NCBI GenBank assembly: GCA_002841315.1
Contig: PHEW01000006.1
Location: forward strand, 62,001-126,000
Length of the DNA: 64,000 nt
Direction: 5' to 3'
From: Actinobacteria bacterium HGW-Actinobacteria-4
GTDB taxonomy: Bacteria > Actinomycetota > Actinomycetes > Actinomycetales > Demequinaceae
The translations under genes were made by a program, and so were the position numbers. Under the pieces are notes generated by a model that saw only the letters and a list, made by a program, of their open reading frames with translations, ran no database searches and had not been told where the DNA came from. Of this stretch, positions 1-64,000 are shown piece by piece (position 1 is the stretch's first letter; the number at the start of each line of letters is the position of its first letter).

Positions 1-455
1 AGGTGGTTCAGGAGCGGTTCGACCGGCTCCTGAACCTGCAACGAGAGATCTCACGGCAAGAGAACGCGGCGCTCGAAGGCAGGGTGGTGGAAGTGCTCGT
101 GCTTGATGGCGGGGGCCGCAAGGACGGGACATCGACGCGACTCAACGGGCGCGCACCCGACAACCGCCTGGTTCACTTCGCGGTAGCGCCGGGAGCTGAC
201 GTCCCGAGGCCGGGCGATCTGGTCACGGTTGCGGTCACTCATGGTGCACCGTCCCACTTGGTTGCCGACTCCGCCCTCGACGGCGGCACCTACGCGGTGC
301 GCCGGACCAAGGCGGGAGACGTGTGGGAGGCGGTCGCTGCCGGGGAACACTCGCATGGTGGTGGCGGATGTGGCGACGCGTGCGGCACCTCGAACGGCGC
401 GATTCCCGGCCCCGTCAACGTGGGACTGCCCACGCTACGGTCCGTTAGCGCGTGA
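1..455 (+). CDS. miaB: tRNA-2-methylthio-N6-dimethylallyladenosine synthase, C-terminal part (partial)
   Basis: Only the last ~150 codons are in the window; the 5' end lies upstream. The reading frame is already open at base 3 (VQERFDRLLNLQ), which matches the linker after the radical-SAM domain of MiaB. A TRAM-like RNA-binding beta domain follows (VVEVLVLDGGG through GDLVTVAVTHGAPSHLVAD). MiaB methylthiolates i6A37 of tRNAs reading UNN codons. The identification rests on this C-terminal region plus miaA beginning 10 bases downstream, whose product makes the i6A substrate. The radical-SAM CxxxCxxC motif is outside the window. The tail beyond the TRAM domain is Gly/His/Cys-rich and looks poorly conserved. 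Confidence 0.85.
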   Translation, partial: VVQERFDRLLNLQREISRQENAALEGRVVEVLVLDGGGRKDGTSTRLNGRAPDNRLVHFAVAPGADVPRPGDLVTVAVTHGAPSHLVADSALDGGTYAVRRTKAGDVWEAVAAGEHSHGGGGCGDACGTSNGAIPGPVNVGLPTLRSVSA

Positions 456-465
456 GGCGGGCTCG

Positions 466-1383
466 ATGAGCACGCCAGTCATCGCGATCGTGGGCGCCAC
501 TGCCACAGGGAAGTCGGCGGTGAGTCTCGCCCTCGCCAAACACCTGGGTGGCGAAGTCATCAACGCCGACTCCATGCAGTTCTACCGGGGCATGGACATC
601 GGCACGGCGAAGCTGTCGCTGCCCGAACGGGAAGGGATTGTCCACCACCAGCTCGACACGCTCGACGTGACCCAGGACGCCTCTGTTGCGCACTTCCAGG
701 AGGCGGCGCGCACGGACATTGACGACATTCACGACCGGGGCTTGAGAGCAATCATGGTGGGCGGCTCCGGGCTCTATGTGCGCGCAGTGCTCGACCACTT
801 CGACTTCCCAGGCACCGACCCTGACGTCCGTGCTCGCCTCGAGGCTCGCGCGGACGCCGAAGGCCCCGGGCTGCTCTATCAGGAGTTGGTCTCCAAAGAT
901 CCCGCCGCCGCAGCCAAGATGCAGCCTCAGAATGCCAAGCGCATTGTGCGTGCGCTGGAGGTGATCGAACTCACCGGCCAGGCTTTCAGTTCCTCCCTGC
1001 CCGTCCGCGAGTACTCACGCCCTGCCGTGCAGGTGGGTCTGAGGTTGCCGTACGAGACTCTGGATACGCGTATCAACCACCGCGTTGCCGACATGTGGGA
1101 GCGAGGGCTTGTGGACGAGGTGCGGCACCTCGAGGCCGAGGGATTGCGGGAAGGTGTGACGGCACGCCGCGCCGTGGGTTATGCCGAGACGCTTCGCCAC
1201 CTTGACGGAGAACTCGATGCCGCCCAGACGCAAGACCTCATCGCCCAGCACACGCGCCGGCTCGCACGCCGCCAGCACCGCTGGTTTGGGCCCGACGAAC
1301 GTGTCCGCTGGATTGACGCACCGCATGACGCAGACGACGTGGCGAGGGCAGCCCGCGATGCACTCGCTACCCTGGACTCATGA
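466..1383 (+). CDS. miaA: tRNA dimethylallyltransferase
   Basis: MiaA transfers the dimethylallyl group of DMAPP to N6 of A37 in tRNAs reading codons that begin with U. The 305-residue protein has a P-loop GATATGKS at residues 10-17, the substrate-binding stretch NADSMQFYRGMDIGTAK near 36-52, and a typical full length. The ATG at 466 was chosen over in-frame upstream starts because the MiaA family begins right at this hydrophobic P-loop strand (PVIAIVG). It follows miaB by 10 bases and overlaps dapF by 4 (ATGA), so the three are probably co-transcribed and both steps of A37 hypermodification are encoded together. Confidence 0.95.
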   Translation: MSTPVIAIVGATATGKSAVSLALAKHLGGEVINADSMQFYRGMDIGTAKLSLPEREGIVHHQLDTLDVTQDASVAHFQEAARTDIDDIHDRGLRAIMVGGSGLYVRAVLDHFDFPGTDPDVRARLEARADAEGPGLLYQELVSKDPAAAAKMQPQNAKRIVRALEVIELTGQAFSSSLPVREYSRPAVQVGLRLPYETLDTRINHRVADMWERGLVDEVRHLEAEGLREGVTARRAVGYAETLRHLDGELDAAQTQDLIAQHTRRLARRQHRWFGPDERVRWIDAPHDADDVARAARDALATLDS

Positions 1384-2270
1384 TGCAGCTTTCCGCCACC
1401 AAGGGCCACGGCACCGAGAACGACTTTGTGCTGGTCTTTGACGAGCAGGGGACCACGTCACTCAAACCCGCGCTGGTCCGGTATCTGTGTGATCGGCGCG
1501 CGGGAATCGGCGCCGACGGCGTGATCAGGGCGGTCCGCGCCGCACACGTACCCGAAGGTGCAGGGTTTGACGCCACCGCGTGGTTCATGGATTACTACAA
1601 TGCCGACGGCAGCACCTCCGAGATGTGTGGCAACGGCGCGCGCGTCTTTGCCGCCTTCCTCGAGCGCGAGGCCGGCGTTGACCTTTCCGAGGGCCTGGTG
1701 ATCGGTACCCGCGGGGGCGCACGCACTCTCAGGTCGCTGGGCGACGGTGACTACGCGGTGGGGATGGGCCCATGGTCTATCGCGGCCACGGAGGCTGGGT
1801 ACGACGCCGAGGTCACCGTGCCAGGACTTGACCAAGCGCGCCCCGGGCTCAGTGTTGACGTGGGCAACCCGCACACCGTGGTCGCGGTGGTCGACCACGG
1901 CGAGCTCGATGGCGCCGATCTATCCCGGCCACCCCTGGTCAACCCGCCGCCTCCGCACGGGACCAATGTGGAGCTCGTGGTGCCGATCGGAGAGACCACA
2001 GGTGCTGACGGTGAACGGCGCGGTCACGTGCGGATGCGCGTCCACGAACGTGGGTCAGGCGAGACTCGATCGTGCGGCACGGGCGCCTGCGCCGTAGCGC
2101 TTGCCGTGCGGTCGTGGGCTGGAGACGGCGCCCCCACGGTGTGGGACGTGGACGTACCGGGTGGTCGAGTCACGGTGAGGATCACGGGCGATCAAACCAT
2201 ACTCGAAGGGCCGGCGGTGCTGGTCGCGGACCTCACCATTACCATTCCGGCGGATGTAGCCTCTCGTTAA
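1380..2270 (+). CDS. dapF: diaminopimelate epimerase
   Basis: DapF interconverts LL- and meso-diaminopimelate in the lysine and peptidoglycan pathway. The 296-residue protein shows both catalytic cysteines in their family contexts: EMCGNGAR (Cys83) and SCGTGACA (Cys232). The substrate-binding strand GHGTENDFVL lies near the start. Two adjacent ATGs exist (1380 and 1383); the first gives the ATGA overlap with miaA. The 3' end overlaps the opposing methyltransferase gene by four bases. A miaB-miaA-dapF order is common in actinobacteria. Confidence 0.95.
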   Translation: MMQLSATKGHGTENDFVLVFDEQGTTSLKPALVRYLCDRRAGIGADGVIRAVRAAHVPEGAGFDATAWFMDYYNADGSTSEMCGNGARVFAAFLEREAGVDLSEGLVIGTRGGARTLRSLGDGDYAVGMGPWSIAATEAGYDAEVTVPGLDQARPGLSVDVGNPHTVVAVVDHGELDGADLSRPPLVNPPPPHGTNVELVVPIGETTGADGERRGHVRMRVHERGSGETRSCGTGACAVALAVRSWAGDGAPTVWDVDVPGGRVTVRITGDQTILEGPAVLVADLTITIPADVASR

Positions 2271-2896
2271 GTTCGCTTGAGGTGCAGCACCCGGAAACCC
2301 TTGGCGCTGCCTATTTTCTCGGTGGAACCCCACGGAACCCCAGCATCGTCCGACTGAACGCTGAGCCAGCTCGCAAGCGAGTCGGCACCCAGGTGCTTCT
2401 GCACCACGAGGTAGACGTCGCCGCCGCTGCGTACCCGGGGAATCCAGGCGGTGAGGAGATCGTGGAGCGCGGCCTTGCCTACGCGGATGGGTGGGTTGGA
2501 CCATAACGCGTCGAACGTTGCGTCGGCAGGGACTTGGCCGGGCGTGACGGCCTCGATTGGCGCTAGCGCCGCGCGAGATCTCACGCGCTCGACGTTGCGA
2601 CGCAGCAAGTCGAGTGCCCGTTCGTTGACGTCGACGGCGGTGACGCGTGCGCCGGGCTCGAGCAACGCGGCGGTGAGTGCCAGGGGTCCCCATCCACATC
2701 CGAGGTCCAGGATGTCGCCGGCAGGCGGCGGTGGAACGTGGCGCAACAGCACCGATGTCCCCAAGTCAATGTGCCCGGGAGAAAACACGCCGGGCGCGGT
2801 CTCGACATCGAACTGCTGGCCCGCGAGCGTCACGCTGATCAGGCGGCGCTGATCTGCTGACGCCGGCTGGGCGGTGAAATAGTGGTCCTCGCTCAC
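2267..2896 (-). CDS. RsmC-like class I SAM-dependent methyltransferase
   Basis: The gene encodes a small methyltransferase (MTS) domain protein of about 209 residues. It has the SAM-binding loop DLGCGWGPLAL, the acidic end of strand 2 (VTAVDVNERAL) and the catalytic NPPIR loop (SNPPIRVGKAALHDLL) typical of RsmC/RlmG-type 16S/23S rRNA m2G enzymes. It lacks the duplicated N-terminal domain of E. coli RsmC, as is usual in actinobacterial homologues. GTG 2896 is preferred: the product then begins SEDHYFTAQPAS as in homologues, and a TACGCT box lies 8 bases upstream. A TTG at 2938 would leave no room for the divergent hflX promoter. The exact rRNA target cannot be told from sequence. Confidence 0.8.
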   Translation of the reverse strand: MSEDHYFTAQPASADQRRLISVTLAGQQFDVETAPGVFSPGHIDLGTSVLLRHVPPPPAGDILDLGCGWGPLALTAALLEPGARVTAVDVNERALDLLRRNVERVRSRAALAPIEAVTPGQVPADATFDALWSNPPIRVGKAALHDLLTAWIPRVRSGGDVYLVVQKHLGADSLASWLSVQSDDAGVPWGSTEKIGSAKGFRVLHLKRT

Positions 2897-2948
2897 AGTC
2901 AGCGAGCGTACCGCGCCGCGCGCTGCCGGGTGAGACAATGGGGTCAGG

Positions 2949-4460
2949 ATGAGCGAACCAACACCAGCACTTGACCCTCACAAGGGAGAGCCCGAGCAAA
3001 CGCGCGCCGATGCCGTGATCGCGCGGGTGTTGTCGCGCGCGGGCACCGCGGTGGGTGCCACGGCAGACGTTGCCAATGACTACGACGGCGACCAGTTGGA
3101 CCGTGAAGAGCGGGCCGCGTTGCGCCGCGTCGGAGGGCTCAGCACTGAGCTCGAAGACGTCAGTGAAGTCGAGTACCGCAAGCTGCGCCTTGAACGCGTA
3201 GTGCTCGTGGGGCAATGGTCACGCGGCACCGTCGAAGAAGCCGAGGTGGGTCTACGCGAACTCGCGGCCCTCGCCGAGACCGCGGGATCCGAGGTCTTGG
3301 ACGGCGTTCTCCAACGGCGCGCCAATCCGGACCCCGCCACGTACATCGGCTCCGGCAAGGCCAAAGAAGTTCGTGACATCGTCGCCGCACTCGGCGCCGA
3401 CACCGTGGTTGTCAACGACGACCTCGCTCCAAGTCAGCGCCGCGCGCTCGAAGACGTGGTCAAGGTGAAGGTCATTGACCGCACCGCGCTGATCCTCGAT
3501 ATCTTCGCTCAGCACGCCAAGTCCAAGGAGGGCAAGGCCCAGGTGGAACTGGCGCAACTCGAGTACTTGTTGCCGCGCTTGCGCGGTTGGGGTGACTCGA
3601 TGTCCCGACAGGCCGGTGGCCAGGTGGGTGGCGCCGCGGCGGGCATGGGCTCCCGCGGTCCAGGTGAAACCAAGATCGAGCTGGATCGGCGTCGAATCCG
3701 CATCCGTATGGCGAAACTGCGCCGGGAAATCAAGGCGATGGAGCCTGCGCGTGCCGTGCGTCGAGACAAGCGGCTGGCGTTGCCCAACGTCGCGATCGTC
3801 GGCTATACGAATGCCGGAAAGTCATCGTTGCTTAACCGCATTACGGGAGCCGGCGTGCTGGTCGAGAACTCACTGTTCGCGACGCTTGACCCCACGGTGC
3901 GGCGCACCCACACCCCGGATGGGCGCGAGTTCACGGTCTCGGACACCGTGGGCTTCGTGAAGGATTTGCCCCACCAACTGGTCGCCGCATTCTCGTCCAC
4001 GCTGGAAGAGGTCGCGAACGCGGACCTGATGCTCCACATCGTCGATGCCTCCCACCCTGACCCGGAAGGGCAAATCACCGCCGTGCGCACTGTCCTGGCC
4101 GACGTTCCCGGGGCTGCCAAGGTGCGCGAAGTGCTGGTCCTCAACAAGTGCGACATCGCCGATCCCGAGACGTTGATGCGCCTGCGGGGGCGTACCGAGA
4201 CCACGATCGAGGTATCTGCGCTCACTGGCGAGGGTCTTCCCGAGCTCATGGACTTGGTGGCCCGCGAACTGCCGCGACCTACCGAAAGGGTTGAGTTGCT
4301 TGTGCCGTACACGCGCGGCGACCTGCTCAGCGAAGCGCATGAACATGGCGAGATCATCGAAGAGAGTCACGGCGAGCACGGGACGATGTTGACCGCGCTC
4401 GTCGACCAGTCGCTCGCGGCGCGCCTGCGGGAAGCCGCAGGCGCGGCCGCCTCCACGTGA
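2949..4460 (+). CDS. hflX: GTPase HflX
   Basis: HflX is a ribosome-associated GTPase that splits stalled 70S ribosomes under stress. The 503-residue protein has the HflX N-terminal domain with the glycine-rich linker GMGSRGPGETKIELDRRRI near 235-254. The G domain follows: G1 GYTNAGKS (285-292), DPTVRRT, G3 DTVGFVKDLP and G4 NKCD. The N-terminal ~70 residues are variable and acidic. A GACAAT box ends 9 bases before the ATG, so the leader is probably very short. The 3' end overlaps the following helicase gene by 4 bases. Confidence 0.95.
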   Translation: MSEPTPALDPHKGEPEQTRADAVIARVLSRAGTAVGATADVANDYDGDQLDREERAALRRVGGLSTELEDVSEVEYRKLRLERVVLVGQWSRGTVEEAEVGLRELAALAETAGSEVLDGVLQRRANPDPATYIGSGKAKEVRDIVAALGADTVVVNDDLAPSQRRALEDVVKVKVIDRTALILDIFAQHAKSKEGKAQVELAQLEYLLPRLRGWGDSMSRQAGGQVGGAAAGMGSRGPGETKIELDRRRIRIRMAKLRREIKAMEPARAVRRDKRLALPNVAIVGYTNAGKSSLLNRITGAGVLVENSLFATLDPTVRRTHTPDGREFTVSDTVGFVKDLPHQLVAAFSSTLEEVANADLMLHIVDASHPDPEGQITAVRTVLADVPGAAKVREVLVLNKCDIADPETLMRLRGRTETTIEVSALTGEGLPELMDLVARELPRPTERVELLVPYTRGDLLSEAHEHGEIIEESHGEHGTMLTALVDQSLAARLREAAGAAAST

Positions 4461-6406
4461 GTGAGGACATCCCCAAGCTCCTGAACCTCGCTGTCACCGC
4501 GCTGGGTGGTCAGCAGCGCGACGGGCAGACGGCGATGGCGATGGCGGTGGCTGCGGCACTTGAAGACGGCTCTCATTCGCTGATTCAAGCCGGCACCGGA
4601 ACCGGCAAGTCGCTGGGGTATCTGGTGCCCGCCGTGGCCTACGCCGTCCGAACCAACTCGCGCGTCATTGTGTCCACGGCCACCTTGGCGTTGCAGCGCC
4701 AAGTGGTGGTGAAGGACTTGCCACTGGTGGCGGATGCGCTCGCCGACGCCCTCGGTGAAAGGCCACGTGTGGCGCTGCTCAAGGGGCGTAGCAACTACCT
4801 GTGCAAGCACAAGATCGCCGGGGGATACCCGGAGCCCGATGACGACACCCTGCCCATCGTCGCTGGCCCCACCAGCGAACTCGGCAAGCAGGTGGTGCGC
4901 CTCAACGCATGGGCTGAGTCCACGGACACGGGGGATCGGGACGACTTGACTCCCGGGGTCTCCGCTCGCGCGTGGGCCCAGGTGAGCGTGAGCGGCAGGG
5001 AGTGCCTGGGTCAGAAATGCCCGGTCGCGCAACAGTGCTTCTCCGAGGCGGCAAAGGACAAGGCTCGCAAGGCGCACGTGGTGGTGACCAACCACGCGAT
5101 GCTTGGCATTGAAGCCACCGGCAACGACGTCCTTGGTGAACACGATGCTTTGATCATCGACGAAGCTCATGAACTGGTGTCGCGGATCACGTCGGCAGCC
5201 ACGCATGAGCTCACGGTGGCGCGCGCCGATGCTGCGGCGCGATCCGCGCGGCGGTGCGGTGTGACCACCGACCAGATGGATAGGGCGGCGCGTGGGCTCG
5301 ACCACGCGTTGGGGGAGTGCTCACCAGGACGCTTGCGGCTTGGACTGCCGGAGTCGCTCGCCACGGCGGTCGCGCTTCTTCGCGACGGCACTCGGCACAC
5401 ATTGACCGAGGTCGGCAAGGTCGCCAAAGAGGCATCGTCAACGGCGCAGGTGGCCGTCTCGGTGCTCACCGAGGTGTTCGAGATATGTGAAGAGCTCCTG
5501 GGGGAACATGGGCGCTACGTGATTTGGCTCGCGCCACCCGATGGCGAGTATGACTCACAAGCCGCGACCCGTGTCGTCGCCGCCCCGCTGGATGTTGCCG
5601 GATTGATCCGCCACCAGTTGCTGGGGGAGAAGGCTGCGGTGATGACCTCGGCCACCCTCGCGCTGGGAGGCACGTTCGACGCCATGGCGCGCCACCTCGG
5701 CGTTGACACGCCGGTCACCCTCGATGCGGGTAGCCCCTTTGACTATCCATCGGCGGGGGTTCTCTATGTGGCCGCGCACCTGCCCAAGCCCGGCATGGGT
5801 GGCATCGCCGAGGAAGCTCTCGACGAGCTTGCCGCACTCATCACCGCCGCTGGCGGAAGGACGCTCGGATTGTTCTCGTCGCACAAGGCTGCGGCACGCG
5901 CCGCGGAAGCCATGCGCGAGCGGCTCGACGTGCCGATCCTCTACCAACTCGACGACCAGGTCTCCACCCTGGTCGCTCAGTTCAAGGAGGATCCGCGCGC
6001 GTGCTTGTTCGGATCAACGACGCTCTGGCAGGGCATCGATGTGCCTGGACCTACGGCGTCGCTCGTGGTGATCGATCGCATCCCGTTCCCGCGGCCCGAT
6101 GATCCTGTCACTCAGGCCCGGACGGAGGCAACCGCGCAGGCTGGTGGGAACGGGTTCATGGCGGTCTCGGCCACCCACGCCGCGCTGATGCTCGCGCAAG
6201 GCGCGGGACGCCTGATCCGATCCCACACTGACAGGGGAGTGGTGGCGATCCTTGACTCGCGGCTGGCAACGGCGCGCTACGGTGGGTTCCTTGCGCGCTC
6301 GATGCCACCGTTGTGGCCCACGAGCGACCGCGAGGTGGCGTTGGCCGCGCTACGCAGGCTTGACGCCTTGGCCGCGCCGGCGGTCGGAGTCGAGACGCAC
6401 GACTGA
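4457..6406 (+). CDS. DinG/XPD-type ATP-dependent DNA helicase
   Basis: This is a superfamily 2 helicase of the DinG/YoaA class, 649 residues. Walker A (AGTGTGKS) lies at about 45-52 and the DEAH box (IIDEAHEL) near 233. Four cysteines between them (Cys116, then ECLGQKC and QQC near 178-189) match the [4Fe-4S] cluster domain of DinG/XPD. The C-terminal helicase half contains LFGSTTLWQGIDVPG and QGAGRLIRSHTDRG. Such enzymes unwind 5'-3' at R-loops and forked DNA. It starts with GTG inside the hflX stop codon (GTGA), indicating coupling. No exonuclease domain is fused, unlike Firmicutes DinG. Confidence 0.9.
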   Translation: MSEDIPKLLNLAVTALGGQQRDGQTAMAMAVAAALEDGSHSLIQAGTGTGKSLGYLVPAVAYAVRTNSRVIVSTATLALQRQVVVKDLPLVADALADALGERPRVALLKGRSNYLCKHKIAGGYPEPDDDTLPIVAGPTSELGKQVVRLNAWAESTDTGDRDDLTPGVSARAWAQVSVSGRECLGQKCPVAQQCFSEAAKDKARKAHVVVTNHAMLGIEATGNDVLGEHDALIIDEAHELVSRITSAATHELTVARADAAARSARRCGVTTDQMDRAARGLDHALGECSPGRLRLGLPESLATAVALLRDGTRHTLTEVGKVAKEASSTAQVAVSVLTEVFEICEELLGEHGRYVIWLAPPDGEYDSQAATRVVAAPLDVAGLIRHQLLGEKAAVMTSATLALGGTFDAMARHLGVDTPVTLDAGSPFDYPSAGVLYVAAHLPKPGMGGIAEEALDELAALITAAGGRTLGLFSSHKAAARAAEAMRERLDVPILYQLDDQVSTLVAQFKEDPRACLFGSTTLWQGIDVPGPTASLVVIDRIPFPRPDDPVTQARTEATAQAGGNGFMAVSATHAALMLAQGAGRLIRSHTDRGVVAILDSRLATARYGGFLARSMPPLWPTSDREVALAALRRLDALAAPAVGVETHD

Positions 6407-6424
6407 GAGCTCTGTTCGCGCCGC

Positions 6425-6449
6425 TATGATCGGTATAGCAAGCGCTTGC
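6425..6449 (+). promoter_or_regulatory. candidate promoter with LacI-family operator
   Basis: A -10-like TATGAT (6425-6430) is followed at 6438-6449 by the perfect 12-bp palindrome GCAAGCGCTTGC, the classic CG-centred shape bound by LacI/GalR-family sugar regulators. Its place just downstream of the -10 suits repression of the beta-phosphoglucomutase/GH65 operon. A convincing -35 is not seen. No LacI-family regulator gene is in the window, so the repressor must be encoded elsewhere. Confidence 0.65.
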
Positions 6450-6518
6450 GAAAGGCTGCGGCATCGTGAGCTCCAGGCCCCCTCGTGGGCCACGACGAAC
6501 ACACCCCAGGAGTACCCA

Positions 6519-7271
6519 TTGACTTCACGTCGCCTCGACTGGACCATTCCACAGGCCCCTACGCGCAGTTTTGGCGCGGCACTCTTTGACCTGGACGGCG
6601 TCCTCACACCAACGGCGGATGTTCACATGGCTGCATGGCGGCGCATGTTCACCGGGTACTTTGTCACCCATGGTGTGACGCCTGCGTACTCGGACGAAGA
6701 CTACTTCGCCTATGTAGACGGCAAGCCGCGCTACGACGGCGTACGCGCCTGTCTTGCCTCGCGAGGCATTGTGCTTCCGGAAGGGCACCCAGATGATCCC
6801 GCGGGAGACGGCACCATCTGTGCTCTTGGCAATGCCAAGAATGACGCGTTCAATGAGGTGCTGGCTGACGAAGGCGTGGAGCCTTATCCCGGCTCCGTGG
6901 CGCTACTCGATCACCTCGAGACCCTCGGAACGCCCATGGCAGTCGTGTCGAGTTCGCGTAATGCTGCCGATGTCTTGAAGGTCGCAGGGCTTGCTCACCG
7001 CTTCACCGTGGTGGTCGATGGCAAGGTGGCCGCCCATGAGGCGATCGCGGGCAAGCCAGCGCCAGATACCTACGAGTACGCGGCGCGCCTGCTGGGCGTC
7101 GACACCACGGACTGCGTTGTCGTCGAAGACGCGATCTCGGGAGTCCAAGCGGGTGCCGCTGGCGACTTCGCGCTGGTCGTCGGCGTGGACAGAGGCGCGG
7201 GCGCGGAGGACCTTCTGCTTCACGGCGCCGCAGTGGTGGTGTCGGACCTTGGGGAGTTGATGGAGAAGTGA
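6519..7271 (+). CDS. beta-phosphoglucomutase, HAD superfamily
   Basis: This 250-residue HAD hydrolase-fold protein carries DLDGVLT with the nucleophile Asp24 and general acid Asp26, the SSS loop (VVSSSRN), the lysine loop GKPAPDTYEYA and the acidic VVEDAISGVQAG motif, all in beta-phosphoglucomutase order. It would convert beta-glucose-1-phosphate to glucose-6-phosphate. TTG 6519 is chosen because AGGAG (6508-6512) sits 6 bases before it and the fold begins soon after; no nearer ATG exists. The 3' end overlaps the GH65 phosphorylase gene by 4 bases, so product and consumer of beta-G1P are coupled. Confidence 0.88.
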   Translation: MTSRRLDWTIPQAPTRSFGAALFDLDGVLTPTADVHMAAWRRMFTGYFVTHGVTPAYSDEDYFAYVDGKPRYDGVRACLASRGIVLPEGHPDDPAGDGTICALGNAKNDAFNEVLADEGVEPYPGSVALLDHLETLGTPMAVVSSSRNAADVLKVAGLAHRFTVVVDGKVAAHEAIAGKPAPDTYEYAARLLGVDTTDCVVVEDAISGVQAGAAGDFALVVGVDRGAGAEDLLLHGAAVVVSDLGELMEK

Positions 7272-9844
7272 TCGCAGCTACTCGCGAGTTTGGAGACACG
7301 GCACTGCCCGAGTACGTGGACCGATTGCGCTTCCCCGCGGATCCGTGGAAGCTGAGGGAAACAGCCTTCAACGCCAAGGACATCGGCAAGACTGAGACGC
7401 TGTTTGCCGTAGGCAACGGCTACCTGGGCTTTCGTGGCAACCTTGAAGAAGGTCACGATGCCCACGCCCACGGCACGTTCATCAATGGTTTCCACGAGAC
7501 CTGGCCCATCCGCCACGCTGAAGAGGCTTTTGGGTTTGCCCGCACGGGGCAAACCATGGTCAACGTTCCTGACGCCAAGGTCATCAGGCTCTACGTCGAT
7601 GACGAGCCACTGTTGCTGTCAGTGGCGGACTTGGTTGACTACGACCGCACACTTGACATGCGCGATGGCGTGCTGACGCGCGATCTTTTGTGGCGCACCC
7701 CAGCGGGCAATCGAGTGCGTGTTCGTTCGCGACGGATGGTGTCCTTCACCCATCGGCACGTCGCGGTCATGACGTTCGAGGTGACGCTCCTGGACAAGGC
7801 CGCTCCCGTCGCGATCTCCTCCCAAATGCTCAACCGGCAGGCCGGGCTCGACGAGTACCACGCGAACCCGGAAACCACCGAAACGACCGACCCCCGCAAA
7901 GCGGCGGTGTTTGACACCCGAGTGCTTGAACCCAGGCTGCGTAGGGAGCACGATGGGCGGGTGCTGTTGGGTTATCAATGTGCCGAATCCCGCATGTCGA
8001 TCGCGGCTGCGATGGAACATTGGGTCACCACCGACGCCGACTTTGAGCAACTGACGGAACTCGAAGACGACTACGCGAAGCACGTTTTCAGGGGGCGCCT
8101 CAACCCCGGACAGACGCTTTCCCTCACCAAAGTGGTCACGTATCACACGTCGCACACCGTACCTGCAGCGGAGCTCGCCGATCGTTGCAATCGCACCCTG
8201 GACCGGGTGAAGGAAGAGGGCGCAGACCGGCAGTTCGAAGAACAGCGCGCATGGCTTGACGGCTTCTGGGAGCGTTCAGACGTCGAGGTCGAGGGCGATG
8301 ACGCGCTCCAACAGGCGATCAGGTGGAACCTGTTCCAACTGGCTCAAGCATCGGCTCGAGGAGATGGGCGGGGGATCTCGGCGAAGGGCGTCTCCGCTGC
8401 AGGCTACGGAGGCCACTACTTCTGGGACACCGAGATCTATGTGGTTCCCTTCTTCATCTACACCTCTCCAGTGATCGCCAGGAACGCGTTGCGGTACCGG
8501 TACCGCATCCTGGACTCGGCGCGCCAGCGAGCTGCAGAGCTCGCCCAACGAGGCGCGCTCTATCCATGGCGTACCATCAACGGCGAGGAGGCCTCGGCGT
8601 ACTACGCGGCGGGGACGGCTCAGTACCACATTGATGCCGACATCTCATATGCCATCAACAAGTACGTGCGGGCCACGGGAGACGACGACTTCTTGGCGCG
8701 AGAAGGCATCGACATCCTGGTCGAGACGGCGCGCATGTGGGCAGATCTTGGCTTCTGGCGCACCATGAAGGGACGAGGGCCGTCGTTCCGCATTCATGGC
8801 GTGACTGGACCTGACGAGTACACGACCGTCGTGAACGACAACCTCTACACGAACGTGATGGCGCGGTTCAACCTGCGCTGCGCCGCCGAGTCGGTGCGCA
8901 AACTTGCTGACATGTGGCCCGACCAGCACGCGCGCATGGTGTCGCGTCTGGACCTCAAGCAGGAAGAGGTCGAGGAGTGGGAGCGCGCAGCCGAGGCGAT
9001 GGCGATCCTGTGGGACGATACCCTGGGTATCCACCCTCAGGACGCGCTGTTCAACGAGCGTGAGGTTTGGGATCTTGCCCACACGCCAGCGGAGCAACGC
9101 CCACTCTTGCTGCACTTCCACCCTCTCGTGATCTATCGCTTCCAGGTCCTCAAGCAGGCCGATGTTGTGCTCGCGCTGTTCCTCCAAAGCGAGCACTTCA
9201 CGCTCGAGGAGAAGCGCGCCGACTTCGAATACTACGATCCGATCACGACCGGCGACTCAACGTTGTCGGGCGTGGTGCAGTCGATCATCGCGGCAGAGGT
9301 TGGCTATCACGAGCTCGCCCTCCGGTACTTCTGGGACTCCGTGTTTGTGGACCTCGCGGATTTGCATTCCAACACCAGCGACGGTGTCCACGTGGCGTCT
9401 GCTGGGGGCGTGTGGTCGGCGCTTGTCTTTGGCTTTGGAGGCATGCGTGACCACGGCTCGATGCTCCACTTTGACCCGCGGTTGCCTGATGCGTGGCCGT
9501 CCCTCACCTTCCGCATGACTCAACGCGGTGCGCGCTTGCGGGTGACCGTGCGCCGTGACGCGATCCATTTCGAAGTCGAGGATGGGCACGCACTCACCGT
9601 CGATGTTCGCGGTCAACACGTAACAGTGCCGCGCGGTGAGGAAGTAGTGGTGCCCCTGAAGGATCATGGCCCTCGCATTGCGGGCAGTCCCGATCCGGAA
9701 AAGTACCACGGGACAGAGCGTGCTGACGGCACCATCATCACGGCGTCACTGCCACCCGTCGTTGAGTCAGATGACGCCGTCGATGAGATCGATCCAGAGC
9801 GCTCAGGGGACGCCGAGGACGACATCCCGATGCCTTTCTCGTAG
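7268..9844 (+). CDS. glycoside hydrolase family 65 protein (maltose/trehalose/kojibiose phosphorylase type)
   Basis: The 858-residue protein has the GH65 N-terminal beta-sandwich (NGYLGFRGNLEEG near 55), the (alpha/alpha)6 barrel with HYFWDTEIYVVPFF, and HGVTGPDEYTTVVNDN holding the presumed general acid Glu517. A C-terminal barrel region ends in ADLHSNTSDGVHVASAGGVW. GH65 enzymes phosphorolyse alpha-glucosyl disaccharides to beta-glucose-1-phosphate; the paired beta-phosphoglucomutase fits a phosphorylase, not a hydrolase. The substrate (maltose, trehalose, kojibiose or nigerose) cannot be assigned by eye. An acidic, probably disordered tail of ~40 residues follows the fold. It starts with GTG within the upstream stop. 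Confidence 0.9.
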   Translation: MIAATREFGDTALPEYVDRLRFPADPWKLRETAFNAKDIGKTETLFAVGNGYLGFRGNLEEGHDAHAHGTFINGFHETWPIRHAEEAFGFARTGQTMVNVPDAKVIRLYVDDEPLLLSVADLVDYDRTLDMRDGVLTRDLLWRTPAGNRVRVRSRRMVSFTHRHVAVMTFEVTLLDKAAPVAISSQMLNRQAGLDEYHANPETTETTDPRKAAVFDTRVLEPRLRREHDGRVLLGYQCAESRMSIAAAMEHWVTTDADFEQLTELEDDYAKHVFRGRLNPGQTLSLTKVVTYHTSHTVPAAELADRCNRTLDRVKEEGADRQFEEQRAWLDGFWERSDVEVEGDDALQQAIRWNLFQLAQASARGDGRGISAKGVSAAGYGGHYFWDTEIYVVPFFIYTSPVIARNALRYRYRILDSARQRAAELAQRGALYPWRTINGEEASAYYAAGTAQYHIDADISYAINKYVRATGDDDFLAREGIDILVETARMWADLGFWRTMKGRGPSFRIHGVTGPDEYTTVVNDNLYTNVMARFNLRCAAESVRKLADMWPDQHARMVSRLDLKQEEVEEWERAAEAMAILWDDTLGIHPQDALFNEREVWDLAHTPAEQRPLLLHFHPLVIYRFQVLKQADVVLALFLQSEHFTLEEKRADFEYYDPITTGDSTLSGVVQSIIAAEVGYHELALRYFWDSVFVDLADLHSNTSDGVHVASAGGVWSALVFGFGGMRDHGSMLHFDPRLPDAWPSLTFRMTQRGARLRVTVRRDAIHFEVEDGHALTVDVRGQHVTVPRGEEVVVPLKDHGPRIAGSPDPEKYHGTERADGTIITASLPPVVESDDAVDEIDPERSGDAEDDIPMPFS

Positions 9845-9873
9845 GGCGTCTCCAACCGCGCGCTAGAGACGCC
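9845..9873. terminator. inverted repeat between convergent GH65 and lexA genes
   Basis: A perfect 8-bp inverted repeat, GGCGTCTC (9845-9852) and GAGACGCC (9866-9873), begins right after the GH65 stop and runs into the last codons of lexA. It sits where a bidirectional terminator is expected, but there is no T-run, so factor-independent termination is uncertain. Confidence 0.45.
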
Positions 9874-10591
9874 GCATCACGGAGACAACTTTGCCCATGA
9901 TCTGGGCGCGGGTGCCGTCAATTGGCGTGTACGCGGGGTTGTGGGGCATGAGCCACACCTGACCGTCCTTGCGGCGGAAGGTCTTCACGGTGGCCTCGTC
10001 GTCTAGCAGCGCAGCCACAATGTCGCCGTTGTCGCACGCATTCTGGCGGCGCACCACCACCCAGTCGCCGTCGCAGATCGCGGCGTCGACCATCGAGTCG
10101 CCTGTGACCTTGAGCATGAACAGGTCGCCATCGCCCGTGAGCTGCTTGGGCAGTGCGAAGACGTCGTCGACCATTTGGTCGGCAAGCACCGGGCCACCGG
10201 CGGCGATCCTGCCCACCAGGGGAACCATCGAGACGCTCTCGGTAAGGTCGTGCGAGCCCATGAACTGGCCGGCTAGAGACGATGCCGTGGTGGGGCCATC
10301 GATATCACTTGCCTCGCCGGGAAGTACTACTTCCATCGCTCGCGGCCGGTGAGGGTCACGGCGCAGGTGGCCCTTCTCTTCAAGCGCGCTCAGTTGATGC
10401 TTCACCGATGAGCTCGAGGTGAGCCCCACGGCCTCGCCGATCTCGCGCATCGAGGGGGGATAGCCGCGATCCGTGACGCACGAGCGGATGTAGGTGAGAA
10501 TTTGCACCTGTCGAGCCGTGAGGGCATCGCCTTGGTTGACGTCGGGAAACTCGTGAATCGTGGCGTCGGGGCCGCCGGTCGCGTTGTCCAT
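9863..10591 (-). CDS. lexA: LexA repressor
   Basis: LexA represses the SOS regulon and self-cleaves when RecA filaments form. The 242-residue protein has the winged HTH ([16 protein letters not shown] at 25-39, [15 protein letters not shown] at 43-57), a linker, and the S24 peptidase domain with cleavage site Ala131-Gly132 (RIAAGGPV), nucleophile Ser166 (TGDSMVDA) and Lys203 (TVKTF). ATG 10591 is preceded by AGGAAGG; a TTG six codons upstream is less likely. The gene is divergent from a LysM gene, and the shared 188-bp intergenic region holds three SOS boxes. Confidence 0.97.
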
Positions 10592-10684
10592 GGTGCGCCT
10601 TCCTCGCAAACGGCTAGGTCGCCGCCAATGTCAGACCTCGGTGATGGTCTTAGTTCATGACGGTAGGGCACCTGGGGCAGAAAA

Positions 10685-10700
10685 TCAAACACCTGTTCGA
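10685..10700. promoter_or_regulatory. SOS box 1 (LexA site)
   Basis: TCAAACACCTGTTCGA matches the actinobacterial/Bacillus LexA consensus TCGAAC-N4-GTTCGA with one mismatch. It lies upstream of the LysM promoter and ~95 bases upstream of the lexA start, so it could autoregulate lexA. Confidence 0.75.
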
Positions 10701-10707
10701 GCGTGTC

Positions 10708-10736
10708 TTGCTTTCGACTCGCAACAGTGCTAGAAA
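10708..10736 (+). promoter_or_regulatory. promoter of the LysM division-inhibitor gene
   Basis: TTGCTT (10708-10713) and TAGAAA (10731-10736) are separated by 17 bases. The -10 abuts the tandem SOS boxes, so bound LexA would cover the start site. Expression is therefore expected only after DNA damage (inference). Confidence 0.65.
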
Positions 10737-10767
10737 TAGAACAGGTGTTCGACGAACAGGTGTTCGA
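10737..10767. promoter_or_regulatory. tandem SOS boxes 2 and 3 (LexA sites)
   Basis: Two Cheo-type boxes lie in direct tandem with a 15-bp period: GAACAGGTGTTC at 10739-10750 and again at 10754-10765, each a perfect GAAC-N4-GTTC. They fill the space between the -10 and the ribosome-binding site AAAGGAGGG (10767-10775) of the LysM gene. Two adjoining operators suggest tight, possibly cooperative repression. Confidence 0.85.
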
Positions 10768-10779
10768 AAGGAGGGTCCC

Positions 10780-11082
10780 ATGAGGATTCACAAGGTCAAT
10801 ACTCCCGCTGCTCGCGCCAAGCGCATCGGTTGGGTGGTCGCGACGCTTGTGGTCGCCGTCGTCATAGGCCCGCAGGCCTTTGCCGATGCCCCCTCCGAAC
10901 CAGTATTGTCGGACACCTACGTCGTGGCGTCAGGCGAGACCCTGTGGTCAATCGCTCAGGCCGTGGGAGCGCCCGGAAGCGACATCTACGAGACCATATA
11001 CGCGATCAAGGACCTCAACGGCATGAGCGGTTCGAGCCTGCAGGCGGGCCAGCAGATCTTGGTGCCGGTGCAGGCGCCCTAG
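10780..11082 (+). CDS. SOS-induced LysM-domain cell-division inhibitor (YneA/ChiZ/DivS-type)
   Basis: The 100-residue membrane protein has a basic N-terminus, one TM segment (about 17-35), then a single extracytoplasmic LysM domain ([17 protein letters not shown] through AGQQILVPV, 45-97). Proteins of this build encoded divergently from lexA (YneA of Bacillus, Rv2719c/ChiZ of Mycobacterium, DivS of Corynebacterium) block septation during SOS. Order lexA - LysM gene - nrdR is the same as in Mycobacterium. ATG 10780 follows AAAGGAGGG. The role is inferred from architecture, synteny and SOS boxes; no catalytic hydrolase domain is present. Confidence 0.85.
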
Positions 11083-11171
11083 CCCGGCATTCGTGCGCGT
11101 CGCTAAGGTCTCACGTGATGACAGTCGTGGCACCTGCGCACGGAGGTCCGCGTTCGTGGGAGAGTAAGGGC

Positions 11172-11675
11172 ATGTACTGCCCCTTCTGCCGACATGCCGA
11201 TTCTCGTGTTGTTGACTCTCGCACCGCCGACGACGGCTCCGCGATCCGGAGGCGCCGCGAATGCCCCGAGTGTGGGCGGCGCTTCTCGACCATTGAGACC
11301 GCAAGCCTCGCGGTGCTGAAGCGATCTGGGGTTTCGGAGCCTTTCAGTAGGGAGAAGGTGGTCGCTGGCGTCAAGAAGGCCTGCCAGGGCCGTCCTGTGA
11401 GCGACGACGATCTCGCGATGCTGGCGCACAAGGTCGAAGAGACCATCCGGGCAAGCGGTCAGGCGGAGATCAACGCTCTTGACATCGGCCTAGCGATTCT
11501 GCCGCCGCTGCGCGAGCTCGACGAGATTGCGTACCTGCGCTTCGCGAGCGTCTACCAAGGCTTCGATTCCCTTGACGACTTCGAAGCGGCGATCACGCAG
11601 CTTCGCGCCGAGGACAGCGCCGCGGTCAGCGCTTCTTCTTTGGACGAGGCTTCCCGCTCCGACCAGACACCTTAG
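11172..11675 (+). CDS. nrdR: transcriptional repressor NrdR
   Basis: NrdR represses ribonucleotide reductase genes in response to ATP/dATP. The 167-residue protein begins with a zinc ribbon (Cys3, Cys6, Cys31, Cys34: CPFC and CPEC) followed by an ATP-cone domain ([20 protein letters not shown] onward). ATG 11172 places the zinc ribbon at residue 1 as in all homologues. The last 50 bases overlap the 3' end of the opposing RNA helicase gene. No nrd operon is in the window, so the targets lie elsewhere. Confidence 0.96.
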
Positions 11676-13356
11676 GCGGCTTCTTGGCCTTGGGGCCTCC
11701 CGCGGCGGCAGAGCGTGGTTTGTCTCTGTCCCCAGTGCGCGGCTTGTCTGACGCGTCACGCGCACCTTCGGATCGGGTTGGCTTTCTCCACGCGGGCTTG
11801 GCGTCCTCGCGGGACTCGGTAGCGCGGGTTGGCTTCTTCCACGCGGGCTTGGCGTCCTCGCGGGACTCGGTAGCGCGGGTTGGCTTCTTCCACGCGGGCT
11901 TGGTGGAGGCGGACCGGTCTGTGGTGCTCGCTCGCGGCGCTCGAACAGTCGTTTCGCGCTCCACAAGCTGGCGCTCGCGCAACTCGAGTTGGCGTTCGCG
12001 GTCGGCGAGTTCCCGTTCTCTCCGTGCGACGTCTTCACGGACGCGTCCGGCGCCGCGGTCATCGCGGAGGGCGTCTCGGCGAGGTGCGTCGCGGCGTGCG
12101 CCATCTGACGGACCGCGTGACGGGCGGTGAGTGCGCTCGGGGCGCCCTCGACCAGCGCCTGGACGGGTGCTGCGCGGTCCGCGCGGCTCCGGCACTGGGA
12201 TGCCGCTGGGTGCCTGTGCTCCGGTGAGTGAGTCGACGGTCGCGAGTGACGCGGCATCCTCGCCACCAAGCTTGCGGAACAGCGCGTCGACGCCCGCCCG
12301 TTCCAGGAGCGCATCAACCTGTTTGCGCTGGTGAGGAAGCACGAGGGTCACGACCAGCCCGGCTTTGCCTGCCCTCGCGGTACGCCCAGCCCGGTGAGTG
12401 TAGTCCTTGTGATCGGCGGGCGGATCCATCTGCAGGACGAGGTCAACGGACTCGACGTGGATGCCGCGTGCGGCGACGTCGGTGGCCACGAGTACCGGAA
12501 TAGTGCCCGCGCGGAAGCCGGTGATGGCTGCGTTGCGCTCGTTCTGTGTCTTGTCGCCATGCAATGCGACAGCACCCACGCCCGCTTGTCGCATCTGCTC
12601 GGCAATCCGATCGCACCCCAACTTGGTGCGCACAAAGACGATGGTGCGTCCTTCGCGGGCGGCAATGCGCGTCGCGATCTGGTACTTGGCGTTGGGAGGG
12701 GTGTTGAACACCAGGTGAGTCATGGTGGACGGACCCTCATCTACGCCGCCAGTGACGTCATGAAGGACGGGATCGTTCATATACAGGCGAGTGATGCGGT
12801 CAACTTCGCCGTCGAGGGTTGCGGAGAACAGCAGCCGCTGCCCGCCAGCGGGGACCTGCCCCATGATCTCCGTGATTTCGGGCATGAAGCCCATATCAGC
12901 CATGTGGTCGGCCTCGTCCAGCACCACAAGTGAGCACTCTGACAGGTCAGCGTGGCCGCGACGCATGAGGTCGGCGAGCCGGCCGGGGGTTGCCACCACA
13001 AGGTGGACTCCGCGCTCGAGTGATGCGATCTGTTTGGACATTGACAGCCCGCCCGCGATGAGCCGGAGCGTGACATGCAGCGCGTGAGCGTAAGGCTCAA
13101 GGGCGTCATTGACCTGCATGGCGAGTTCGCGGGTGGGAACCAGCACGATGGCCCGCGGCTTGTGAGGCGCTGGGCGTCCGGTCTGCGAGAGCCGGGCCAG
13201 CGCTGGCAGGCCAAAGGCGAGCGTCTTGCCTGAGCCCGTGCGTGCCTTACCGAGGACGTCGCGCCCAGCGAGCGCGTTCTCGATGGTTGCGGCCTGGATG
13301 GGGAAGGCGCGTTCGATGCCGCCTCGTTCGAGCGCGGCCACGAGTTCGTCTGGCAA
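11626..13356 (-). CDS. DEAD-box ATP-dependent RNA helicase with basic repetitive tail
   Basis: The protein is a two-domain RNA helicase: Q-motif region [11 protein letters not shown], Walker [13 protein letters not shown] box [16 protein letters not shown] motif LFSATL and motif [13 protein letters not shown] ~190-residue basic tail follows, with a [19 protein letters not shown] segment and three copies of a 17-residue repeat. It resembles RhlE/DeaD-type helicases that remodel rRNA or mRNA. TTG 13356 is the first canonical start codon, but the conserved aromatic and LGLP part of the Q motif ([10 protein letters not shown]) is encoded just upstream. The frame is open back to an ATA at 13404 that overlaps the serA stop, so the true protein probably starts there, ~16 residues earlier. 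Confidence 0.88.
11776..11904 (-). repeat. 51-bp tandem repeat (2.5 copies) in the RNA helicase tail
   Basis: Units at 11776-11826 and 11827-11877 differ at one or two bases and a partial third unit runs 11878-11904. On the coding strand they encode [17 protein letters not shown] and variants (PAWKKPTR / PAWRKPTR). The near-identity at DNA level suggests recent slippage-type expansion and possible length variation between strains. Confidence 0.85.
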
Positions 13357-13400
13357 GCCCAGTTCCGAGAACGCGATGGCCTCGCCGTGGTGGTGAGCAG

Positions 13401-14633
13401 TTATGAGAGCACCCGCAAGCGCACAGTGCCTGGCATCTGCGATAGCGCCTCGACCGCATCAGCGGTAATGCCCGCTGAGATGTCGGTGACTACGTAGCCC
13501 AGCTCGCCGCGAGTCGACAGCAACTGGGCGTCGATATTCACCTGGTGCTCAGCAAACTCGCGGTTGACCGCGGCAAGCACCCCAGGGATGTTTTCGTGGA
13601 GGTGCGCAATGCGGTGCGAGCCAGTGGGCTGTTCGAGCGACAGGTTGGGTAGGTTGACGCTCAGCGAGGTGGAGCCGTGCTGGACGTAGTCGCGCAACCG
13701 GGTGGCCACGAAGATGCCGATGTCGCGCTGAGCTTCTTCGGTTGAGCCGGCAATGTGCGGGGTCAGGATCACGTTGGGCAGGCCACGTAGTGGGGAGTCG
13801 AAGGCGTCGCCGCGCTTCTTGGGCTCCTCAGGGAAGACGTCCACCGCTGCGCCCGCCAGCTTGCCGCTTTCGAGCGAGGCCTTGAGTGCGTCCACATCAA
13901 CCACAAAACCGCGGGACAAGTTGATGAACAGTGAGCCGTCTTTCATCAGATCGAACTGGTGCTGCCCAAAGATCCCGGAGTTGCCGGTACGCCCATCAAC
14001 GTGGAGCGTGACGATGTCGGACGCCTGGAGCAGTGACTCGAGGCTCGGCATCCGGGTGGCGTTGCCGAGCGCCAACTTCTCCGCACTGTCGTAGAAGATG
14101 ACGTTCATGCCGAGCGCTTCGGCCACCACCGACAACTGCGAGCCAATGTTGCCGTAGCCCACAATCCCGAGCGTGCGGCTGCGGATCTCGTGGGCTCCGT
14201 CGGCGTGCTTGTCCCATATCCCAGCATGCATGAGCCGGTTGTGGTCGGGCAGACGTCGCGTGAGGCCGATGATCTCGGCGATCGCGAGTTCCACCACGGA
14301 ACGCGTGTTCGAGAACGGGGCATTGAACACGGCGATTCCCTGACGAGCGGCGGTGGCCAGGTCGATCTGGTTGGTGCCGATCGAGAACGCGCCCGCCGCG
14401 ATGAGCGACGGGGAAGCCTCGATGACTCGCTGCGTGAGTTGGGTCTTGGACCTGATGCCCAGCAGCTCAACACCGTCGAGGGCGGCGATCAGTTCGTCTT
14501 CATCCAACGCACCGTCGTGGTTGGTGACAGAGACGCCGAATGCCTCGAGAATGGCGGTGGCCTGGGGGTGAAGGTTTTCTAGGAAGAGTGCGCGCACAGG
14601 GGCAATGGTCTCGCACTTTGGTGTGGTTTCCAA
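13401..14633 (-). CDS. serA: D-3-phosphoglycerate dehydrogenase (E. coli type, with ACT domain)
   Basis: SerA makes 3-phosphohydroxypyruvate, the first step of serine synthesis. The 410-residue protein has the NAD-binding GIVGYGNIGSQ motif, catalytic-domain blocks AAGAFSIGTNQIDL and TPHIAGSTEEAQ, and a short C-terminal ACT domain (HENIPGVLAAVNREF) for serine feedback. Its length equals E. coli SerA and lacks the intervening domain of the ~530-residue mycobacterial type. The start is TTG 14633 with GGAG five bases upstream; GTG 14597 (VRALFLENLHP) is the alternative. Its TAA stop overlaps the probable ATA start of the RNA helicase (ATAA). Confidence 0.93.
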   Translation of the reverse strand: METTPKCETIAPVRALFLENLHPQATAILEAFGVSVTNHDGALDEDELIAALDGVELLGIRSKTQLTQRVIEASPSLIAAGAFSIGTNQIDLATAARQGIAVFNAPFSNTRSVVELAIAEIIGLTRRLPDHNRLMHAGIWDKHADGAHEIRSRTLGIVGYGNIGSQLSVVAEALGMNVIFYDSAEKLALGNATRMPSLESLLQASDIVTLHVDGRTGNSGIFGQHQFDLMKDGSLFINLSRGFVVDVDALKASLESGKLAGAAVDVFPEEPKKRGDAFDSPLRGLPNVILTPHIAGSTEEAQRDIGIFVATRLRDYVQHGSTSLSVNLPNLSLEQPTGSHRIAHLHENIPGVLAAVNREFAEHQVNIDAQLLSTRGELGYVVTDISAGITADAVEALSQMPGTVRLRVLS

Positions 14634-14663
14634 CTTGGCTCCGATGCGTGGCAGGCTTGCCCC

Positions 14664-15467
14664 ATGACTGCGTCAGTCCGTAACCTCGCAATCGCCCTGG
14701 TCGGGGTGCTTCTGCTGGGTGTCGTGATGATCGTCACTGGCTTCTCCGCGTCTGACTTCGCCAACCTTGGCAAGCCGCGCAACGCGATCGTTGACGGTGG
14801 CGTGCTGGTCACAATTCCACTACCGGAAGGCCCCGCTATTCGGCGTGCGGGTGCCGTGCCCGTGCTGACGACCGGAGAGTACGAGTTCTTCTACACCACG
14901 CCCGATGGCGAGCCGATTCGTTACGACCCGTGCCGTACGCTGCGATGGGTATTGGCACCAGCGGGGATGCCCGAAGGTGCAGAGCCGTTTGTCCACGACG
15001 CCTTCGCAGACGTCCAGAGTCGAACCGGACTGGTGTTTGAGTACGAGGGCTACACCGACGAGGTGGTGAGCTCCGACCGCCTCCTTTTCCAAGATCGGTA
15101 CGGAGAGCGGTTCGCCCCCATCGTGGTGGGGTGGTCCACGCCTGCCGATTCGCCCGAACTGACCGCAGGCATCGCGGGGCTTGGAGGGTCGAGCAGCGTT
15201 CGCGGCGCCTACGGCGACCAGCGGTACCTGGTGTCCGGATTGGTCTTGATGAACATCGACTCAGTGGAGCGGCTGATGGGAACCACTCACACCAAAGGGT
15301 TGATCAAAGCGATCATCAAGCACGAGATCGGGCATGTGGTGGGCCTAGGGCACGTCGAAGACACGGGGGAACTCATGCATCACGACAACCTGTCGCTCAA
15401 GGACTGGGGTCCTGGCGATCTGGCCGGACTCGCGATAGTGGGGAACGGTCCCTGTCAGGGTTCGTAG
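14664..15467 (+). CDS. putative membrane-anchored metzincin-like zinc metalloprotease
   Basis: The 267-residue protein has an N-terminal TM or signal-anchor (about 5-27) and an extracytoplasmic domain ending in HEIGHVVGLGH (220-230), the HExxHxxGxxH zinc motif of metzincins. A Met-containing stretch, ELMHHDNLSLKDWGPGD, follows where a Met-turn would be. Two cysteines (DPCRTLRW and GPCQGS) could form a disulfide. Similar predicted matrixin-like proteins occur in Micrococcales, but no substrate is known. It is divergent from serA with only 30 bases between, and its 3' end overlaps the HelD-like gene by 13 bases. Confidence 0.7.
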   Translation: MTASVRNLAIALVGVLLLGVVMIVTGFSASDFANLGKPRNAIVDGGVLVTIPLPEGPAIRRAGAVPVLTTGEYEFFYTTPDGEPIRYDPCRTLRWVLAPAGMPEGAEPFVHDAFADVQSRTGLVFEYEGYTDEVVSSDRLLFQDRYGERFAPIVVGWSTPADSPELTAGIAGLGGSSSVRGAYGDQRYLVSGLVLMNIDSVERLMGTTHTKGLIKAIIKHEIGHVVGLGHVEDTGELMHHDNLSLKDWGPGDLAGLAIVGNGPCQGS

Positions 15468-17674
15468 CGCAGCCCGTGCGGGAGGGCTGCGCAGTGGACG
15501 ACCTCAAGCCGTTGCGTTGACCTCGTCAGGGCCACATAGAGATCGCCGGGGCGGGACGCGATGCTCGCGGGTTCCACCACCACGGTGACGTCGAACTCAA
15601 GTCCCTTGGACTCCCGGGCGGTCAGGACTGTGATCTCCGCGTCCGCGACCGCGCCACGCACCCTGGCTCGTAGGTCGTCGGGGACAACGATGCCCACCAA
15701 CCCACCTCCGCTACTGGCAAGGCGATCCTGGTGATTCTGGGCGATTCGCGCGGCGTCAACCACGGCATCGGCCGCCTTCGTGAACCGCACCGCATCATCG
15801 ACTTCGCGCGCCGCTCGTAAGTCGCTCACAGGCAGTGCCGACGAGCGGGCAAACTCTTGTGCCACGCGCGCCACCTGCGCGGGGATGCGGTAGCTAATGG
15901 TGAGTTCACGCAGCGCCCAGGAGTCGTTGAACAGCGGATCCATGGTCTCGGGCCACCAGCGCGTGCCAGCGCTCGCGGTGGTTTGCGCTACGTCGCCAAC
16001 GATCGTGAACGACCGCGTGGGGCAGCGGCGTAGCAACATACGCCAGGCCATGGGCGAGAGCTCCTGCGCCTCGTCCACCACCACGTGCCCGTAGGTCCAG
16101 GTGCGGTCCTTGCCTGCGCGTTCGGCCACGCTAAGCCGCGACTCGCCGCCCTGCATGCGTGCCGCGAGTGTCTCCGCATCCACCTTGATCATGCTGCCAG
16201 CACCAAAGGACTCGATGACCTCCTTCGCGTACTGGAGCTCTTCTTTGGTTGCTCCATTGCGTTGACGCTGGGCCGTTGACGGCATCTCCCCAAGGAGCTC
16301 TGCCGCTTCGTCAAGGAGGGGCCCGTCCGCATCCGTAAACGGGGCCACCCGGGCCCGCTGCAAGAGTGCGCGTTCGGTAGGGGAGAGAGCACGGGCTGCG
16401 TGGTCCAGCAGGTGGGGCTGTGCGAACAAGTCCTGAAGGAGTTGGGCTGGCGTGATGGGCAGCCAGCTCAAGTTGAGCGCCACCCGCACACGCTTGTCGT
16501 CCCTCACGTCACGCTCAAGAGCGATCCGATCCTCGTCGCCAAAGCTGTGGTCGAGCTGCTCCATGAGTTGTGCCGTCAAGCGCGCAATCATGTCTTTCGC
16601 AAACACGGCTCGCGCTTGATTGTGAGGCCTGCCGTCGCGTCGCGCCTTCGCTTGTGCGTCCTTCACGTCTGCGCGCCGGATCGTCACCGTGCGCCCGTCG
16701 ATGGTGAACTCCTGATCGCTACGAGGCAGCCGTTGGCGCTCACGGACGGCGGCCCTGATGACCTCGGCCATGACGGCGCGTCCCTTGAGTTCAGCAACGT
16801 CGTCGCGGTCTACTGCGGAGGTGTCGATGCCGTGCACCAGGCCTGCGAGCGTGGTGCTGACCGCGCCAGTCTCGCCAAGTGACGGAAGCACGTGGTCGAT
16901 GTATCGCAAGAAGGTGCGAGAGGGGCCCACCAACAGCACTCCCTTGCTTTCGAGTTGCTGGCGGTGGTGGTAGAGCAGGTATGCCGCGCGGTGCAAAGCG
17001 ACGGCGGTCTTGCCGGTTCCAGGTCCCCCTTGGACCACGAGCGCGCCGTGCATGGGGGCGCGGATGACGGCGTCCTGTTCGCCTTGGATAGTTGCGACGA
17101 TGTCGCCCATGCGCCCCGTGCGGCGGGCGCCGAGGGCGGCGAGCAGTGCGCCTTCGCCAGCGAGGGCTTGGTCTGCCCCTGACTCGCGCAGCGCGTCGAC
17201 GTCGAGCACGTCGTCTTCAACGGCCGTCACCGTGCGGGCCTTCGTGGTGAGGTGGCGCCGGTTGACCACACCACTGGGGTTCGCCGCGGTGGCAGAGTAG
17301 AAGGCTTGAGCTGCTGGTGCCCGCCAGTCGGTCAGTAGGGGAATGTGGTCGGCGTCTGAAAGGCCGATGCGGCCTACGTAGCGACGTTCACCGGTCGCGA
17401 GGTCGAGCCGCCCAAAGCAGAGGCGGTCTTCTACGGCGTCCAGCTGTGCGATGCGGTCCTCATACAGGGTGGCGAAGGCGTCTCGCTCAGACCGGTTCTG
17501 AGGCGATCCAGAGGGGCCGGACCGCCGGACATCCGCGAGCTTGGCACGGGCGTCATCGCGGAGGGCATCGAGGCGTCCGTAAAGAGTGTCGACGATCTGT
17601 TGCTCCATGGCGAGCCCGCCGCCTTCGGCCGTCAGGCTAGAGCTCGGGGCCGTGAGGCTGCGATCGTCGTGCAT
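15455..17674 (-). CDS. HelD-like UvrD/Rep-family helicase (RNA polymerase recycling factor type)
   Basis: The 739-residue superfamily 1 protein has an N-terminal coiled region (residues ~24-80) containing the RDAFATLYEDRIAQLDAV segment. Walker A GGPGTGKTAV lies near 216 and motif II VVVDEAQELSPMAW further on, with motif VI VALTRSTQRLEVV at the end. The pattern of N-terminal arm plus split ATPase, with the GRIGLSD...LLTDWRAPAAQAFY block, is that of HelD, which removes RNA polymerase from DNA. A role in DNA repair cannot be excluded. A GATAAT box at 17721-17726 on the minus strand is a possible -10. Confidence 0.82.
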   Translation of the reverse strand: MHDDRSLTAPSSSLTAEGGGLAMEQQIVDTLYGRLDALRDDARAKLADVRRSGPSGSPQNRSERDAFATLYEDRIAQLDAVEDRLCFGRLDLATGERRYVGRIGLSDADHIPLLTDWRAPAAQAFYSATAANPSGVVNRRHLTTKARTVTAVEDDVLDVDALRESGADQALAGEGALLAALGARRTGRMGDIVATIQGEQDAVIRAPMHGALVVQGGPGTGKTAVALHRAAYLLYHHRQQLESKGVLLVGPSRTFLRYIDHVLPSLGETGAVSTTLAGLVHGIDTSAVDRDDVAELKGRAVMAEVIRAAVRERQRLPRSDQEFTIDGRTVTIRRADVKDAQAKARRDGRPHNQARAVFAKDMIARLTAQLMEQLDHSFGDEDRIALERDVRDDKRVRVALNLSWLPITPAQLLQDLFAQPHLLDHAARALSPTERALLQRARVAPFTDADGPLLDEAAELLGEMPSTAQRQRNGATKEELQYAKEVIESFGAGSMIKVDAETLAARMQGGESRLSVAERAGKDRTWTYGHVVVDEAQELSPMAWRMLLRRCPTRSFTIVGDVAQTTASAGTRWWPETMDPLFNDSWALRELTISYRIPAQVARVAQEFARSSALPVSDLRAAREVDDAVRFTKAADAVVDAARIAQNHQDRLASSGGGLVGIVVPDDLRARVRGAVADAEITVLTARESKGLEFDVTVVVEPASIASRPGDLYVALTRSTQRLEVVHCAALPHGLRYEP

Positions 17675-17824
17675 GGAAGACCCTTCGCTTTCTTGGCGTT
17701 ACCCACCAGGGCAGTCATCCATTATCGCAAACGTTGCGCACGGCACCGACCAAGCCCCGTGGCTCGGGACCTGGCGTTGGCGGCGTGTGTGCCGCGCACA
17801 GGGGCATGAAAGAATGGTTGGTCT

Positions 17825-18745
17825 ATGGAAAATCCACTCGTGAGTTGGGACGCCGAGGGCGTCGAGGCTTGGTCGCGCGCGGCCAAGGGGCAGCGCCCGG
17901 TGCTGATGCATTCGTTGCGCGGGTTCATCGACGCGGGTAGGGCCGGTGCGCTCGTGGCAGACCACATTCTCTCCCATGGGGACCCCGTGCGGGTGGCGTC
18001 GTTCGACATCGATGTCCTGCTTGACTACCGCTCGCGCCGGCCGGAGATGACGTTCGCGGTCAACGAGTGGACTGACTATGACGAGCCGCACCTCGAACTC
18101 GACATGGTCGAAGACCGCGAGGGTACGGCGTTCCTCTTCTTGCACGGTTTTGAGCCCGACATCCGGTGGGAGGGCTTCATCGCCGCAGTACGCGACGTTG
18201 TCGAGCGGCTAGGTGCCGGTCTGACTTTGGGAGCCCACGGCATTCCGATGGCGGCCCCACACACGCGGCCCCTCACCGCGACCGTCCATGGCACACCCCA
18301 GGACGCGTTGCCGGACTCTCCGAGCCTGTTCGGCACGGTCACGGTCCCGGCGTCGGCCCAGAACCTCATGGAGTACCGCTTTGGTCAGTGGGGCCTACCC
18401 GCGATTAACGTGGCGGTTCATGTTCCGCATTACCTGTCTCAGTCGGCCTACCCACAAGCCGCGCAACGGGCCATGGAGTACATCGAGGACGTCTCCGGGC
18501 TGGTGCTCGCGCCAGGCGACCTTGACGAGGCAGCCGCGACCGCGACCGTGGAGATCGAGCGTCAGATGGCGGAGTCCGACGAGGTCCAGGCGCTTGTTCA
18601 CGCGCTCGAAGAGCAGTACGACACCTACGTTTCCGCCAGGGAGGGCATGGTGCCGATCGACGGCACGTTGCCGTCAGCCGACGAGTTGGGCGCCGAGTTT
18701 GAGAAGTTTCTTGCCCAACAACGGCGAGAATTCCCCCCAAACTGA
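17825..18745 (+). CDS. PAC2 family protein
   Basis: The 306-residue protein matches actinobacterial PAC2-family proteins, named after a proteasome assembly chaperone. Recognisable blocks are LRGFIDAGRAGALVADHIL, DEPHLELDMVEDREG, FLFLHGFEPDIRWEGF and HVPHYLSQSAYPQAA, with a helical C-terminus. No proteasome, Pup or Mpa genes are nearby. In actinobacteria lacking a proteasome its role is unknown. The start has no obvious Shine-Dalgarno. It is divergent from the HelD-like gene. Confidence 0.8.
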   Translation: MENPLVSWDAEGVEAWSRAAKGQRPVLMHSLRGFIDAGRAGALVADHILSHGDPVRVASFDIDVLLDYRSRRPEMTFAVNEWTDYDEPHLELDMVEDREGTAFLFLHGFEPDIRWEGFIAAVRDVVERLGAGLTLGAHGIPMAAPHTRPLTATVHGTPQDALPDSPSLFGTVTVPASAQNLMEYRFGQWGLPAINVAVHVPHYLSQSAYPQAAQRAMEYIEDVSGLVLAPGDLDEAAATATVEIERQMAESDEVQALVHALEEQYDTYVSAREGMVPIDGTLPSADELGAEFEKFLAQQRREFPPN

Positions 18746-18891
18746 CAAAACGTGCCATGATTGGTGTGGTTGCAGATACGTAGTGTGCAAGAACCTGTCT
18801 GGCTTTCCGGGCGTGGGACAAAGCATTGCGGCGACAAGGTGGGGCACAGTGCCCTCCTTCCCGTCTCCGGGCAGTACAGATAGGAAACAAC
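18746..18891 (+). promoter_or_regulatory. cold-shock gene promoter/leader region
   Basis: The 146-bp region before the cold-shock gene holds a possible -35 CTGACA at its start with TGTGGT 17 bases on, and a palindromic GGGCAC-A-GTGCCC (18842-18854) in the transcribed part. A long structured 5' leader is typical of csp mRNAs. The promoter match is weak. Confidence 0.35.
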
Positions 18892-19095
18892 ATGGCACAG
18901 GGATCTGTGAAATGGTTCAACGCTGAAAAGGGCTTCGGCTTCATCGCACAGGACGGCGGCGGCGCCGACGTGTTCGTGCACTACTCAGCGATCGTCACCG
19001 ACGGCTACAAGAGCCTCGACGAGGCACAGCGTGTCGAGTTCGAGGTCACCGAGGGACCCAAGGGTCCTCAGGCAGAGCAGGTTCGCCCGCTCTAG
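18892..19095 (+). CDS. cold-shock domain protein
   Basis: This 67-residue CspA-family OB-fold nucleic acid chaperone has RNP1 (KGFGFIAQ, residues 14-21) and RNP2 (DVFVHYSAI), and full family length. The start is ATG 18892 ([10 protein letters not shown]), 7 bases after TAGGAAAC, a weak ribosome-binding site. It is monocistronic, with a strong terminator 21 bases after the stop. Whether it is cold-induced or constitutive cannot be told from the sequence. Confidence 0.95.
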
Positions 19096-19116
19096 TCGTT
19101 CATTCGACTTCTTAGG

Positions 19117-19146
19117 CAGCCGCTCACCCTTCGGGGTGGGCGGCTG
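19117..19146. terminator. intrinsic terminator of the cold-shock gene
   Basis: A 13-bp stem, CAGCCGCTCACCC (19117-19129) against GGGTGGGCGGCTG (19134-19146), closes on a TTCG tetraloop with one T-G wobble and is followed by TTCTTGTT. The last codons and stop of the opposing spermidine-synthase-like gene lie inside this hairpin, so it may terminate in both directions. Confidence 0.9.
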
Positions 19147-19975
19147 TTCTTGTTGGTGCGGCTTCTGTTGGTGCGGCCGATGCCATGGCACGGCCCGCGC
19201 TACGGTTCCAGAAGGGATCGACACCAGTAGGTAGCGGAGCCGACGCGGCGTAGCGACGCAGCGCATCAGTGTCGACAGTGTCGCCAGCCACGAGCACCAC
19301 GTTGCCCCGGCGGCGGCCCTTCATGATCGCTGGCTCCGCGACCGCGACCACTCTCCTGAATGTTGCGCGAGCGGCCAGCGTATCTGCCAGCCCGGTGGCC
19401 TTGCCGGGCCACACCCCCACGTTCGCCACCACCATGCCACCGGGCCGCACCACGCGGCGCGCATGCATCCACCACTGTTCGTTAGCGAGGTGCTCTGGCG
19501 TTGTCGCACCCGCGAACGCATCGCGCACCACAAGATCCAGGCTGTCGGCGTGCCGCGTCGCGAGGGCATCGAGGCCGTCTTGGGTGCGAATGCGCAGGCG
19601 GGGAGCGCGGGGTAGGTCCCACCAGTCGCGGACTAGTTCGGGGAGCACCGTGTCGATGTCGACCGCGATGTGACGCGATGAAGGGTAGTGGTGGCATAGG
19701 TAGCGCGGGAACGTGCACGCCGCTGCACCAACGTGAAGCGCGAGCATAGTCGACGGTGGTTGCCACGCAGCGACAGCTGCCGCGAAGTGTCGCATGTACT
19801 CAAAGTCAAGGTGACGCGGGTCGGTGCGCATGACCGAACTGGGAACGTTGTTGACCCACACAGACGTTGAACCATCAGACTCGTCACGCAGTTCCACCAA
19901 TCCGGAACTGATGCTCATGGGAACTCCGCGAGCTACTCCCGGAGCGATCTGGGTGGGCGGCGGGGTTCGCGACAT
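19124..19975 (-). CDS. spermidine synthase-like SAM-binding protein
   Basis: The 283-residue protein shows a Rossmann methyltransferase/spermidine-synthase fold: PSSVMRTDPRHLDFEYMRHF as in SpeE-like N-termini, ALHVGAAACTFPRYL at the ligand loop, IAVDIDTVLPEL (acidic strand 2 end) and DLVVRDAFAGATTPEHL. The DAFAG motif replaces the DSTDP-type gatekeeper of true spermidine synthases, so the substrate is uncertain. These proteins are often annotated as fused or orphan SpeE-like proteins. ATG 19975 is favoured because TAGGGT lies 7 bases upstream (leaderless pattern). The C-terminus is Ala/Thr-rich and encoded within the neighbouring terminator. Confidence 0.75.
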   Translation of the reverse strand: MSRTPPPTQIAPGVARGVPMSISSGLVELRDESDGSTSVWVNNVPSSVMRTDPRHLDFEYMRHFAAAVAAWQPPSTMLALHVGAAACTFPRYLCHHYPSSRHIAVDIDTVLPELVRDWWDLPRAPRLRIRTQDGLDALATRHADSLDLVVRDAFAGATTPEHLANEQWWMHARRVVRPGGMVVANVGVWPGKATGLADTLAARATFRRVVAVAEPAIMKGRRRGNVVLVAGDTVDTDALRRYAASAPLPTGVDPFWNRSAGRAMASAAPTEAAPTRTAAHPEG

Positions 19976-19982
19976 GTCAGTC

Positions 19983-19988
19983 ACCCTA
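19983..19988 (-). promoter_or_regulatory. -10 box, leaderless-type start of the SpeE-like gene
   Basis: TAGGGT on the minus strand lies 7 bases before ATG 19975, the TANNNT-N6-8-start pattern of leaderless actinobacterial transcripts. No Shine-Dalgarno is visible. Confidence 0.45.
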
Positions 19989-20064
19989 ACCCGGTGGGCT
20001 AGTCGGATGAGCTTTTGGCAACTAGAATGGTAGTCACAACGCTTGAGTGCAAGGGAGGATCACG

Positions 20065-20436
20065 ATGCCGCTGTCTGAGTATGAGCAGCGCGTGCTCGAA
20101 GAGCTTGAGCGTGATCTTGGTGCTGACCCCAAACTAGGACACGCCATGTCACGTGGTCCGCGCTCGCGCGGGCGGATGACGTGGGCGGTGCTGGGCGTGA
20201 TGGTCGGTTTGGGAACTGTCCTTGCTGGCACCGTGGCCCAGACCCCCATTGTCGGAATCGTGGGTTTCGCGCTCATGATCCTCGCCGCATTGTGGGGAAT
20301 GCTTGAGCCGCGAAAGCCAGCCAAGGGACCCGCAGGTGCGAAAGGTGTCGCGTCCAAGAGCTCGCCTCAAGACCCCGGGTTCATGCGCCGCGTTGAAGAG
20401 CGCTTCGAGCGCCGCCGCGAACAGGGCGATCTGTAG
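20065..20436 (+). CDS. DUF3040 family membrane protein
   Basis: The 123-residue protein begins MPLSEYEQRVLEELERDL, the hallmark of DUF3040, followed by two TM segments (about 37-80) and a basic C-terminus. The family is restricted to actinobacteria and its function is unknown; it is often found near the division cluster. ATG 20065 is preceded by GGGAGG. Its last 56 bases are antisense to the 3' end of the transglutaminase gene. Confidence 0.88.
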   Translation: MPLSEYEQRVLEELERDLGADPKLGHAMSRGPRSRGRMTWAVLGVMVGLGTVLAGTVAQTPIVGIVGFALMILAALWGMLEPRKPAKGPAGAKGVASKSSPQDPGFMRRVEERFERRREQGDL

Positions 20437-22594
20437 TCTCCGCTGCCCGCGCCTGGTCGACCTCGACCATCACGGTGTCGACGCACGCCATGAGTTCAGG
20501 CCCGTCTTCCTGAGTACCTGCGGGCGCGTAGCGGTGGTCTGAGACCGCGTTGCTGAGACGTGTGAGGGCCTCAACTGCCGGTGCTGACAGTCCGTAGCCG
20601 TAGAGTTCCATGCGCGAACGCAACTGGTGTGAAGCCTCGTGCGGGGTCAGCGTGGGCGACCAGGTGAGGTCGTCACCAAGCCGTTCATGGAGCGCGTCCC
20701 AGGCGCCTTCGGCCCCGCCGCGTGCATGCCGGGCCATGACGCCCCCTGATCTCCACACCCACCAACCGACCGCGAGTGCGAGCGCGAGTGCGCCAAGGAC
20801 GAGCCACCACCACACGGAGACTGCTGCGTCGCCTACGGGCGGTGTCACGGGAGCCACTGGGCCCGTTGGGTTCTCGGGGACCACAGGCGGCGGTGCCTGC
20901 TGGCCGCCTTCAAGGACGTCGCGTGGGACGGGGAGTTGGTTGGACAGAGGGTCCGCCCATTGAGGTGGAGAGCCCGTCTGAACCGCCGGAGTGGGCTCAA
21001 AACGAACCCAACCGCGGCCAGGGAAATACAGTTCCGGCCACGCGTGCGCGTCCCCGCCGCGGATGGCGTAACCGCCGTTGCCGTCGGACCGGCCACCGAG
21101 AAACCCGACTGCCAGCCGCGCGGGGATGTCGAGCGAACGCGCCATGATCACCATGGTGCTCGCGAACTGGACGCAGTACCCGGTCCGATCGTCCAGGAAG
21201 GTGGAGATCGAATCGCCCCCGCTGGGGGACACGGAAACGTCGTAGGTGAACTCCGAGGGGTTGCGGAGGTACTGCTGCAGCGCGAGAGCCTGCTCGTAGC
21301 GTGTGGTCGACGCGGAGGTCACGCTACGTGCGAGATCCTGGACCCGTTGAAGATCCACGGCGGGGGAGATCGTGAGGTAGCGGGGGTCGGAGGGGTCCGC
21401 GCCGCCGAGGTTGAGCGCGGTCTGGGCATCCTGGAGAGCCTGGGCGTCGTGATAGGCGAGGTCAGTGACGACTTGGAAGTTGAGGCCCTGAGTGCTGGCC
21501 CCCTGCGAAAAGACCTCGTCGAGTTCCGCGTCGTAGAACCAGTCGCCGTCCACAGTGACGGTGCGCGGTGCGACCGGTAGCGGGAGGTTCCGTTCGGTGA
21601 GCGTCTGTACGCGAATGTCGATGCGCTGACGGGTCCGGTTGCTCCAGTTCTCGACCTCGATGGGCCACAGCACGCCACCGGTCGCGGGGCGCTGCGACGG
21701 GTCGGGATCGCGCCGTATCCACGCCGTCCCGTCGAAGTCCGTGAGCGCGTAGAGCCTGAAAGAGTCGGGGCGAGTTCCGGTGACCGTGTAGGTCATCACG
21801 GTGGATTGGGAGTCCGTTGTCAATGAGTTGCGTAGGTCCAAGGCAAGGTTGAGGCGAGTGGCCGTGTCGAAGGTGTCGGGGGTTTGGATGCGGGGGATAG
21901 CTCCCCACCCATTGCCTCCCAGCGCGGTGGGAGTGACGAGCACCACCGCCACCAGGGCTACCGTGGTGGCTGTCAGCGCGGCGCCAATGGACGGGGGTCT
22001 CTCTGACGATGGTCCGCGCCTGGTGAGAGCCATCGCGGCCAGCCATGCGGCGAGCGCGACTAACAGGGTGACGGTGGGAACGCGGTACTGGAAGATGACG
22101 GCGGGCAACCACGGCAGAATCAACACCGCTCCAGCAGAAGCCACCGCGCGCCAGGAGACCGCGAGGTGCTCCGCGATCAGGAACAGCGCGATCACTGTGG
22201 CGCTCACTAGGCCCACGAACTCGGGCACGGCCTCGACTGGCGCCGGGGTAGTGGCGGCATGGTCGATGCCTACGCGAATTGCCTCCGCGAGGTCGGCGAA
22301 GGCCCCTGGCGTTGGCACGATCCGGCGTTCACCATCCTCGTTCCGTGCGAACGCGGGGATGAGGAACACCATCGCGGCGACGGCACCAACGAGCGATGGC
22401 ACCACACGCGAACGCGACAACATGCGCGCCGCGATGACGGCGAGCATGACGAGCACGAGCAAGAAGCCGGTGGTCCGCAACCAGCCTCCCAGTTCGATGA
22501 TGGCGCTTAGTCCCCAGACTCCGAGCAATGACGCAAGGGCGACGAACGGTGTCGCTATCCACGGACTACGCCCCGTCTGCGCGATGCCGCTCAC
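20381..22594 (-). CDS. transglutaminase-like membrane protein (TgpA/DUF3488 type)
   Basis: The ~737-residue protein has a block of N-terminal TM helices (first ~210 residues). A large extracytoplasmic region follows, with the transglutaminase core: GYCVQFASTMVIMARSLDIPAR (catalytic Cys near 473) and GDAHAWPELYFPGRGW (catalytic His). Another TM segment (SVWWWLVLGALALALAVGW) and a cytoplasmic DUF4129-like tail complete it. The catalytic residues are kept, but the reaction is unproven; the Pseudomonas TgpA homologue is essential for viability. GTG 22594 overlaps the DUF58 stop (GTGA) and starts the protein just before TM1. Confidence 0.85.
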   Translation of the reverse strand: MSGIAQTGRSPWIATPFVALASLLGVWGLSAIIELGGWLRTTGFLLVLVMLAVIAARMLSRSRVVPSLVGAVAAMVFLIPAFARNEDGERRIVPTPGAFADLAEAIRVGIDHAATTPAPVEAVPEFVGLVSATVIALFLIAEHLAVSWRAVASAGAVLILPWLPAVIFQYRVPTVTLLVALAAWLAAMALTRRGPSSERPPSIGAALTATTVALVAVVLVTPTALGGNGWGAIPRIQTPDTFDTATRLNLALDLRNSLTTDSQSTVMTYTVTGTRPDSFRLYALTDFDGTAWIRRDPDPSQRPATGGVLWPIEVENWSNRTRQRIDIRVQTLTERNLPLPVAPRTVTVDGDWFYDAELDEVFSQGASTQGLNFQVVTDLAYHDAQALQDAQTALNLGGADPSDPRYLTISPAVDLQRVQDLARSVTSASTTRYEQALALQQYLRNPSEFTYDVSVSPSGGDSISTFLDDRTGYCVQFASTMVIMARSLDIPARLAVGFLGGRSDGNGGYAIRGGDAHAWPELYFPGRGWVRFEPTPAVQTGSPPQWADPLSNQLPVPRDVLEGGQQAPPPVVPENPTGPVAPVTPPVGDAAVSVWWWLVLGALALALAVGWWVWRSGGVMARHARGGAEGAWDALHERLGDDLTWSPTLTPHEASHQLRSRMELYGYGLSAPAVEALTRLSNAVSDHRYAPAGTQEDGPELMACVDTVMVEVDQARAAETTDRPVRGGARSALQRGA

Positions 22595-23883
22595 TCCATG
22601 TCTCCGGCCGTGATCATTGAGGCCCAGATGTTCTCGAGGTCTCCGTTGGTCGAGGCGGTGGCGGTACGCCATCCGGCTCGACGCAGCGATCGCATCGTTT
22701 CCTGTGCGGTCTCTGCTTGAGCGACGTTGTCTGACGTCCGGACCATGGCCCACGCTCGGCCGCTGTCTCCCAGGGGGACAAGGGCGTCGAGTGCGTCTCG
22801 TTCAAGGGGCTCGAAGACTCCCACGATGACCTCTCCGTGAGTGGCGTCGTGAGCGGCTTGATTGGCGGCGTGGATGAGGTGGGCCGTGGCTGCGTTGATC
22901 GATACCGGGCTCTTGAGGTCGACAGTCTGGTTGAGGATGGCCGATCTACCTGCCTCGGCGCCGTGTTCGCCTACGTGGCGCGAGGCGTCGGGATTGAGGC
23001 CCGCGCCTAGGAGCCGGACCGGGTGGCCCGCGTCGAGCACGCTCAGCGCGATCGACGCCGCAGCAGTGATTGACCATTCGAGTGCCACGGGATCGCGCGG
23101 CAAGTCCATGATGACCGTGGCGGGGCGACGTCCGGCGCGTTCGTCTGACCTGACCAGCATGGTGCCGCGGCGTGCCGAGCTTGGCCAGTGCACGCGGCGC
23201 AGGTCATCGCCCTCGCGGTAGTCGCGAAGCGAGGCGTCGTCGGCAGACGGCGTGCGCGCGCCGATGACGACGCGGTCGGCGTGGCCCATCAGGGCGCCGG
23301 CGGCTGCGGAGAGGTCGACCACTGGTGGCCAGACAGGAATGTGCTCTGCCTCACCTACCGAGGTGTCCGCCCACAGCACACCAAAGGGGTCTGAGGAGTG
23401 CACAAGCGCAGGCCCCAGGGGCCACCGCCCACGGCGAGACGGCAGCAAGGTGTAGGTCAGGGTCAGCGAGGTCTCGGTTCGGGCTACCGTCGCTTTGGTT
23501 CCCATGCCGCCGGTGAGTTCCGAGGCTGCTTGTTCCCGGATGTCGAGACTATTCGTGAGTGTCCGGCGCAGACGTGACCGGGCGGCCGATGCCGCGTTCC
23601 CGGACTGGATCGACACGATCACCTTGCCTGGCACTCCAGCGGTGAGGGGGCGGGGGATCACTTCGCGTCGCGCATAAGGAAAGCGCCGCAAGAAGGTGTT
23701 GATGGACAACAGCATCCACAGCCCTGCGACAACGACGGCGCTGACCATGGTCACGCCTGCGTACACGAGGATGGGGTTGGCAAGCCCAACACCGACGCCC
23801 CCTGCCATGACGCCGAACCCGATCAGGCCCCAGCCCCGCGAGGTCATCACGGTTTCTGACGTAGTCTCCGGGGCGGCAGTCAT
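22591..23883 (-). CDS. DUF58 domain-containing protein
   Basis: The 430-residue protein has two N-terminal TM segments (about 20-65), a beta-rich middle region and the DUF58 signature DYREGDDLRRVHWPSSARRGTMLVR, followed by a vWA-like region (TVIMDLPRDP). DUF58 proteins are encoded with MoxR ATPases and transglutaminases and are thought to be MoxR clients. ATG 23883 leaves a 7-base gap after the moxR stop. The three genes form one operon running away from mraZ. Confidence 0.88.
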   Translation of the reverse strand: MTAAPETTSETVMTSRGWGLIGFGVMAGGVGVGLANPILVYAGVTMVSAVVVAGLWMLLSINTFLRRFPYARREVIPRPLTAGVPGKVIVSIQSGNAASAARSRLRRTLTNSLDIREQAASELTGGMGTKATVARTETSLTLTYTLLPSRRGRWPLGPALVHSSDPFGVLWADTSVGEAEHIPVWPPVVDLSAAAGALMGHADRVVIGARTPSADDASLRDYREGDDLRRVHWPSSARRGTMLVRSDERAGRRPATVIMDLPRDPVALEWSITAAASIALSVLDAGHPVRLLGAGLNPDASRHVGEHGAEAGRSAILNQTVDLKSPVSINAATAHLIHAANQAAHDATHGEVIVGVFEPLERDALDALVPLGDSGRAWAMVRTSDNVAQAETAQETMRSLRRAGWRTATASTNGDLENIWASMITAGDME

Positions 23884-23890
23884 GGGCGTG

Positions 23891-24916
23891 TCAGTGGGTT
23901 GAGGGTGTGTGCTCAAGTGCTCGTTCGCGTGGACGCGGTGTGTCCCTTGCCTCGGTAGGTACCGGGGTGCGCGAGACGATCTCTTGCATGAGCTGTTGAG
24001 AGTTGCGTCCAGCGAGGCGCGATTCGGTGCTCGGAATGAGGCGGTGCGCCAAGACGGCGACCGCGAGGGCCTTGACGTCATCTGGCAGCACGTGGTTGCG
24101 GGCGGCCATCGCGGCGCGCCCCTTGGATGCCGCGAGCAACGAGAGCGAGGCGCGCGGCGAGGCGCCCAGTCGCAGACTGGTTTCGCTGCGTGTCGCGGTC
24201 ACGAGGTCCACGATGTACTGCTTGATGGCGGGTGCCACGTAGATGCGCCGGGACACATCGATCAGCCGCGCGAGAGTCGCGGTGTCGGTTACTGGCGTCA
24301 CGAGCTCGAGCGGGTCGACACCATCGTGGCTGTCCATCATCGCCATCTCGTCGCGTGCACTGGGGTAGCCCACTGACACCTGCGCCATGAATCGGTCGCG
24401 TTGCGCCTCAGGGAGCGGGTAGGTGCCTTCCATCTCGATCGGGTTCTGGGTGGCGACCACGATGAACGGAGACGGCAGGGGACGGGTCTCACCGTCAACC
24501 GTGACAGAGCGTTCCTGCATGGCTTCGAGCAGCGCGGACTGCGTCTTTGGTGACGCGCGGTTGATCTCGTCGGCGATCACCACATTGGCGAACACGGGTC
24601 CCGCCCTGAACTCGAAGCGGTGTTCATCCGCCCGGAAGATACTCACGCCGGTGACGTCCGAGGGCAACAAGTCCGGCGTGAACTGAATGCGGCCGATCGA
24701 GCAGTCGATGCTCTTGGCGAGCGCCCGGGCCAGCGTGGTCTTGCCAACCCCAGGCACGTCTTCCATGAGCAGGTGTCCCTGGGCGAGCACGGCCGCGAGG
24801 GCGCCGGTGATAGGCGCGTCAAGACCCGAGAGCACGGTGGAGATTGATCTCCGGATCTTCGCCGTTACCTCGGCAACTTCAGCGAGTTCGGTCTCGGTTG
24901 GCAGTTCGTGAGTCAT
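23891..24916 (-). CDS. MoxR-family AAA+ ATPase
   Basis: The 341-residue AAA_3 ATPase has Walker A EDVPGVGKTTLARAL (near 50-65), Walker B VVIADEINRASPKTQSALLEAMQE, sensor 1 ATQNPIEMEGTYPLPEAQRDRF and a C-terminal lid domain. MoxR proteins act as chaperones for vWA-domain partners in envelope or stress functions. ATG 24916 has AAAGGAG 6 bases upstream. It heads the moxR-DUF58-transglutaminase operon and is divergent from mraZ; the 194-bp space holds a CTGTCTAGACAG palindrome and MraZ-type repeats. Confidence 0.93.
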   Translation of the reverse strand: MTHELPTETELAEVAEVTAKIRRSISTVLSGLDAPITGALAAVLAQGHLLMEDVPGVGKTTLARALAKSIDCSIGRIQFTPDLLPSDVTGVSIFRADEHRFEFRAGPVFANVVIADEINRASPKTQSALLEAMQERSVTVDGETRPLPSPFIVVATQNPIEMEGTYPLPEAQRDRFMAQVSVGYPSARDEMAMMDSHDGVDPLELVTPVTDTATLARLIDVSRRIYVAPAIKQYIVDLVTATRSETSLRLGASPRASLSLLAASKGRAAMAARNHVLPDDVKALAVAVLAHRLIPSTESRLAGRNSQQLMQEIVSRTPVPTEARDTPRPRERALEHTPSTH

Positions 24917-24929
24917 GGACGCTCCTTTG

Positions 24930-24941
24930 CTGTCTAGACAG
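24930..24941. promoter_or_regulatory. palindrome in the moxR leader
   Basis: CTGTCTAGACAG is a perfect 12-bp palindrome 14 bases upstream of the moxR start, next to its ribosome-binding site. Its size and position suit a dimeric repressor operator, but no regulator can be named. Confidence 0.4.
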
Positions 24942-25045
24942 AGCCTAAGCGATCAGGGTCATCGCGAGTGCCCTCCACTTCACTTTATGGACTCTTACCA
25001 GGCTTGATGGGTCCCTGTGACATGGAGTTTGGCCAAATCCCTCGA

Positions 25046-25075
25046 AAAGTGGAGCAAAGTGGAGTAATGTGGGGG
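25046..25075 (+). promoter_or_regulatory. MraZ box (three 10-bp direct repeats)
   Basis: AAAGTGGAGC, AAAGTGGAGT and AATGTGGGGG occur head to tail with an exact 10-bp period, 36 bases before mraZ. This matches the (AAAGTG[T/G]N3)x3 type of MraZ operator described in bacteria, so MraZ likely autoregulates the whole division and cell-wall cluster. Confidence 0.85.
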
Positions 25076-25110
25076 AATCTGGCGAGTCGTGGCGTGAGGA
25101 GGTGTGAACG

Positions 25111-25578
25111 ATGTCTGATGTCAACGCGAATGGGCTGGGCCCATCCGGCGTGTTCTTGGGCACCTTCACGCCCCGCCTTGACGACAAGGGCAGGCTCATC
25201 CTGCCGGCGAAGTTCCGTGGCGGACTGGCCACCGGACTAGTGGCCACGCGCGGACTGGACCGCTGCATCTTCTTGTTCCCGTTGGAGTCGTTCACGGCCG
25301 TCCACGACCGGCTCAAGCGCGCGCCGCTCGAGAACAAGACCGCGCGCGACTACCTACGCAACTTTCTGGGCCACGCTTCAGATGACATCCCGGATAAGCA
25401 GGGTCGCATCCTGCTCACTGCGCCGCTGCGTAAGTACGCGGGCATTGACCGCGACGTGGCGGTAGTTGGCATGGGCTCACGCGTGGAGATCTGGGATGCC
25501 CAGACGTGGGAGCGGTACCTCGAAGCAGGCGAAGACGACTACGCCGCCACCGCAGCAGAAGTGTTCGAAAGCATGTAG
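25111..25578 (+). CDS. mraZ: transcriptional regulator MraZ
   Basis: MraZ is an AbrB/SpoVT-like DNA-binding protein that represses the division/cell-wall cluster. The 155-residue protein contains both swapped-hairpin repeats (TPRLDDKGRLILPAKFR and SDDIPDKQGRILLTAPLRKYA). ATG 25111 is preceded by GAGGAGGTG; this gives ~13 residues before the usual family start FLGTF, and GTG 25150 is the alternative. It is the first gene of the cluster, directly behind its operator. Confidence 0.95.
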   Translation: MSDVNANGLGPSGVFLGTFTPRLDDKGRLILPAKFRGGLATGLVATRGLDRCIFLFPLESFTAVHDRLKRAPLENKTARDYLRNFLGHASDDIPDKQGRILLTAPLRKYAGIDRDVAVVGMGSRVEIWDAQTWERYLEAGEDDYAATAAEVFESM

Positions 25579-25608
25579 CGACCACCGTGCCTCGCGGCCT
25601 CCTCCCGA

Positions 25609-25642
25609 GCCTCTCTGACGGACTTCCCCCCGACAGAGAGCC
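25609..25642 (+). other. hairpin in the mraZ-rsmH intergenic mRNA
   Basis: GCCTCTCTGACGG (25609-25621) pairs with CCGACAGAGAGCC (25630-25642) at 11 of 13 positions around an 8-base loop. There is no T-run, so this is more likely a processing or stability element, or a partial attenuator, than a full terminator. Confidence 0.5.
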
Positions 25643-25699
25643 GGTGGGAGACCACGAGGCGCGATGGTCGCCAGAAGAGATCACGCGAGAGGAGGGGAC

Positions 25700-26692
25700 A
25701 TGACACCGGATGCAGGAACGCCAGCGCGCCACCAGCCTGTGATGCTCGACCGTTGTGTCGACCTGCTCGCTCCCGCACTCGAGAACCCTGGCGCTGTCGC
25801 GATCGACGGCACTCTCGGCATGGGCGGCCACAGTGAAGCGATCCTGGAGCGTTGCCCTCACGCGACAGTAGTGGGCATCGACCGTGACATCGAGGCCATC
25901 ACACTGGCGTCCGCACGCCTCGCACCGTTCGGCGACCGCTTCATCGCCATCCAGACGGAGTACGACAACATCGCCGGCGCGCTCGCTTTGGCGGGAGCCA
26001 CGCACGCCGATGCCGTATTGCTCGACCTAGGCGTGAGCTCCCTACAGATCGATGAGGCCGAACGTGGGTTCTCCTACGCGCAGGACGCGCCGCTCGACAT
26101 GCGCATGAACCGTGACGATCCCACCACGGCGGCGGACCTGCTACGTGACGCGAGTGAGCAAGAGATCGCGCGGATCTTGAGGGAGTACGGCGAGGAGCGC
26201 TTCGCGCCACGGATCGCGAAAGAAATCGTGCGACGCCGCGCGAGCTCACCAGTGACTCGCAGCGGCGAACTCGTGGACGTGGTGCGTGCGTGCATTCCCG
26301 CTGCGTTGCGCGCCAAGGGCGGCAACCCGGCTAAGCGCACGTTTCAGGCGTTGCGGATCGCCGTCAATCGCGAGCTCGAGGTGCTTGAGCGCGCAGTGCC
26401 CGCCGCGCTCGAAGCCACTCGGGTTGGCGGACGGGTGGTGGTGATGGCCTACCACTCCCTCGAAGATCGGATGGTGAAGCAGGCCTTCGCGGCTGGTGTC
26501 AACACCCAGGCGCCTCCAGGCCTGCCCGTCATCCCCGATGACGATCAGCCGTATTTGCGCCTGCTCACCCGCGGTGCGGAGAAGGCCTCGGCTGCCGAGG
26601 CAGAATCCAACCCCCGGTCGCAGTCGGTACGCCTGCGTGCGGTCGAGCGCACGCGCCTCACACCGGCCTCGCGCAGAGGACGTGGCTCATGA
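25700..26692 (+). CDS. rsmH: 16S rRNA (cytosine(1402)-N(4))-methyltransferase
   Basis: RsmH (MraW) methylates C1402 in the ribosomal P site. The 330-residue protein has the SAM-binding loop DGTLGMGGHSEAIL (near 37-50), VVGIDRDIEAI, the signature LDLGVSSLQIDEAERGFSY, and the C-terminal blocks KRTFQALRIAVNRELE and YHSLEDRMVKQ. ATG 25700 follows GAGAGGAGGGG. The 3' end overlaps ftsL by 4 bases. Confidence 0.96.
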   Translation: MTPDAGTPARHQPVMLDRCVDLLAPALENPGAVAIDGTLGMGGHSEAILERCPHATVVGIDRDIEAITLASARLAPFGDRFIAIQTEYDNIAGALALAGATHADAVLLDLGVSSLQIDEAERGFSYAQDAPLDMRMNRDDPTTAADLLRDASEQEIARILREYGEERFAPRIAKEIVRRRASSPVTRSGELVDVVRACIPAALRAKGGNPAKRTFQALRIAVNRELEVLERAVPAALEATRVGGRVVVMAYHSLEDRMVKQAFAAGVNTQAPPGLPVIPDDDQPYLRLLTRGAEKASAAEAESNPRSQSVRLRAVERTRLTPASRRGRGS

Positions 26693-27099
26693 GTGCCGCT
26701 CCCGCGCGCCAGTTTCGGCCGGTGACGGCGCCACACCCGTCGGCGCCAAGCTACGCTCCCGCGCCGCGCACTCGCGATCACTTGCGGGCCGTGGCCGCAC
26801 CCAAGCACGCCCGCTCTCTGGTGCCGTTCACCTGGGCGTGCTTCAGCATGATCCTTGGCGCGCTCGCTGCGGTACTGGTCCTCAACACCACGATGGCGGA
26901 GGGTGCATACGAGCGCCGAGACCTCAAGATCGAGCTCGCTGACCTGCACCAGCAGCGCGCGACGCTCATTAGTGAACTCGAAGCGAACGCGTCCCCACAG
27001 TGGCTGTCGACGCGCGCTGCCCAACTAGGGATGGAGCCTGCCGGGACCCTTGGTTTCGTGTCTATTGAAGACGGCACCGTTCTTGAATCGGGCAACTAA
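26689..27099 (+). CDS. ftsL: cell division protein FtsL
   Basis: The 136-residue bitopic membrane protein has a ~42-residue cytoplasmic N-terminus, one TM helix (about 45-66) and a periplasm-side coiled coil (YERRDLKIELADLHQQRATLISELE), ending with QLGMEPAGTLGFVSIEDG. FtsL sequences diverge widely, so the call rests on topology and its place between rsmH and ftsI. FtsL joins FtsQ and FtsB to activate FtsW/FtsI. The ATG overlaps the rsmH stop (ATGA), and the TAATG end overlaps the ftsI start. Confidence 0.85.
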   Translation: MSAAPARQFRPVTAPHPSAPSYAPAPRTRDHLRAVAAPKHARSLVPFTWACFSMILGALAAVLVLNTTMAEGAYERRDLKIELADLHQQRATLISELEANASPQWLSTRAAQLGMEPAGTLGFVSIEDGTVLESGN

Positions 27100-28907
27100 T
27101 GCCTGGCCCGCGTCCATCGCAGCAGCGCAGCGTCGCTCCACGCGTGGGCAACCCTGTGGTGCGCCAACGCGTCGTGTCGCTGGCCATGCTCGCTGTTCTC
27201 ATCGTGTTCGCCGGGCAGCTTGTCATGATACAAGGCGTCCAAGCCTCGGAGCTGTCCGCGCAGGCGCTCGAACAGCGCCTCGTGACCACCACCATTGCGT
27301 CAGACCGCGCGGACATCCTCGACCGCAACGGAACGGTTCTCGCCACCACGGTGAACCGGTACCACGTGACCGTGAATCAGCGAGACATCGCAGGGTTTGT
27401 TCGCAAGGAAGGCGGCCAGGTCGTGGCGGAGGGCCCCGTCGACGCCGCGCGCATCCTCGCGCCCATCCTGGGGATGAGCGAATCCGAACTCGCGGCTGCG
27501 CTCACCGGCGACAAGCGTTTCGCCTATGTAGCCAAGTCCGTGACACCAGAGACCTGGGACTTGGTGCATGCCGAGAACATCCACGGCATCAGTTTTGAGC
27601 GCAGCGCCGAACGCCTGTACCCCAACCACGCCATCGCCGGGAACATTGTGGGATTCGTGGGGGGCAGGGAAGACCGGCAGGGCACCAACTGGGGGATTGC
27701 CGGTATCGAGGCACTCTTCGAGGACGAGTTGCTCGGGACGCCTGGGTCAATGACGTACGAGCGGGGGCGTCAAGGCCACGTCATCCCCACCGGGGTGCGC
27801 GAAGAGCAGCCGGCCGTGCCTGGGTCTGACGTGGTGCTCACCATTGATCGCGACATCCAGTGGTACGTCCAGCAGCAGCTCGAAGAGGCCCTGCGTAGCA
27901 CGGGGGCACCCCGGGGCATCATTGTGATTACCGACGTCGCTACGGGCGAGGTCATCGCGCTCGCGGATTCGGCCACGGTGGACCCCAACAATCCGGGTGC
28001 ATCCGACCCCTCCAACCGTGGCTCGCGCGCCGTCTCAAACGTGTTTGAGCCAGGCTCGACCAGCAAGGTCATCACCATGGCTGCCGTGCTCGAAGAGGGC
28101 ATTGCGACGCCCACGTCTCGCTACGTCGCCCCATTCAGTTACACCACCGCCAATAACGAGACATTCACGGACTCTCACGAACACCCCGACCAGAAGCTCA
28201 CCCTCGCCGGGGTGTTGGTGACCTCCTCGAACACCGGAACCATCCAGATCGGTCAGCAACTGACGGTCAAGCAGCGGTACGACTACCTGAAGGCATTCGG
28301 CTTCGGGGAACGCACCCACGTGGGTCTGCCAGGCGAGTCGCCTGGAATCTTGCATCCCTACGAGAAGTGGGATGGTCGCTCCAAGTACGCTGTGCTCTAC
28401 GGTCAGTCGGTATCCGTGACTGCGCTGCAGACCAACCAGGTCTACGCCACGATCGCCAACGGCGGAGTGATGCCGCCCACCACCATCGTCAAGGGCTACC
28501 AACTCCCTGACGGAACCTTTGAGCCTCGCGACGTAGGCGACTCCACCAGGGTGATTTCCGAGGAGACCGCCAGCGCACTCATGCTCATGCTCGAGCAAGT
28601 CACCGAAGAAGGCACCGGAAGGCTCGCCCGGATTGACGGCTACCGCGTGGCAGGCAAGACTGGCACCGCCCAGGCCGACGACGGCAAGGGCGGGTTGACG
28701 TCAATCGTCTCGTCTTTTGTTGGCGTGGCACCGGCCGATGATCCGCGTATCGTCGTATCTGTCATCCTCTTTGATCCCAAGACTTCGATTTGGGGCGGCG
28801 AGGTGGCCGCTCCGGTGTTCAAGGATGTGACAACGTTTACCCTCCAAGCGTTGCGCGTCCCCCCGTCGGGGCCGCGCGAAGAGTTTTACCCGACCACCTG
28901 GGAGTGA
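27099..28907 (+). CDS. ftsI: peptidoglycan D,D-transpeptidase FtsI (PBP3-type)
   Basis: This class B penicillin-binding protein cross-links septal peptidoglycan. The 602-residue protein has a short cytoplasmic tail, TM anchor (about 24-45), dimerisation domain (SDRADILDRNGTVLATTV) and transpeptidase domain with SxxK GSTSK (Ser near 319), SSN (near 377) and KTGT (near 520). It begins at TAATG, sharing a base with the ftsL stop. It pairs with the SEDS glycosyltransferase FtsW encoded 5 kb downstream. Confidence 0.96.
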   Translation: MPGPRPSQQRSVAPRVGNPVVRQRVVSLAMLAVLIVFAGQLVMIQGVQASELSAQALEQRLVTTTIASDRADILDRNGTVLATTVNRYHVTVNQRDIAGFVRKEGGQVVAEGPVDAARILAPILGMSESELAAALTGDKRFAYVAKSVTPETWDLVHAENIHGISFERSAERLYPNHAIAGNIVGFVGGREDRQGTNWGIAGIEALFEDELLGTPGSMTYERGRQGHVIPTGVREEQPAVPGSDVVLTIDRDIQWYVQQQLEEALRSTGAPRGIIVITDVATGEVIALADSATVDPNNPGASDPSNRGSRAVSNVFEPGSTSKVITMAAVLEEGIATPTSRYVAPFSYTTANNETFTDSHEHPDQKLTLAGVLVTSSNTGTIQIGQQLTVKQRYDYLKAFGFGERTHVGLPGESPGILHPYEKWDGRSKYAVLYGQSVSVTALQTNQVYATIANGGVMPPTTIVKGYQLPDGTFEPRDVGDSTRVISEETASALMLMLEQVTEEGTGRLARIDGYRVAGKTGTAQADDGKGGLTSIVSSFVGVAPADDPRIVVSVILFDPKTSIWGGEVAAPVFKDVTTFTLQALRVPPSGPREEFYPTTWE

Positions 28908-30475
28908 CGTTGCAGGAAATGCCGTTGAGGCCCGCTCGAGTACGGTCCATCTCGCTCGCCCGCCTGGCCGCACGGTGCGAGCTCGAGGTGACCCCAGCAT
29001 CGGCCGCGGTGCTGGACGTGACTGGGGCGAGCGTGGACTCTCGCGACGTGCAACCAGGGGACCTCTTTGGTGCCTTCGCGGGACTGATCAAGCACGGGGC
29101 CCACTTCGCGGCCGATGCCGTCGCGGCTGGGGCGGTCGCCGTCCTGACAGACGCCGAGGGAGCTGGCATCATCGCGGATGCGGGACTTGAGGTTCCAGTC
29201 ATGGTCTCCGAGCACACACGCTGGGACATGGGTGAGATGGCTGCGGCCGTCTATGGTGACCCGTCTCGCCACCTCACACTCATTGGAGTCACCGGCACCA
29301 ACGGCAAGACCACCACGAGCTACTTCATCGACAGCGCGCTCGCAACGGAGCACGCTCACCGAGGGGTGCTCGGGACTGTCGAACTCCGGGTGGGTGGCCA
29401 GGCCGTGGAGAGTCCCCGCACCACGGTCGAGGCCCCGGTTCTGCACGGCCTCCTGGCGCGGATGGTCGAGGAAGGTGCCACCGCGGCCGTCACCGAGGTG
29501 AGCTCTCACGCCGCCGCGCTCGACCGCATCAGCGGTGCCGACTTCGCAGTGGCCGTCTTCACGAACCTGCAGTGGGATCACCTTGACTTCCACGTCACGA
29601 TGGAGCGCTACCTCGCCGACAAGGCGCGTCTGTTCGCTCCGGGTCGCGCACGCCAGGCGGTCATCTGCATCGACGACAGTTGGGGCCGTCAACTGGCATC
29701 GGAGACCCTCATCCCTACCGTCACCGTCGCGACTCGACCCACCACCGAAGGTGGCGACTGGAAGGTGACGGCCGCGAAGGTGGGGCTCGACGGCGTGGGC
29801 TCGCAGTTCACCCTGCGCGACCCCGAGGGCGTCGAGCACGCAGCGGAGAGCCCACTCCCAGGTCTGGTCAACGTCTCGAACGCCGCAGTGGCCATTGTCG
29901 CCGGTCACCTCGCGGGGATTGACCTGGCGCACGCGATCGCGGGGGTGGCCTCGGCCCATTCCGTGCCTGGCCGTATGGAGCGTGTGATTGAGCGCAGCGA
30001 CGTCGACCCCCTCGCGATTGTCGACTACGCACACACCCCTGATGCCTTGACGCTCGCGCTCGAAGGGGTACGGCCCATCACGCCGGGCAAGTTGATTCTG
30101 ATTTTTGGATCTGACGGCGACCGCGACCAGGGCAAACGCCCAGTGATGGGCCAGATCGCCGCCGAGTTGGCCGACGTCATTGTGCTGACCGACGAGAACC
30201 CGCGCTCCGAAGAGCCGGCAGCGGTGCGCGCTGCGATCCGCGCAGGTATCGAGCGCGTGCGCCCCACCTTGCAGGATGTGCACGAGGTTGAGCCCCGGGT
30301 GGCGGCGGTGGAGTTTGGGCTCCGGCTTGGGCGTCCCGGCGACACCGTGATCGTGACGGGCAAGGGTCACGAACCTACCCAAGAGATCGCCGGTGTCTTT
30401 CACCGCTACAACGACCGTGATGCGTACCTGCAGGCGCACGCGCGGATTGTCGCCGAACGCGAGGCCCTCCGATGA
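28904..30475 (+). CDS. murE: UDP-N-acetylmuramoyl-tripeptide synthetase MurE
   Basis: MurE adds the third residue (diamino acid) to UDP-MurNAc-L-Ala-D-Glu. The ~523-residue ligase has an N-terminal UDP-binding domain (DSRDVQPGDLFGAFAG), ATP loop GTNGKTTTSYF (from ~130), VTEVSSHA, the TNLQWDHLDFH block and VDYAHTPDAL. The selectivity motif, DNPR in meso-DAP enzymes, here reads ENPR (Glu431-Arg434: TDENPRSEEP), so the amino acid added is not certain. GTG 28904 overlaps the ftsI stop (GTGA); ATG 28919 is an alternative. Confidence 0.92.
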   Translation: MTLQEMPLRPARVRSISLARLAARCELEVTPASAAVLDVTGASVDSRDVQPGDLFGAFAGLIKHGAHFAADAVAAGAVAVLTDAEGAGIIADAGLEVPVMVSEHTRWDMGEMAAAVYGDPSRHLTLIGVTGTNGKTTTSYFIDSALATEHAHRGVLGTVELRVGGQAVESPRTTVEAPVLHGLLARMVEEGATAAVTEVSSHAAALDRISGADFAVAVFTNLQWDHLDFHVTMERYLADKARLFAPGRARQAVICIDDSWGRQLASETLIPTVTVATRPTTEGGDWKVTAAKVGLDGVGSQFTLRDPEGVEHAAESPLPGLVNVSNAAVAIVAGHLAGIDLAHAIAGVASAHSVPGRMERVIERSDVDPLAIVDYAHTPDALTLALEGVRPITPGKLILIFGSDGDRDQGKRPVMGQIAAELADVIVLTDENPRSEEPAAVRAAIRAGIERVRPTLQDVHEVEPRVAAVEFGLRLGRPGDTVIVTGKGHEPTQEIAGVFHRYNDRDAYLQAHARIVAEREALR

Positions 30476-31842
30476 GGGCCGTCACCGCGCAATGGATCGC
30501 GAACGCCGTGGGAGGCACACTCGTCGCCGATGTCGACATCGCCGTCACGAGTGTGGAGAAGGACTCGCGGGACGTGACGCCCGGTGCCATGTACGTCGCC
30601 TTTGTGGGCGAACGCGTGGATGGACATCAATACGTTGATGCGGCGACGGCCGCGGGTGCCGTCCTGAGTTTGGTCTCGCAACCGGTCGCCGCGCCCCACA
30701 TCTTGGTCGACGATGTCACCGAAGGCTTGGGCAAGCTTGCGCGCGCCTACCTTGCCGACCTCCGCATTCGCGGCGACATCACCGTGGTGGGAGTCACTGG
30801 CTCCAACGGCAAGACCACCACCAAAGACCTCCTCGCACAGGTGCTCCCCGACGTCGTGGCGCCGGTAGGAAGCTTCAACAACGAGATCGGCATGCCGCTC
30901 ACCGTGCTGCGCGCCGATGACACCACCCGCCACTTGGTTCTCGAGATGGGCGCAAGTGGGCCAGGGCACATCGCCTACCTCACTCAGATTGCTCCGGTGG
31001 ACATCGCGGTGGTGCTCAACGTGGGCAGCGCGCATCTTGGCCAGTACGCATCGATCGACGACGTTGCTCAAGCGAAGTCGGAACTGGTCGCAGGACTGGT
31101 GCCGGGCGGCATCGCGATCCTCAACGCCGACGATGCTCGGGTGGCGGCAATGGCACCCCTGGCACCGAACGTCGCGACCTTTGGGGTTGATCGCGGCGAC
31201 ATCCGCGCGACGAAGCTGGAACTAGACAGTGGGCGAGCCCGCTTCACCGTGCGTCAAGGTGCCGTCGCCGTCGACGTGCCGCGCCTGTCGCTCATAGGCG
31301 AACACCATGTCACCAACGCGCTCGCGGCCATCGCTGTCGCGGTGCACCGTGGGCTCAGTCTTGACGGCGCGGCGGCGGCGGTGGCGCAGGCCAAGGCACT
31401 GAGCGAGCACCGCATGGCTTTGGTGGATCGACCCGATGGCGTCACAGTGATCGACGACTCCTACAACGCCAGTCCGGAGAGCATGCGCGCCGCTCTTCGC
31501 GCGTTGCTTGCCGTGGCAAATGGCGGGCGCACCGTCGCCGTCCTGGGCGAGATGCTTGAGATGGGAGACGTGTCTGTCGCGGCGCACGCAGATATTGGCC
31601 ACACCGTGGTTCGGCTGGGAATCGATCTGGTTCTTGTGGTGGGTGCTGGGGCACGACCCATCTTCGACTCGGCCGTGCGGGAAGGCTCCTGGGGCGAGGA
31701 GGCGGCATACGTCGATACCATTGGTGAGGCTCGCGACCTGCTGGACGACGTCTTGACCGCGGGAGACACCGTGCTCGTCAAGGCATCGCACGGCTCCGGG
31801 CTGTGGACACTTGCCGACGACCTTGTAGGAGCGAAGCGATGA
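30472..31842 (+). CDS. murF: UDP-N-acetylmuramoyl-tripeptide--D-alanyl-D-alanine ligase
   Basis: MurF adds D-Ala-D-Ala to complete the UDP-MurNAc-pentapeptide. The 456-residue protein has N-terminal KDSRDVTPGAMYVAFVGERVDGH, ATP loop GVTGSNGKTTTKDL (near 105-118), the SFNNEIGMPLTVL block, GHIAYLTQIAPVDIAVVLNVG and DDSYNASPESMRAAL. It overlaps murE (ATGA) upstream and mraY (ATGA) downstream. Confidence 0.96.
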   Translation: MRAVTAQWIANAVGGTLVADVDIAVTSVEKDSRDVTPGAMYVAFVGERVDGHQYVDAATAAGAVLSLVSQPVAAPHILVDDVTEGLGKLARAYLADLRIRGDITVVGVTGSNGKTTTKDLLAQVLPDVVAPVGSFNNEIGMPLTVLRADDTTRHLVLEMGASGPGHIAYLTQIAPVDIAVVLNVGSAHLGQYASIDDVAQAKSELVAGLVPGGIAILNADDARVAAMAPLAPNVATFGVDRGDIRATKLELDSGRARFTVRQGAVAVDVPRLSLIGEHHVTNALAAIAVAVHRGLSLDGAAAAVAQAKALSEHRMALVDRPDGVTVIDDSYNASPESMRAALRALLAVANGGRTVAVLGEMLEMGDVSVAAHADIGHTVVRLGIDLVLVVGAGARPIFDSAVREGSWGEEAAYVDTIGEARDLLDDVLTAGDTVLVKASHGSGLWTLADDLVGAKR

Positions 31843-32933
31843 GAGCAGTAGTGGTCGCCGGAGGCCTGGGACTCGTGATCTCGATGCTCGGCACTCCGTT
31901 CCTGATCCGGTACCTCACGCGGCGCCAGTTCGGCCAGTTCATTCGCCACGATGGCCCTGCGACTCACCATGTGAAGCGCGGCACGCCCACCATGGGCGGC
32001 GTTGTCATCATCATCGCCACGGTGTTTGCCTGGCTTGGCGCGAACATCTTCGTGGGCCGGCTCCCGAACATATCCTCGGCGCTCATCGTGTTCCTCATCA
32101 TCGGTCTGGGCGTTGTGGGCTTTCTCGACGACGCCATCAAGATCTCCCGCGAGAGGTCGCTAGGCCTGCGGGCCCGGTGGAAGTTCTTGGGGCAGGGCCT
32201 GGTAGGGCTCGCCTTCGCGGTGCTGGCATTGCAGTTTCCCAACTCGGCCGGGCGTACTCCTGGGTCGACGTCGGTATCCTTCCTGCGCGACACCGCGATT
32301 GACTTTGCCGCGCTGGGACCCGCCATCGGCATCATCGTCTTTGTGTTGTGGGCCAACTTCTTGATCGCGGCCTGGTCTAACGCCGTCAACCTCACCGACG
32401 GACTGGACGGCCTTGCGACAGGTGCATCGCTGATCTTCTTTGGCACCTATGTGGTGGTGAGCATCTGGCAGTGGAACCAACTGTGCGGATTGCCGAACTC
32501 GACGTCGTCGTGTTACGAAGTGCGAGACCCGTGGGACCTGGCGATCCTGGCCGCAGCGATCGCTGGAGCGTGCTTTGGCTTCTTGTGGTGGAACGCCAGC
32601 CCGGCCAGGATCTTCATGGGAGACACGGGTTCCCTCGCACTCGGTGGCGCGATCGCGGGATTCACCATCATCTCGCGGACAGAGTTGCTGGGTGTGATCA
32701 TCGGTGGCTTGTTTGTCATCGTCGTGTTGAGTTCGGTCTTGCAGATCGCGTCGTTCAAGATGACGGGCAAACGCATCTTCAAGATGGCCCCCATCCATCA
32801 CCACTTCGAGTTGTTGGGCTGGGGCGAGGTCACCATCGTGACGAGGTTCTGGATCATTGCCGGGCTTTGTAGCGCCGCAGGCGTGGGCATCTTCTACGCC
32901 GAGTGGGTGGCGACGCTACCCGCCAACGTGTAG
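31839..32933 (+). CDS. mraY: phospho-N-acetylmuramoyl-pentapeptide-transferase
   Basis: MraY transfers phospho-MurNAc-pentapeptide to undecaprenyl phosphate, giving lipid I. The 364-residue protein has about ten TM helices and the motifs KRGTPTMGGVVI, FLDDAIKI (catalytic acidic pair), NLTDGLDGLATG, WWNASPARIFMGDTGS and the MAPIHHHFEL loop with the conserved histidines. ATG 31839 gives the ATGA overlap with murF. Confidence 0.97.
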   Translation: MRAVVVAGGLGLVISMLGTPFLIRYLTRRQFGQFIRHDGPATHHVKRGTPTMGGVVIIIATVFAWLGANIFVGRLPNISSALIVFLIIGLGVVGFLDDAIKISRERSLGLRARWKFLGQGLVGLAFAVLALQFPNSAGRTPGSTSVSFLRDTAIDFAALGPAIGIIVFVLWANFLIAAWSNAVNLTDGLDGLATGASLIFFGTYVVVSIWQWNQLCGLPNSTSSCYEVRDPWDLAILAAAIAGACFGFLWWNASPARIFMGDTGSLALGGAIAGFTIISRTELLGVIIGGLFVIVVLSSVLQIASFKMTGKRIFKMAPIHHHFELLGWGEVTIVTRFWIIAGLCSAAGVGIFYAEWVATLPANV

Positions 32934-32937
32934 TGCC

Positions 32938-34305
32938 ATGATCGATCTTGCGGGCAAGCGTGTCTTGGTCCTCGGAGTGGGCGTCGCGGGGGCGTCGGCC
33001 GTGACGGTGCTCGAAGAACTGGGCGCCGTTGCCGTCACGGTGGATGACTCTGGACGCGCAGACGTCGCAAGCGTCGACGAGGTCGATCTGACTGCTATCG
33101 ATCACGTGGTCGCCTCCCCGGGCTTCGCGCCTCACTCGCCAGCAATTCAGGCGGTGCTCGCGGCGGGTCTCGACGTCTGGTCGGAGATGGAGTTCGCTTG
33201 GCGGGTGCGCCGCGAAGGCATCCCGTGGGTGCTCGTGACCGGGACAAACGGCAAGACCACCACCACGCACATGGTGGGAGCGATTGCTACCGCCGCTGGG
33301 CTTGACGTCGCCGTGTGCGGGAACATGGGCGTGCCAGTCATCGCGGCTGCGCGCACAGATGTCGACCTCGTTGCTGTGGAGATTGCGAGCCTGCAGCTCC
33401 ACTTCTCCACAACAATCTCGCCGCACGCCGCGGTGTGTCTCAACGCCGACGAGGACCATCTGGATTGGCACGGCAGTGTTGAGGGCTATCACGCCGACAA
33501 GGCACGGGTCTACGAGCACGTTCAGGTGGCGTGTGTCTACCCCGCCGGAGACGCGCTAGTGGAGGGCATGGTCGAGAATGCGGATGTGGTGGAGGGCTGT
33601 CGCGCTGTTGGAGTGACCACGGGTGCGCCGGCAATTTCTCAACTGGGTGTGGTCGACGGCGTGCTGTGCGATCGTGCCTTCAGCGACCAGCGGCGAACCA
33701 TGGCGGACGAGCTCGCCACCGTTGCCGATCTTGGCCACTTGGTGGCTGGCGCCGTGCCGCCGTACCTGGTGTTCAACGCGCTGTGCGCTGCCGCGCTGAC
33801 TCGAGCCGTGGGCGTAGAACCAGCGCATGTGGCCGCGGGATTGAGGGGCTTCACGCTCGACGCGCACCGGACGGCAACTGTCGCCACCGTTGATGGCGTG
33901 ACGTACGTGGATGACTCGAAGGCGACGAACGCGCACGCTACGCTCGCGGCGTTCGGTGGCCGCCCGGACCAGTCGGTGGTGTGGATCGCAGGGGGCCAGC
34001 CCAAAGGCCAAGAGTTCGAAGAGCTGGTGAAGGCGTTGCGCTCCCGACTGCGTGCGGTGGTGCTCATTGGGAAAGACCCACAATTGTTGCAATCCGCCCT
34101 CACAGGACACGCGGCGGATATCCCTGTGACAGTCATTGAACCGGGGGAGACTGTGATGGTACGTGCAGTGGTAGCTGCTCGGAAGTTGGCTCGCGCCGGC
34201 GATACCGTGCTGTTGTCTCCTGCCTGCGCGTCGTTGGATCAGTTCACGAGTTACGCAGATCGAGGTCAGGCTTTCGCCGCAGCGGTGGAGGCGCTTGAAC
34301 GCTAG
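32938..34305 (+). CDS. murD: UDP-N-acetylmuramoylalanine--D-glutamate ligase
   Basis: MurD adds D-glutamate to UDP-MurNAc-L-Ala. The 455-residue protein shows an N-terminal Rossmann start (KRVLVLGVGVAGASA), VASPGFAPHSP, ATP loop VTGTNGKTTTTHM (near 98-110), NADEDHLDWHGSVEGY, DDSKATNAHAT and LSPACASLDQF. ATG 32938 begins 4 bases after the mraY stop, and ftsW follows by 24 bases, one of the few non-overlapping junctions in the cluster. Confidence 0.96.
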   Translation: MIDLAGKRVLVLGVGVAGASAVTVLEELGAVAVTVDDSGRADVASVDEVDLTAIDHVVASPGFAPHSPAIQAVLAAGLDVWSEMEFAWRVRREGIPWVLVTGTNGKTTTTHMVGAIATAAGLDVAVCGNMGVPVIAAARTDVDLVAVEIASLQLHFSTTISPHAAVCLNADEDHLDWHGSVEGYHADKARVYEHVQVACVYPAGDALVEGMVENADVVEGCRAVGVTTGAPAISQLGVVDGVLCDRAFSDQRRTMADELATVADLGHLVAGAVPPYLVFNALCAAALTRAVGVEPAHVAAGLRGFTLDAHRTATVATVDGVTYVDDSKATNAHATLAAFGGRPDQSVVWIAGGQPKGQEFEELVKALRSRLRAVVLIGKDPQLLQSALTGHAADIPVTVIEPGETVMVRAVVAARKLARAGDTVLLSPACASLDQFTSYADRGQAFAAAVEALER

Positions 34306-34329
34306 GGCACCGAGGACGGGGGAAGCCGC

Positions 34330-35541
34330 ATGACCACCACCGCCGCACGGCCTGCGTCCACCGACTCTGCGTGGAGATCCCCGGCTGCCTCCTATTACTT
34401 GCTTGTCGCCGCAAGCGCGACCCTGGTCTTGGTTGGCTTGGCAGTTGTGCTGTCCAGCTCGTCGATCTACTCGATTGGCCGTGCGGATGGCAACGCGTAC
34501 GCGCTCTTCATGGTGCAAGTGGGGGCGCTTCTGCTCGGGTTGGTGGCGCTGGGCGTCGGCTCGCGCATGACCATCACCATGTGGCGACGGAGTGCGCCTT
34601 GGGTGTTGTTCATCTCGGTGATCTTGTTGATTGTTGTGGCGACGGTGGGCATTGAGTCTGGTGGCAACACCGCGTGGATCCGGGTGGGGCTCGTCACCAT
34701 GCAGCCAGCCGAGATCGCCAAGCTGGGCCTCGCCTTGTATTTGGGCGTGGTGCTCTCCAACTTTCGTCACGAGTTGACGTCGTTCAAGCGCATCATGGTG
34801 CCCGGTGGCATCGTGACGGCAGGCATCATTGCGCTCGTGATGGTGGGCCGGGACATGGGCACCGCAGTCGTGGTGCTGCTGGTCGCCGCCGCCGCGTACT
34901 GGGTGGCTGGGCTGCCTATCCGGTTCTTTTCCATCGGCGTCATTGTCAGCGGCATCGCGATCGCGATCATGATGCGGGAGCAAGAGAGCCGCATGCGCAG
35001 ACTTCTCGTGTGGCTTGCCGAGGACTGCGATAGGCAGCTCGAGTGTTACCAATCGACGCACGGCACTTGGGCGCTCGCCTCGGGTGGGTTGTGGGGCTTG
35101 GGCCCCGGAATGAGTCGCGAGAAGTGGGGCTATTTGCCCGCCGCCGACAACGACTTCATCTACGCCATCGTTGGCGAGGAGTTTGGGTTGATCGGGACCC
35201 TGCTGGTGCTCATCGCCTTCGCCATGATCGTGATTGCTGTCAACCGCATCGTCCATCGTCACCGGGACCCGTTCGTGCAGATTACCGCGGCAGCCATTGG
35301 CGCTTGGATCGTGGGTCAGGCCGCCATCAACATCGCGGTTGTTGTGGGACTGGCACCGGTGACCGGCGTGCCGCTTCCATTGGTGTCATCAGGCGGGTCA
35401 TCGCTCGTGATGTCCCTGGCCGCCATCGGCGTGCTCATGGCATTCGCGCGGCGAGAACCTGGCGCGGCTGAGGCTTTTGCGGCGCGCCCGTCCGTAATCA
35501 AGCGTTCGCTTGCGGTCATGTCGAGGAGCCGGCGTGGGTAA
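34330..35541 (+). CDS. ftsW: SEDS-family peptidoglycan glycosyltransferase FtsW
   Basis: FtsW polymerises lipid II at the septum with FtsI. The 403-residue protein has about ten TM helices, an N-terminal SSSSIYSI segment, NTAWIRVGLVTMQPAEIAKLGL, VGRDMGTAVVVLLV (SEDS catalytic Asp context) and the C-terminal GVPLPLVSSGGSSLVMSL signature. A periplasmic loop contains a cysteine pair (DCDRQLECYQSTHGTW). The last 8 bases overlap murG. Place in the cluster and partner ftsI favour FtsW over RodA. Confidence 0.95.
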   Translation: MTTTAARPASTDSAWRSPAASYYLLVAASATLVLVGLAVVLSSSSIYSIGRADGNAYALFMVQVGALLLGLVALGVGSRMTITMWRRSAPWVLFISVILLIVVATVGIESGGNTAWIRVGLVTMQPAEIAKLGLALYLGVVLSNFRHELTSFKRIMVPGGIVTAGIIALVMVGRDMGTAVVVLLVAAAAYWVAGLPIRFFSIGVIVSGIAIAIMMREQESRMRRLLVWLAEDCDRQLECYQSTHGTWALASGGLWGLGPGMSREKWGYLPAADNDFIYAIVGEEFGLIGTLLVLIAFAMIVIAVNRIVHRHRDPFVQITAAAIGAWIVGQAAINIAVVVGLAPVTGVPLPLVSSGGSSLVMSLAAIGVLMAFARREPGAAEAFAARPSVIKRSLAVMSRSRRG

Positions 35542-36685
35542 GTCATTCTTGCTGGCAGGCGGGGGAACGGCGGGGCATGTCAACCCGTTGCTCGCCACCG
35601 CTGCGGAATTGGAGCTCAGGGGTCACCGCGTGAGCGTCCTCGGGACCGAGCAAGGCCTTGAGCAAGACCTCGTTCCGCGCGCAGGGCTGGACCTCCTGAC
35701 CGTCCCCAAGGTCCCCATGCCTCGCAGGCTATCGGGTGATACGTTCGCACTGCCGGGGAGGCTGCGCAGGGCGGTAGCGGCCGCCGGGGTTGCTATCGAT
35801 ACGGTAGCGGCCGACGCTGTGGTGGGCTTTGGTGGCTACGTGTCGGCTCCGGCGTACTTGGCCGCGCGGCGGCGCAAGCGCCCCATCGTGGTTCATGAGG
35901 CGAACGCTCGTCCCGGCCTTGCTAACCGCTTGGGCGCGCGCATGTCCTCGCACGTCGCTGTGACGTTTCCCGATACTCCGTTGAAGGGCGGGGTCCTCAC
36001 GGGCTTGCCGCTACGGCCCGAGATCGCGGATCTGGCCGCGCTGTTGCTCGACGGCAACGGTCGCGCGGAAGTCCAGAGCGTGGCCCGGCTCAACCTGAGG
36101 TGGCCGGGGGACGCTCCGGTCTTGCTGGTCACTGGCGGATCGCTCGGGGCGGCAAGTCTGAACGCCGCGATCGTGAAGGCAGTGCCTACCCTGGTGGCGC
36201 ACGGTGTCCATGTGCTCCATCTCACCGGCGCGGGCAAGGCGGAGTCGGCGATGCGTGCGCGAGCCAACCTGCCCACCACGATGCGCGAGTACTACCGCGT
36301 TGAGGAGTATTCCCACGACATGGCCGGGGCTTTTGCTGCTGCCGAGGCGGTGGTGTGCCGAGCAGGAGCCGCGACGGTGTGCGAAGTGAGCGCGCTCGGG
36401 CTACCCGCGCTGTATGTGCCATTGCCCCACGGGAACGGCGAGCAAGCGCTCAATGCCCGCCAGGCGGTCGCTGCCGGCGCGGCCACGATCATCCAGGACG
36501 CTGACCTCACGTCTGCTGCGCTCGAACTCGCCGCCGAACAGATGATTCTCGATCCTCGATCCAACGCGGCCATGAGTGCGGCCGCAGTGAGCGTGGGCAT
36601 TCGTGATGGCGCGCGACGGCTCGCTGACATGATCGAGAGTGCTGTTGGAATCGATGTCGCTAACGACGATGCAGGTGCCGCGTGA
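35534..36685 (+). CDS. murG: undecaprenyldiphospho-muramoylpentapeptide beta-N-acetylglucosaminyltransferase
   Basis: MurG adds GlcNAc to lipid I to form lipid II on the inner membrane face. The 383-residue GT28 enzyme starts with the G loop LLAGGGTAGHVNPLLA, then GFGGYVSAPAYLAA, VVHEANARPGLANR, VTGGSLGAASLNAA, and the C-terminal donor site CRAGAATVCEVSALGLPALYVPLPHGNGEQ. GTG 35534 is chosen because the family begins right at this loop and GAGGAG lies upstream. It overlaps ftsW by 8 bases and murC by 4. Confidence 0.95.
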   Translation: MGKSFLLAGGGTAGHVNPLLATAAELELRGHRVSVLGTEQGLEQDLVPRAGLDLLTVPKVPMPRRLSGDTFALPGRLRRAVAAAGVAIDTVAADAVVGFGGYVSAPAYLAARRRKRPIVVHEANARPGLANRLGARMSSHVAVTFPDTPLKGGVLTGLPLRPEIADLAALLLDGNGRAEVQSVARLNLRWPGDAPVLLVTGGSLGAASLNAAIVKAVPTLVAHGVHVLHLTGAGKAESAMRARANLPTTMREYYRVEEYSHDMAGAFAAAEAVVCRAGAATVCEVSALGLPALYVPLPHGNGEQALNARQAVAAGAATIIQDADLTSAALELAAEQMILDPRSNAAMSAAAVSVGIRDGARRLADMIESAVGIDVANDDAGAA

Positions 36686-38043
36686 GCGAGCGCGTGCACT
36701 TCATCGGCGTGGGCGGGTCCGGGATGTCCGCAGTGGCCCGACTCATGGCGGCGACCGGCGCCCAGGTGAGTGGGTCAGATGTCCGGGAGAGCGCCTACTT
36801 TAGGGCGTTGCGTGACGCGGGCATGGATGTGCACGTGGGTCACGATCCCCAGCTCGTCGACGGCTGCGACGCGGTTGTCGTCTCTACTGCGGTACGCGAC
36901 AGCAATCCGGAGTTGGCGCACGCGCGCGAACGGGGGATCCCTGTGTGGCATCGCTCCGAGGCGCTGGTCAAGGCGCTCGCCGGGCAGCGAATCGTTGCCA
37001 TCGCGGGAACCCACGGTAAGACCACGACGTCGGCAATGGTTGCGCATGTGCTGCACGCGTGCGGCGTCGACGCGAGTTACGCGGTGGGCGCCAAGGTGCT
37101 GGGGATTGAGGGCGCCGTCGCAGGGGGTTACGCGGGTTCCGCCGGTATTGCAGTGGTCGAGGCGGACGAATCCGATGGCTCGTTCCTGCGCTACGACGTC
37201 GACATCGCCGTCCTCACGAACGTGGAGGCGGATCACCTCGATCATTACGGCACTGAGGAGGCGCTGATCGCTGCCTTTGTCGAGTTCGCGTGCCGCGCGC
37301 GCGTGCTCATCGTGTGTGCTGATGATGCGGTTGCGATGCGGGTTGCTCACGAGGCCAAGCGCGCTGGCGTCGAGGTGGTGACCTACGGTGTTGGCGGCGG
37401 TGCTGACGTTGCCGTCACCCTTGAGGGGATTACCGCAGGCGGCGCGGACTATTGCGTGGAACTGCCCATGCCGGGCGAGCATAATCGACTCAACGCAGCT
37501 GCGGCGTGGTTGGCCGCGCGCGCGCTTGATGCAGATCCCGCCGCTGCCGCACGTGCGCTGGCAAGCTTTGGTGGCACGGGCCGGCGGTACCAGGCGCGCG
37601 GCGAAGCTCATGGGGTTCGCGTCATCGACGACTACGCGCATCACCCCACCGAAGTCGACGCAGTACTGAGGGCTGCGCGGGAAGCTGGCGAGTCGCACCT
37701 GGTGGTGCTCTTCCAGCCGATGCTGTTCTCCCGAACCCAACTTCATGCGCAGGCTTTCGCTGACGCGCTCAGTGTTGAAGACGCCGATGTTGTCCTGGCG
37801 GCCGTCCATGGGGACCGGGAGGATCCGATCGACGGCGTGAACTCCGAGGGACTCGTTCGCAGAATGTCGGTTCCGACAGGGTCAACGGTGCGGGTCGTCA
37901 ACGACTTGCGAGACGCGGCGCGGGCGTGCGCCGCACTTGCGGTCCCGGGGGATGTGGTGCTCACACTGGGCTCGGGCACGGTGACCCTCGCTCCCGATTG
38001 GATTCTCGAGGACATCAACGCACTGAACGGTGATGATGACTGA
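36682..38043 (+). CDS. murC: UDP-N-acetylmuramate--L-alanine ligase
   Basis: MurC ligates L-alanine to UDP-MurNAc, the first peptide step. The 453-residue protein has an N-terminal VHFIGVGGSGMSAVA, ATP loop IAGTHGKTTTSAM (near 105-117), VVEADESDGSFLRY, TNVEADHLDHYG, GEHNRLNAAAAW and IDDYAHHPTEVDAVL. The GTG start overlaps the murG stop (GTGA). The 3' end overlaps ftsQ. Confidence 0.97.
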   Translation: MSERVHFIGVGGSGMSAVARLMAATGAQVSGSDVRESAYFRALRDAGMDVHVGHDPQLVDGCDAVVVSTAVRDSNPELAHARERGIPVWHRSEALVKALAGQRIVAIAGTHGKTTTSAMVAHVLHACGVDASYAVGAKVLGIEGAVAGGYAGSAGIAVVEADESDGSFLRYDVDIAVLTNVEADHLDHYGTEEALIAAFVEFACRARVLIVCADDAVAMRVAHEAKRAGVEVVTYGVGGGADVAVTLEGITAGGADYCVELPMPGEHNRLNAAAAWLAARALDADPAAAARALASFGGTGRRYQARGEAHGVRVIDDYAHHPTEVDAVLRAAREAGESHLVVLFQPMLFSRTQLHAQAFADALSVEDADVVLAAVHGDREDPIDGVNSEGLVRRMSVPTGSTVRVVNDLRDAARACAALAVPGDVVLTLGSGTVTLAPDWILEDINALNGDDD

Positions 38044-38902
38044 CGTTCGTCGTCCCCCCGGAGAGATCAGCACCCGCGGGTCAACGGTAACCCGCCGGGA
38101 TCTCCCAACGCAGCCATGGGCGCCCGTCGCGAGCCCCGCGGGCTTGCCTGCGAATGTGACCACGCGAGTGTCGGAACGCCTCCAGGAGAAGGCGCGGGCA
38201 CGTTCGCGCTTGCGATGGCGGACGGTGGCTCGCCGTGCGGGCTACGCCGCGGTAGTCGCGTTTCTTGCGTGGCTGGCGGTGCTGTCCCCGCTGTTCGCGC
38301 TTGAGGCGGACAGCGTCGAGGTGAGCGGATTCGGAACCGTGGTTGACGAGGCTGCGGTGAGAGCTGTCATCGCCCAGCATGAAGGCTCCTCGTTGGTGCT
38401 CCTCAACGTGGAGCATGTGCGGAACCAACTCACGGATGTTCCAGGCGTGAGGGAGGTGGTTGTCGAGCGAGTGTGGCCCGCCGGACTCATCGTCACACTC
38501 ACCTCCCGCGAACCGGTTGCCGCTATTCCCGATCCGGCGGGTGGGCTGGTGCTTGTGGACGACGAAGGCGTCGAGGTGGCGCGTTCCGTCGCCGTGCCCG
38601 ACAACGTGCCGCTGATTACGGTGCCGGTGGGTCCTGACCACGTCAGGGTGCTTGAGGCAGTGCTGAGGGTGGTGCGCGAGTTGCCCGCGACGCTGCTGGA
38701 GCGGGTCGAGGGCATCCGTGCCGACACCGAGGATTCGGTGCAGTTCACCTTGCGGGACGGACCTCAAGTCGAGTGGGGGAGCGCGGAGCAATCGGCGCTG
38801 AAGGCAGAGGTGCTGCAGGTCTTGTTGGAATCGGACCGAGCCGCGGGGGCGGACGTTATCGACGTCTCCGCGCCGACGTTGCCGATCACGCGCTCCGAAT
38901 AG
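38036..38902 (+). CDS. ftsQ: cell division protein FtsQ
   Basis: The ~288-residue bitopic protein has a cytoplasmic N-terminus of ~65 residues, a TM helix (about 67-88), a POTRA domain (LEADSVEVSGFGTVVDEAAVRAVI) and a beta domain with the FtsQ-type VREVVVERVWPAGLIVTLTSREPVA. It links early and late divisome parts through FtsL/FtsB. Starts GTG 38030, ATG 38033 and ATG 38036 are all possible inside the murC 3' end. A 123-bp gap to ftsZ follows, so ftsZ may also have its own promoter. Confidence 0.9.
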   Translation: MTDVRRPPGEISTRGSTVTRRDLPTQPWAPVASPAGLPANVTTRVSERLQEKARARSRLRWRTVARRAGYAAVVAFLAWLAVLSPLFALEADSVEVSGFGTVVDEAAVRAVIAQHEGSSLVLLNVEHVRNQLTDVPGVREVVVERVWPAGLIVTLTSREPVAAIPDPAGGLVLVDDEGVEVARSVAVPDNVPLITVPVGPDHVRVLEAVLRVVRELPATLLERVEGIRADTEDSVQFTLRDGPQVEWGSAEQSALKAEVLQVLLESDRAAGADVIDVSAPTLPITRSE

Positions 38903-38971
38903 GACGGATTGCGCACGACACGCGGCGGAATGCGGCGCTTCGCGGGCGCTGGGCCGTACCGTCAAGGTGGA

Positions 38972-39003
38972 TCAACTTGACATAACTGTGACCCTCAAGT
39001 TGA
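38972..39003. promoter_or_regulatory. inverted repeat upstream of ftsZ
   Basis: TCAACTTGA (38972-38980) and TCAAGTTGA (38995-39003) form a perfect 9-bp inverted repeat with a 14-base spacer. The left arm contains TTGACA (38977-38982), a consensus -35, but no good -10 lies at 16-18 bases. The repeat sits 22 bases before the ftsZ start and may be an operator or an mRNA hairpin. Confidence 0.5.
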
Positions 39004-39025
39004 AGGTTAGGGTTTAGGAGGCACC

Positions 39026-40183
39026 GTGGCTACACCGCAGAACTACATCACCGCCATTCGAGTCGTTGGCGTTGGTGGCGGCGGCGTGAACGCCGTGAAC
39101 CGCATGATCGACGTGGGACTCAAGGGTGCCGAGTTCATCGCCATCAATACCGACGCACAGGCGTTGTTGATGTCGGATGCCGATGTCAAGCTCGACATCG
39201 GTCGCGAACTGACACGTGGGCTGGGTGCTGGGGCAGATCCCGAGGTGGGCCGCAAGGCCGCGGAAGACCACGAAGAAGAAATCGCGGAGGCGCTCCGCGG
39301 AGCCGACATGGTGTTTGTCACCGCAGGGGAGGGCGGTGGCACCGGAACCGGTGGAGCCCCCGTCGTGGCGCGCATCGCGCGCTCCATGGGGGCGCTCACG
39401 GTGGGCGTGGTGACCCGCCCCTTCAGTTTTGAAGGCCGTCGCCGCGCCGATCAGGCGGAGGTTGGCATCGAGCAACTGCGTTCTGAGGTCGACACGCTCA
39501 TCGTCATCCCCAATGATCGGCTCCTCGATATTGCCGACGCCAAGCTAAGCGTGCTGGGCGCGTTTGCCGCTGCTGACCAGGTGCTGCAAGGGGGAGTCCA
39601 GGGCATCACTGACCTCATCACGACTCCTGGTCTCATCAATGTTGACTTCAACGACGTGAAGTCAGTGATGAAGGGTGCCGGGACGGCGCTCATGGGCGTG
39701 AGTTCGGCCCGTGGCGAGGGCCGCGCGTTGGAGGCGGCCGAGGGCGCGATCTCCTCCCCACTACTCGAGGCAAGCATCGATGGCGCGCACGGCGTGCTGC
39801 TCAGCATCGCCGGAGGCTCCAACCTGCAGATCCAGGAAGTTCAGCAGGCGGCGTCTCTGGTACGCGAGGCCGCTCACCCCGAGGCCAACATCATCTTCGG
39901 TACCGTGATTGACGATGCCCTGGGTGACGAGATGCGCATCACCGTCATTGCCGCCGGGTTCGAAGGCGGCGCCCCGCCATACCGTAAGCACACGGGTGCG
40001 CTCGGTCAGGTCGATGGGGCGACGCCTACTCCAGCTGCACCTGTGCTCGAGCCGGTCAAGGTACCAGAGGAGGTGCCGGTGATTCCCCGCCGCATCGACG
40101 ACGACGCGCCTCAAACGGACGCCATCGAGGTGCACGCAAACGCACGGGCAGACGAGCTGGACGTCCCCGAGTTCTTGCGGTAA
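39026..40183 (+). CDS. ftsZ: cell division protein FtsZ
   Basis: FtsZ is the tubulin-like GTPase that forms the Z ring. The 385-residue protein has an N-terminal [16 protein letters not shown], tubulin signature [13 protein letters not shown] (from ~103), NDRLLDI with the T7-loop synergy residues ([14 protein letters not shown]), a ~60-residue disordered linker and the C-terminal partner-binding peptide [13 protein letters not shown] 39026 follows AGGAGG. pgeF begins 3 bases after the stop. Confidence 0.98.
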
Positions 40184-40186
40184 GCC

Positions 40187-40903
40187 ATGGTCATCGACGC
40201 GGGCCTCAATGTGCCTGCGTTCTTCACGTCGCGCGCGGGCGGCATCAGTAGCGCGCCCTACGCGTCCCTCAACGTCGCCCTGCATGTGGGAGACGATGCC
40301 CGCGCGGTGGCCGCCAACCGCAAGGCGATCGAGGACCTCGCCGGGGTCCCCGTCAGCTTCATGGTGCCCAACCATGGCATCACCGTCGCCCATGTGTCGG
40401 TGGCGGGGCAGGAGCCCGCGATAGCCGACGTGCTCATCACCACCACCCCCGGTGTCGCGATCGCGAGCCAAGCTGCTGACTGCGTGCCTGTGCTCCTTCA
40501 CGACAAGGCATCGGGCGCGGTCGCCGCCGTCCACGCGGGTCGTGAGGGGCTTTACGCCGGGGTCCTCGATGCCGCTGTCGCTGCGCTCCTTGATATTCGT
40601 GGCGGATGGACGGCGCGTGGCGAGATGAGCGCGAGTATTGGCCCAGCGATATGTGGGCGCTGCTACGAAGTGCCGGCGCAATTGCGCCAGCGGATCGCCG
40701 AGCGCCACCCGATCGCGACGGCATCGACTTCCTGGGGCAAGCCCGCCCTCGACATCCCCCGCGCTGTCGAGGCGAGACTGGGCCAACTGGGCTTCAGTCA
40801 CATCACTCGGCAACGCGCCTGCACGTTCGAGGACCCGGCCTACTTCTCCCACAGGAGAGACGGCACCACGGGGCGCCAGACTGCCGTCATCGTGTGTCCG
40901 TAG
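40187..40903 (+). CDS. pgeF: peptidoglycan editing factor PgeF / multicopper polyphenol oxidase-fold protein
   Basis: This 238-residue YfiH/PgeF-family protein, whose E. coli member removes wrongly incorporated L-serine from muropeptide precursors, has TSRAGGISSAPYASLNVALHVGD, FMVPNHGITVAHV, ADCVPVLLHD and AAVHAGREGLYAGVL. Conserved zinc ligands Cys (in ADC) and His (in VHAG) are present, with SIGPAICGRCYEV. It lies 3 bases behind ftsZ. In many actinobacteria a YggS PLP protein separates it from sepF; that gene is absent here. Confidence 0.92.
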   Translation: MVIDAGLNVPAFFTSRAGGISSAPYASLNVALHVGDDARAVAANRKAIEDLAGVPVSFMVPNHGITVAHVSVAGQEPAIADVLITTTPGVAIASQAADCVPVLLHDKASGAVAAVHAGREGLYAGVLDAAVAALLDIRGGWTARGEMSASIGPAICGRCYEVPAQLRQRIAERHPIATASTSWGKPALDIPRAVEARLGQLGFSHITRQRACTFEDPAYFSHRRDGTTGRQTAVIVCP

Positions 40904-40999
40904 GCATTCGGCGTGTCGTTGCGGTGCCCGGTGACACCACCGCCGTACCTTAAGAACAGACATATGTATCAATGCACCACGAAAACATAGGGGAGTGTC

Positions 41000-41470
41000 A
41001 TGAGCGCTATGCGAAGGGCGATCCAGTACCTCGGCTTTGATGTGAGCGAGCACGAGGACTACGACTACGCGCCCGAGGACCTCGCGCCGGTCACGAACTT
41101 GCACGATGTGGGCGAGGTCCAGCGACGCTCCTTCCGCGGCGACCGGAGTCACCGCGCCCCCGAACCACGTCAGGGCGAAGGTCAAGACCTCCGCCGGATT
41201 CAGACCATCAAGCCCACCACGTACAACGACGCACGCATGATTGGCGAGGCTTTTCGCCAGGGTGTGCCCGTGATCATGAACTTGACGGAGATGACCGATG
41301 GGGACGCCAAGCGATTGGTGGACTTCACGGCGGGACTCTCCTTTGGCTTGCACGGCAACCTCGAGCGAGTGACCACGTCGGTGTTCTTGCTGTCGCCCGC
41401 ACACGTCGAAATTGACGTTGATCGCGAGCCACCGCCCCCCGTGGAACGCGGCTTCTTCAATCAGAGCTAG
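41000..41470 (+). CDS. sepF: cell division protein SepF
   Basis: SepF binds FtsZ and tethers it to the membrane in actinobacteria. The 156-residue protein has the N-terminal amphipathic membrane helix ([11 protein letters not shown]), an acidic/charged linker, and the SepF core ([55 protein letters not shown]). ATG 41000 follows GGGGAGTG. The 96-bp gap to pgeF contains AT-rich CATATGTATCAAT but no clear promoter pair. Confidence 0.95.
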
Positions 41471-41503
41471 CTCAGGCGGTCGCTTCGCAGGGCTTGGCTC
41501 GGT

Positions 41504-41509
41504 TAGGCT
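41504..41509 (+). promoter_or_regulatory. -10 box, leaderless-type start of yggT
   Basis: TAGGCT lies 6 bases before GTG 41516 with no Shine-Dalgarno in between, matching the TANNNT-N6-8-start arrangement. Confidence 0.45.
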
Positions 41510-41515
41510 CTCTGC

Positions 41516-41803
41516 GTGGAACTCTTGGTCTCAGCGTTGCAGTTCGCCCTGTTCATCTTCATCGTGCTCCTCATCGGCAGGATGGTCGTGAACATCTTGA
41601 TGTCGCTGTCAGCCGACTGGCGGCCCACGGGGGCGATGTTGGTGATCGTTGAAGCGATGCTGACGATCACAGATCCACCTATCAAGGCGCTCCGCAAGGT
41701 GGTGCCGCCGCTGAGCATCGGCGCCGTGCGGCTCGATCTGGCCTTCATGATTGTGTTCTTCTCCTGCTGGATCGCCATGAATGTGCTCGGCACATTGATC
41801 TGA
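41516..41803 (+). CDS. YggT family integral membrane protein
   Basis: The 95-residue protein has two TM segments (about 3-30 and 72-94) around the conserved LTITDPPIKALRKVVPPLSIGAVRLDLA loop of the YggT family. It sits in the usual sepF-yggT-divIVA order. A role in envelope or division is inferred from synteny only. GTG 41516 is the start. Confidence 0.9.
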   Translation: MELLVSALQFALFIFIVLLIGRMVVNILMSLSADWRPTGAMLVIVEAMLTITDPPIKALRKVVPPLSIGAVRLDLAFMIVFFSCWIAMNVLGTLI

Positions 41804-41856
41804 CGTGGGCACCGGATGCCCCGGTTTGTCCCTATCTGGAACTCAAGTGCATGCCG

Positions 41857-41890
41857 ATACGTATGTGAGTAGAGTGAACGTTACGTAACG
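41857..41890. promoter_or_regulatory. pair of TACGTA-centred palindromes upstream of divIVA
   Basis: ATACGTAT (41857-41864) and the perfect 12-bp CGTTACGTAACG (41879-41890) both centre on TACGTA, with centres 24 bases apart. A TAGAGT (41870-41875), a possible -10, lies between them, so they flank the likely start site of divIVA. They could be operator half-sites; no regulator is known for them. Confidence 0.45.
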
Positions 41891-41930
41891 CGCAACCCCC
41901 AGTTGCCAACCAACGCGAGGTGAAAGTCGA

Positions 41931-42554
41931 ATGGCATTGCTCACGGCTGAGGACGTCCTGAACAAGGCGTTCTCAAAGACGAAGTATCGTGAGGGCTTCG
42001 ACCAAGATGAGGTCGATGACTTCCTCGATGACATCGCTCACACCATCTCGTCACTGACGGCCGAGCGCGATGACCTCGCCGCACGCCTCCAAGCCGCACT
42101 TGCCGGCCAAGCGAGCCAACCCATGGCAGATCCGTTGGGCGGTCCCTATGGAGGACGCCCGGCGCCCGCGTCGGCCCCGCCAGCGCCAGCGACGCCTGCC
42201 GGCGGTCTTCTCGCGGCGGCTACCGACCCCAACCCCAGCCCCACAGGAATGCTCGCGATGGCTCAGAAGTTGCACGACGAGTACGTCACGGCAGCCGAGG
42301 CTGAGAAGGAACGCATCGTCAGCGCGGCTAAGGCTGAAGCGGACCGCATCCTCAACGCCGCGCAGACCGAGGCCCAGACGCGGATGGACGGATTGATCCG
42401 TGAGCGCGGCGAATTGGAGCGCAAGATCGACGATCTCCGCCGGTTCGAGCGAGACTACCGCGGCCGCCTCACGACGTACCTGGAGAACCTGCTAGGCGAC
42501 CTCGATCACGGCGCGGGCAAGGACCGTGCACCGGGCGATAATCGCGCGCCTTAG
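41931..42554 (+). CDS. divIVA: polar growth/division protein DivIVA (Wag31)
   Basis: The 207-residue coiled-coil protein starts with the membrane-binding N-domain (LTAEDVLNKAFSKTKYREGFDQDEVDDFLDDIA, residues 4-36). A Pro/Ala-rich linker (~65-105) and a second coiled coil (AEAEKERIVSAAKAEADRIL) follow, with the DDLRRFERDYRGRLTTYLE block near the end. In actinobacteria DivIVA marks poles and directs wall growth. It is preceded by CGAGGTGAAAG and a 127-bp region with its own putative promoter. Confidence 0.96.
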   Translation: MALLTAEDVLNKAFSKTKYREGFDQDEVDDFLDDIAHTISSLTAERDDLAARLQAALAGQASQPMADPLGGPYGGRPAPASAPPAPATPAGGLLAAATDPNPSPTGMLAMAQKLHDEYVTAAEAEKERIVSAAKAEADRILNAAQTEAQTRMDGLIRERGELERKIDDLRRFERDYRGRLTTYLENLLGDLDHGAGKDRAPGDNRAP

Positions 42555-42565
42555 CGGCATGCCCA

Positions 42566-42607
42566 CCGGGTTTTGAGCGTGGCGCGTTGCCAACAGCCCA
42601 AAACCGG
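42566..42607. terminator. inverted repeat downstream of divIVA
   Basis: CCGGGTTTTG (42566-42575) pairs with CAAAACCGG (42599-42607), leaving one bulged G. No T-run follows. The promoter of the next gene lies within its 3' half, so strong pairing and initiation overlap. Confidence 0.4.
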
Positions 42608-42615
42608 ACTATTCT
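42587..42615 (+). promoter_or_regulatory. promoter of the DksA/TraR-like gene
   Basis: TTGCCA (42587-42592) and TATTCT (42610-42615) are separated by 17 bases, giving a good sigma-70-type promoter ~46 bases before the start codon. It would also drive lspA and the pseudouridine synthase gene. Confidence 0.6.
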
Positions 42616-42661
42616 CGCTTGACTACTCAACGCGACCACCCCTGCGACACAAGGATGATGA

Positions 42662-43114
42662 ATGCCCAACACTGACGTCACGATCATCGTGGTAGACCCC
42701 GCTGACGTGAAGGCTGCTGACGCTAAGCGTGTTCCGTTGCGCGACGGCGAAGAACAGTGGAAGGTGTCCGAGTTGCGCGACGTCATCAAGACGCTGAACT
42801 CGGACGTTGAGCGCCTTGTCGCCGAGGTCCAGGCCACCGAGTCAGAGCTTGACGATCTGCTCCACACGTCCGAGGGCGCGGGTGACGACCAGGCCGATGC
42901 CGGTTCGACTGCGCTCGAGCGTGAACAAGAGATGTCGATCGTCAACAACACCCGTGACATGCTCGAACAGAGCGTGGACGCGCTGCGCCGTATCAAGGCT
43001 GGCAAGTTCGGCGAGTGCCAGGTGTGCGGCGAGGGCGTTGGCAAGGCACGTCTGCAGGCTTTCCCGCGTGCCACCTACTGCGTGACCTGCAAGCAGCGCG
43101 AGGAGCGGCGGTGA
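42662..43114 (+). CDS. DksA/TraR-family zinc-finger protein
   Basis: The 150-residue protein has a helical N-terminal half with an ELRDVIKTLNSDVERLVAEV segment and an ALRRIKAGKFGECQVCGEGVGKARLQAFPRATYCVTC C-terminus holding a CxxC-x17-CxxC zinc finger of DksA/TraR type. In actinobacteria such proteins are paired with divIVA/lspA and some bind RNA polymerase, but the acidic tip residues of true DksA cannot be judged by eye. The stop overlaps the lspA start (GTGA). Confidence 0.85.
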   Translation: MPNTDVTIIVVDPADVKAADAKRVPLRDGEEQWKVSELRDVIKTLNSDVERLVAEVQATESELDDLLHTSEGAGDDQADAGSTALEREQEMSIVNNTRDMLEQSVDALRRIKAGKFGECQVCGEGVGKARLQAFPRATYCVTCKQREERR

Positions 43115-43629
43115 CCTGGCGGCCAGCCTTCTGGCTGGTCGCACTCAGCGTTATCGCCATCGATCAGGCGACCAAGCAGTGGGCGCTCGCGGCTCTCAGT
43201 CCCGGTGAGGTCATCCCGGTGATCGGCGACTACCTCCAACTTCAACTCGTGTTCAACTCGGGTGCCGCGTTCTCACTGGGCACCGACTACACATGGGTAC
43301 TCACGATCGTCGCGGTGGTTGTCACTGCGGGCCTCGTCTACTATGCCCGCCGCGCCGCGTCGGTGCCCGTGGTGGTGCTCTTCGGCATTGGACTGGGCGG
43401 CGCGATCGGCAACCTCATCGACAGGCTGCTTCGCGAGCCGAGCTTTGGCGAGGGCCATGTGATCGACATGATCAAGTACGGAGACCTCTTCGTGGGCAAC
43501 ATCGCCGATATCGCCATTGTGGGTGCCGCGACGGTGGCGGTCCTGATGGGCCTTGCAGGCAAGCCGCTACTGCATCCGCCGGCGGTCGGTGAGGTTAGTT
43601 CCGAACCTGCGAAGGAATCGCAGGAGTGA
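43111..43629 (+). CDS. lspA: lipoprotein signal peptidase
   Basis: LspA cleaves the signal peptide of prolipoproteins after lipidation. The 172-residue protein has four TM helices, the N-terminal IDQATKQWA block, [10 protein letters not shown], and the catalytic aspartates Asp104 (GNLIDRLL) and Asp133 (GNIADIAIV). GTG 43111 overlaps the previous stop. At least four predicted lipoproteins in this window would be its substrates. The 3' end overlaps the pseudouridine synthase gene by 4 bases. Confidence 0.96.
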
Positions 43630-44546
43630 GCGACACTCGCCACCTTCCCGTGCCGGATGCGCTGGTGGGGGAACGAGCAGATGCGGCACTGGCGCGCATG
43701 CTCGGCATGAGCCGTACCAAGGTGGCTGAGTTGCTCGCCGCAGGACATGTATCGGCAGCGGGCACTGTGCTGGGCAAGTCTGATCGCATCGGCGATGGCG
43801 TGATCTCAGTCGACATCCCAGATGAGCGCGAGCCGGGTCCCGAGCCCGCCATCCCCGGCGGACTCACCATTGCCTACGAAGACGACGACCTCCTTGTGGT
43901 GGACAAGCCCGTGGGCGTCGCAGCGCACGCTTCGCCCGGCTGGACCGGACCCACGGTGGTGGGCGCGCTGGCGGCAGGGGGCTACTCGCTGTCGCGATCC
44001 GGCCCAGCGGAACGCCAGGGCATCGTGCATCGGCTCGACGTCGGCACGTCGGGACTCATGGTGGTCGCCAAGTCCGATGCGGCCTACACGGCGCTCAAGC
44101 GAGGCTTCAAGGAACGCACCATCGACAAGATCTACCATGCCGTGGCCCAGGGTCACCTGGATCCGACCGAAGGCACCATCGACGCGCCCATCGGCCGTCA
44201 TCCGTCCTCCGACTTCAAGTTCGCTGTGACTGCCGAGGGCAGGCCTTCGGTGACTCACTACAAGGTGCTGGAGATGTTTCCCTCCGCGTCGCTGCTTGAG
44301 GTACACCTCGAGACGGGTCGAACTCATCAAATACGTGTCCACATGACCGCGATGCGGCACCCGCTCGTGGGCGACACGACGTATGGCTCTGACCCCACCA
44401 TTGCCAAGCGAGTGGGGCTGACGCGTCAGTGGCTTCACGCGATGGCGTTGTCATTCGACCACCCCACGCAGGGGCGGCGCCTCCACGTCGAGAGCACCTA
44501 CCCCGCTGACCTCGCTCATGCGCTCGCGGTGCTTCGCGCCCAGTAA
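43626..44546 (+). CDS. RluA/RluD-family pseudouridine synthase
   Basis: The 306-residue protein has an N-terminal S4-like RNA-binding domain ([27 protein letters not shown]) and the RluA catalytic domain with [13 protein letters not shown] (nucleophile Asp138), [14 protein letters not shown] and [12 protein letters not shown]. It probably modifies 23S rRNA uridines, as RluD does at helix 69. The lspA-rluD order is common in Gram-positives. The start overlaps the lspA stop (GTGA). Confidence 0.92.
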
Positions 44547-44575
44547 GGATCCCACGGAGGAGGGTGTCAGATCAC

Positions 44576-45094
44576 ATGCAACGCCACCCGGCGGTACGAG
44601 TCGAAGCCGTCACTACCGCTTCCCAGTTCGAGGATTGCCTCGCGGTGCGTTTCGAGGTGTTCGTGCGCGAGCAGCAAGTGTCAGAGGACGGTGAACGCGA
44701 CGCACTTGATGATGATCCGCGGACGCTGCACTGTGTGGCCTACGACAGCGCAGGTACCGTTGTCGCAGCGGGGCGGCTGCTAGCGCCCCACACTGATACC
44801 GCGCATGGCCCCGCCACCGGTCACGGTGCAATGGATCCCGCCAACCCGCACATTGGCCGTGTGGCGGTCAAGCGTGAAGCGCGCGGAACTGGCGCGGGGC
44901 GCGCGATCATGAGTTTCCTTGAGCAAGCGGCGCTCGAACGCCATGGTGCCGGTGGCGCGGTGCGCGTTGAACTCAGCGCTCAAGACCAAGCGATGGCGTT
45001 CTACGAGCGCTTGGGCTACACGCCGTACGGCGAGGGCTACCTTGACGAGGGAATCTGGCACCACGACGCGTTCAAGGACGTGCCGCGAGCCTGA
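44576..45094 (+). CDS. GNAT family N-acetyltransferase
   Basis: The 172-residue protein has the GNAT acetyl-CoA motif A (IGRVAVKREARGTGAGRAIM) and motif B (VRVELSAQDQAMAFYERLGYTPYG), with N-terminal VRFEVFVREQQVSEDGERDALDDD as in the ElaA-type branch. The substrate is unknown. ATG 44576 is ~13 bases after GGAGGAG; an in-frame GTG at 44564 is also possible but lies directly on the Shine-Dalgarno. Confidence 0.85.
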   Translation: MQRHPAVRVEAVTTASQFEDCLAVRFEVFVREQQVSEDGERDALDDDPRTLHCVAYDSAGTVVAAGRLLAPHTDTAHGPATGHGAMDPANPHIGRVAVKREARGTGAGRAIMSFLEQAALERHGAGGAVRVELSAQDQAMAFYERLGYTPYGEGYLDEGIWHHDAFKDVPRA

Positions 45095-45175
45095 CGGGAC
45101 GGCCGCGGCGCGCGGCGCGATCCGAGCATCGGCGCTCACCGCGTTGCGTGCAGATCGACGGACGCCAGGCGCGCC

Positions 45176-45181
45176 TAGAAT
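45176..45181 (+). promoter_or_regulatory. -10 box, leaderless-type start of dnaE
   Basis: TAGAAT lies 7 bases before ATG 45189, so transcription would begin at or near the start codon. No canonical -35 is visible. Confidence 0.45.
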
Positions 45182-45188
45182 CGAGGGC

Positions 45189-48100
45189 ATGCCCGGCAGC
45201 GATTTTGTTCACCTCCACGTCCACACGGAGTACTCGATGCTGGACGGGGCTGCCCGCCTCACGGACTTGTTTGAGCACGCCAATGAATTGGGCCAAACCG
45301 CGATGGCCACCACAGATCACGGCTTCATCTTTGGCGCGTACGACTTCTGGGCAAAGGCCAAAGAGGCAGGCATCAAGCCGATTATCGGAGTCGAGGCGTA
45401 CCTCACTCCAGGGACGGCTCGCGCCGACCGCACGCGCGTCCTGTGGGGTGACCGGTCGCAAAAGAGCGATGATGTCTCCGCAGGTGGCGCCTACACCCAT
45501 GCCACGCTGTGGGCCAAAGACACCGCAGGCATGCACAACCTCTTCCGGATGTCTTCGCTTGCATCGCTCGAAGGTCAGTTTCACAAGCCCCGCATGGACC
45601 GCGAGCTTCTGCAGACATACGCGAAAGGGCTCATCGCGACCACCGGATGCCCGTCCGGCGAAGTTCAGACCCGCCTGCGCCTTGGTCAGTACGACGAAGC
45701 GCTGAAGGCGGCAGCCGAGTTCCAAGACATCTTTGGTCGCGAGAACTTCTACGTCGAGGTCATGGATCACGGCTTGGACCTTGAGAAGCGAGTCATCGAG
45801 GACCTGCTGCGGATTGCCGCGCAACTCAAGGCGCCACTGGTCGCCACCAATGACTCGCATTACACCCGGCACGGCGACGCACACGCGCACGAGGCGTTGC
45901 TGTGCGTGCAGTCGGGGTCGACCCTCAGCGAGCCCACCAGCGACGAAGGCGGCAAACGGTTCGCGTTCAATGGCGACAGCTACTACATCCGGTCATCAGA
46001 GGAGATGCGGCGGCTCTTCAAGGACCTCCCGGAGGCGTGCGACAACACCCTGCTGATCGCGGAGCAGTGTGACGTCCAATTCAACACCAAGGCGGACTAC
46101 ATGCCTCGGTACGAGGTACCCCCGGGCGAAGACGAGCACTCCTGGTTCGTGAAAGAAGTGCAGCGCGGGCTCGAGAAGCGCTACCCGGCAGGCATCCCGG
46201 CCAACGTTCAGGAACGCGCGAACTTCGAGATTGACGTCATCGCGGACAAGGGCTACCCGGGCTACTTCCTGGTGGTCGCCGACTTCGTCAAGTGGGCCAA
46301 AGACAACAAGATCCGGGTGGGGCCGGGCCGCGGCTCGGGCGCGGGTTCGATGGCTGCCTACGCGATGGACATCACCGACCTCGACCCCATCACGCACGGG
46401 CTCTACTTTGAGCGCTTCCTCAACCCTGAGCGTGAGTCCAAGCCTGACTTTGACATCGACTTTGACGAGCGCCGCCGCGGGGAAGTGATCCGGTACGTCA
46501 GCGACAAGTACGGCGAAGACAAGGTTGCGCAGATCGTCACGTACGGCACCATCAAGGCCAAGCAGGCACTCAAGGACGCGGCTCGCGTGCTTGGCAAGCC
46601 GTACTCGCTGGGTGAGCAACTGACCAAGGCGTATCCCGAGCCGCAGCAGGGCCGCGATCTGTCGTTGACCGGAGTGTTCGATCCGCAGGATCCGCGCTAC
46701 AACGAGGGCGGCGACTTCCGCACCCTCGTGGAGACCAACCCTGACGCTCAAGAGACCGTTGACCTGGCGAAGGGCTTGGAGAACCTCAAGCGCCAGTGGG
46801 GCGTGCACGCTGCGGGCGTGATCATGTCGAACGAGCCGCTCATCGACATCATCCCCATCATGCGACGCGAGCAGGACGGCGCGGTCATCACGCAGTTCGA
46901 CTACCCCACCTGCGAAGCGCTCGGGCTCGTCAAGATGGACTTCTTGGGGCTGCGCAACCTGACGATGCTCGACGACACGCTCGAGAACATCGTCCACAAC
47001 GGCAAAGAGCCGCTGGTGCTCGAAGACCTCGAACTTGCCGACGACGCCACCTTCGAGTTGCTGGGCCGCGGCGACACCCTTGGCGTGTTCCAGCTCGACG
47101 GCGTCGCGATGCGCGGGTTGCTGCGCCAGATGCGTCCCGATACCTTCGAGGACATCTCAGCGGTGCTCGCGCTGTACCGCCCAGGTCCCATGGGTGTGGG
47201 ATCACACACGGCGTATGCCGAGCGCAAGAACGGCCGCCAGCGGGTGGATCCCATCCACCCCGAACTCGAGGAACCCCTGCGCGAGGTGCTCGACGTCACC
47301 TACGGCCTGATTGTGTATCAAGAGCAGGTCCAGCGCGTGGCGCAAATCGTCGCCGGATACACCCTTGGTGCCGCAGACAACCTGCGCCGCGCGATGGGCA
47401 AGAAGAAGAAGGAAATCCTCGACAAGGAGTTCGAGCCCTTCAGCGCGGGCATGCGCGAGCGCGGCTACTCCGAGGTCGCCATCAAGGCGCTGTGGGACGT
47501 CTTGGTGCCCTTCGCCGACTACGCCTTTAACAAGGCTCACACGGCCTCGTACGGGGTCCTAAGTTTCTGGACGGCGTACCTCAAGGCCCATTACCCCACC
47601 GAGTTTATGGCGGCGCTGCTGACGTCCGTGGGCACCGACAAGGACAAGTCCGCGCTGTACCTGGCGGAGTGTCGCAGGATGGGCATCACGGTGCTGCCGC
47701 CGGACGTCAATGAGTCGATCGCAACATTCTCCGCGGCGGGAGAAGACATTCGGTTTGGCCTCACTGCCGTACGGAACGTGGGAGCCAACGTGGTGGCGGA
47801 GATCGTCAAGGCCCGCGAGACCAGGGGCGCGTTTACGTCGTTCCAGGACTTTCTCGACAAGGTATCGGCCACCGTGTGCAACAAGCGCACCATCGACTCG
47901 CTCATCAAGGCTGGTGCGTTTGACTCGATGGGCCACACCCGGCGCGCCCTCAACGCCGTGCACGAGCAGGCCATCGACTCCGTGGTGGGCGTGAAGCGCC
48001 AGGAGGCGACCGGCCAGTTCGATCTGTTCGGTGGGGATACCGCGCTCGCACTCGGGACCGGGATCAAGGTCGAGGTTCCCGCTCTCGACGAGTGGGACAA

Positions 48101-48731
48101 AAAGACGTTGCTCAATCTCGAGCGCGACATGCTGGGACTGTATGTCAGCGATCACCCGCTCTCGGGGCTCGACCACATCATCCGCGCCGAAGCCACTCAC
48201 CAGGTACTCACCGCAACCCCGGCATCGGGCCTGGGCGACAACGATCAGATCACCTTCGCTGGGCTGATTACTCGTGTGGACAGGCGTGTCGCGAAGTCGG
48301 GAAACGCCTACGCGATTGTCACTCTCGAGGACATGACCGGGGACACCGAGATCTCGTTCTTTGGCAAGAAGTATGAAGAGTACGCGCGCGAGCTTGCGGA
48401 CGATGCCGTGGTCGCCATCAAGGTTCGCGCCAGAGAACGCGGCGACGGTGGCTTGCAGTTCTCCGCGATCGAGGTTCGAGTCCCAAACCTCACGGTCAAG
48501 GACACGTCGCCCGTCGCCATTTCGCTGCCCGCATCACGAGTGACGCCGCCCGTCGTGGAGGAGGTCAAGAAGATCCTCGCGGCGCATCCGGGCACCATCG
48601 AGGTACGGATGGTTCTGACCGGTCCAGACGAACCTCTTACCATGCGCCTGGGAGACGAGTTCCGGGTGGAACGCTCAAGTGCACTGTACGGCGACCTCAA
48701 GGCGGCGTTCGGCCCCAGCTGCCTCGCGTAG
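45189..48731 (+). CDS. dnaE: DNA polymerase III subunit alpha
   Basis: DnaE1 is the replicative polymerase subunit. The 1180-residue protein has the N-terminal PHP domain (FVHLHVHTEYSMLDGAARL, TDHGFIFG), the catalytic palm with PDFDIDFDERRRGEV (near 417-431) and GPGRGSGAGSMAAY, FNKAHTASYGVLSFWTAYLKAHYP, the helix-hairpin-helix region and a C-terminal OB fold (ITFAGLITRVDRRVAKSGNAYAIVTLEDMTG). ATG 45189 is the family start and follows a TAGAAT box; longer upstream frames lack homology. In many actinobacteria the PHP domain proofreads; its metal-binding residues look intact at the N-terminus. Confidence 0.97.
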   Translation: MPGSDFVHLHVHTEYSMLDGAARLTDLFEHANELGQTAMATTDHGFIFGAYDFWAKAKEAGIKPIIGVEAYLTPGTARADRTRVLWGDRSQKSDDVSAGGAYTHATLWAKDTAGMHNLFRMSSLASLEGQFHKPRMDRELLQTYAKGLIATTGCPSGEVQTRLRLGQYDEALKAAAEFQDIFGRENFYVEVMDHGLDLEKRVIEDLLRIAAQLKAPLVATNDSHYTRHGDAHAHEALLCVQSGSTLSEPTSDEGGKRFAFNGDSYYIRSSEEMRRLFKDLPEACDNTLLIAEQCDVQFNTKADYMPRYEVPPGEDEHSWFVKEVQRGLEKRYPAGIPANVQERANFEIDVIADKGYPGYFLVVADFVKWAKDNKIRVGPGRGSGAGSMAAYAMDITDLDPITHGLYFERFLNPERESKPDFDIDFDERRRGEVIRYVSDKYGEDKVAQIVTYGTIKAKQALKDAARVLGKPYSLGEQLTKAYPEPQQGRDLSLTGVFDPQDPRYNEGGDFRTLVETNPDAQETVDLAKGLENLKRQWGVHAAGVIMSNEPLIDIIPIMRREQDGAVITQFDYPTCEALGLVKMDFLGLRNLTMLDDTLENIVHNGKEPLVLEDLELADDATFELLGRGDTLGVFQLDGVAMRGLLRQMRPDTFEDISAVLALYRPGPMGVGSHTAYAERKNGRQRVDPIHPELEEPLREVLDVTYGLIVYQEQVQRVAQIVAGYTLGAADNLRRAMGKKKKEILDKEFEPFSAGMRERGYSEVAIKALWDVLVPFADYAFNKAHTASYGVLSFWTAYLKAHYPTEFMAALLTSVGTDKDKSALYLAECRRMGITVLPPDVNESIATFSAAGEDIRFGLTAVRNVGANVVAEIVKARETRGAFTSFQDFLDKVSATVCNKRTIDSLIKAGAFDSMGHTRRALNAVHEQAIDSVVGVKRQEATGQFDLFGGDTALALGTGIKVEVPALDEWDKKTLLNLERDMLGLYVSDHPLSGLDHIIRAEATHQVLTATPASGLGDNDQITFAGLITRVDRRVAKSGNAYAIVTLEDMTGDTEISFFGKKYEEYARELADDAVVAIKVRARERGDGGLQFSAIEVRVPNLTVKDTSPVAISLPASRVTPPVVEEVKKILAAHPGTIEVRMVLTGPDEPLTMRLGDEFRVERSSALYGDLKAAFGPSCLA

Positions 48732-48740
48732 GGGGCCTTT
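48711..48740 (+). terminator. possible terminator of dnaE
   Basis: GGCCCC (48711-48716) and GGGGCC (48732-48737) can pair across the dnaE stop codon and are followed by TTTCC. The loop is 15 bases and the T-run short, so it is weak. Confidence 0.3.
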
Positions 48741-48773
48741 CCATGCGCGGGTGTAGCCGCTAGCCTGTGACGC

Positions 48774-49166
48774 ATGACCCCGGAGATGTGGCAACGCGCA
48801 GAGAGTTCCCTTGTAGCAGGACTGTTGGTGGTCGCGACGGTGCACCTTGACTTCGCATGGTGGTGGCTGTTCGCGCTGTTCCTCGCGTTCGACCTGTCCG
48901 CGATCGGTTACCTGCGCGGCCCCAGCCTGGGCGCGCTGATGTACAACGCGGTTCACAGTTACATGGCGCCCGCCGTGCTTTTCGGCGCGTTTGTGGTGAC
49001 CGAGGTGCGCTGGGTGGGCTTGCTTGCACTCGCGTGGGCCTTCCACGTCGCGGTTGATAGAGCGCTGGGCTATGGACTGAAGCATTCGGATGCCTTCCAG
49101 CACACCCATCTAGGGTGGTTGCCAGCGTCACGTCAGCAGCGATCGGCGGCGATCCCGCCGGAATAG
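48774..49166 (+). CDS. DUF4260 family membrane protein
   Basis: The 130-residue protein has three TM segments and the DUF4260 pattern QRAESSLVAGLL, DLSAIGYLRGPSLGALMYNAVHSY and HVAVDRALGYGLKHSDAFQHTHLG. The conserved His/Asp positions suggest a shared but unknown function. The ATG is preceded 7 bases upstream by TAGCCT (leaderless pattern) and has no Shine-Dalgarno. It may be horizontally mobile in bacteria, but base use here matches its neighbours. Confidence 0.85.
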   Translation: MTPEMWQRAESSLVAGLLVVATVHLDFAWWWLFALFLAFDLSAIGYLRGPSLGALMYNAVHSYMAPAVLFGAFVVTEVRWVGLLALAWAFHVAVDRALGYGLKHSDAFQHTHLGWLPASRQQRSAAIPPE

Positions 49167-49249
49167 CACCTGCAAGATTCCCCAAAGAGGGGGCTTGTGG
49201 TGTGAGGGTGGAGCGGTAGTGTAGGACTACTTCTAGGGGGAGTGTGGCG

Positions 49250-49894
49250 GTGAGTACGGACGTTGTTGTCGCGGTGGTAGCCGATCCATCGCTGCTTGCT
49301 GATCGCTATTCGCGCCTGAGCGAATCGGCACCCGAGCTGCGCATTGCCGCGGTCGTGCCGTCGGTGAGTGAGCTGGCACCCCTTGTCTCCACTGTTCGGG
49401 TCGCCTTGGTTGACCTGCGCTTGAGCGACGGTTCGGCCCCTGTCGACAACGTGGCAGCACTCGTGGCGGCAGGGGTGAGCGTGTTGGCCGTGAGTTCTGC
49501 TGAGGACCGCGGCATCATCCAGCAGGCCGCGCGCGCCGGGGCAGTGGGGTTGCTTCGCAAGACCGCTGAGCCTCACGAGATTGTGGATGCGATTCGGCGA
49601 GCCGCGCGCGGTGCCGAGTACGTCACTGCAGATTGGGCGGCCGCTATCGACGCGGATCCGCTTCTCGCCGATGTCCCGCTGACTGCCGAGCAAGAGGCAG
49701 TGCTGGGTGCGCTCGCATCGGGCGAACCTCCCCAATCCCTCGTCACGCGGTTGAGGGTGTCTTCTCAGTACATTCACGATCTTGTGGGCATTGTCCGTCA
49801 GCAACTCACCAACGCGGCGAACATCGTGGCTCCCACGAGTCAGCCGCCTGACTCGCTCAGCGGTGGGCCGTCATCAACAAGGGGAATATTGTGA
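49250..49894 (+). CDS. degenerate NarL/LuxR-type response regulator
   Basis: The ~214-residue protein has a receiver-like domain (VVVAVVADPSLL to LRKTAEPHEIVDAIRRAARG). It keeps the phospho-acceptor Asp (VALVDLRLSD), Ser (LAVSSAED) and Lys (LLRKTAEP) but has one acidic pocket residue instead of two. A C-terminal LTAEQEAVLGALASGEPPQSLVTRLRVSS resembles a LuxR HTH with an altered recognition helix. GTG 49250 is 7 bases after AGGGGGAG; GTG 49244 is too close. Its stop overlaps the sensor gene, making a likely signalling pair. Confidence 0.75.
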   Translation: MSTDVVVAVVADPSLLADRYSRLSESAPELRIAAVVPSVSELAPLVSTVRVALVDLRLSDGSAPVDNVAALVAAGVSVLAVSSAEDRGIIQQAARAGAVGLLRKTAEPHEIVDAIRRAARGAEYVTADWAAAIDADPLLADVPLTAEQEAVLGALASGEPPQSLVTRLRVSSQYIHDLVGIVRQQLTNAANIVAPTSQPPDSLSGGPSSTRGIL

Positions 49895-51069
49895 CCGGTC
49901 ACGTTGATCAGCTACACATGGCACGCGAGGGCATCCAGCGTGTGCTCTACATCGCCATCGGGTTCGCTGCGCTGATCTTCGGCGGTCTTCACGTGGAACT
50001 GATCACGAGTCAGTTGGGCGAACTCAACACCGTCTACGGGTACCTTGCCGTGTTTGTCAGCGTCGTGATGCCTACATCGCTTATCGTCGTCGCACGGTTT
50101 GCGCCGTCACGCTTCACACACGCCTATGCCAAGGCCACCGTGATTGCGTTCGCAACGGCCCACGCGGCGTGGCTCCTGTTCATGACCGTTGAGTTCACCG
50201 AACACGCTCCGTGGTTCCAGTCGATCAACGCCATTCCCGCGATTGTCGCTGCCGTCACGTGGCGACACCGGTGGGTGTGGTGGTACGCCTTCGCGCAACT
50301 GCCCTTGGTGGCGCTCACTGAGCACTACTCGACGGGCGGGGCGTGGAGGGATGCCGTGCTCAGTGGAGTGCTAGCGATGATGTTCTCCGGCATCGTCATC
50401 GGTGTGGGTCTAGCCTTGGTGGCCGCCGCTCAGACGCAAGACGAGGTGGCAGCGGAGGCCCGTGAACGCGCCGCTGTCGAGGCATCAGAGCGCACCCGCG
50501 AGCGCGAGCAGGCTCGCATCAATGGGGTGGTCCGGGACGAGGTGATGTCCGCGCTCGTGGTCGCCGGCCGCGAACCGTACAGCGCCCGGGTTGCCGCGCA
50601 TGCGGAAGCAGCGCTATCGCGCATCGCTTCATTGACGACCGACGATGAGGCGCAGGGGGAGTACAGCCCCGTGGGCGTCATCGCGGCGTTGCGTTCTGCG
50701 GTCGACGATGCCGGTGGTCGTGTCGAGTTCTGGCACACCAATGTGGCCCGCAAGGCCATTCCCGGCGAAGTGGTGGAGGCGCTGAGCGAGGCGCTCTCTG
50801 AGGCCGTCCGCAACAGTATTCGTCACGGTGGCGACGAGGATGGCTTGGTGTCGCGCCTGGTGCGCGTCACCATGATCGATGACGTGATTCAGGTGCGGGT
50901 CGAGGACTCCGGGCGCGGGTTCAATCCCAACGCTATTCCCGCCCGCAGGCTTGGGATTCGAGTGAGCATCCTGAAGAGAATGCAGTCACTCAATGGGGGC
51001 AGCGCCGTCATCGATTCACGACCCGGCCGGGGCACCGTCGTGACCCTGACATGGAAGAGGACGTCATGA
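49891..51069 (+). CDS. membrane sensor with GHKL ATPase domain but no phospho-acceptor histidine
   Basis: The 392-residue protein has about six N-terminal TM helices (15-185), a coiled linker (AAEARERAAVEASERTRERE), a DHp-like helix, and a C-terminal ATPase with N box EALSEAVRNSIRHG, G1 VEDSGRGFNPN and G2 GRGTVVTL. In the NarX/DesK type the acceptor sits in ELHD; here the aligned stretch reads VVRDEVMSALVVAG, so Arg215 replaces His. It may bind ATP but cannot autophosphorylate in the usual way. It overlaps the regulator upstream and the next gene downstream by 4 bases each. Confidence 0.78.
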   Translation: MTGHVDQLHMAREGIQRVLYIAIGFAALIFGGLHVELITSQLGELNTVYGYLAVFVSVVMPTSLIVVARFAPSRFTHAYAKATVIAFATAHAAWLLFMTVEFTEHAPWFQSINAIPAIVAAVTWRHRWVWWYAFAQLPLVALTEHYSTGGAWRDAVLSGVLAMMFSGIVIGVGLALVAAAQTQDEVAAEARERAAVEASERTREREQARINGVVRDEVMSALVVAGREPYSARVAAHAEAALSRIASLTTDDEAQGEYSPVGVIAALRSAVDDAGGRVEFWHTNVARKAIPGEVVEALSEALSEAVRNSIRHGGDEDGLVSRLVRVTMIDDVIQVRVEDSGRGFNPNAIPARRLGIRVSILKRMQSLNGGSAVIDSRPGRGTVVTLTWKRTS

Positions 51070-52148
51070 GCGAACCGGTACCTCCCTTCATGCAGTCCGC
51101 AGCGCCCGTGGCGACGCCCAGGACCACTGACGTCAGCAAGCTGTTGGGCGTGGGCACCAACGCCGCCTGGCTCGTCTATGGATTGTTCGCCGTGTCGAAC
51201 GCAGCGTTCGCGTTCGCCACGCTGGATCGTGTCGCCTCGCCGTGGCCGGCCATCGGGGCGCTCGCGATTGTCAATGTAGGCGCTCTGCTATTGCTGCGCT
51301 GGCATAGCGATCCGCTACCCGCGTCGTGGTCGCTCGGGATCGTCGCCACGTGTATCGCGTCGACGGCGCTCGTGTCGTGGCAACTCAGCGGCACTGGGAG
51401 CCCAACCTACGACGAGGTGTGGCACGTGTTTGCGAACATGTGGCTGTTGTTCTTTGTGGCGTTGCGAGGCCGCGCCGGGTTCGCCTGGCTTGGCTTCTTG
51501 TCGATGATGGGTGTGCACGCGTGGTGGGCGACCGACGTGGGCCTGGACGTGGTGGCTGAGATGCTGCGCTTCCAGACCAACGCCGGCATCTTGCTGGTGG
51601 CGAGCTTCTTCGCGGCGGCGCTGCGGCGGGTGTCGGGACGCATCAACGCGCTGAACCAGCGGTCTATCGAGTTGGCATCGGCCACTGCCGTGGCGCGTGC
51701 ACAGAAGGAGACCCGCGACGCACGGATCTCCGAGCTCACCGATGTGGCGGCACCGCTCCTGGCACGGGTGGCGAGCGGGCCGGAAATGACCCACGATGAC
51801 CGCGTGGAGTGCTTGCTCGCGGAAGCGACCTTGCGCGACGGCGTGCGAGCGCCGTCGCTCAACATGCCAGAGATTGTGCGCGTCACCACGGCTGCGCGGA
51901 GGCGCGGCGTGGAGGTGACTCTCCTTGATGACCGCGGTGGGCCGTTGCCTTCTGAGGAGGCCATGAGGATCCTCGTGGTGCGCTTCACTGAGGTCGTGAG
52001 GGGCCTGCAAGACGGCAAGGTGGCATTGCGGCTCGCTCCGGCGGGGCGCAGGGTCGCTGCGTCAATCGTGGTGGAGTCTCGCGGGCAGGTGCGGCGCACC
52101 GACCTCGATGATGCCGGCGACGAAATCCTCGAGGCGGTCAACGCCTAA
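51066..52148 (+). CDS. membrane sensor-like protein, pseudo-histidine-kinase without ATPase motifs
   Basis: The 360-residue protein has about five TM helices (35-190), then a helix (RDARISELTDVAAPLLARVASG) that resembles the DHp region of NarX-type kinases with Thr225 at the histidine position. The C-terminal ~120 residues (VRVTTAARRRGVEVTLLDDRGGP, VVRFTEVVRGLQDGKVALRLAP) look like a remnant GHKL fold lacking N and G boxes. It is coupled to the preceding sensor (ATGA) and probably a paralogue of it, perhaps forming a heteromeric sensor (inference). Confidence 0.65.
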   Translation: MSEPVPPFMQSAAPVATPRTTDVSKLLGVGTNAAWLVYGLFAVSNAAFAFATLDRVASPWPAIGALAIVNVGALLLLRWHSDPLPASWSLGIVATCIASTALVSWQLSGTGSPTYDEVWHVFANMWLLFFVALRGRAGFAWLGFLSMMGVHAWWATDVGLDVVAEMLRFQTNAGILLVASFFAAALRRVSGRINALNQRSIELASATAVARAQKETRDARISELTDVAAPLLARVASGPEMTHDDRVECLLAEATLRDGVRAPSLNMPEIVRVTTAARRRGVEVTLLDDRGGPLPSEEAMRILVVRFTEVVRGLQDGKVALRLAPAGRRVAASIVVESRGQVRRTDLDDAGDEILEAVNA

Positions 52149-52182
52149 GAGACGGCAATCGCGCAGGTCTCGAGCCCGCCGC

Positions 52183-52188
52183 TAGACT
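52183..52188 (+). promoter_or_regulatory. -10 box, leaderless-type start of hisD
   Basis: TAGACT lies 6 bases before GTG 52195 without a Shine-Dalgarno. It would be the promoter of the histidine genes. Confidence 0.5.
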
Positions 52189-52194
52189 CAACAC

Positions 52195-53499
52195 GTGCTC
52201 TCCCGAACTGATCTGCGCGGCCGCGACCTCAGCGCTCGCGACCTGCGATCCTTAGTGCCGCGCGCCCACCTTGATGTGGGCCACGCGCTGGCGGTCGTGG
52301 AGCCCATCATTGCTGACGTCCGTGACCGTGGCGCTGAGGCCGTGGTTGAGTACGGCCAACGGTTCGACGGCGTAGCGCCCCTACACCTGCGGGTGCCGGT
52401 CGAGGCGATCGAGGGGGCGTTGGCTTCGCTCGACGCGACAGTTCTTGCGGGCCTTCACGAGGCGATTGCGCGCGTGCGAAGGTTCCACGACGCGACCGTG
52501 CCGCCACCGGTGTCGGTTGATCTTGCTGACGGCGCCACCGTCTCTCAGCGATGGGTCCCGGTACAGCGGGTGGGGCTCTACGTGCCCGGAGGCATCGCGG
52601 TGTACCCCAGTTCGGTCGTGATGAACGTCGTGGCAGCACAATCCGCCGGGGTCGCTTCTATCGCGGTCGCTAGCCCCCCGCAGAAGGCGTTCGACGGCCT
52701 TCCGCACCCCACGATTTTGGCGGCCTGCGCACTGCTTGGCGTGGACGAGGTCTATGCCGCCGGAGGTGCCCAGGCCATCGCGATGCTTGCCTACGGGGCC
52801 CCCGGCGTGTGTGAGCCGGTAGATGTCATTACCGGTCCGGGGAACGTGTACGTCGCGGCCGCGAAGCGTGCGGTCAATGGTGTGGTGGGCATCGACGCTG
52901 AAGCGGGGCCCACCGAGATCGCGGTCATTGCTGACGCGAGCGCGGACGCGGAGCTGGTGGCAGCTGACCTCGTGAGCCAGGCGGAGCACGATCCACTCGC
53001 TGGCTCGGTGCTCATCACCGACTCGGTCGATCTTGCCGACGCCGTGGTTGACGCCGTGGAGCGGAGGGCGTCCGCCACGAAGCATGCGGTGCGCGTCAAG
53101 GAAGCGCTGTCAGGCACGCAGAGCGCGGTCGTCTTGACGGACGGCATTGAGCAGTCGATCTCCGTTGCCGATGCCTACGGTGCTGAGCACCTGGAGATTC
53201 ACACGGTGGATGCCTCCGGGGTGGCCGCCCGCATTTCCAACGCGGGAGCCATCTTTGTGGGCCCTTACTCGCCGGTGTCCTTGGGCGACTACATCGCTGG
53301 GTCGAACCACGTGCTTCCCACGGGCGGGACGGCGCGGTTTCAGTCGGGTTTGAATGTGACGAGCTTCTTGCGCGCGGTATCGACCATCACGTACAGCGCC
53401 GCGGCTCTTGCCGCAGTGGGGGACCGCGTGGTTGCGCTCGCCAACGCGGAGGATCTTCCCGCCCACGGTGAGGCTGTACAAGCGCGCATGCGGCGCTAA
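52195..53499 (+). CDS. hisD: histidinol dehydrogenase
   Basis: HisD oxidises L-histidinol to histidine in two NAD-dependent steps. The 434-residue protein shows [63 protein letters not shown] and [11 protein letters not shown] with the catalytic Glu-His pair (~264-265), plus [14 protein letters not shown]. The GTG start is defined by the family N-terminus and by a TAGACT box 6 bases upstream. A convergent lipoprotein gene separates it from hisC. Confidence 0.96.
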
Positions 53500-53518
53500 G
53501 GCACCCCGGAGGCGTGGG

Positions 53519-54019
53519 CTACTGAACCGCGGGTTGGCGGTTGACCGCTTGCCAGGCAAACGCGAAGTGTTCGAGTTCGCAATCAAACACCGCGCGTTCC
53601 AGTTCAGCCTTGAGTTCGCCGTCGCCCGCCGGGTAGTCGATTCGGTAGTCCACGTAGGCCAATCCGGGCGCGACCTCGATCGCGGGCAACGTCACCCCAG
53701 CCGCACCGGCATCGGCGAGGCACGCGAAGAACGGTGGCAGGAGGTCCTCGACGCGCTGAGGGTCCAAGGCCCCACGTCTGCCCGCCTCAATGAGGACATC
53801 AATCTGTGCCTGGCTGGAGCCCTCGTACTCGGCGTTGAAGGCCATCTCGCGAAAGAACTGCTGCTCCGGGGTATCCTCCCACGCACCGTCCGGAGCAGCC
53901 GATGAGCTCTCGGCTACGCTCGGCGGTTCCGTGGCGAGAGGGGACGGTCCCGGCGACACGTCCGTGCACGCGGCGAGGGTGAGAGTTACGGCGAGTGCAA
54001 AGGCAAGCATTCGTGCCAT
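53519..54019 (-). CDS. putative lipoprotein of unknown function
   Basis: The 166-residue protein starts with a lipoprotein signal peptide (MARMLAFALAVTLTLAAC, lipobox LAAC, Cys18), then a Ser/Pro-rich linker and a small domain with two cysteines (FFACLADAG and VFDCELEHF) likely to form a disulfide. No family was recognised. AAGGAG lies 10 bases upstream of the start. It lies on the opposite strand between hisD and hisC, with its start facing hisC, so the his genes are not one unbroken operon. Confidence 0.75.
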   Translation of the reverse strand: MARMLAFALAVTLTLAACTDVSPGPSPLATEPPSVAESSSAAPDGAWEDTPEQQFFREMAFNAEYEGSSQAQIDVLIEAGRRGALDPQRVEDLLPPFFACLADAGAAGVTLPAIEVAPGLAYVDYRIDYPAGDGELKAELERAVFDCELEHFAFAWQAVNRQPAVQ

Positions 54020-54082
54020 GTAGGTGAGCTCCTTGTCGTGGCGACGGTGGTGGCGGGCTATCCATCACTACACTTAACTCCC

Positions 54083-55177
54083 ATGACCCTGCCGTTGCGC
54101 CCGGAACTTGAGGGGCTGGTGCCGTACGGTGCTCCTCAACTTGACGTCGAGGCACGCCTCAACGTGAATGAGAACCCCTACGCACCGCCGCCATCAGTGG
54201 TAGATGCGATCGCGCAAGCCGTCCACCACGCGGCGCAAGGGCTGAACCGCTACCCGGATCGGGACTTCGTGGCGCTGCGCCGTGATCTGGCCGAGTACTT
54301 GCTACGCGAGTCGCACGTGGACCCACTGACGTTCGACAACATCTGGGCCGCGAACGGCTCAAACGAGGTCATGCTTCACTTGCACCAAGCATTTGGCGGG
54401 CCCGGGCGTACCACGCTCAGCTTTGCCCCCACGTATTCGATGTACCCGGAGTATGCGAGGGACACCGTCACCACCTATGTGGAGTTGCCGCGTCAAGACG
54501 ATTTCAGTATCTCGGTGCCTCACGCGATCGCCGCGATCGAGCAGCACGCCCCGTCGCTGGTGCTGCTTGCGAGCCCCAACAACCCCACGGGTACGGCTCT
54601 GCCGCTCGCCGCGACGCTCGAGATCTGCGCTGCGGCGGCTACCGTCCCGGGCGGGTGCATCGTGGTCGTGGATGAGGCATACGCCGAGTTCCGTCACTCT
54701 GGCGTCCCGAGCGCGGTCACGCTCCTGCCTGACACGCCCAATCTTGCGGTGAGCCGAACCATGTCGAAGGCGTTCGCTCTTGCCGGGGGCAGGCTGGGCT
54801 ACTTGGCCGCGAGCACCGCGATTGTGGACGCATTGCGGCTGGTCCGATTGCCGTACCACCTAAGCGCGGTCACCCAGGCAACCGCGCGCGCTGCGCTGGC
54901 CCACAGTCGCGAGCTTCAAGCTCAAGTTGCGGAGATCCGCGCCGAGCGCGACGCGACGGTCGCGTGGCTCAAGTCCGAAGGGTTTACGGTTGCGGACACG
55001 GACGCGAACTTCGTGCTCTTTGGGCCGTTCGCAAACCGTGAGAAGGTATTCGAGGGCTTGTTGGAGCGCGGAGTGTTGATCCGTGTTGTGGGTCCTGAGG
55101 GTTGGTTGCGCGTGTCGATTGGCACGGCAGAAGAGATGGCGCTCTTTCGCGCCGCGTTGTTGGAGGTTAGGGAATGA
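54083..55177 (+). CDS. hisC: histidinol-phosphate aminotransferase
   Basis: HisC transaminates imidazole-acetol phosphate to histidinol phosphate. The 364-residue PLP enzyme of fold type I has [56 protein letters not shown] and the PLP lysine in [21 protein letters not shown] 54083 follows TACACT by 8 bases (leaderless pattern). The 3' end overlaps hisB (ATGA). Confidence 0.95.
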
Positions 55178-55773
55178 GCCGCACGGGCCGCGTGGAGCGC
55201 AAGACCAGCGAGTCGCAGGTGCTCGTGGAACTGGACCTGGACGGCGTGGGGGAGACTCACATCGACACCGGCGTGCCGTTCTACGACCACATGCTGACGG
55301 CTCTGGGCAAGCACTCGTTGCTGAACTTGCGTGTGGAGGCCAAGGGCGATGTTCACATCGATAGCCACCACACCGTGGAGGATGTGGCCATCTGCATAGG
55401 CGAGGCCCTCAAGCAGGCGCTTGGGGACAAGGCAGGCATCTCGCGCTTTGGTGACGCCATGGTGCCACTTGACGAGGCGCTCGCCCAGTGCGTGGTGGAT
55501 GTGTCGGGCCGGCCGTACTGCGTACAGGTGGGTGAGCCTGTGGGGCAGGCGACGCACTTGATTGGCGGCAACTTTGCGGGTTCGTTGACCGGCCACGTAC
55601 TTGAGTCGATCGCCCACCACGCGGGCATCTGCATTCACATGCGGGTGCTTGCGGGCCGCGATCCCCACCACATCGTGGAAGCTCAGTTCAAGGCGCTCGC
55701 GCGCGCGCTGCGTTCCGCTGTCGCGGCCGATGCTCGGGTCACGGGTATCCCGTCCACCAAGGGTGCGTTGTGA
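55174..55773 (+). CDS. hisB: imidazoleglycerol-phosphate dehydratase
   Basis: HisB dehydrates imidazole glycerol phosphate. The 199-residue protein has the duplicated fold with metal-binding motifs [34 protein letters not shown] and [34 protein letters not shown]. It is the monofunctional type without a phosphatase domain. It overlaps hisC by 4 bases and the following unknown gene by 4. Confidence 0.96.
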
Positions 55774-56240
55774 GCGAGAAGCACCTGGAGCGTGACACGG
55801 TTGCGCTCCTGACACCCGTTCCCAACGGGAAGGTGCTGGCGGCGCTGTGCGCACTGAACAAGATTCGTGGGCAGGTCATCGAGACATCTGCGGGCGCGTT
55901 CGCCGTGATAGAGGACACGTCGGATGGCTCGACCGACGCCGCAGCGCAGGCAGTGTCAGCGTTCGTGAAGGACCGCCCCATTGTCGCGATGGAGCGCAGG
56001 AGCGGGCAGATCACGATCCACCAGTGGCTGGCAGGCACGAAGGGCGCGAAACTAGCGCCCGGGCTGGCCCTAGATCAGGCGCCGGGGGCCATCATGACGC
56101 TCATGATGGGCACGCAGACCATCGAGGAACTGGCCGCCACCCACGAGGACAAGGTTTACTCGGCAAATATGGGTCGGTTCGCCGCGTTCCGCGAATTACG
56201 CAAGCTCGCGAAGGCCGCTAGGCGTCTGGACCGTGGCTAG
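55770..56240 (+). CDS. uncharacterised protein coupled to hisB
   Basis: The 156-residue soluble protein is unrecognised. It starts with GTG inside the hisB stop (GTGA). It has no signal peptide or TM segment, contains a short alpha/beta N-terminal region ([28 protein letters not shown]), [24 protein letters not shown], and a basic helical C-terminus ([23 protein letters not shown]). Tight coupling to hisB implies co-expression with histidine synthesis; a structural or regulatory role there is inference only. Base composition matches its neighbours. Confidence 0.75.
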
Positions 56241-56264
56241 ATCACGCCGCTAGCGCTTGTGATC
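56240..56264. terminator. inverted repeat between convergent genes
   Basis: GATCAC (56240-56245) and GTGATC (56259-56264) flank a 13-base loop between the hisB-coupled gene and the opposing coiled-coil gene. It is short and without a T-run. Confidence 0.3.
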
Positions 56265-56729
56265 CGAGTCTGACTCTGTGCTCTGAGCGAGTTGGCACTG
56301 TTCGAACGCAGCCTTGGCATCGTCTTCGATGCGCTGAGCCTGAACGAGGTCTTGCTGGCGGCGGCTCACCTGGTCTTCCTCGCGAGCCAGGTCGGCTTGC
56401 GCTGAGGCAAGCATCTCTGCATCGGCACCCTGTTCGGTGAGAACCTGGAGCTTGTTGGCGGCATCGTCCCTCTTCACGGTGGCTCGTGCCAGCAGGTCCT
56501 CTCTCACCAGGCGCTTGCGCTCGGAAGTGAGGTAGACACTCTCTTCGCGTTTGCACGACTTCTTGTCGCCGCGCCGGCTGAGCACCAGGTACGTAAGCGC
56601 GCCCGCGGCCACAACCCAGTAGAAGGCCGTCGCCCACCACGTGGCGCCCTCTCCGTCGGGTACGTCCGCCGCGCCGGAAACCAGCATGGCTAGCGTGACG
56701 ATGGACAGCGGAAGTGCTAGGCGATTCAC
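56250..56729 (-). CDS. small membrane protein with coiled coil, unknown function
   Basis: The 159-residue protein has two N-terminal TM segments (about 5-22 and 32-50), a CKREESVYL linker, then a long predicted coiled coil (residues ~70-150, e.g. ERKRLVREDLLARATVKRDDAANK) and a hydrophilic end. No family was recognised. GTG 56729 is preceded by GAGGAG. It lies opposite the his genes, before hisH. Confidence 0.72.
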   Translation of the reverse strand: MNRLALPLSIVTLAMLVSGAADVPDGEGATWWATAFYWVVAAGALTYLVLSRRGDKKSCKREESVYLTSERKRLVREDLLARATVKRDDAANKLQVLTEQGADAEMLASAQADLAREEDQVSRRQQDLVQAQRIEDDAKAAFEQCQLAQSTESDSDHKR

Positions 56730-56844
56730 GGTGGTCTCCTCGGTTGGGTGGCCCGTTGAGGCTTGGTCTCAGCAGGCTATCTCACCATCCGGGTGGTCGC
56801 GTTCGCGCGCGAGTCCTGCACGAGCGCGCCCGTAGGATTGGGGC

Positions 56845-57501
56845 ATGGCAAATCCCCTCGTGTGCGTCCTCGACTACGGCTTTGGCAACGTGAGGAGCGC
56901 CGTGCGCGCCGTTGAACACGTGGGTGCCCGCGCGGTGCTCACCAGTGATCGCGCCGTTGCTGAACACGCCGACGGCCTCATCGTGCCTGGCGTTGGGGCC
57001 TTCGCCGCGGTGATGGAGGGGCTCCGATCCGTCCGCGGGGACCAGATCGTGGGCCGCCGCCTTGCGGGGGGCAGGCCGGTGCTCGGAATCTGTGTGGGCA
57101 TGCAGGTGATGTTCGAGCAAGGTGTGGAGCACGGCACGGCGACCGCGGGCCTGGGCGAGTGGCCGGGGATCGTCGAGAGATTGCAGTCCCCCGTGGTTCC
57201 GAACATGGGCTGGGCCTCCGTCCAGCCGCCGCCGGGGTCCGTGTTGTTCGACGGTATTGAGGGCGAGCGGTTCTACTTTGTCCACAGTTACGGCGCGCGC
57301 CAATTTCCGCTGGGCACCACCGAAGACACGGGTCGGTTCGCGGCGCCGTTGGTGACGTGGTCGGAAGCAGGTGGAGGGGAACGCGCGGATCGGTTCGTAG
57401 CGGCAGTGGAGAACGGGCCGCTCATGGCGACTCAGTTCCACCCCGAGAAGTCAGGTGAGGTTGGGTTGCAGCTGCTGAGGAACTGGGTGGCCACCCTATG
57501 A
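56845..57501 (+). CDS. hisH: imidazole glycerol phosphate synthase subunit HisH
   Basis: HisH is the glutaminase subunit that passes ammonia to HisF. The 218-residue class I amidotransferase has [39 protein letters not shown], nucleophile loop [12 protein letters not shown], and the His/Glu of the triad in [13 protein letters not shown]. HisF is not in the window. A TAGGAT box lies 6 bases before the ATG. The 3' end overlaps a lipoprotein gene by 4 bases. Confidence 0.95.
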
Positions 57502-58001
57502 TGCAGGTGCGCCAGGGCGTTGTTGCGGTGTGGCTGGCTGTCGCGTTGGGCGCTTGTAGCGTTGCTGCGGGCGAGCCCGAGCTGGTGCAGCTCGCAGATG
57601 GCAAGTGGGGCGACGGTCAGGTTCAGCACTCCACGGAGATCATGACCGAGCGGTTGCCCGCCCTGATCGACATGGAGAGTGTGACCTACTACATCGGCGG
57701 CCAGGGCAAGGTCGAGTGGGTGACGGACCGCATCACAGTTCCGGGTCCCACGGACTATTGGCTCGATGCCGTCGTGACTCTCCCCAACGGCGCGGTCGCG
57801 TCGCTACTCGACACCGTGCATGATGCACACGTTGCCTCCGACGCGCCAGACGTCGTGCCCCACCTGTCTGCGAGCCTTCCTGCTGGGGACTTATGGTGGT
57901 CGCCTACGCTGAACGAGCACATCACCACAGCCACGTGGCACGGACACGTCTACCTCTCGCCTGCGACGGATCAAGCAGTACTCGTGCTGTACACCACGTG
58001 A
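57498..58001 (+). CDS. putative lipoprotein between hisH and priA
   Basis: The 167-residue protein has a lipoprotein signal ([17 protein letters not shown], lipobox LGAC) and a beta-rich domain ([43 protein letters not shown]). No family was recognised. It is translationally coupled to hisH (ATGA), yet a secreted lipoprotein has no obvious place in histidine synthesis. The hisA/priA gene follows 37 bases later with its own TAGACT box. Confidence 0.75.
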
Positions 58002-58038
58002 GCGATTCGACCACGCTCCCACCGATAGACTTTCGCTC

Positions 58039-58779
58039 ATGACCGACACACCTCCACGCCTTGAACTTCTGCCCGCCGTCGACATCGCCGACGGCCAAGC
58101 AGTGAGGCTAGTGCAAGGCGAAGCAGGGTCCGAGACCAGCTACGGAGACCCACTGCGAGCCGCCCAGGACTGGGTGGACGGTGGCGCCGAATGGATCCAC
58201 TTGGTGGACCTTGACGCGGCGTTCGGGCGCGGCACCAACGCGGAGTTGCTCAACGCCGTGGTGAACGCTGTTGACATCAAGATTGAGATGTCCGGCGGCA
58301 TTCGCGACGACGAGTCGCTCGAGCGGGCACTCGCGACTGGCTGTGACCGCGTCAACCTTGGCACCGCTGCGCTGGAGAACCCTGACTGGACCGCGCGCGT
58401 GATCGGAGAGTATGGAGACCGCATCGCTGTTGGACTCGACGTCCGGGGGACCACACTGTCGGCACGGGGTTGGACGCAGGACGGTGGCGACCTATGGGAG
58501 GTGCTCGCGCGCCTCGATGCCGCCGGTTGTGCTCGCTACGTGGTGACCGATGTTAAGAAGGACGGCATGCTCTCTGGACCCAATCTCGAACTCCTGCGTG
58601 ACGTGTGCGCTGCCACCAAGGCTCCGGTGGTTGCCTCGGGCGGTGTCAGTTCGCTTGCAGATATTGCGGCACTGCGCAACCTGACACGTTCAGGTGTGGA
58701 GGGCGCCATTGTTGGCAAGGCGTTGTACGCCGGGGCGTTCACACTGCCCGAAGCGCTCGATGTTGCTGGCCGCCCATAG
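58039..58779 (+). CDS. priA: bifunctional phosphoribosyl isomerase PriA (HisA/TrpF)
   Basis: This (beta/alpha)8 isomerase has HisA-type motifs [45 protein letters not shown] and [13 protein letters not shown]. The [21 protein letters not shown] stretch, with the Arg-Gly-Trp loop, is that of actinobacterial PriA, which also performs the TrpF reaction of tryptophan synthesis. No separate trpF is in the window to test this. A TAGACT box lies 7 bases upstream of the ATG. Confidence 0.9.
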
Positions 58780-58834
58780 TCGCAGTGCAGTGAGCCTGCC
58801 CGCGAGCCTTCCGCGCTGGTCGTAGAGTCAGAGA

Positions 58835-59560
58835 ATGACCGACGGCGAGCAGTTCAAGGAGATACCCGAGTCGATCTTTGCCGACGACGACGGTTCGGCC
58901 GATGCCCGGCTCGCCCAAGCGCTGATCAAGTACTCGCGCGGCAAGACGGAATTACTTGAAGTAGTCGAGGCACTTGCCTACGCTCGGGTGCTGATCCCGG
59001 TGATGGCTTCTGGTGATGCGCGCCATGTGGGCAAACATGGCATCGAGCAAGACGAGGTGGCGTCAACGGGCGTGGTTGCCGTTCAGATGCCCGATGGCCG
59101 GACTGCGCTTCCGGTCTTCACCGATGTGGACGCGATGAAGGCCTGGAACGTGACAGCCCGACCCATCCCGGCTGAGGGGCCCCGTGCGGCGCTCGCCGCG
59201 GTGGCCGAGGAGTGGAGCACGCTCGTGCTCAACCCGGGGATGGAGACCGTGACTATTCCGCGGCCCGCGGTGTGGGCACTTGGTCAGGGTGAGCAGTGGC
59301 GACCCGCGGTTACGCGGGACGGCGTTGTCGAGGATGTCGTGCTGGCGATCCGGGAGGCGGTGACGCTCGACGATCAGGTGAGGGGAGTGGGCGCGGTGCG
59401 CGGCAGGAGCGCTGAGGTGGCGGTGGTGTTGCGGCTGGTACCCGATCTCACTCGGGAACAGGTGAATGCTGTGGTGGAGCGGGTGCAGCGTGCGCTCGCT
59501 CGCAGTGAGGTGGTCACCCAGCGGGTCGATAGCCTCGAACTGCGGCTTGCTCAGGCGTGA
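58835..59560 (+). CDS. SseB family protein
   Basis: The 241-residue protein carries an SseB N-terminal domain (LAQALIKYSRGKTELLEVVEALAYARVLIPVM, MPDGRTALPVFTDVDAMKAWN) and an SseB-like C-terminal half (LVLNPGMETVTIPRPAVWALGQG). SseB-like genes lie downstream of priA in many actinobacteria; function unknown. A TAGAGT box 6 bases before ATG 58835 suggests a leaderless transcript. It converges on the serine-protease operon with a 9-base gap. Confidence 0.85.
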   Translation: MTDGEQFKEIPESIFADDDGSADARLAQALIKYSRGKTELLEVVEALAYARVLIPVMASGDARHVGKHGIEQDEVASTGVVAVQMPDGRTALPVFTDVDAMKAWNVTARPIPAEGPRAALAAVAEEWSTLVLNPGMETVTIPRPAVWALGQGEQWRPAVTRDGVVEDVVLAIREAVTLDDQVRGVGAVRGRSAEVAVVLRLVPDLTREQVNAVVERVQRALARSEVVTQRVDSLELRLAQA

Positions 59561-59569
59561 CGCGCGCGC

Positions 59570-60295
59570 TCAGTTGCAGACAAATGGGTTCGGCTTGTGA
59601 GTTGAGGTGTCTTCGAGGAACACCGTGAGCGATGAGAGTTTGACCGCGTAACTGTTCTCCCCTTCGTCACCCGCGTACAGCACGCCGACGATCTCTCCCA
59701 ACTGATTGGCGACCGGCGAGCCTGAGCTACCTGGGCGCGAGGCAGCTGCGATCGCGTAGACGAAGTCAGGTGAGTTGTCGAGGGTGTCCGGGACCGAGGC
59801 GTAGTAGCGACCGGTGTTGGTCTCGAGACGGTCCCCGTTGGGGTAGCCCACAATGGAGAGCTGATCGCCGATCTCGGGGCCGTCGGCGCTGATGACGGCG
59901 AACTCGGTGAACTCCGCATCCACCGTCATCATCGCGAGGTCCACGACCGTCGACAACACCGACGAGGTGACGGTGTAGTCGCGGCCGTCGTAACTGGTCA
60001 CCTCAAGATTCTGGGCGCCTTCGATCACGTGCCGGTTGGTGATGAGGGTGTTCTCGTTGAGAACCCATGCTGATCCGTTGATGAACTGCGTGCACGTGTT
60101 ACCGCGCACGCGCATGGAGATGCGTTGCACGTTGGTGAAGCCGTCGGTGGAGGTCACAAGGCCGTCGGGTCGAGCCGAGACTTCGACCACCGGCACAAAC
60201 GTGGGGGGTAGAGGCGGCGGGCCTTCGGGGAGCACACCGCAACCAGCGAGGCTTGCCACCGTGATCGCGGCGACCGCTAGCGAAAGACTACGCAT
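59570..60295 (-). CDS. trypsin-like serine protease lipoprotein (copy B)
   Basis: The 241-residue protein has a lipoprotein signal (VAAITVASLAGC, Cys19) followed by VLPEGPPPLPP and a chymotrypsin-fold domain. The triad is visible: His in LITNRHVIEG, Asp in VVDLAMMTVD, Ser in SRPGSSGSPVAN. Cysteines NTCTQF and the terminal VCN may form a disulfide. Its target is unknown. It starts inside the stop of the coiled-coil gene (TGATG). It is a paralogue of the protease at 61050-61784, sharing the CxVLPEGP linker and triad contexts. Confidence 0.85.
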   Translation of the reverse strand: MRSLSLAVAAITVASLAGCGVLPEGPPPLPPTFVPVVEVSARPDGLVTSTDGFTNVQRISMRVRGNTCTQFINGSAWVLNENTLITNRHVIEGAQNLEVTSYDGRDYTVTSSVLSTVVDLAMMTVDAEFTEFAVISADGPEIGDQLSIVGYPNGDRLETNTGRYYASVPDTLDNSPDFVYAIAAASRPGSSGSPVANQLGEIVGVLYAGDEGENSYAVKLSSLTVFLEDTSTHKPNPFVCN

Positions 60296-60951
60296 CAGCG
60301 TGAGGCCCGTTCGGCTTGATAGGCCTCGAAGTTCGCGTTGACCTCATTGCACGCGGCGGTCGTGGTGCGCTCAACCTGCGCGGCGGAGCTTCCGGGGAAG
60401 TAGAGTCTCGAGTCGGTCAGAACATCGATGATCGTCTGGCGCTGATCCGAGCAGAAGCGGTAGTTCTCCACGAGGCTCTCAAGAAGCTTGCGATCGTCGA
60501 TGGCATTTGCCTCTTCGTTGGCGAGGTCTGAGATCCGAGCCGTGGCACTGTCGAGCTGGCTTCCAATGAGTGCCAGTTGCTCTGCTTGAAGTTCTGCCTC
60601 GGCACGCTCCGTTGCAAGAGTCTCGCCCAGTTCCAGCGCTTCGGCCCGCAACTGATCGTTTTGCTCGATCCACTGACCGTTGACCATCCACAGGTAGGCG
60701 CTCAGGGCCGCGAGGCCTACCAGGCTCGCTCCCAGCAGAGTTCGCACGGCCACCTTCACCCAGCGTCGCTCATGCTGGCCGACGGGCTCACTGCCGGCGC
60801 TCAGGCTCAGTGCCGGCGTGGACGGGGGAGGCAAGGCCGGTAGCAATGGCGGATCTGCCACGAACGGCTGCTCGCCGCTGGGAGGTGGCGCGGAGGTGAC
60901 TGGCACCGGCGCAGCGTTAGAAGTCTCTGGGATAGAAGTGGTGTCGCTCAC
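60295..60951 (-). CDS. membrane coiled-coil protein (copy B)
   Basis: The 218-residue protein has a Pro-rich cytoplasmic N-terminus (~62 residues), one TM helix (about 68-90), an extracytoplasmic coiled coil (QNDQLRAEALELGETLATERAEAEL onward) and a C-terminal domain with two cysteines (YRFCSDQRQTIIDVL and TTAACNEVNANFEAY). No known family was recognised. It starts with GTG 60951 and is coupled to the protease gene downstream. Its arrangement and C-terminal pattern match the protein encoded at 61781-62482. Confidence 0.75.
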   Translation of the reverse strand: MSDTTSIPETSNAAPVPVTSAPPPSGEQPFVADPPLLPALPPPSTPALSLSAGSEPVGQHERRWVKVAVRTLLGASLVGLAALSAYLWMVNGQWIEQNDQLRAEALELGETLATERAEAELQAEQLALIGSQLDSATARISDLANEEANAIDDRKLLESLVENYRFCSDQRQTIIDVLTDSRLYFPGSSAAQVERTTTAACNEVNANFEAYQAERASR

Positions 60952-61013
60952 AGTGTGCCGCCCTCAGTCTGCTCGTACCCGCTATCAGAAGAACTCTAGC
61001 CCATCGTTGCTGG

Positions 61014-61036
61014 CACGCGTCAGGACCTGACGTGTG
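61014..61036. repeat. inverted repeat between the two protease modules
   Basis: CACGCGTCAGG (61014-61024) mirrors CCTGACGTGTG (61026-61036) about a single central A, with one mismatch. It lies between the stop of protease copy A and the start of coiled-coil copy B, so it could be a terminator-like hairpin or an operator for the second module. Confidence 0.45.
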
Positions 61037-61049
61037 AGGCTTGTCGCAC

Positions 61050-61784
61050 CTAGCTGGGGCAGGTGTTAGATTCCGGGACCAGCAGCGAAGGCTCGGCGAG
61101 CAGGGTTCTCAGGGTCGACACCGGCACAATGAAGCTCTGGTTGGATTCGTTCTTCGCGTAGATCACTCCGACAACTTCTCCGGACTCATTGAGCACCGGC
61201 GAGCCGGAGCTTCCTGGCTCGACCTGCGCTGAGGTTGCGTAGACCGTCCCTATGGCGCCGCCAAGGGGGTCTGTGGTGGGCCCCAACACGACGCCGGACA
61301 CCGTGGTGAGACGCCCGCCGCTGGGATAGCCGACCACCGTGATGACATCGCCCTCTTGAGGATCCTCTTGCGCGCGAATGGGAAAGTTGCCCCCCAGCGA
61401 GTCTTCAACTGTCACAATCGCGATATCGGCGATCGTGGTGGTGGAGATTGCCGTTGCCTCGGTTAGCCGGCCGTCGTACGTGGACACCTCGAGCGAGCGT
61501 GAATTCTCGATAACGTGGCGGTTAGTCACCAAAGTGAAGGCGTCGATGGCGAACCCGGTGCCCGTTGCCAAGAAGTCGCACCCCACATTGCGGACCCGTA
61601 CCGTCATGCGCTGTGCCGCATTGAATCCGTCTGGAGACAGCGCTCCGGGGCCATCACCTGGTGACAGCGTGGGCTGGATGCGGAACTCGGGCAACTCGCC
61701 GGGCCCCTCCGGTAGCACAGCACAGCCAGCGAAGACGGCCGCGCCTGCGACAGCAAACACTAGTGTCCGGAAGCGGCGGTTCAT
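61050..61784 (-). CDS. trypsin-like serine protease lipoprotein (copy A)
   Basis: The 244-residue protein has a lipoprotein signal (LVFAVAGAAVFAGC), VLPEGPGELPEF linker and chymotrypsin-fold domain with His in LVTNRHVIENS, Asp in IADIAIVTVED and Ser in VEPGSSGSPVLNESGEVVG. Cysteines VGCDFLA and NTCPS match those of copy B. ATG 61784 overlaps the stop of the coiled-coil gene (ATGA), which fixes the start. The protease probably acts outside the membrane with its coiled-coil partner (inference). Confidence 0.85.
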   Translation of the reverse strand: MNRRFRTLVFAVAGAAVFAGCAVLPEGPGELPEFRIQPTLSPGDGPGALSPDGFNAAQRMTVRVRNVGCDFLATGTGFAIDAFTLVTNRHVIENSRSLEVSTYDGRLTEATAISTTTIADIAIVTVEDSLGGNFPIRAQEDPQEGDVITVVGYPSGGRLTTVSGVVLGPTTDPLGGAIGTVYATSAQVEPGSSGSPVLNESGEVVGVIYAKNESNQSFIVPVSTLRTLLAEPSLLVPESNTCPS

Positions 61785-62482
61785 GGCCGCAGTTGCTGTT
61801 GGAACTGAATGTTTGCGTTGGTAGCCGCCGCGCACAACTGGTCCACACTTGCCGCGAAAGCCTCGAGCTCCTCCGGGGAATAGGCCTCGGGGGTCTTCAT
61901 GTATGTCGCAAGCTGGGTCTTACTGTCGATGCATCGGTTGAGTCCGTTTGTCACTGACGATGCTGTGGACAGCAGGTCGGAGAGCAACGAGATCCTCTGT
62001 TCTGCGGTGGCTGCGCTGTCTCCAGATTGACTGACGGCGTTGGCAAGATCGAGCACTCGCGACTGCAATGTGGCGCGCTGGTCCTCGAGCAGTTCGATCT
62101 GTTGGGCTTGGGTGAGAACCGCGACTTGTTCTGCGGCGAGGTCCGCGGCGAGAGCGTGGTTCAACTCGGTAAGCTCGCTGGAGCGGATCGCCCACTGGTC
62201 GCTGACGTTCCAGAGGTGCACCACGACTCCTACCGCGATAGCGAGCAACACGGCCAAAGTTGCGCTCACCAATGCCCACGCATGGTCTCGCAGCCAGGGC
62301 ACCAGGGGAGTGCGGCTTGCCGCCGTGGTGCGCACTTGAGACCGGGTGAGTCCAGGTGACGTTCCCGACGGCGCCTCAGCTTCGCTCAGGATGCTGGCGG
62401 AAGCGGGCGCGTCAACGTCGCCGCGCAGCAATGCATCAACGACTGTCTTCTCGTCCTGTTCGGGCGAGGTTTGACCTTGCAT
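61781..62482 (-). CDS. membrane coiled-coil protein (copy A)
   Basis: The 233-residue protein has a ~67-residue cytoplasmic N-terminus, a TM helix (about 70-92, LVSATLAVLLAIAVGVVVHLW), an extracytoplasmic coiled coil (SSELTELNHALAADLAAEQVA...) and a C-terminal part with two cysteines (LNRCIDSKTQLATYM and DQLCAAATNANIQF). The C-terminal pattern parallels copy B (RFCSDQ..., AACNEVNANF). It begins one base after the DUF1844 stop, so it belongs to that operon. Function unknown. Confidence 0.75.
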   Translation of the reverse strand: MQGQTSPEQDEKTVVDALLRGDVDAPASASILSEAEAPSGTSPGLTRSQVRTTAASRTPLVPWLRDHAWALVSATLAVLLAIAVGVVVHLWNVSDQWAIRSSELTELNHALAADLAAEQVAVLTQAQQIELLEDQRATLQSRVLDLANAVSQSGDSAATAEQRISLLSDLLSTASSVTNGLNRCIDSKTQLATYMKTPEAYSPEELEAFAASVDQLCAAATNANIQFQQQLRP

Positions 62483-62483
62483 A

Positions 62484-62849
62484 TTAGCTAACTACTCCCG
62501 TGTACTTCTCGCCTGGACCCTCGCCGGGCGCGTCCGGAATGACCGAAGCCTCCCGAAATGCCAATTGTACGCTTCGCAACCCATCTCTCAACGCTCGGGC
62601 GTGGGTGTCTCCCAAATGCGGTGCCGCCGCGGTTACCAAACCGGCGAGCGCGGTGATAATGGTGCGTGCTTCATCGAGATCTTTGTGTTCGTCGCCATCC
62701 TCCGCCAGACCGCATCGAAGCGCTGCGCCGCTGAGCAAGTGCACACCAACGGTGGTGACCAACTCGACAGCTGTGACGTCCGCGAGGTCCCGTGCGGCAG
62801 CGTCGGCCCCCCGTCTGTCGGGGCGTGGGCTGGGTGTTTGGTCGCTCAT
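62484..62849 (-). CDS. DUF1844 family protein
   Basis: The 121-residue protein has an acidic, variable N-terminus and the DUF1844 helical core (DVTAVELVTTVGVHLLSGAALRCGLAEDG, LDEARTIITALAGLVTAAAPHLGDTHARALRDGLRSVQLAFREAS). DUF1844 genes sit beside infC in many actinobacteria; function unknown. It heads a minus-strand operon that continues into the coiled-coil/protease modules, linking them to a conserved housekeeping neighbourhood. AGGAGA lies upstream of the ATG. Confidence 0.88.
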   Translation of the reverse strand: MSDQTPSPRPDRRGADAAARDLADVTAVELVTTVGVHLLSGAALRCGLAEDGDEHKDLDEARTIITALAGLVTAAAPHLGDTHARALRDGLRSVQLAFREASVIPDAPGEGPGEKYTGVVS

Positions 62850-62998
62850 GGTGATATTGTCTCCTACAGACCGGTTGTGGGTTCACTCACAACGCGCAAG
62901 TGGAGTCCACCTCCCACCTTTGGGCCAAAGCAATGGGCCAGGGTTAGGTCCCTGCAGTAGTGGCGCGTTTGCGTGCCGCAGCAGCGGGAGACTCGGTG

Positions 62999-63038
62999 GC
63001 CTCTACTTGTGTTCGGGTAGGGGCTTTTTCCTTGCCCC
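62999..63038 (+). promoter_or_regulatory. attenuator-like leader of infC
   Basis: GCCTCTAC (62999-63006) pairs with GTAGGGGC (63017-63024) and is followed by TTTTT (63025-63029), an intrinsic terminator 42 bases before infC. GGGGC (63020-63024) can instead pair with GCCCC (63034-63038), which would break the terminator. Two mutually exclusive hairpins are the mark of attenuation control. The terminator arm makes the 3' part of the stem. Confidence 0.65.
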
Positions 63039-63070
63039 GACGGTGTCAAGCACGAGCTGAAGGAGCCAAC

Positions 63071-64000
63071 ATCAACGAGCCCCGCATCAACGAGCGCATT
63101 CGCGTTCCTGAGGTCCGCCTAGTCGGGCCCCAGGGCGAGCAGGTCGGCATTGTCCGTATTGAAGACGCGCTCCGACTCGCGCAAGAAGCGGATCTCGACC
63201 TGGTCGAGGTAGCACCCACATCGCGGCCGCCCGTGGCCAAGCTGATGGATTACGGCAAGTTCAAGTATGAGGCTGCGGTGAAGGCGCGTGAGGCGCGTCG
63301 CAACCAGGTCAATACCGAACTGAAAGAGATGCGTTTTCGCCTCAAGATTGATGAGCACGACTACGAGACCAAGAAGGGTCACGTCATTCGGTTCCTCAAC
63401 CAAGGTGACAAAGTCAAGGTCACGATCATGTTCCGTGGCCGTGAGCAGTCGCGCCCCGAGATGGGCCGACGCTTGCTGCACCGCCTCGCGGAAGACGTTG
63501 CCGACTTGTCGGTGATCGAGAATGCGCCGTCGCAAGAGGGCCGGAACATGTCGCTGGTCTTGGGACCGCTCAAGAAGAAGGCTGAGGCGCGCGATGCGGC
63601 TCGCAAGGAGCGCGAAGCCAAGAAGGCCGCCGATGACGCTGAGCGCGCATCACGGGCTGCGTCCAAGGAGCCTGTGGCGCCCAAAGTTGCGGACCCCAAC
63701 GATGCTGTGATGAAGGCAGAGGCACCGGCGAAGGCCGACGCCGAGGCTGGAGCACCGGCAACGGCACCGGCGAAGGCGAAGGGCTCGAGCACAGCAAAGA
63801 CCGAGAGCGCCACGAAGACGGCACCCAAGCCCAAGGCCACTGCTGCGGCGAAGGCCTCGGATAAAGCTGAACCAGCGACCAAGGCAGCGCCCAAGCCCAA
63901 GGCGGCGGCGAAGCCCGGCGATGCGGCCAAGCCGAAGGCGGCACCCAAGCCCAAGGCAGCATCCAAGCCCAAAGCCAAGGCCCCGGCCAAGGCTGACAAC
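63071..64000 (+). CDS. infC: translation initiation factor IF-3 (3' partial)
   Basis: IF-3 checks start-codon and initiator-tRNA pairing on the 30S subunit. The start is ATC 63071: AAGGAG (63060-63065) lies 5 bases before it and the product begins [19 protein letters not shown] as in IF-3. No ATG/GTG/TTG exists at this position, in line with the self-regulating non-canonical infC starts known in bacteria. The N-domain ([20 protein letters not shown]), linker ([16 protein letters not shown]) and C-domain ([34 protein letters not shown]) are complete by ~180. A Lys/Ala/Pro-rich tail of at least 125 residues then runs off the window; 310 codons are seen without a stop. Confidence 0.95.

Follow-up and report, generated by a model that had tools for sequence, protein, structure and literature searches.

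A conserved gene pair of a coiled-coil membrane protein and a trypsin-like lipoprotein protease in Demequina and other Actinomycetota

Introduction

The DegS-RseA system joins a serine protease on the outer face to a partner that spans the membrane once. Other outer-face serine proteases of similar type, such as MarP and HtrA, are anchored or regulated in cis. MarP, for instance, carries four N-terminal membrane helices in its own chain (PMC6628586 and PMC4992679), and PMC4992679 links its disulfide to active-site stabilisation.

Here we describe a locus in which a protease of this kind appears to have a dedicated partner in trans. It lies in the window, a 64,000-nucleotide stretch of a Demequina contig, and consists of a coiled-coil membrane protein (CC) followed by a protease (PR), present as pairs A and B. 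An open-access literature search found no description of the pair among the titles and abstract openings listed.

Organisation of the locus

The window ORFs run on the minus strand in the order DUF1844, CC-B, PR-B, CC-A and PR-A (Table 1), with 98 nt between the B pair and the A pair. The two genes of the B pair meet in an ATGA overlap, with the PR-B ATG at 61784-61782, and those of the A pair in a TGATG overlap. A start of PR-B at GTG 61835 is unlikely, as the signal peptide with its lipobox starts at the ATG. The original prediction had the same pair twice, adjacent on one strand with these two overlaps, and ORFs and junctions agree. Its reading of VLPEGP after the lipobox cysteine, and of an intact His-Asp-Ser triad, was confirmed in both proteases, as was the position of the DUF1844 gene, which matches PF08899, at the start of the run. 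DUF1844 is a constant neighbour in Demequina and at most Cellulomonas-type loci; it was not detected at Georgenia loci and was therefore excluded from the unit.

Table 1. Features of the locus, in window positions
Feature	Position	Strand	Remarks
CC-B, single-pass membrane protein (type II) bearing a coiled-coil stalk	61781..62482	-	Trp97 at 62192-62194, Cys184 at 61931-61933, Cys217 at 61832-61834
PR-B, trypsin-like lipoprotein protease (by motif)	61050..61784	-	lipobox Cys21; presumed disulfide Cys69-Cys242; His90-Asp120-Ser193
CC-A, second coiled-coil membrane protein	60295..60951	-	GTG start; Trp94, Cys167, Cys201
PR-A, second trypsin-like lipoprotein protease (by motif)	59570..60295	-	overlaps CC-A stop
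DUF1844 gene (PF08899, E 7.7e-14)	62484..62849	-	heads the gene run; ends 1 base ahead of CC-B
Flanking gene beyond PR-A, presumably SseB-like	58835..59560	+	conserved locus boundary
Gene taken to be infC (translation initiation factor IF3)	62960..64000	+	divergent neighbour, used as locus marker

The protease

PR-A and PR-B share 40% identity (E 6e-47). Both exceed the curated cut-off of PF13365 (Trypsin_2; 27.6 bits), PR-B with 83.1 and PR-A with 71.1 bits. The best NCBIfam match of PR is MarP (NF033740), at 89.7 bits for PR-B and 83.2 bits for PR-A, below the cut-off of 250. The genome itself holds three NF033740 matches, none of them over the cut-off. Its third protease match (G000:C9, L003) belongs to a different, HtrA-like protein, labelled as such and credited with a PDZ-like tail from its sequence, which shares neither PR cysteine. 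Foldseek top matches of PR include DegP and DegS, and the MarP fold matches are 3lt3, 3k6y and 3k6z.

PR is built of one N-terminal signal peptide with a lipobox, a linker of about 50 residues and the protease domain. The four N-terminal membrane helices in cis that typify MarP are absent, no Pfam match to a PDZ domain was found, and the chain ends after the protease domain at a C-terminal cysteine. The lipobox cysteine, Cys69 and the His, Asp and Ser of the triad are each present in 203 of 203 linked protease rows, drawn from two locus sets that overlap in genomes, and in 172 of 172 distinct cores. Judged by its lipobox motif, whose Cys21 equivalent is kept in all 203 rows, PR would be a bacterial lipoprotein. 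Arg63 occurs in every linked row (203; 172 distinct) versus one of 19 comparison proteins. The PR cysteines, one before the oxyanion strand and one at the C-terminus, align with both cysteines of six MarP proteins, and a Cys69-Cys242 disulfide is presumed.

Two observations count against reading the pair as one machine. A protease from a Nitriliruptoraceae MAG (L198) has Arg63 and Cys69 but neither a CC nor a lipobox, so that the linked clade lacks a sharp boundary. In addition, no VKOR gene was found in the window's own genome, and a disulfide pathway via VKOR was dropped as a candidate.

The coiled-coil partner

CC-A and CC-B are 25% identical (E 9e-8) and share a Trp after the membrane helix and two cysteines. 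The membrane helix has positive charge on its N-terminal side, and after it comes a long stalk that is predicted to be helical. Except in one small clade, the stalk leads to a head predicted as a helical hairpin with two invariant cysteines, found in 77 of 77 sequences where the head exists; a 66-residue CC fragment (L059) was left out of conservation counts. In six genomes of the exceptional clade (f8 g10), CC lacks the cysteine head and is still paired, which again speaks against the one-machine reading. An AlphaFold2 model of CC-B (177 residues, pLDDT 90.8) places helices at 10-94, 98-140 and 147-175; the CC-A stalk is 14 residues shorter than that of CC-B.

Mean column conservation in the cytoplasmic part is 0.29 (B) and 0.24 (A), compared with 0.52 and 0.49 in the membrane and outer part. 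Residues ahead of the profile start number about 10-173 (B) and 4-82 (A) if the first start codon is used, and neither Pfam nor NCBIfam recognises a cytoplasmic domain.

CC had been expected to fall outside recognised families, and no specific Pfam or NCBIfam match was found. CC-B of the window has none at 1e-3, and membership of a known family was rejected after a scan of 42 members gave only scattered coiled-coil matches for some of them, varying between members. There is no PDB fold match at E 0.001, and the six PDB sequence matches at 0.01 all fall inside the stalk region (profile positions 39-120).

The length of the stalk varies mostly in heptads. Of ten stalk lengths other than the mode, six lie a multiple of 7 residues away from it (P 0.001), a figure to be read with the hypothesis having been derived from the same data, and three controls gave no heptad excess. 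For the whole stalk the test is weaker (4/8, P 0.018), and the second stalk segment alone gives a non-significant result (2/4, P 0.10). The outlying lengths of L164, at a contig edge, and of the L059 fragment were not used as length classes.

Linkage and distribution

All 44 Demequina genomes carry the locus, 33 with two pairs and 11 with one. At CC-selected loci, PR directly follows CC in 126 of 130 matches; the other four comprise three CC-CC-PR triplets and one frameshift fragment. At PR-selected loci, which share some genomes with the former set, CC lies upstream in the 69 best-scoring of 80 named loci, 68 of them by profile, the CC of L195 being recognised by inspection and a wider profile. 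The remaining 11 have no upstream CC under either profile. PR adjoins 14 of 15 full-length CC in the phylum sample. A homologue of CC (L219/L242) beside which no protease was detected within the 13 kb examined counts against the one-machine reading. The order is CC then PR in all pairs seen. In 92 of 126 pairs a start codon shares bases with the stop of CC in the form NTGA, and in one pair in the form TGATG.

Records from Intrasporangium, Acidimicrobiales, Egibacter and Nitriliruptorales, several of which are MAG contigs, contain the pair too, in different gene surroundings. No infC was found in the flanks examined of these records, nor at 14 phylum-sample loci, and the pair is intact. Across non-infC loci, no Pfam family among the other neighbours tested (20 proteins) recurs from one locus to another. 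That the pair is found across the phylum, also away from infC, is something a single window could not show.

Weak class-survey matches, present at the 1e-3 threshold in 52 of 394 genomes and with no more than three better than 1e-15, were left uncounted together with nine phylum-survey loci (L223-L231), because they were judged compositional, with a coil and a signal peptide or anchor, no protease and no Cys pattern. Weak matches at L083, L084 and L091 were rejected as CC when the profile did not confirm them. A role as a defence system was likewise rejected: PADLOC matches the proteases to the protease domains of RT-Protease_XI, LmuA, PDC-M35A and others, gives CC-B one weak match (PD-T4-6, E 0.0036) and CC-A none.

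Co-divergence and origin of the two copies

Co-divergence was assessed over 32 genomes, with L059 dropped, by 2000 permutations and by partial correlations that control for three background genes and for the other pair. The cognate combinations gave partial r 0.62 for CCA-PRA (0 of 2000 permutations as high) and 0.25 for CCB-PRB (29 of 2000), versus -0.01 for the non-cognate CCA-PRB (1076 of 2000) and 0.09 for CCB-PRA (474 of 2000). CC-A sits between PR-B and PR-A, yet correlates with PR-A and not with PR-B. Each stalk thus appears, from these sequence comparisons, to have co-evolved with its own protease rather than with that of the adjacent copy. The background was incompletely removed, as CCA-CCB (0.45) and PRA-PRB (0.34) keep a residual correlation. 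A shared recombination history could inflate the correlation of adjacent genes; the adjacency of CC-A and PR-B did not.

The B pair is of the type common to other families, and the A pair is divergent. The second unit (A) of Demequina is one clade that diverged faster, with support of 27 in the protease tree (weak) and 88 in the CC tree. From outside the family, one locus in three entered these trees and the AU tests. The 11 Demequina genomes with a single pair retain a B-type pair, and no orphan A gene was found at the locus by profile, so the A pair was probably lost in some lineages with both genes together. A single clade for all family rows is not rejected (AU p 0.36 for PR, 0.39 for CC), and neither is an origin of the A copy by duplication within the family; acquisition from elsewhere is possible. 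A clade for the genus alone is rejected in PR (p 0.009; CC p 0.085), and the copies therefore seem older than the genus.

Discussion

The original prediction of a dedicated, conserved two-gene unit in two copies is borne out by the similarity of both CCs and of both PRs between the copies, and by genome and copy-number surveys in which the linkage is kept; neither outcome that it had named as refuting, dissimilar CCs or unlinked genes, was observed. While the unit is well supported, binding of CC to PR, the substrate and the physiology are inferred. The apparent co-evolution of each stalk with its own protease means that the two are probably one machine outside the cell membrane. The reading we favour, and hold to be reasonably probable, is that in each pair a stalk anchored in the membrane and locked in register, with a head clamped by a disulfide, holds and controls its own MarP/HtrA-like lipoprotein protease. 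CC would be made first, insert N-in/C-out, assemble via its coiled coil and raise its clamped head several nanometres above the membrane. Lipid-anchored PR, tethered by its linker, could then dock on it, and CC would place, assemble and gate PR in trans, a task that in MarP falls in cis to the membrane domain of four helices. The scaffold or regulator relation proposed earlier gains support from the start-stop overlap and cognate-specific co-divergence, and a role in envelope quality control is possible. Because the A pair diverged faster and was probably lost with both genes together, the two copies are likely to differ in their substrates or in the conditions under which they act.

Several other accounts can be set against this. 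CC may be mainly an inhibitor or safety partner, made first to silence PR until a signal arrives (damage to the wall, altered redox state of the disulfides, pH), with scaffolding secondary. The invariant gene order with its overlaps, the cysteine pairs conserved in both proteins and the tie between the MarP disulfide and active-site stabilisation (PMC4992679) would fit, but sequences do not separate inhibition from scaffolding and the f8 g10 clade keeps the protease beside a CC without the whole cysteine head; we regard this account as rather unlikely. Heptad stepping could make CC a molecular ruler whose register-locked coil sets how high in the cell wall the protease acts. The two copies, with stalks that differ by 14 residues, would then work at separate depths or on distinct substrates bound to the wall and perhaps report wall distance or integrity, although this seems unlikely too. 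The notion of PR as a plain MarP substitute, an acid or wall stress protease with CC a passive neighbour or anchor, draws on its best NCBIfam match, the shared cysteine positions and the order sample, where no genome of Demequina's family (f1) is among 176 MarP-positive ones and 35 f1 genomes bear the pair. However, 16 of 78 pair-bearing genomes there also have MarP over cut-off, assuming that both surveys drew the same 396 genomes. Pair and MarP are thus not mutually exclusive, and replacement as a simple rule was rejected. As PR is already lipid-anchored by motif and co-diverges specifically with its cognate CC, substitution is quite improbable.

Signalling by proteolysis, also raised in the original prediction, gained no support as a route through the membrane. 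In a site-1 arrangement as in DegS-RseA, PR would cut CC outside and the cytoplasmic tail would carry the signal; a single-pass partner beside an outer-face protease of DegS-like fold suits this topology, but the tail is poorly conserved, very variable in length and devoid of a recognised domain, which leaves the idea very unlikely. Adjacency as mere inherited gene order, suggested by the stable bounds of infC and the SseB-like gene in Micrococcales, is already disfavoured and barely credible, given a pair that stays intact without infC in the four groups named above and at the 14 phylum-sample loci, and that Demequina has once or twice, as a pair.

The CC family is in no library searched and is kept in distant Actinomycetota lineages; it is a family to name. 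A lipobox, Arg63 and two Cys in PR, with Trp and two Cys in CC, offer a signature for annotation, and the two divergent Demequina pairs amount to a natural orthogonality experiment on protease-partner matching.

Set beside known systems, generic coiled-coil proteins (SMC, Phage_scaffold and others) give weak scattered profile matches to some CC members, but none accounts for the Trp and two-Cys pattern. The HtrA family (DegP, DegQ, DegS) shares the Trypsin_2 domain and fold, whereas PR has no PDZ and terminates at its C-terminal Cys. Like DegS-RseA, the pair combines a single-pass membrane partner with an outer-face serine protease, yet CC has a coiled-coil stalk, a hairpin with its cysteines and an unconserved cytoplasmic part. 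MarP (Rv3671c; NF033740) is likewise an actinobacterial outer-face protease of chymotrypsin type, with its Cys pair in the same positions in the six proteins compared; it differs in bringing its own membrane helices in cis, where PR relies on a lipobox motif and has its coiled-coil partner as a protein apart.

Organisation of the locus

On the minus strand, between infC (the IF3 gene) and an SseB-like gene, lie DUF1844 and two pairs of genes (B, then A), each encoding a coiled-coil membrane protein (CC) followed by a lipoprotein trypsin-like protease (PR). In Demequina, the genus of the window, all 44 genomes (the window and 43 others) share the order infC, DUF1844, CC, PR, SseB-like gene, with two pairs in 33 and one pair in 11. 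CC-B begins one base past the DUF1844 stop, and the stop-start overlaps of the original prediction, ATGA at CC-B/PR-B and TGATG at CC-A/PR-A, were both confirmed on the sequence. Among 126 pairs from the window and its relatives, 92 have a protease start codon that overlaps the stop of CC in the form NTGA, and the window's A pair has one in the form TGATG; in 30 more a start falls between 30 bases before and 60 after that stop, and no such start was found in three.

Features at the infC-linked locus (window positions)
Feature	Position	Strand	Description
Possible infC start	63071-63073		ATC, instead of upstream GTG
IF3 C-terminal tail	63680-64000		long, Ala/Lys/Pro-rich, reaches window edge
CC-B	62482-61781	minus	coiled-coil membrane protein
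PR-B	61784-61050	minus	Trypsin_2, E 4.3e-23 (Pfam profile)
CC-A	60951-60295	minus	coiled-coil membrane protein
PR-A	60295-59570	minus	Trypsin_2, E 2.2e-19 (Pfam profile)

The possible infC start reads ATCAACGAG after AAGGAG; start codons of the ATC type are a rare kind, known for infC.

A coiled-coil family with conserved cysteines

The two pairs had been proposed to be copies of one module. Their proteases are 40% identical, and CC-A and CC-B have the same residue at 41 of the 167 positions of their alignment (25% identity, E 9e-8). Taken singly, the latter similarity could be explained by coiled-coil composition, and the wider family was therefore used as the test. With CC-A as query, 58 of 149 genomes (its own and relatives) matched at 1e-3, and the loci of the 57 others and the window were read by sequence and profile. 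Across 36 aligned CC proteins two cysteines are invariant and a tryptophan directly past the membrane helix is nearly so. Both cysteines also occur in 77/77 distinct CC proteins from titled genome records and in 123 and 122 of 129 rows of the first locus set, the remainder being gaps.

Six of the gapped rows form one clade (L080, L089, L094, L098, L100 and L126; genus g10 of family f8), in which the protein stops directly past the coiled coil, without the cysteine head, and protease pairing is kept; no infC was detected in the flanks read at these six loci. In broader samples, CC matches occur in 78/396 genomes of the order and 25/396 of the phylum at 1e-6, and in 52/394 of the class at 1e-3, only three of these being better than 1e-15. 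Nine phylum-sample matches were rejected as compositional.

Linkage of the two genes

The pairing is the rule in relatives: across loci L034-L126 and the window, less three loci that were not confirmed, 126 of 130 CC profile matches have a protease directly behind them. The four exceptions are a frameshift fragment and three lead members of CC-CC-PR triplets from two genomes of a sister genus. These triplets, two CC genes then one protease, form the second units of L077, L078 and L079, in the window's family, and suggest that hetero-oligomeric stalks may have evolved. In genome G009 (L042:4683-6065), CC-B and PR-B share one open frame with no stop between them and the lipobox signal retained inside, which is either a fusion arising naturally by read-through or an artefact of assembly.

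Scanning titled genome records from the protease side gave at least 80 loci, overlapping the previous set in genomes. The matches listed include Demequina, Cellulomonas, Isoptericola, Cellulosimicrobium, Oerskovia, Promicromonospora, Sanguibacter, Actinotalea, Georgenia and others, and after these Intrasporangium, Acidimicrobiales, Egibacter and Nitriliruptorales. CC lies directly upstream in 68 of the 80 listed loci by profile and in one more (L195) by inspection and a wider profile, and these 69 are the 69 best by E-value among the matches listed. At the other 11 (31-36% identity, several phyla), CC was absent under both profiles. One of these 11 proteases, L198 from a Nitriliruptoraceae MAG, has two residues typical of the linked clade, Arg63 and Cys69 (PR-B numbering), but lacks a lipobox, with no CC detected upstream; it is possibly a soluble or orphan relative.

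In the phylum sample, own genome aside, a protease adjoins 14 of 15 full-length CC proteins with both cysteines (at least two of these loci are sequence-identical to loci of the protease scan); at L219 it is not next door. For this homologue with both cysteines (also L242, genome G1021), the 13 kb read contained no recognised protease partner, and it could show what CC does alone. Where the pair lies away from infC, 20 of its neighbours at six loci (rough gene calls) had no Pfam family in common between loci. Given this and the two-way linkage, the CC-PR pair is the unit, and infC and DUF1844 are local scenery.

History of the two copies

Duplication is the likely origin of the two copies. In trees, the Demequina second copies fall on one side of a branch (support 27 for PR, 88 for CC), and single-pair Demequina genomes carry the B type. 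AU tests did not reject a single clade comprising every row of the family (p 0.36 for PR, 0.39 for CC); a single clade limited to the genus was rejected with the PR data (p 0.009) but not with those of CC (p 0.085). The copies are therefore probably older than the genus. Tree length is 15.5 for PR-A and 8.6 for PR-B.

Distances were correlated across 32 two-pair genomes, holding constant the SseB-like protein, IF3, DUF1844 and the other pair. CC-A distances track PR-A (0.62) and not PR-B (-0.01); those of CC-B correlate more with PR-B (0.25) than with PR-A (0.09). Since CC-A adjoins both proteases, adjacency by itself does not account for its tracking PR-A. Residual correlations of 0.45 (CC-A/CC-B) and 0.34 (PR-A/PR-B) show that shared history was incompletely removed.

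Structure and constraint

Positive charge is greater N-terminal of the CC membrane helix in 40/44 B and 33/33 A proteins, which predicts an N-in, C-out orientation. An AlphaFold2 model of CC-B (177 residues, mean pLDDT 90.8, pTM 0.58) has helices at 10-94, 98-140 and 147-175; judging from spacing, a hairpin would bring Cys128 opposite Cys161. A Foldseek search of the PDB with the CC model gave no match at E 0.001.

Stalk length was measured from the conserved Trp to a conserved Asp at the helix break and on to the first Cys, excluding two fragments, and length classes were counted because the sequences are related. The first segment has a mode of 58 (other classes 44, 51, 54, 62, 65 and 72) and the second of 29 (15, 22, 24 and 26). 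Of the ten alternative lengths, six lie a multiple of seven residues from the mode (P 0.001 for a chance of one in seven; 4/6, P 0.005, and 2/4, P 0.10, for the two segments separately; whole stalk 4/8, P 0.018). These P values are generous, as a portion of these data had first drawn attention to the pattern. Controls had no heptad preference (inter-Cys hairpin 1/13, PR linker 3/22, PR core 0/5). The stalk would thus be a genuine coiled coil, with a register that is important on either side of a hinge. The window's A stalk is 14 residues, or two heptads, shorter than its B stalk.

Every protease row linked to CC (203, with 172 different cores) has the lipobox Cys, catalytic triad and Cys69, and 198 have Cys242. 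Arg63 (203/203 versus 1/19) and Leu159 (197/203 versus 0/19) set these apart from 12 unlinked proteases, six MarP and one HtrA-like protein; judged on the alignment, they could be either clade marks or part of a partner site. The PR-B model (mean pLDDT 87.6, pTM 0.76) falls below pLDDT 50 at residues 35-44, between lipid anchor and protease.

Possible roles and comparison with MarP

CC is probably a partner built of stalk and head, responsible for anchoring, assembling and controlling a MarP/HtrA-type lipoprotein protease. An inhibitor in place of a scaffold is equally compatible with the sequences. The earlier idea of proteolytic signalling is disfavoured if it is to run through the membrane, as the cytoplasmic CC tail is unconserved. 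No VKOR family protein (PF07884) was found in the window's own genome, although all four exported proteins carry conserved Cys pairs.

The protease is of a known kind. The CC family and the two-gene arrangement were absent from the family libraries and open-access literature searched; print beyond these may differ. MarP (NF033740) exceeds its cut-off in 16/78 pair-bearing versus 160/318 other genomes of the order, compared by hand with both order samples assumed identical. That the pair is merely MarP renamed was rejected, as those 16 genomes have both.

MarP is the closest experimental precedent. Foldseek matches for PR are DegP, MarP and DegS, and the Cys pair of MarP aligns with the two PR cysteines. 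According to published reports, MarP needs its membrane tether for function (PMC4992679) and cleaves the wall hydrolase RipA (PMC6628586); by analogy, a likely substrate of PR would be a wall enzyme.
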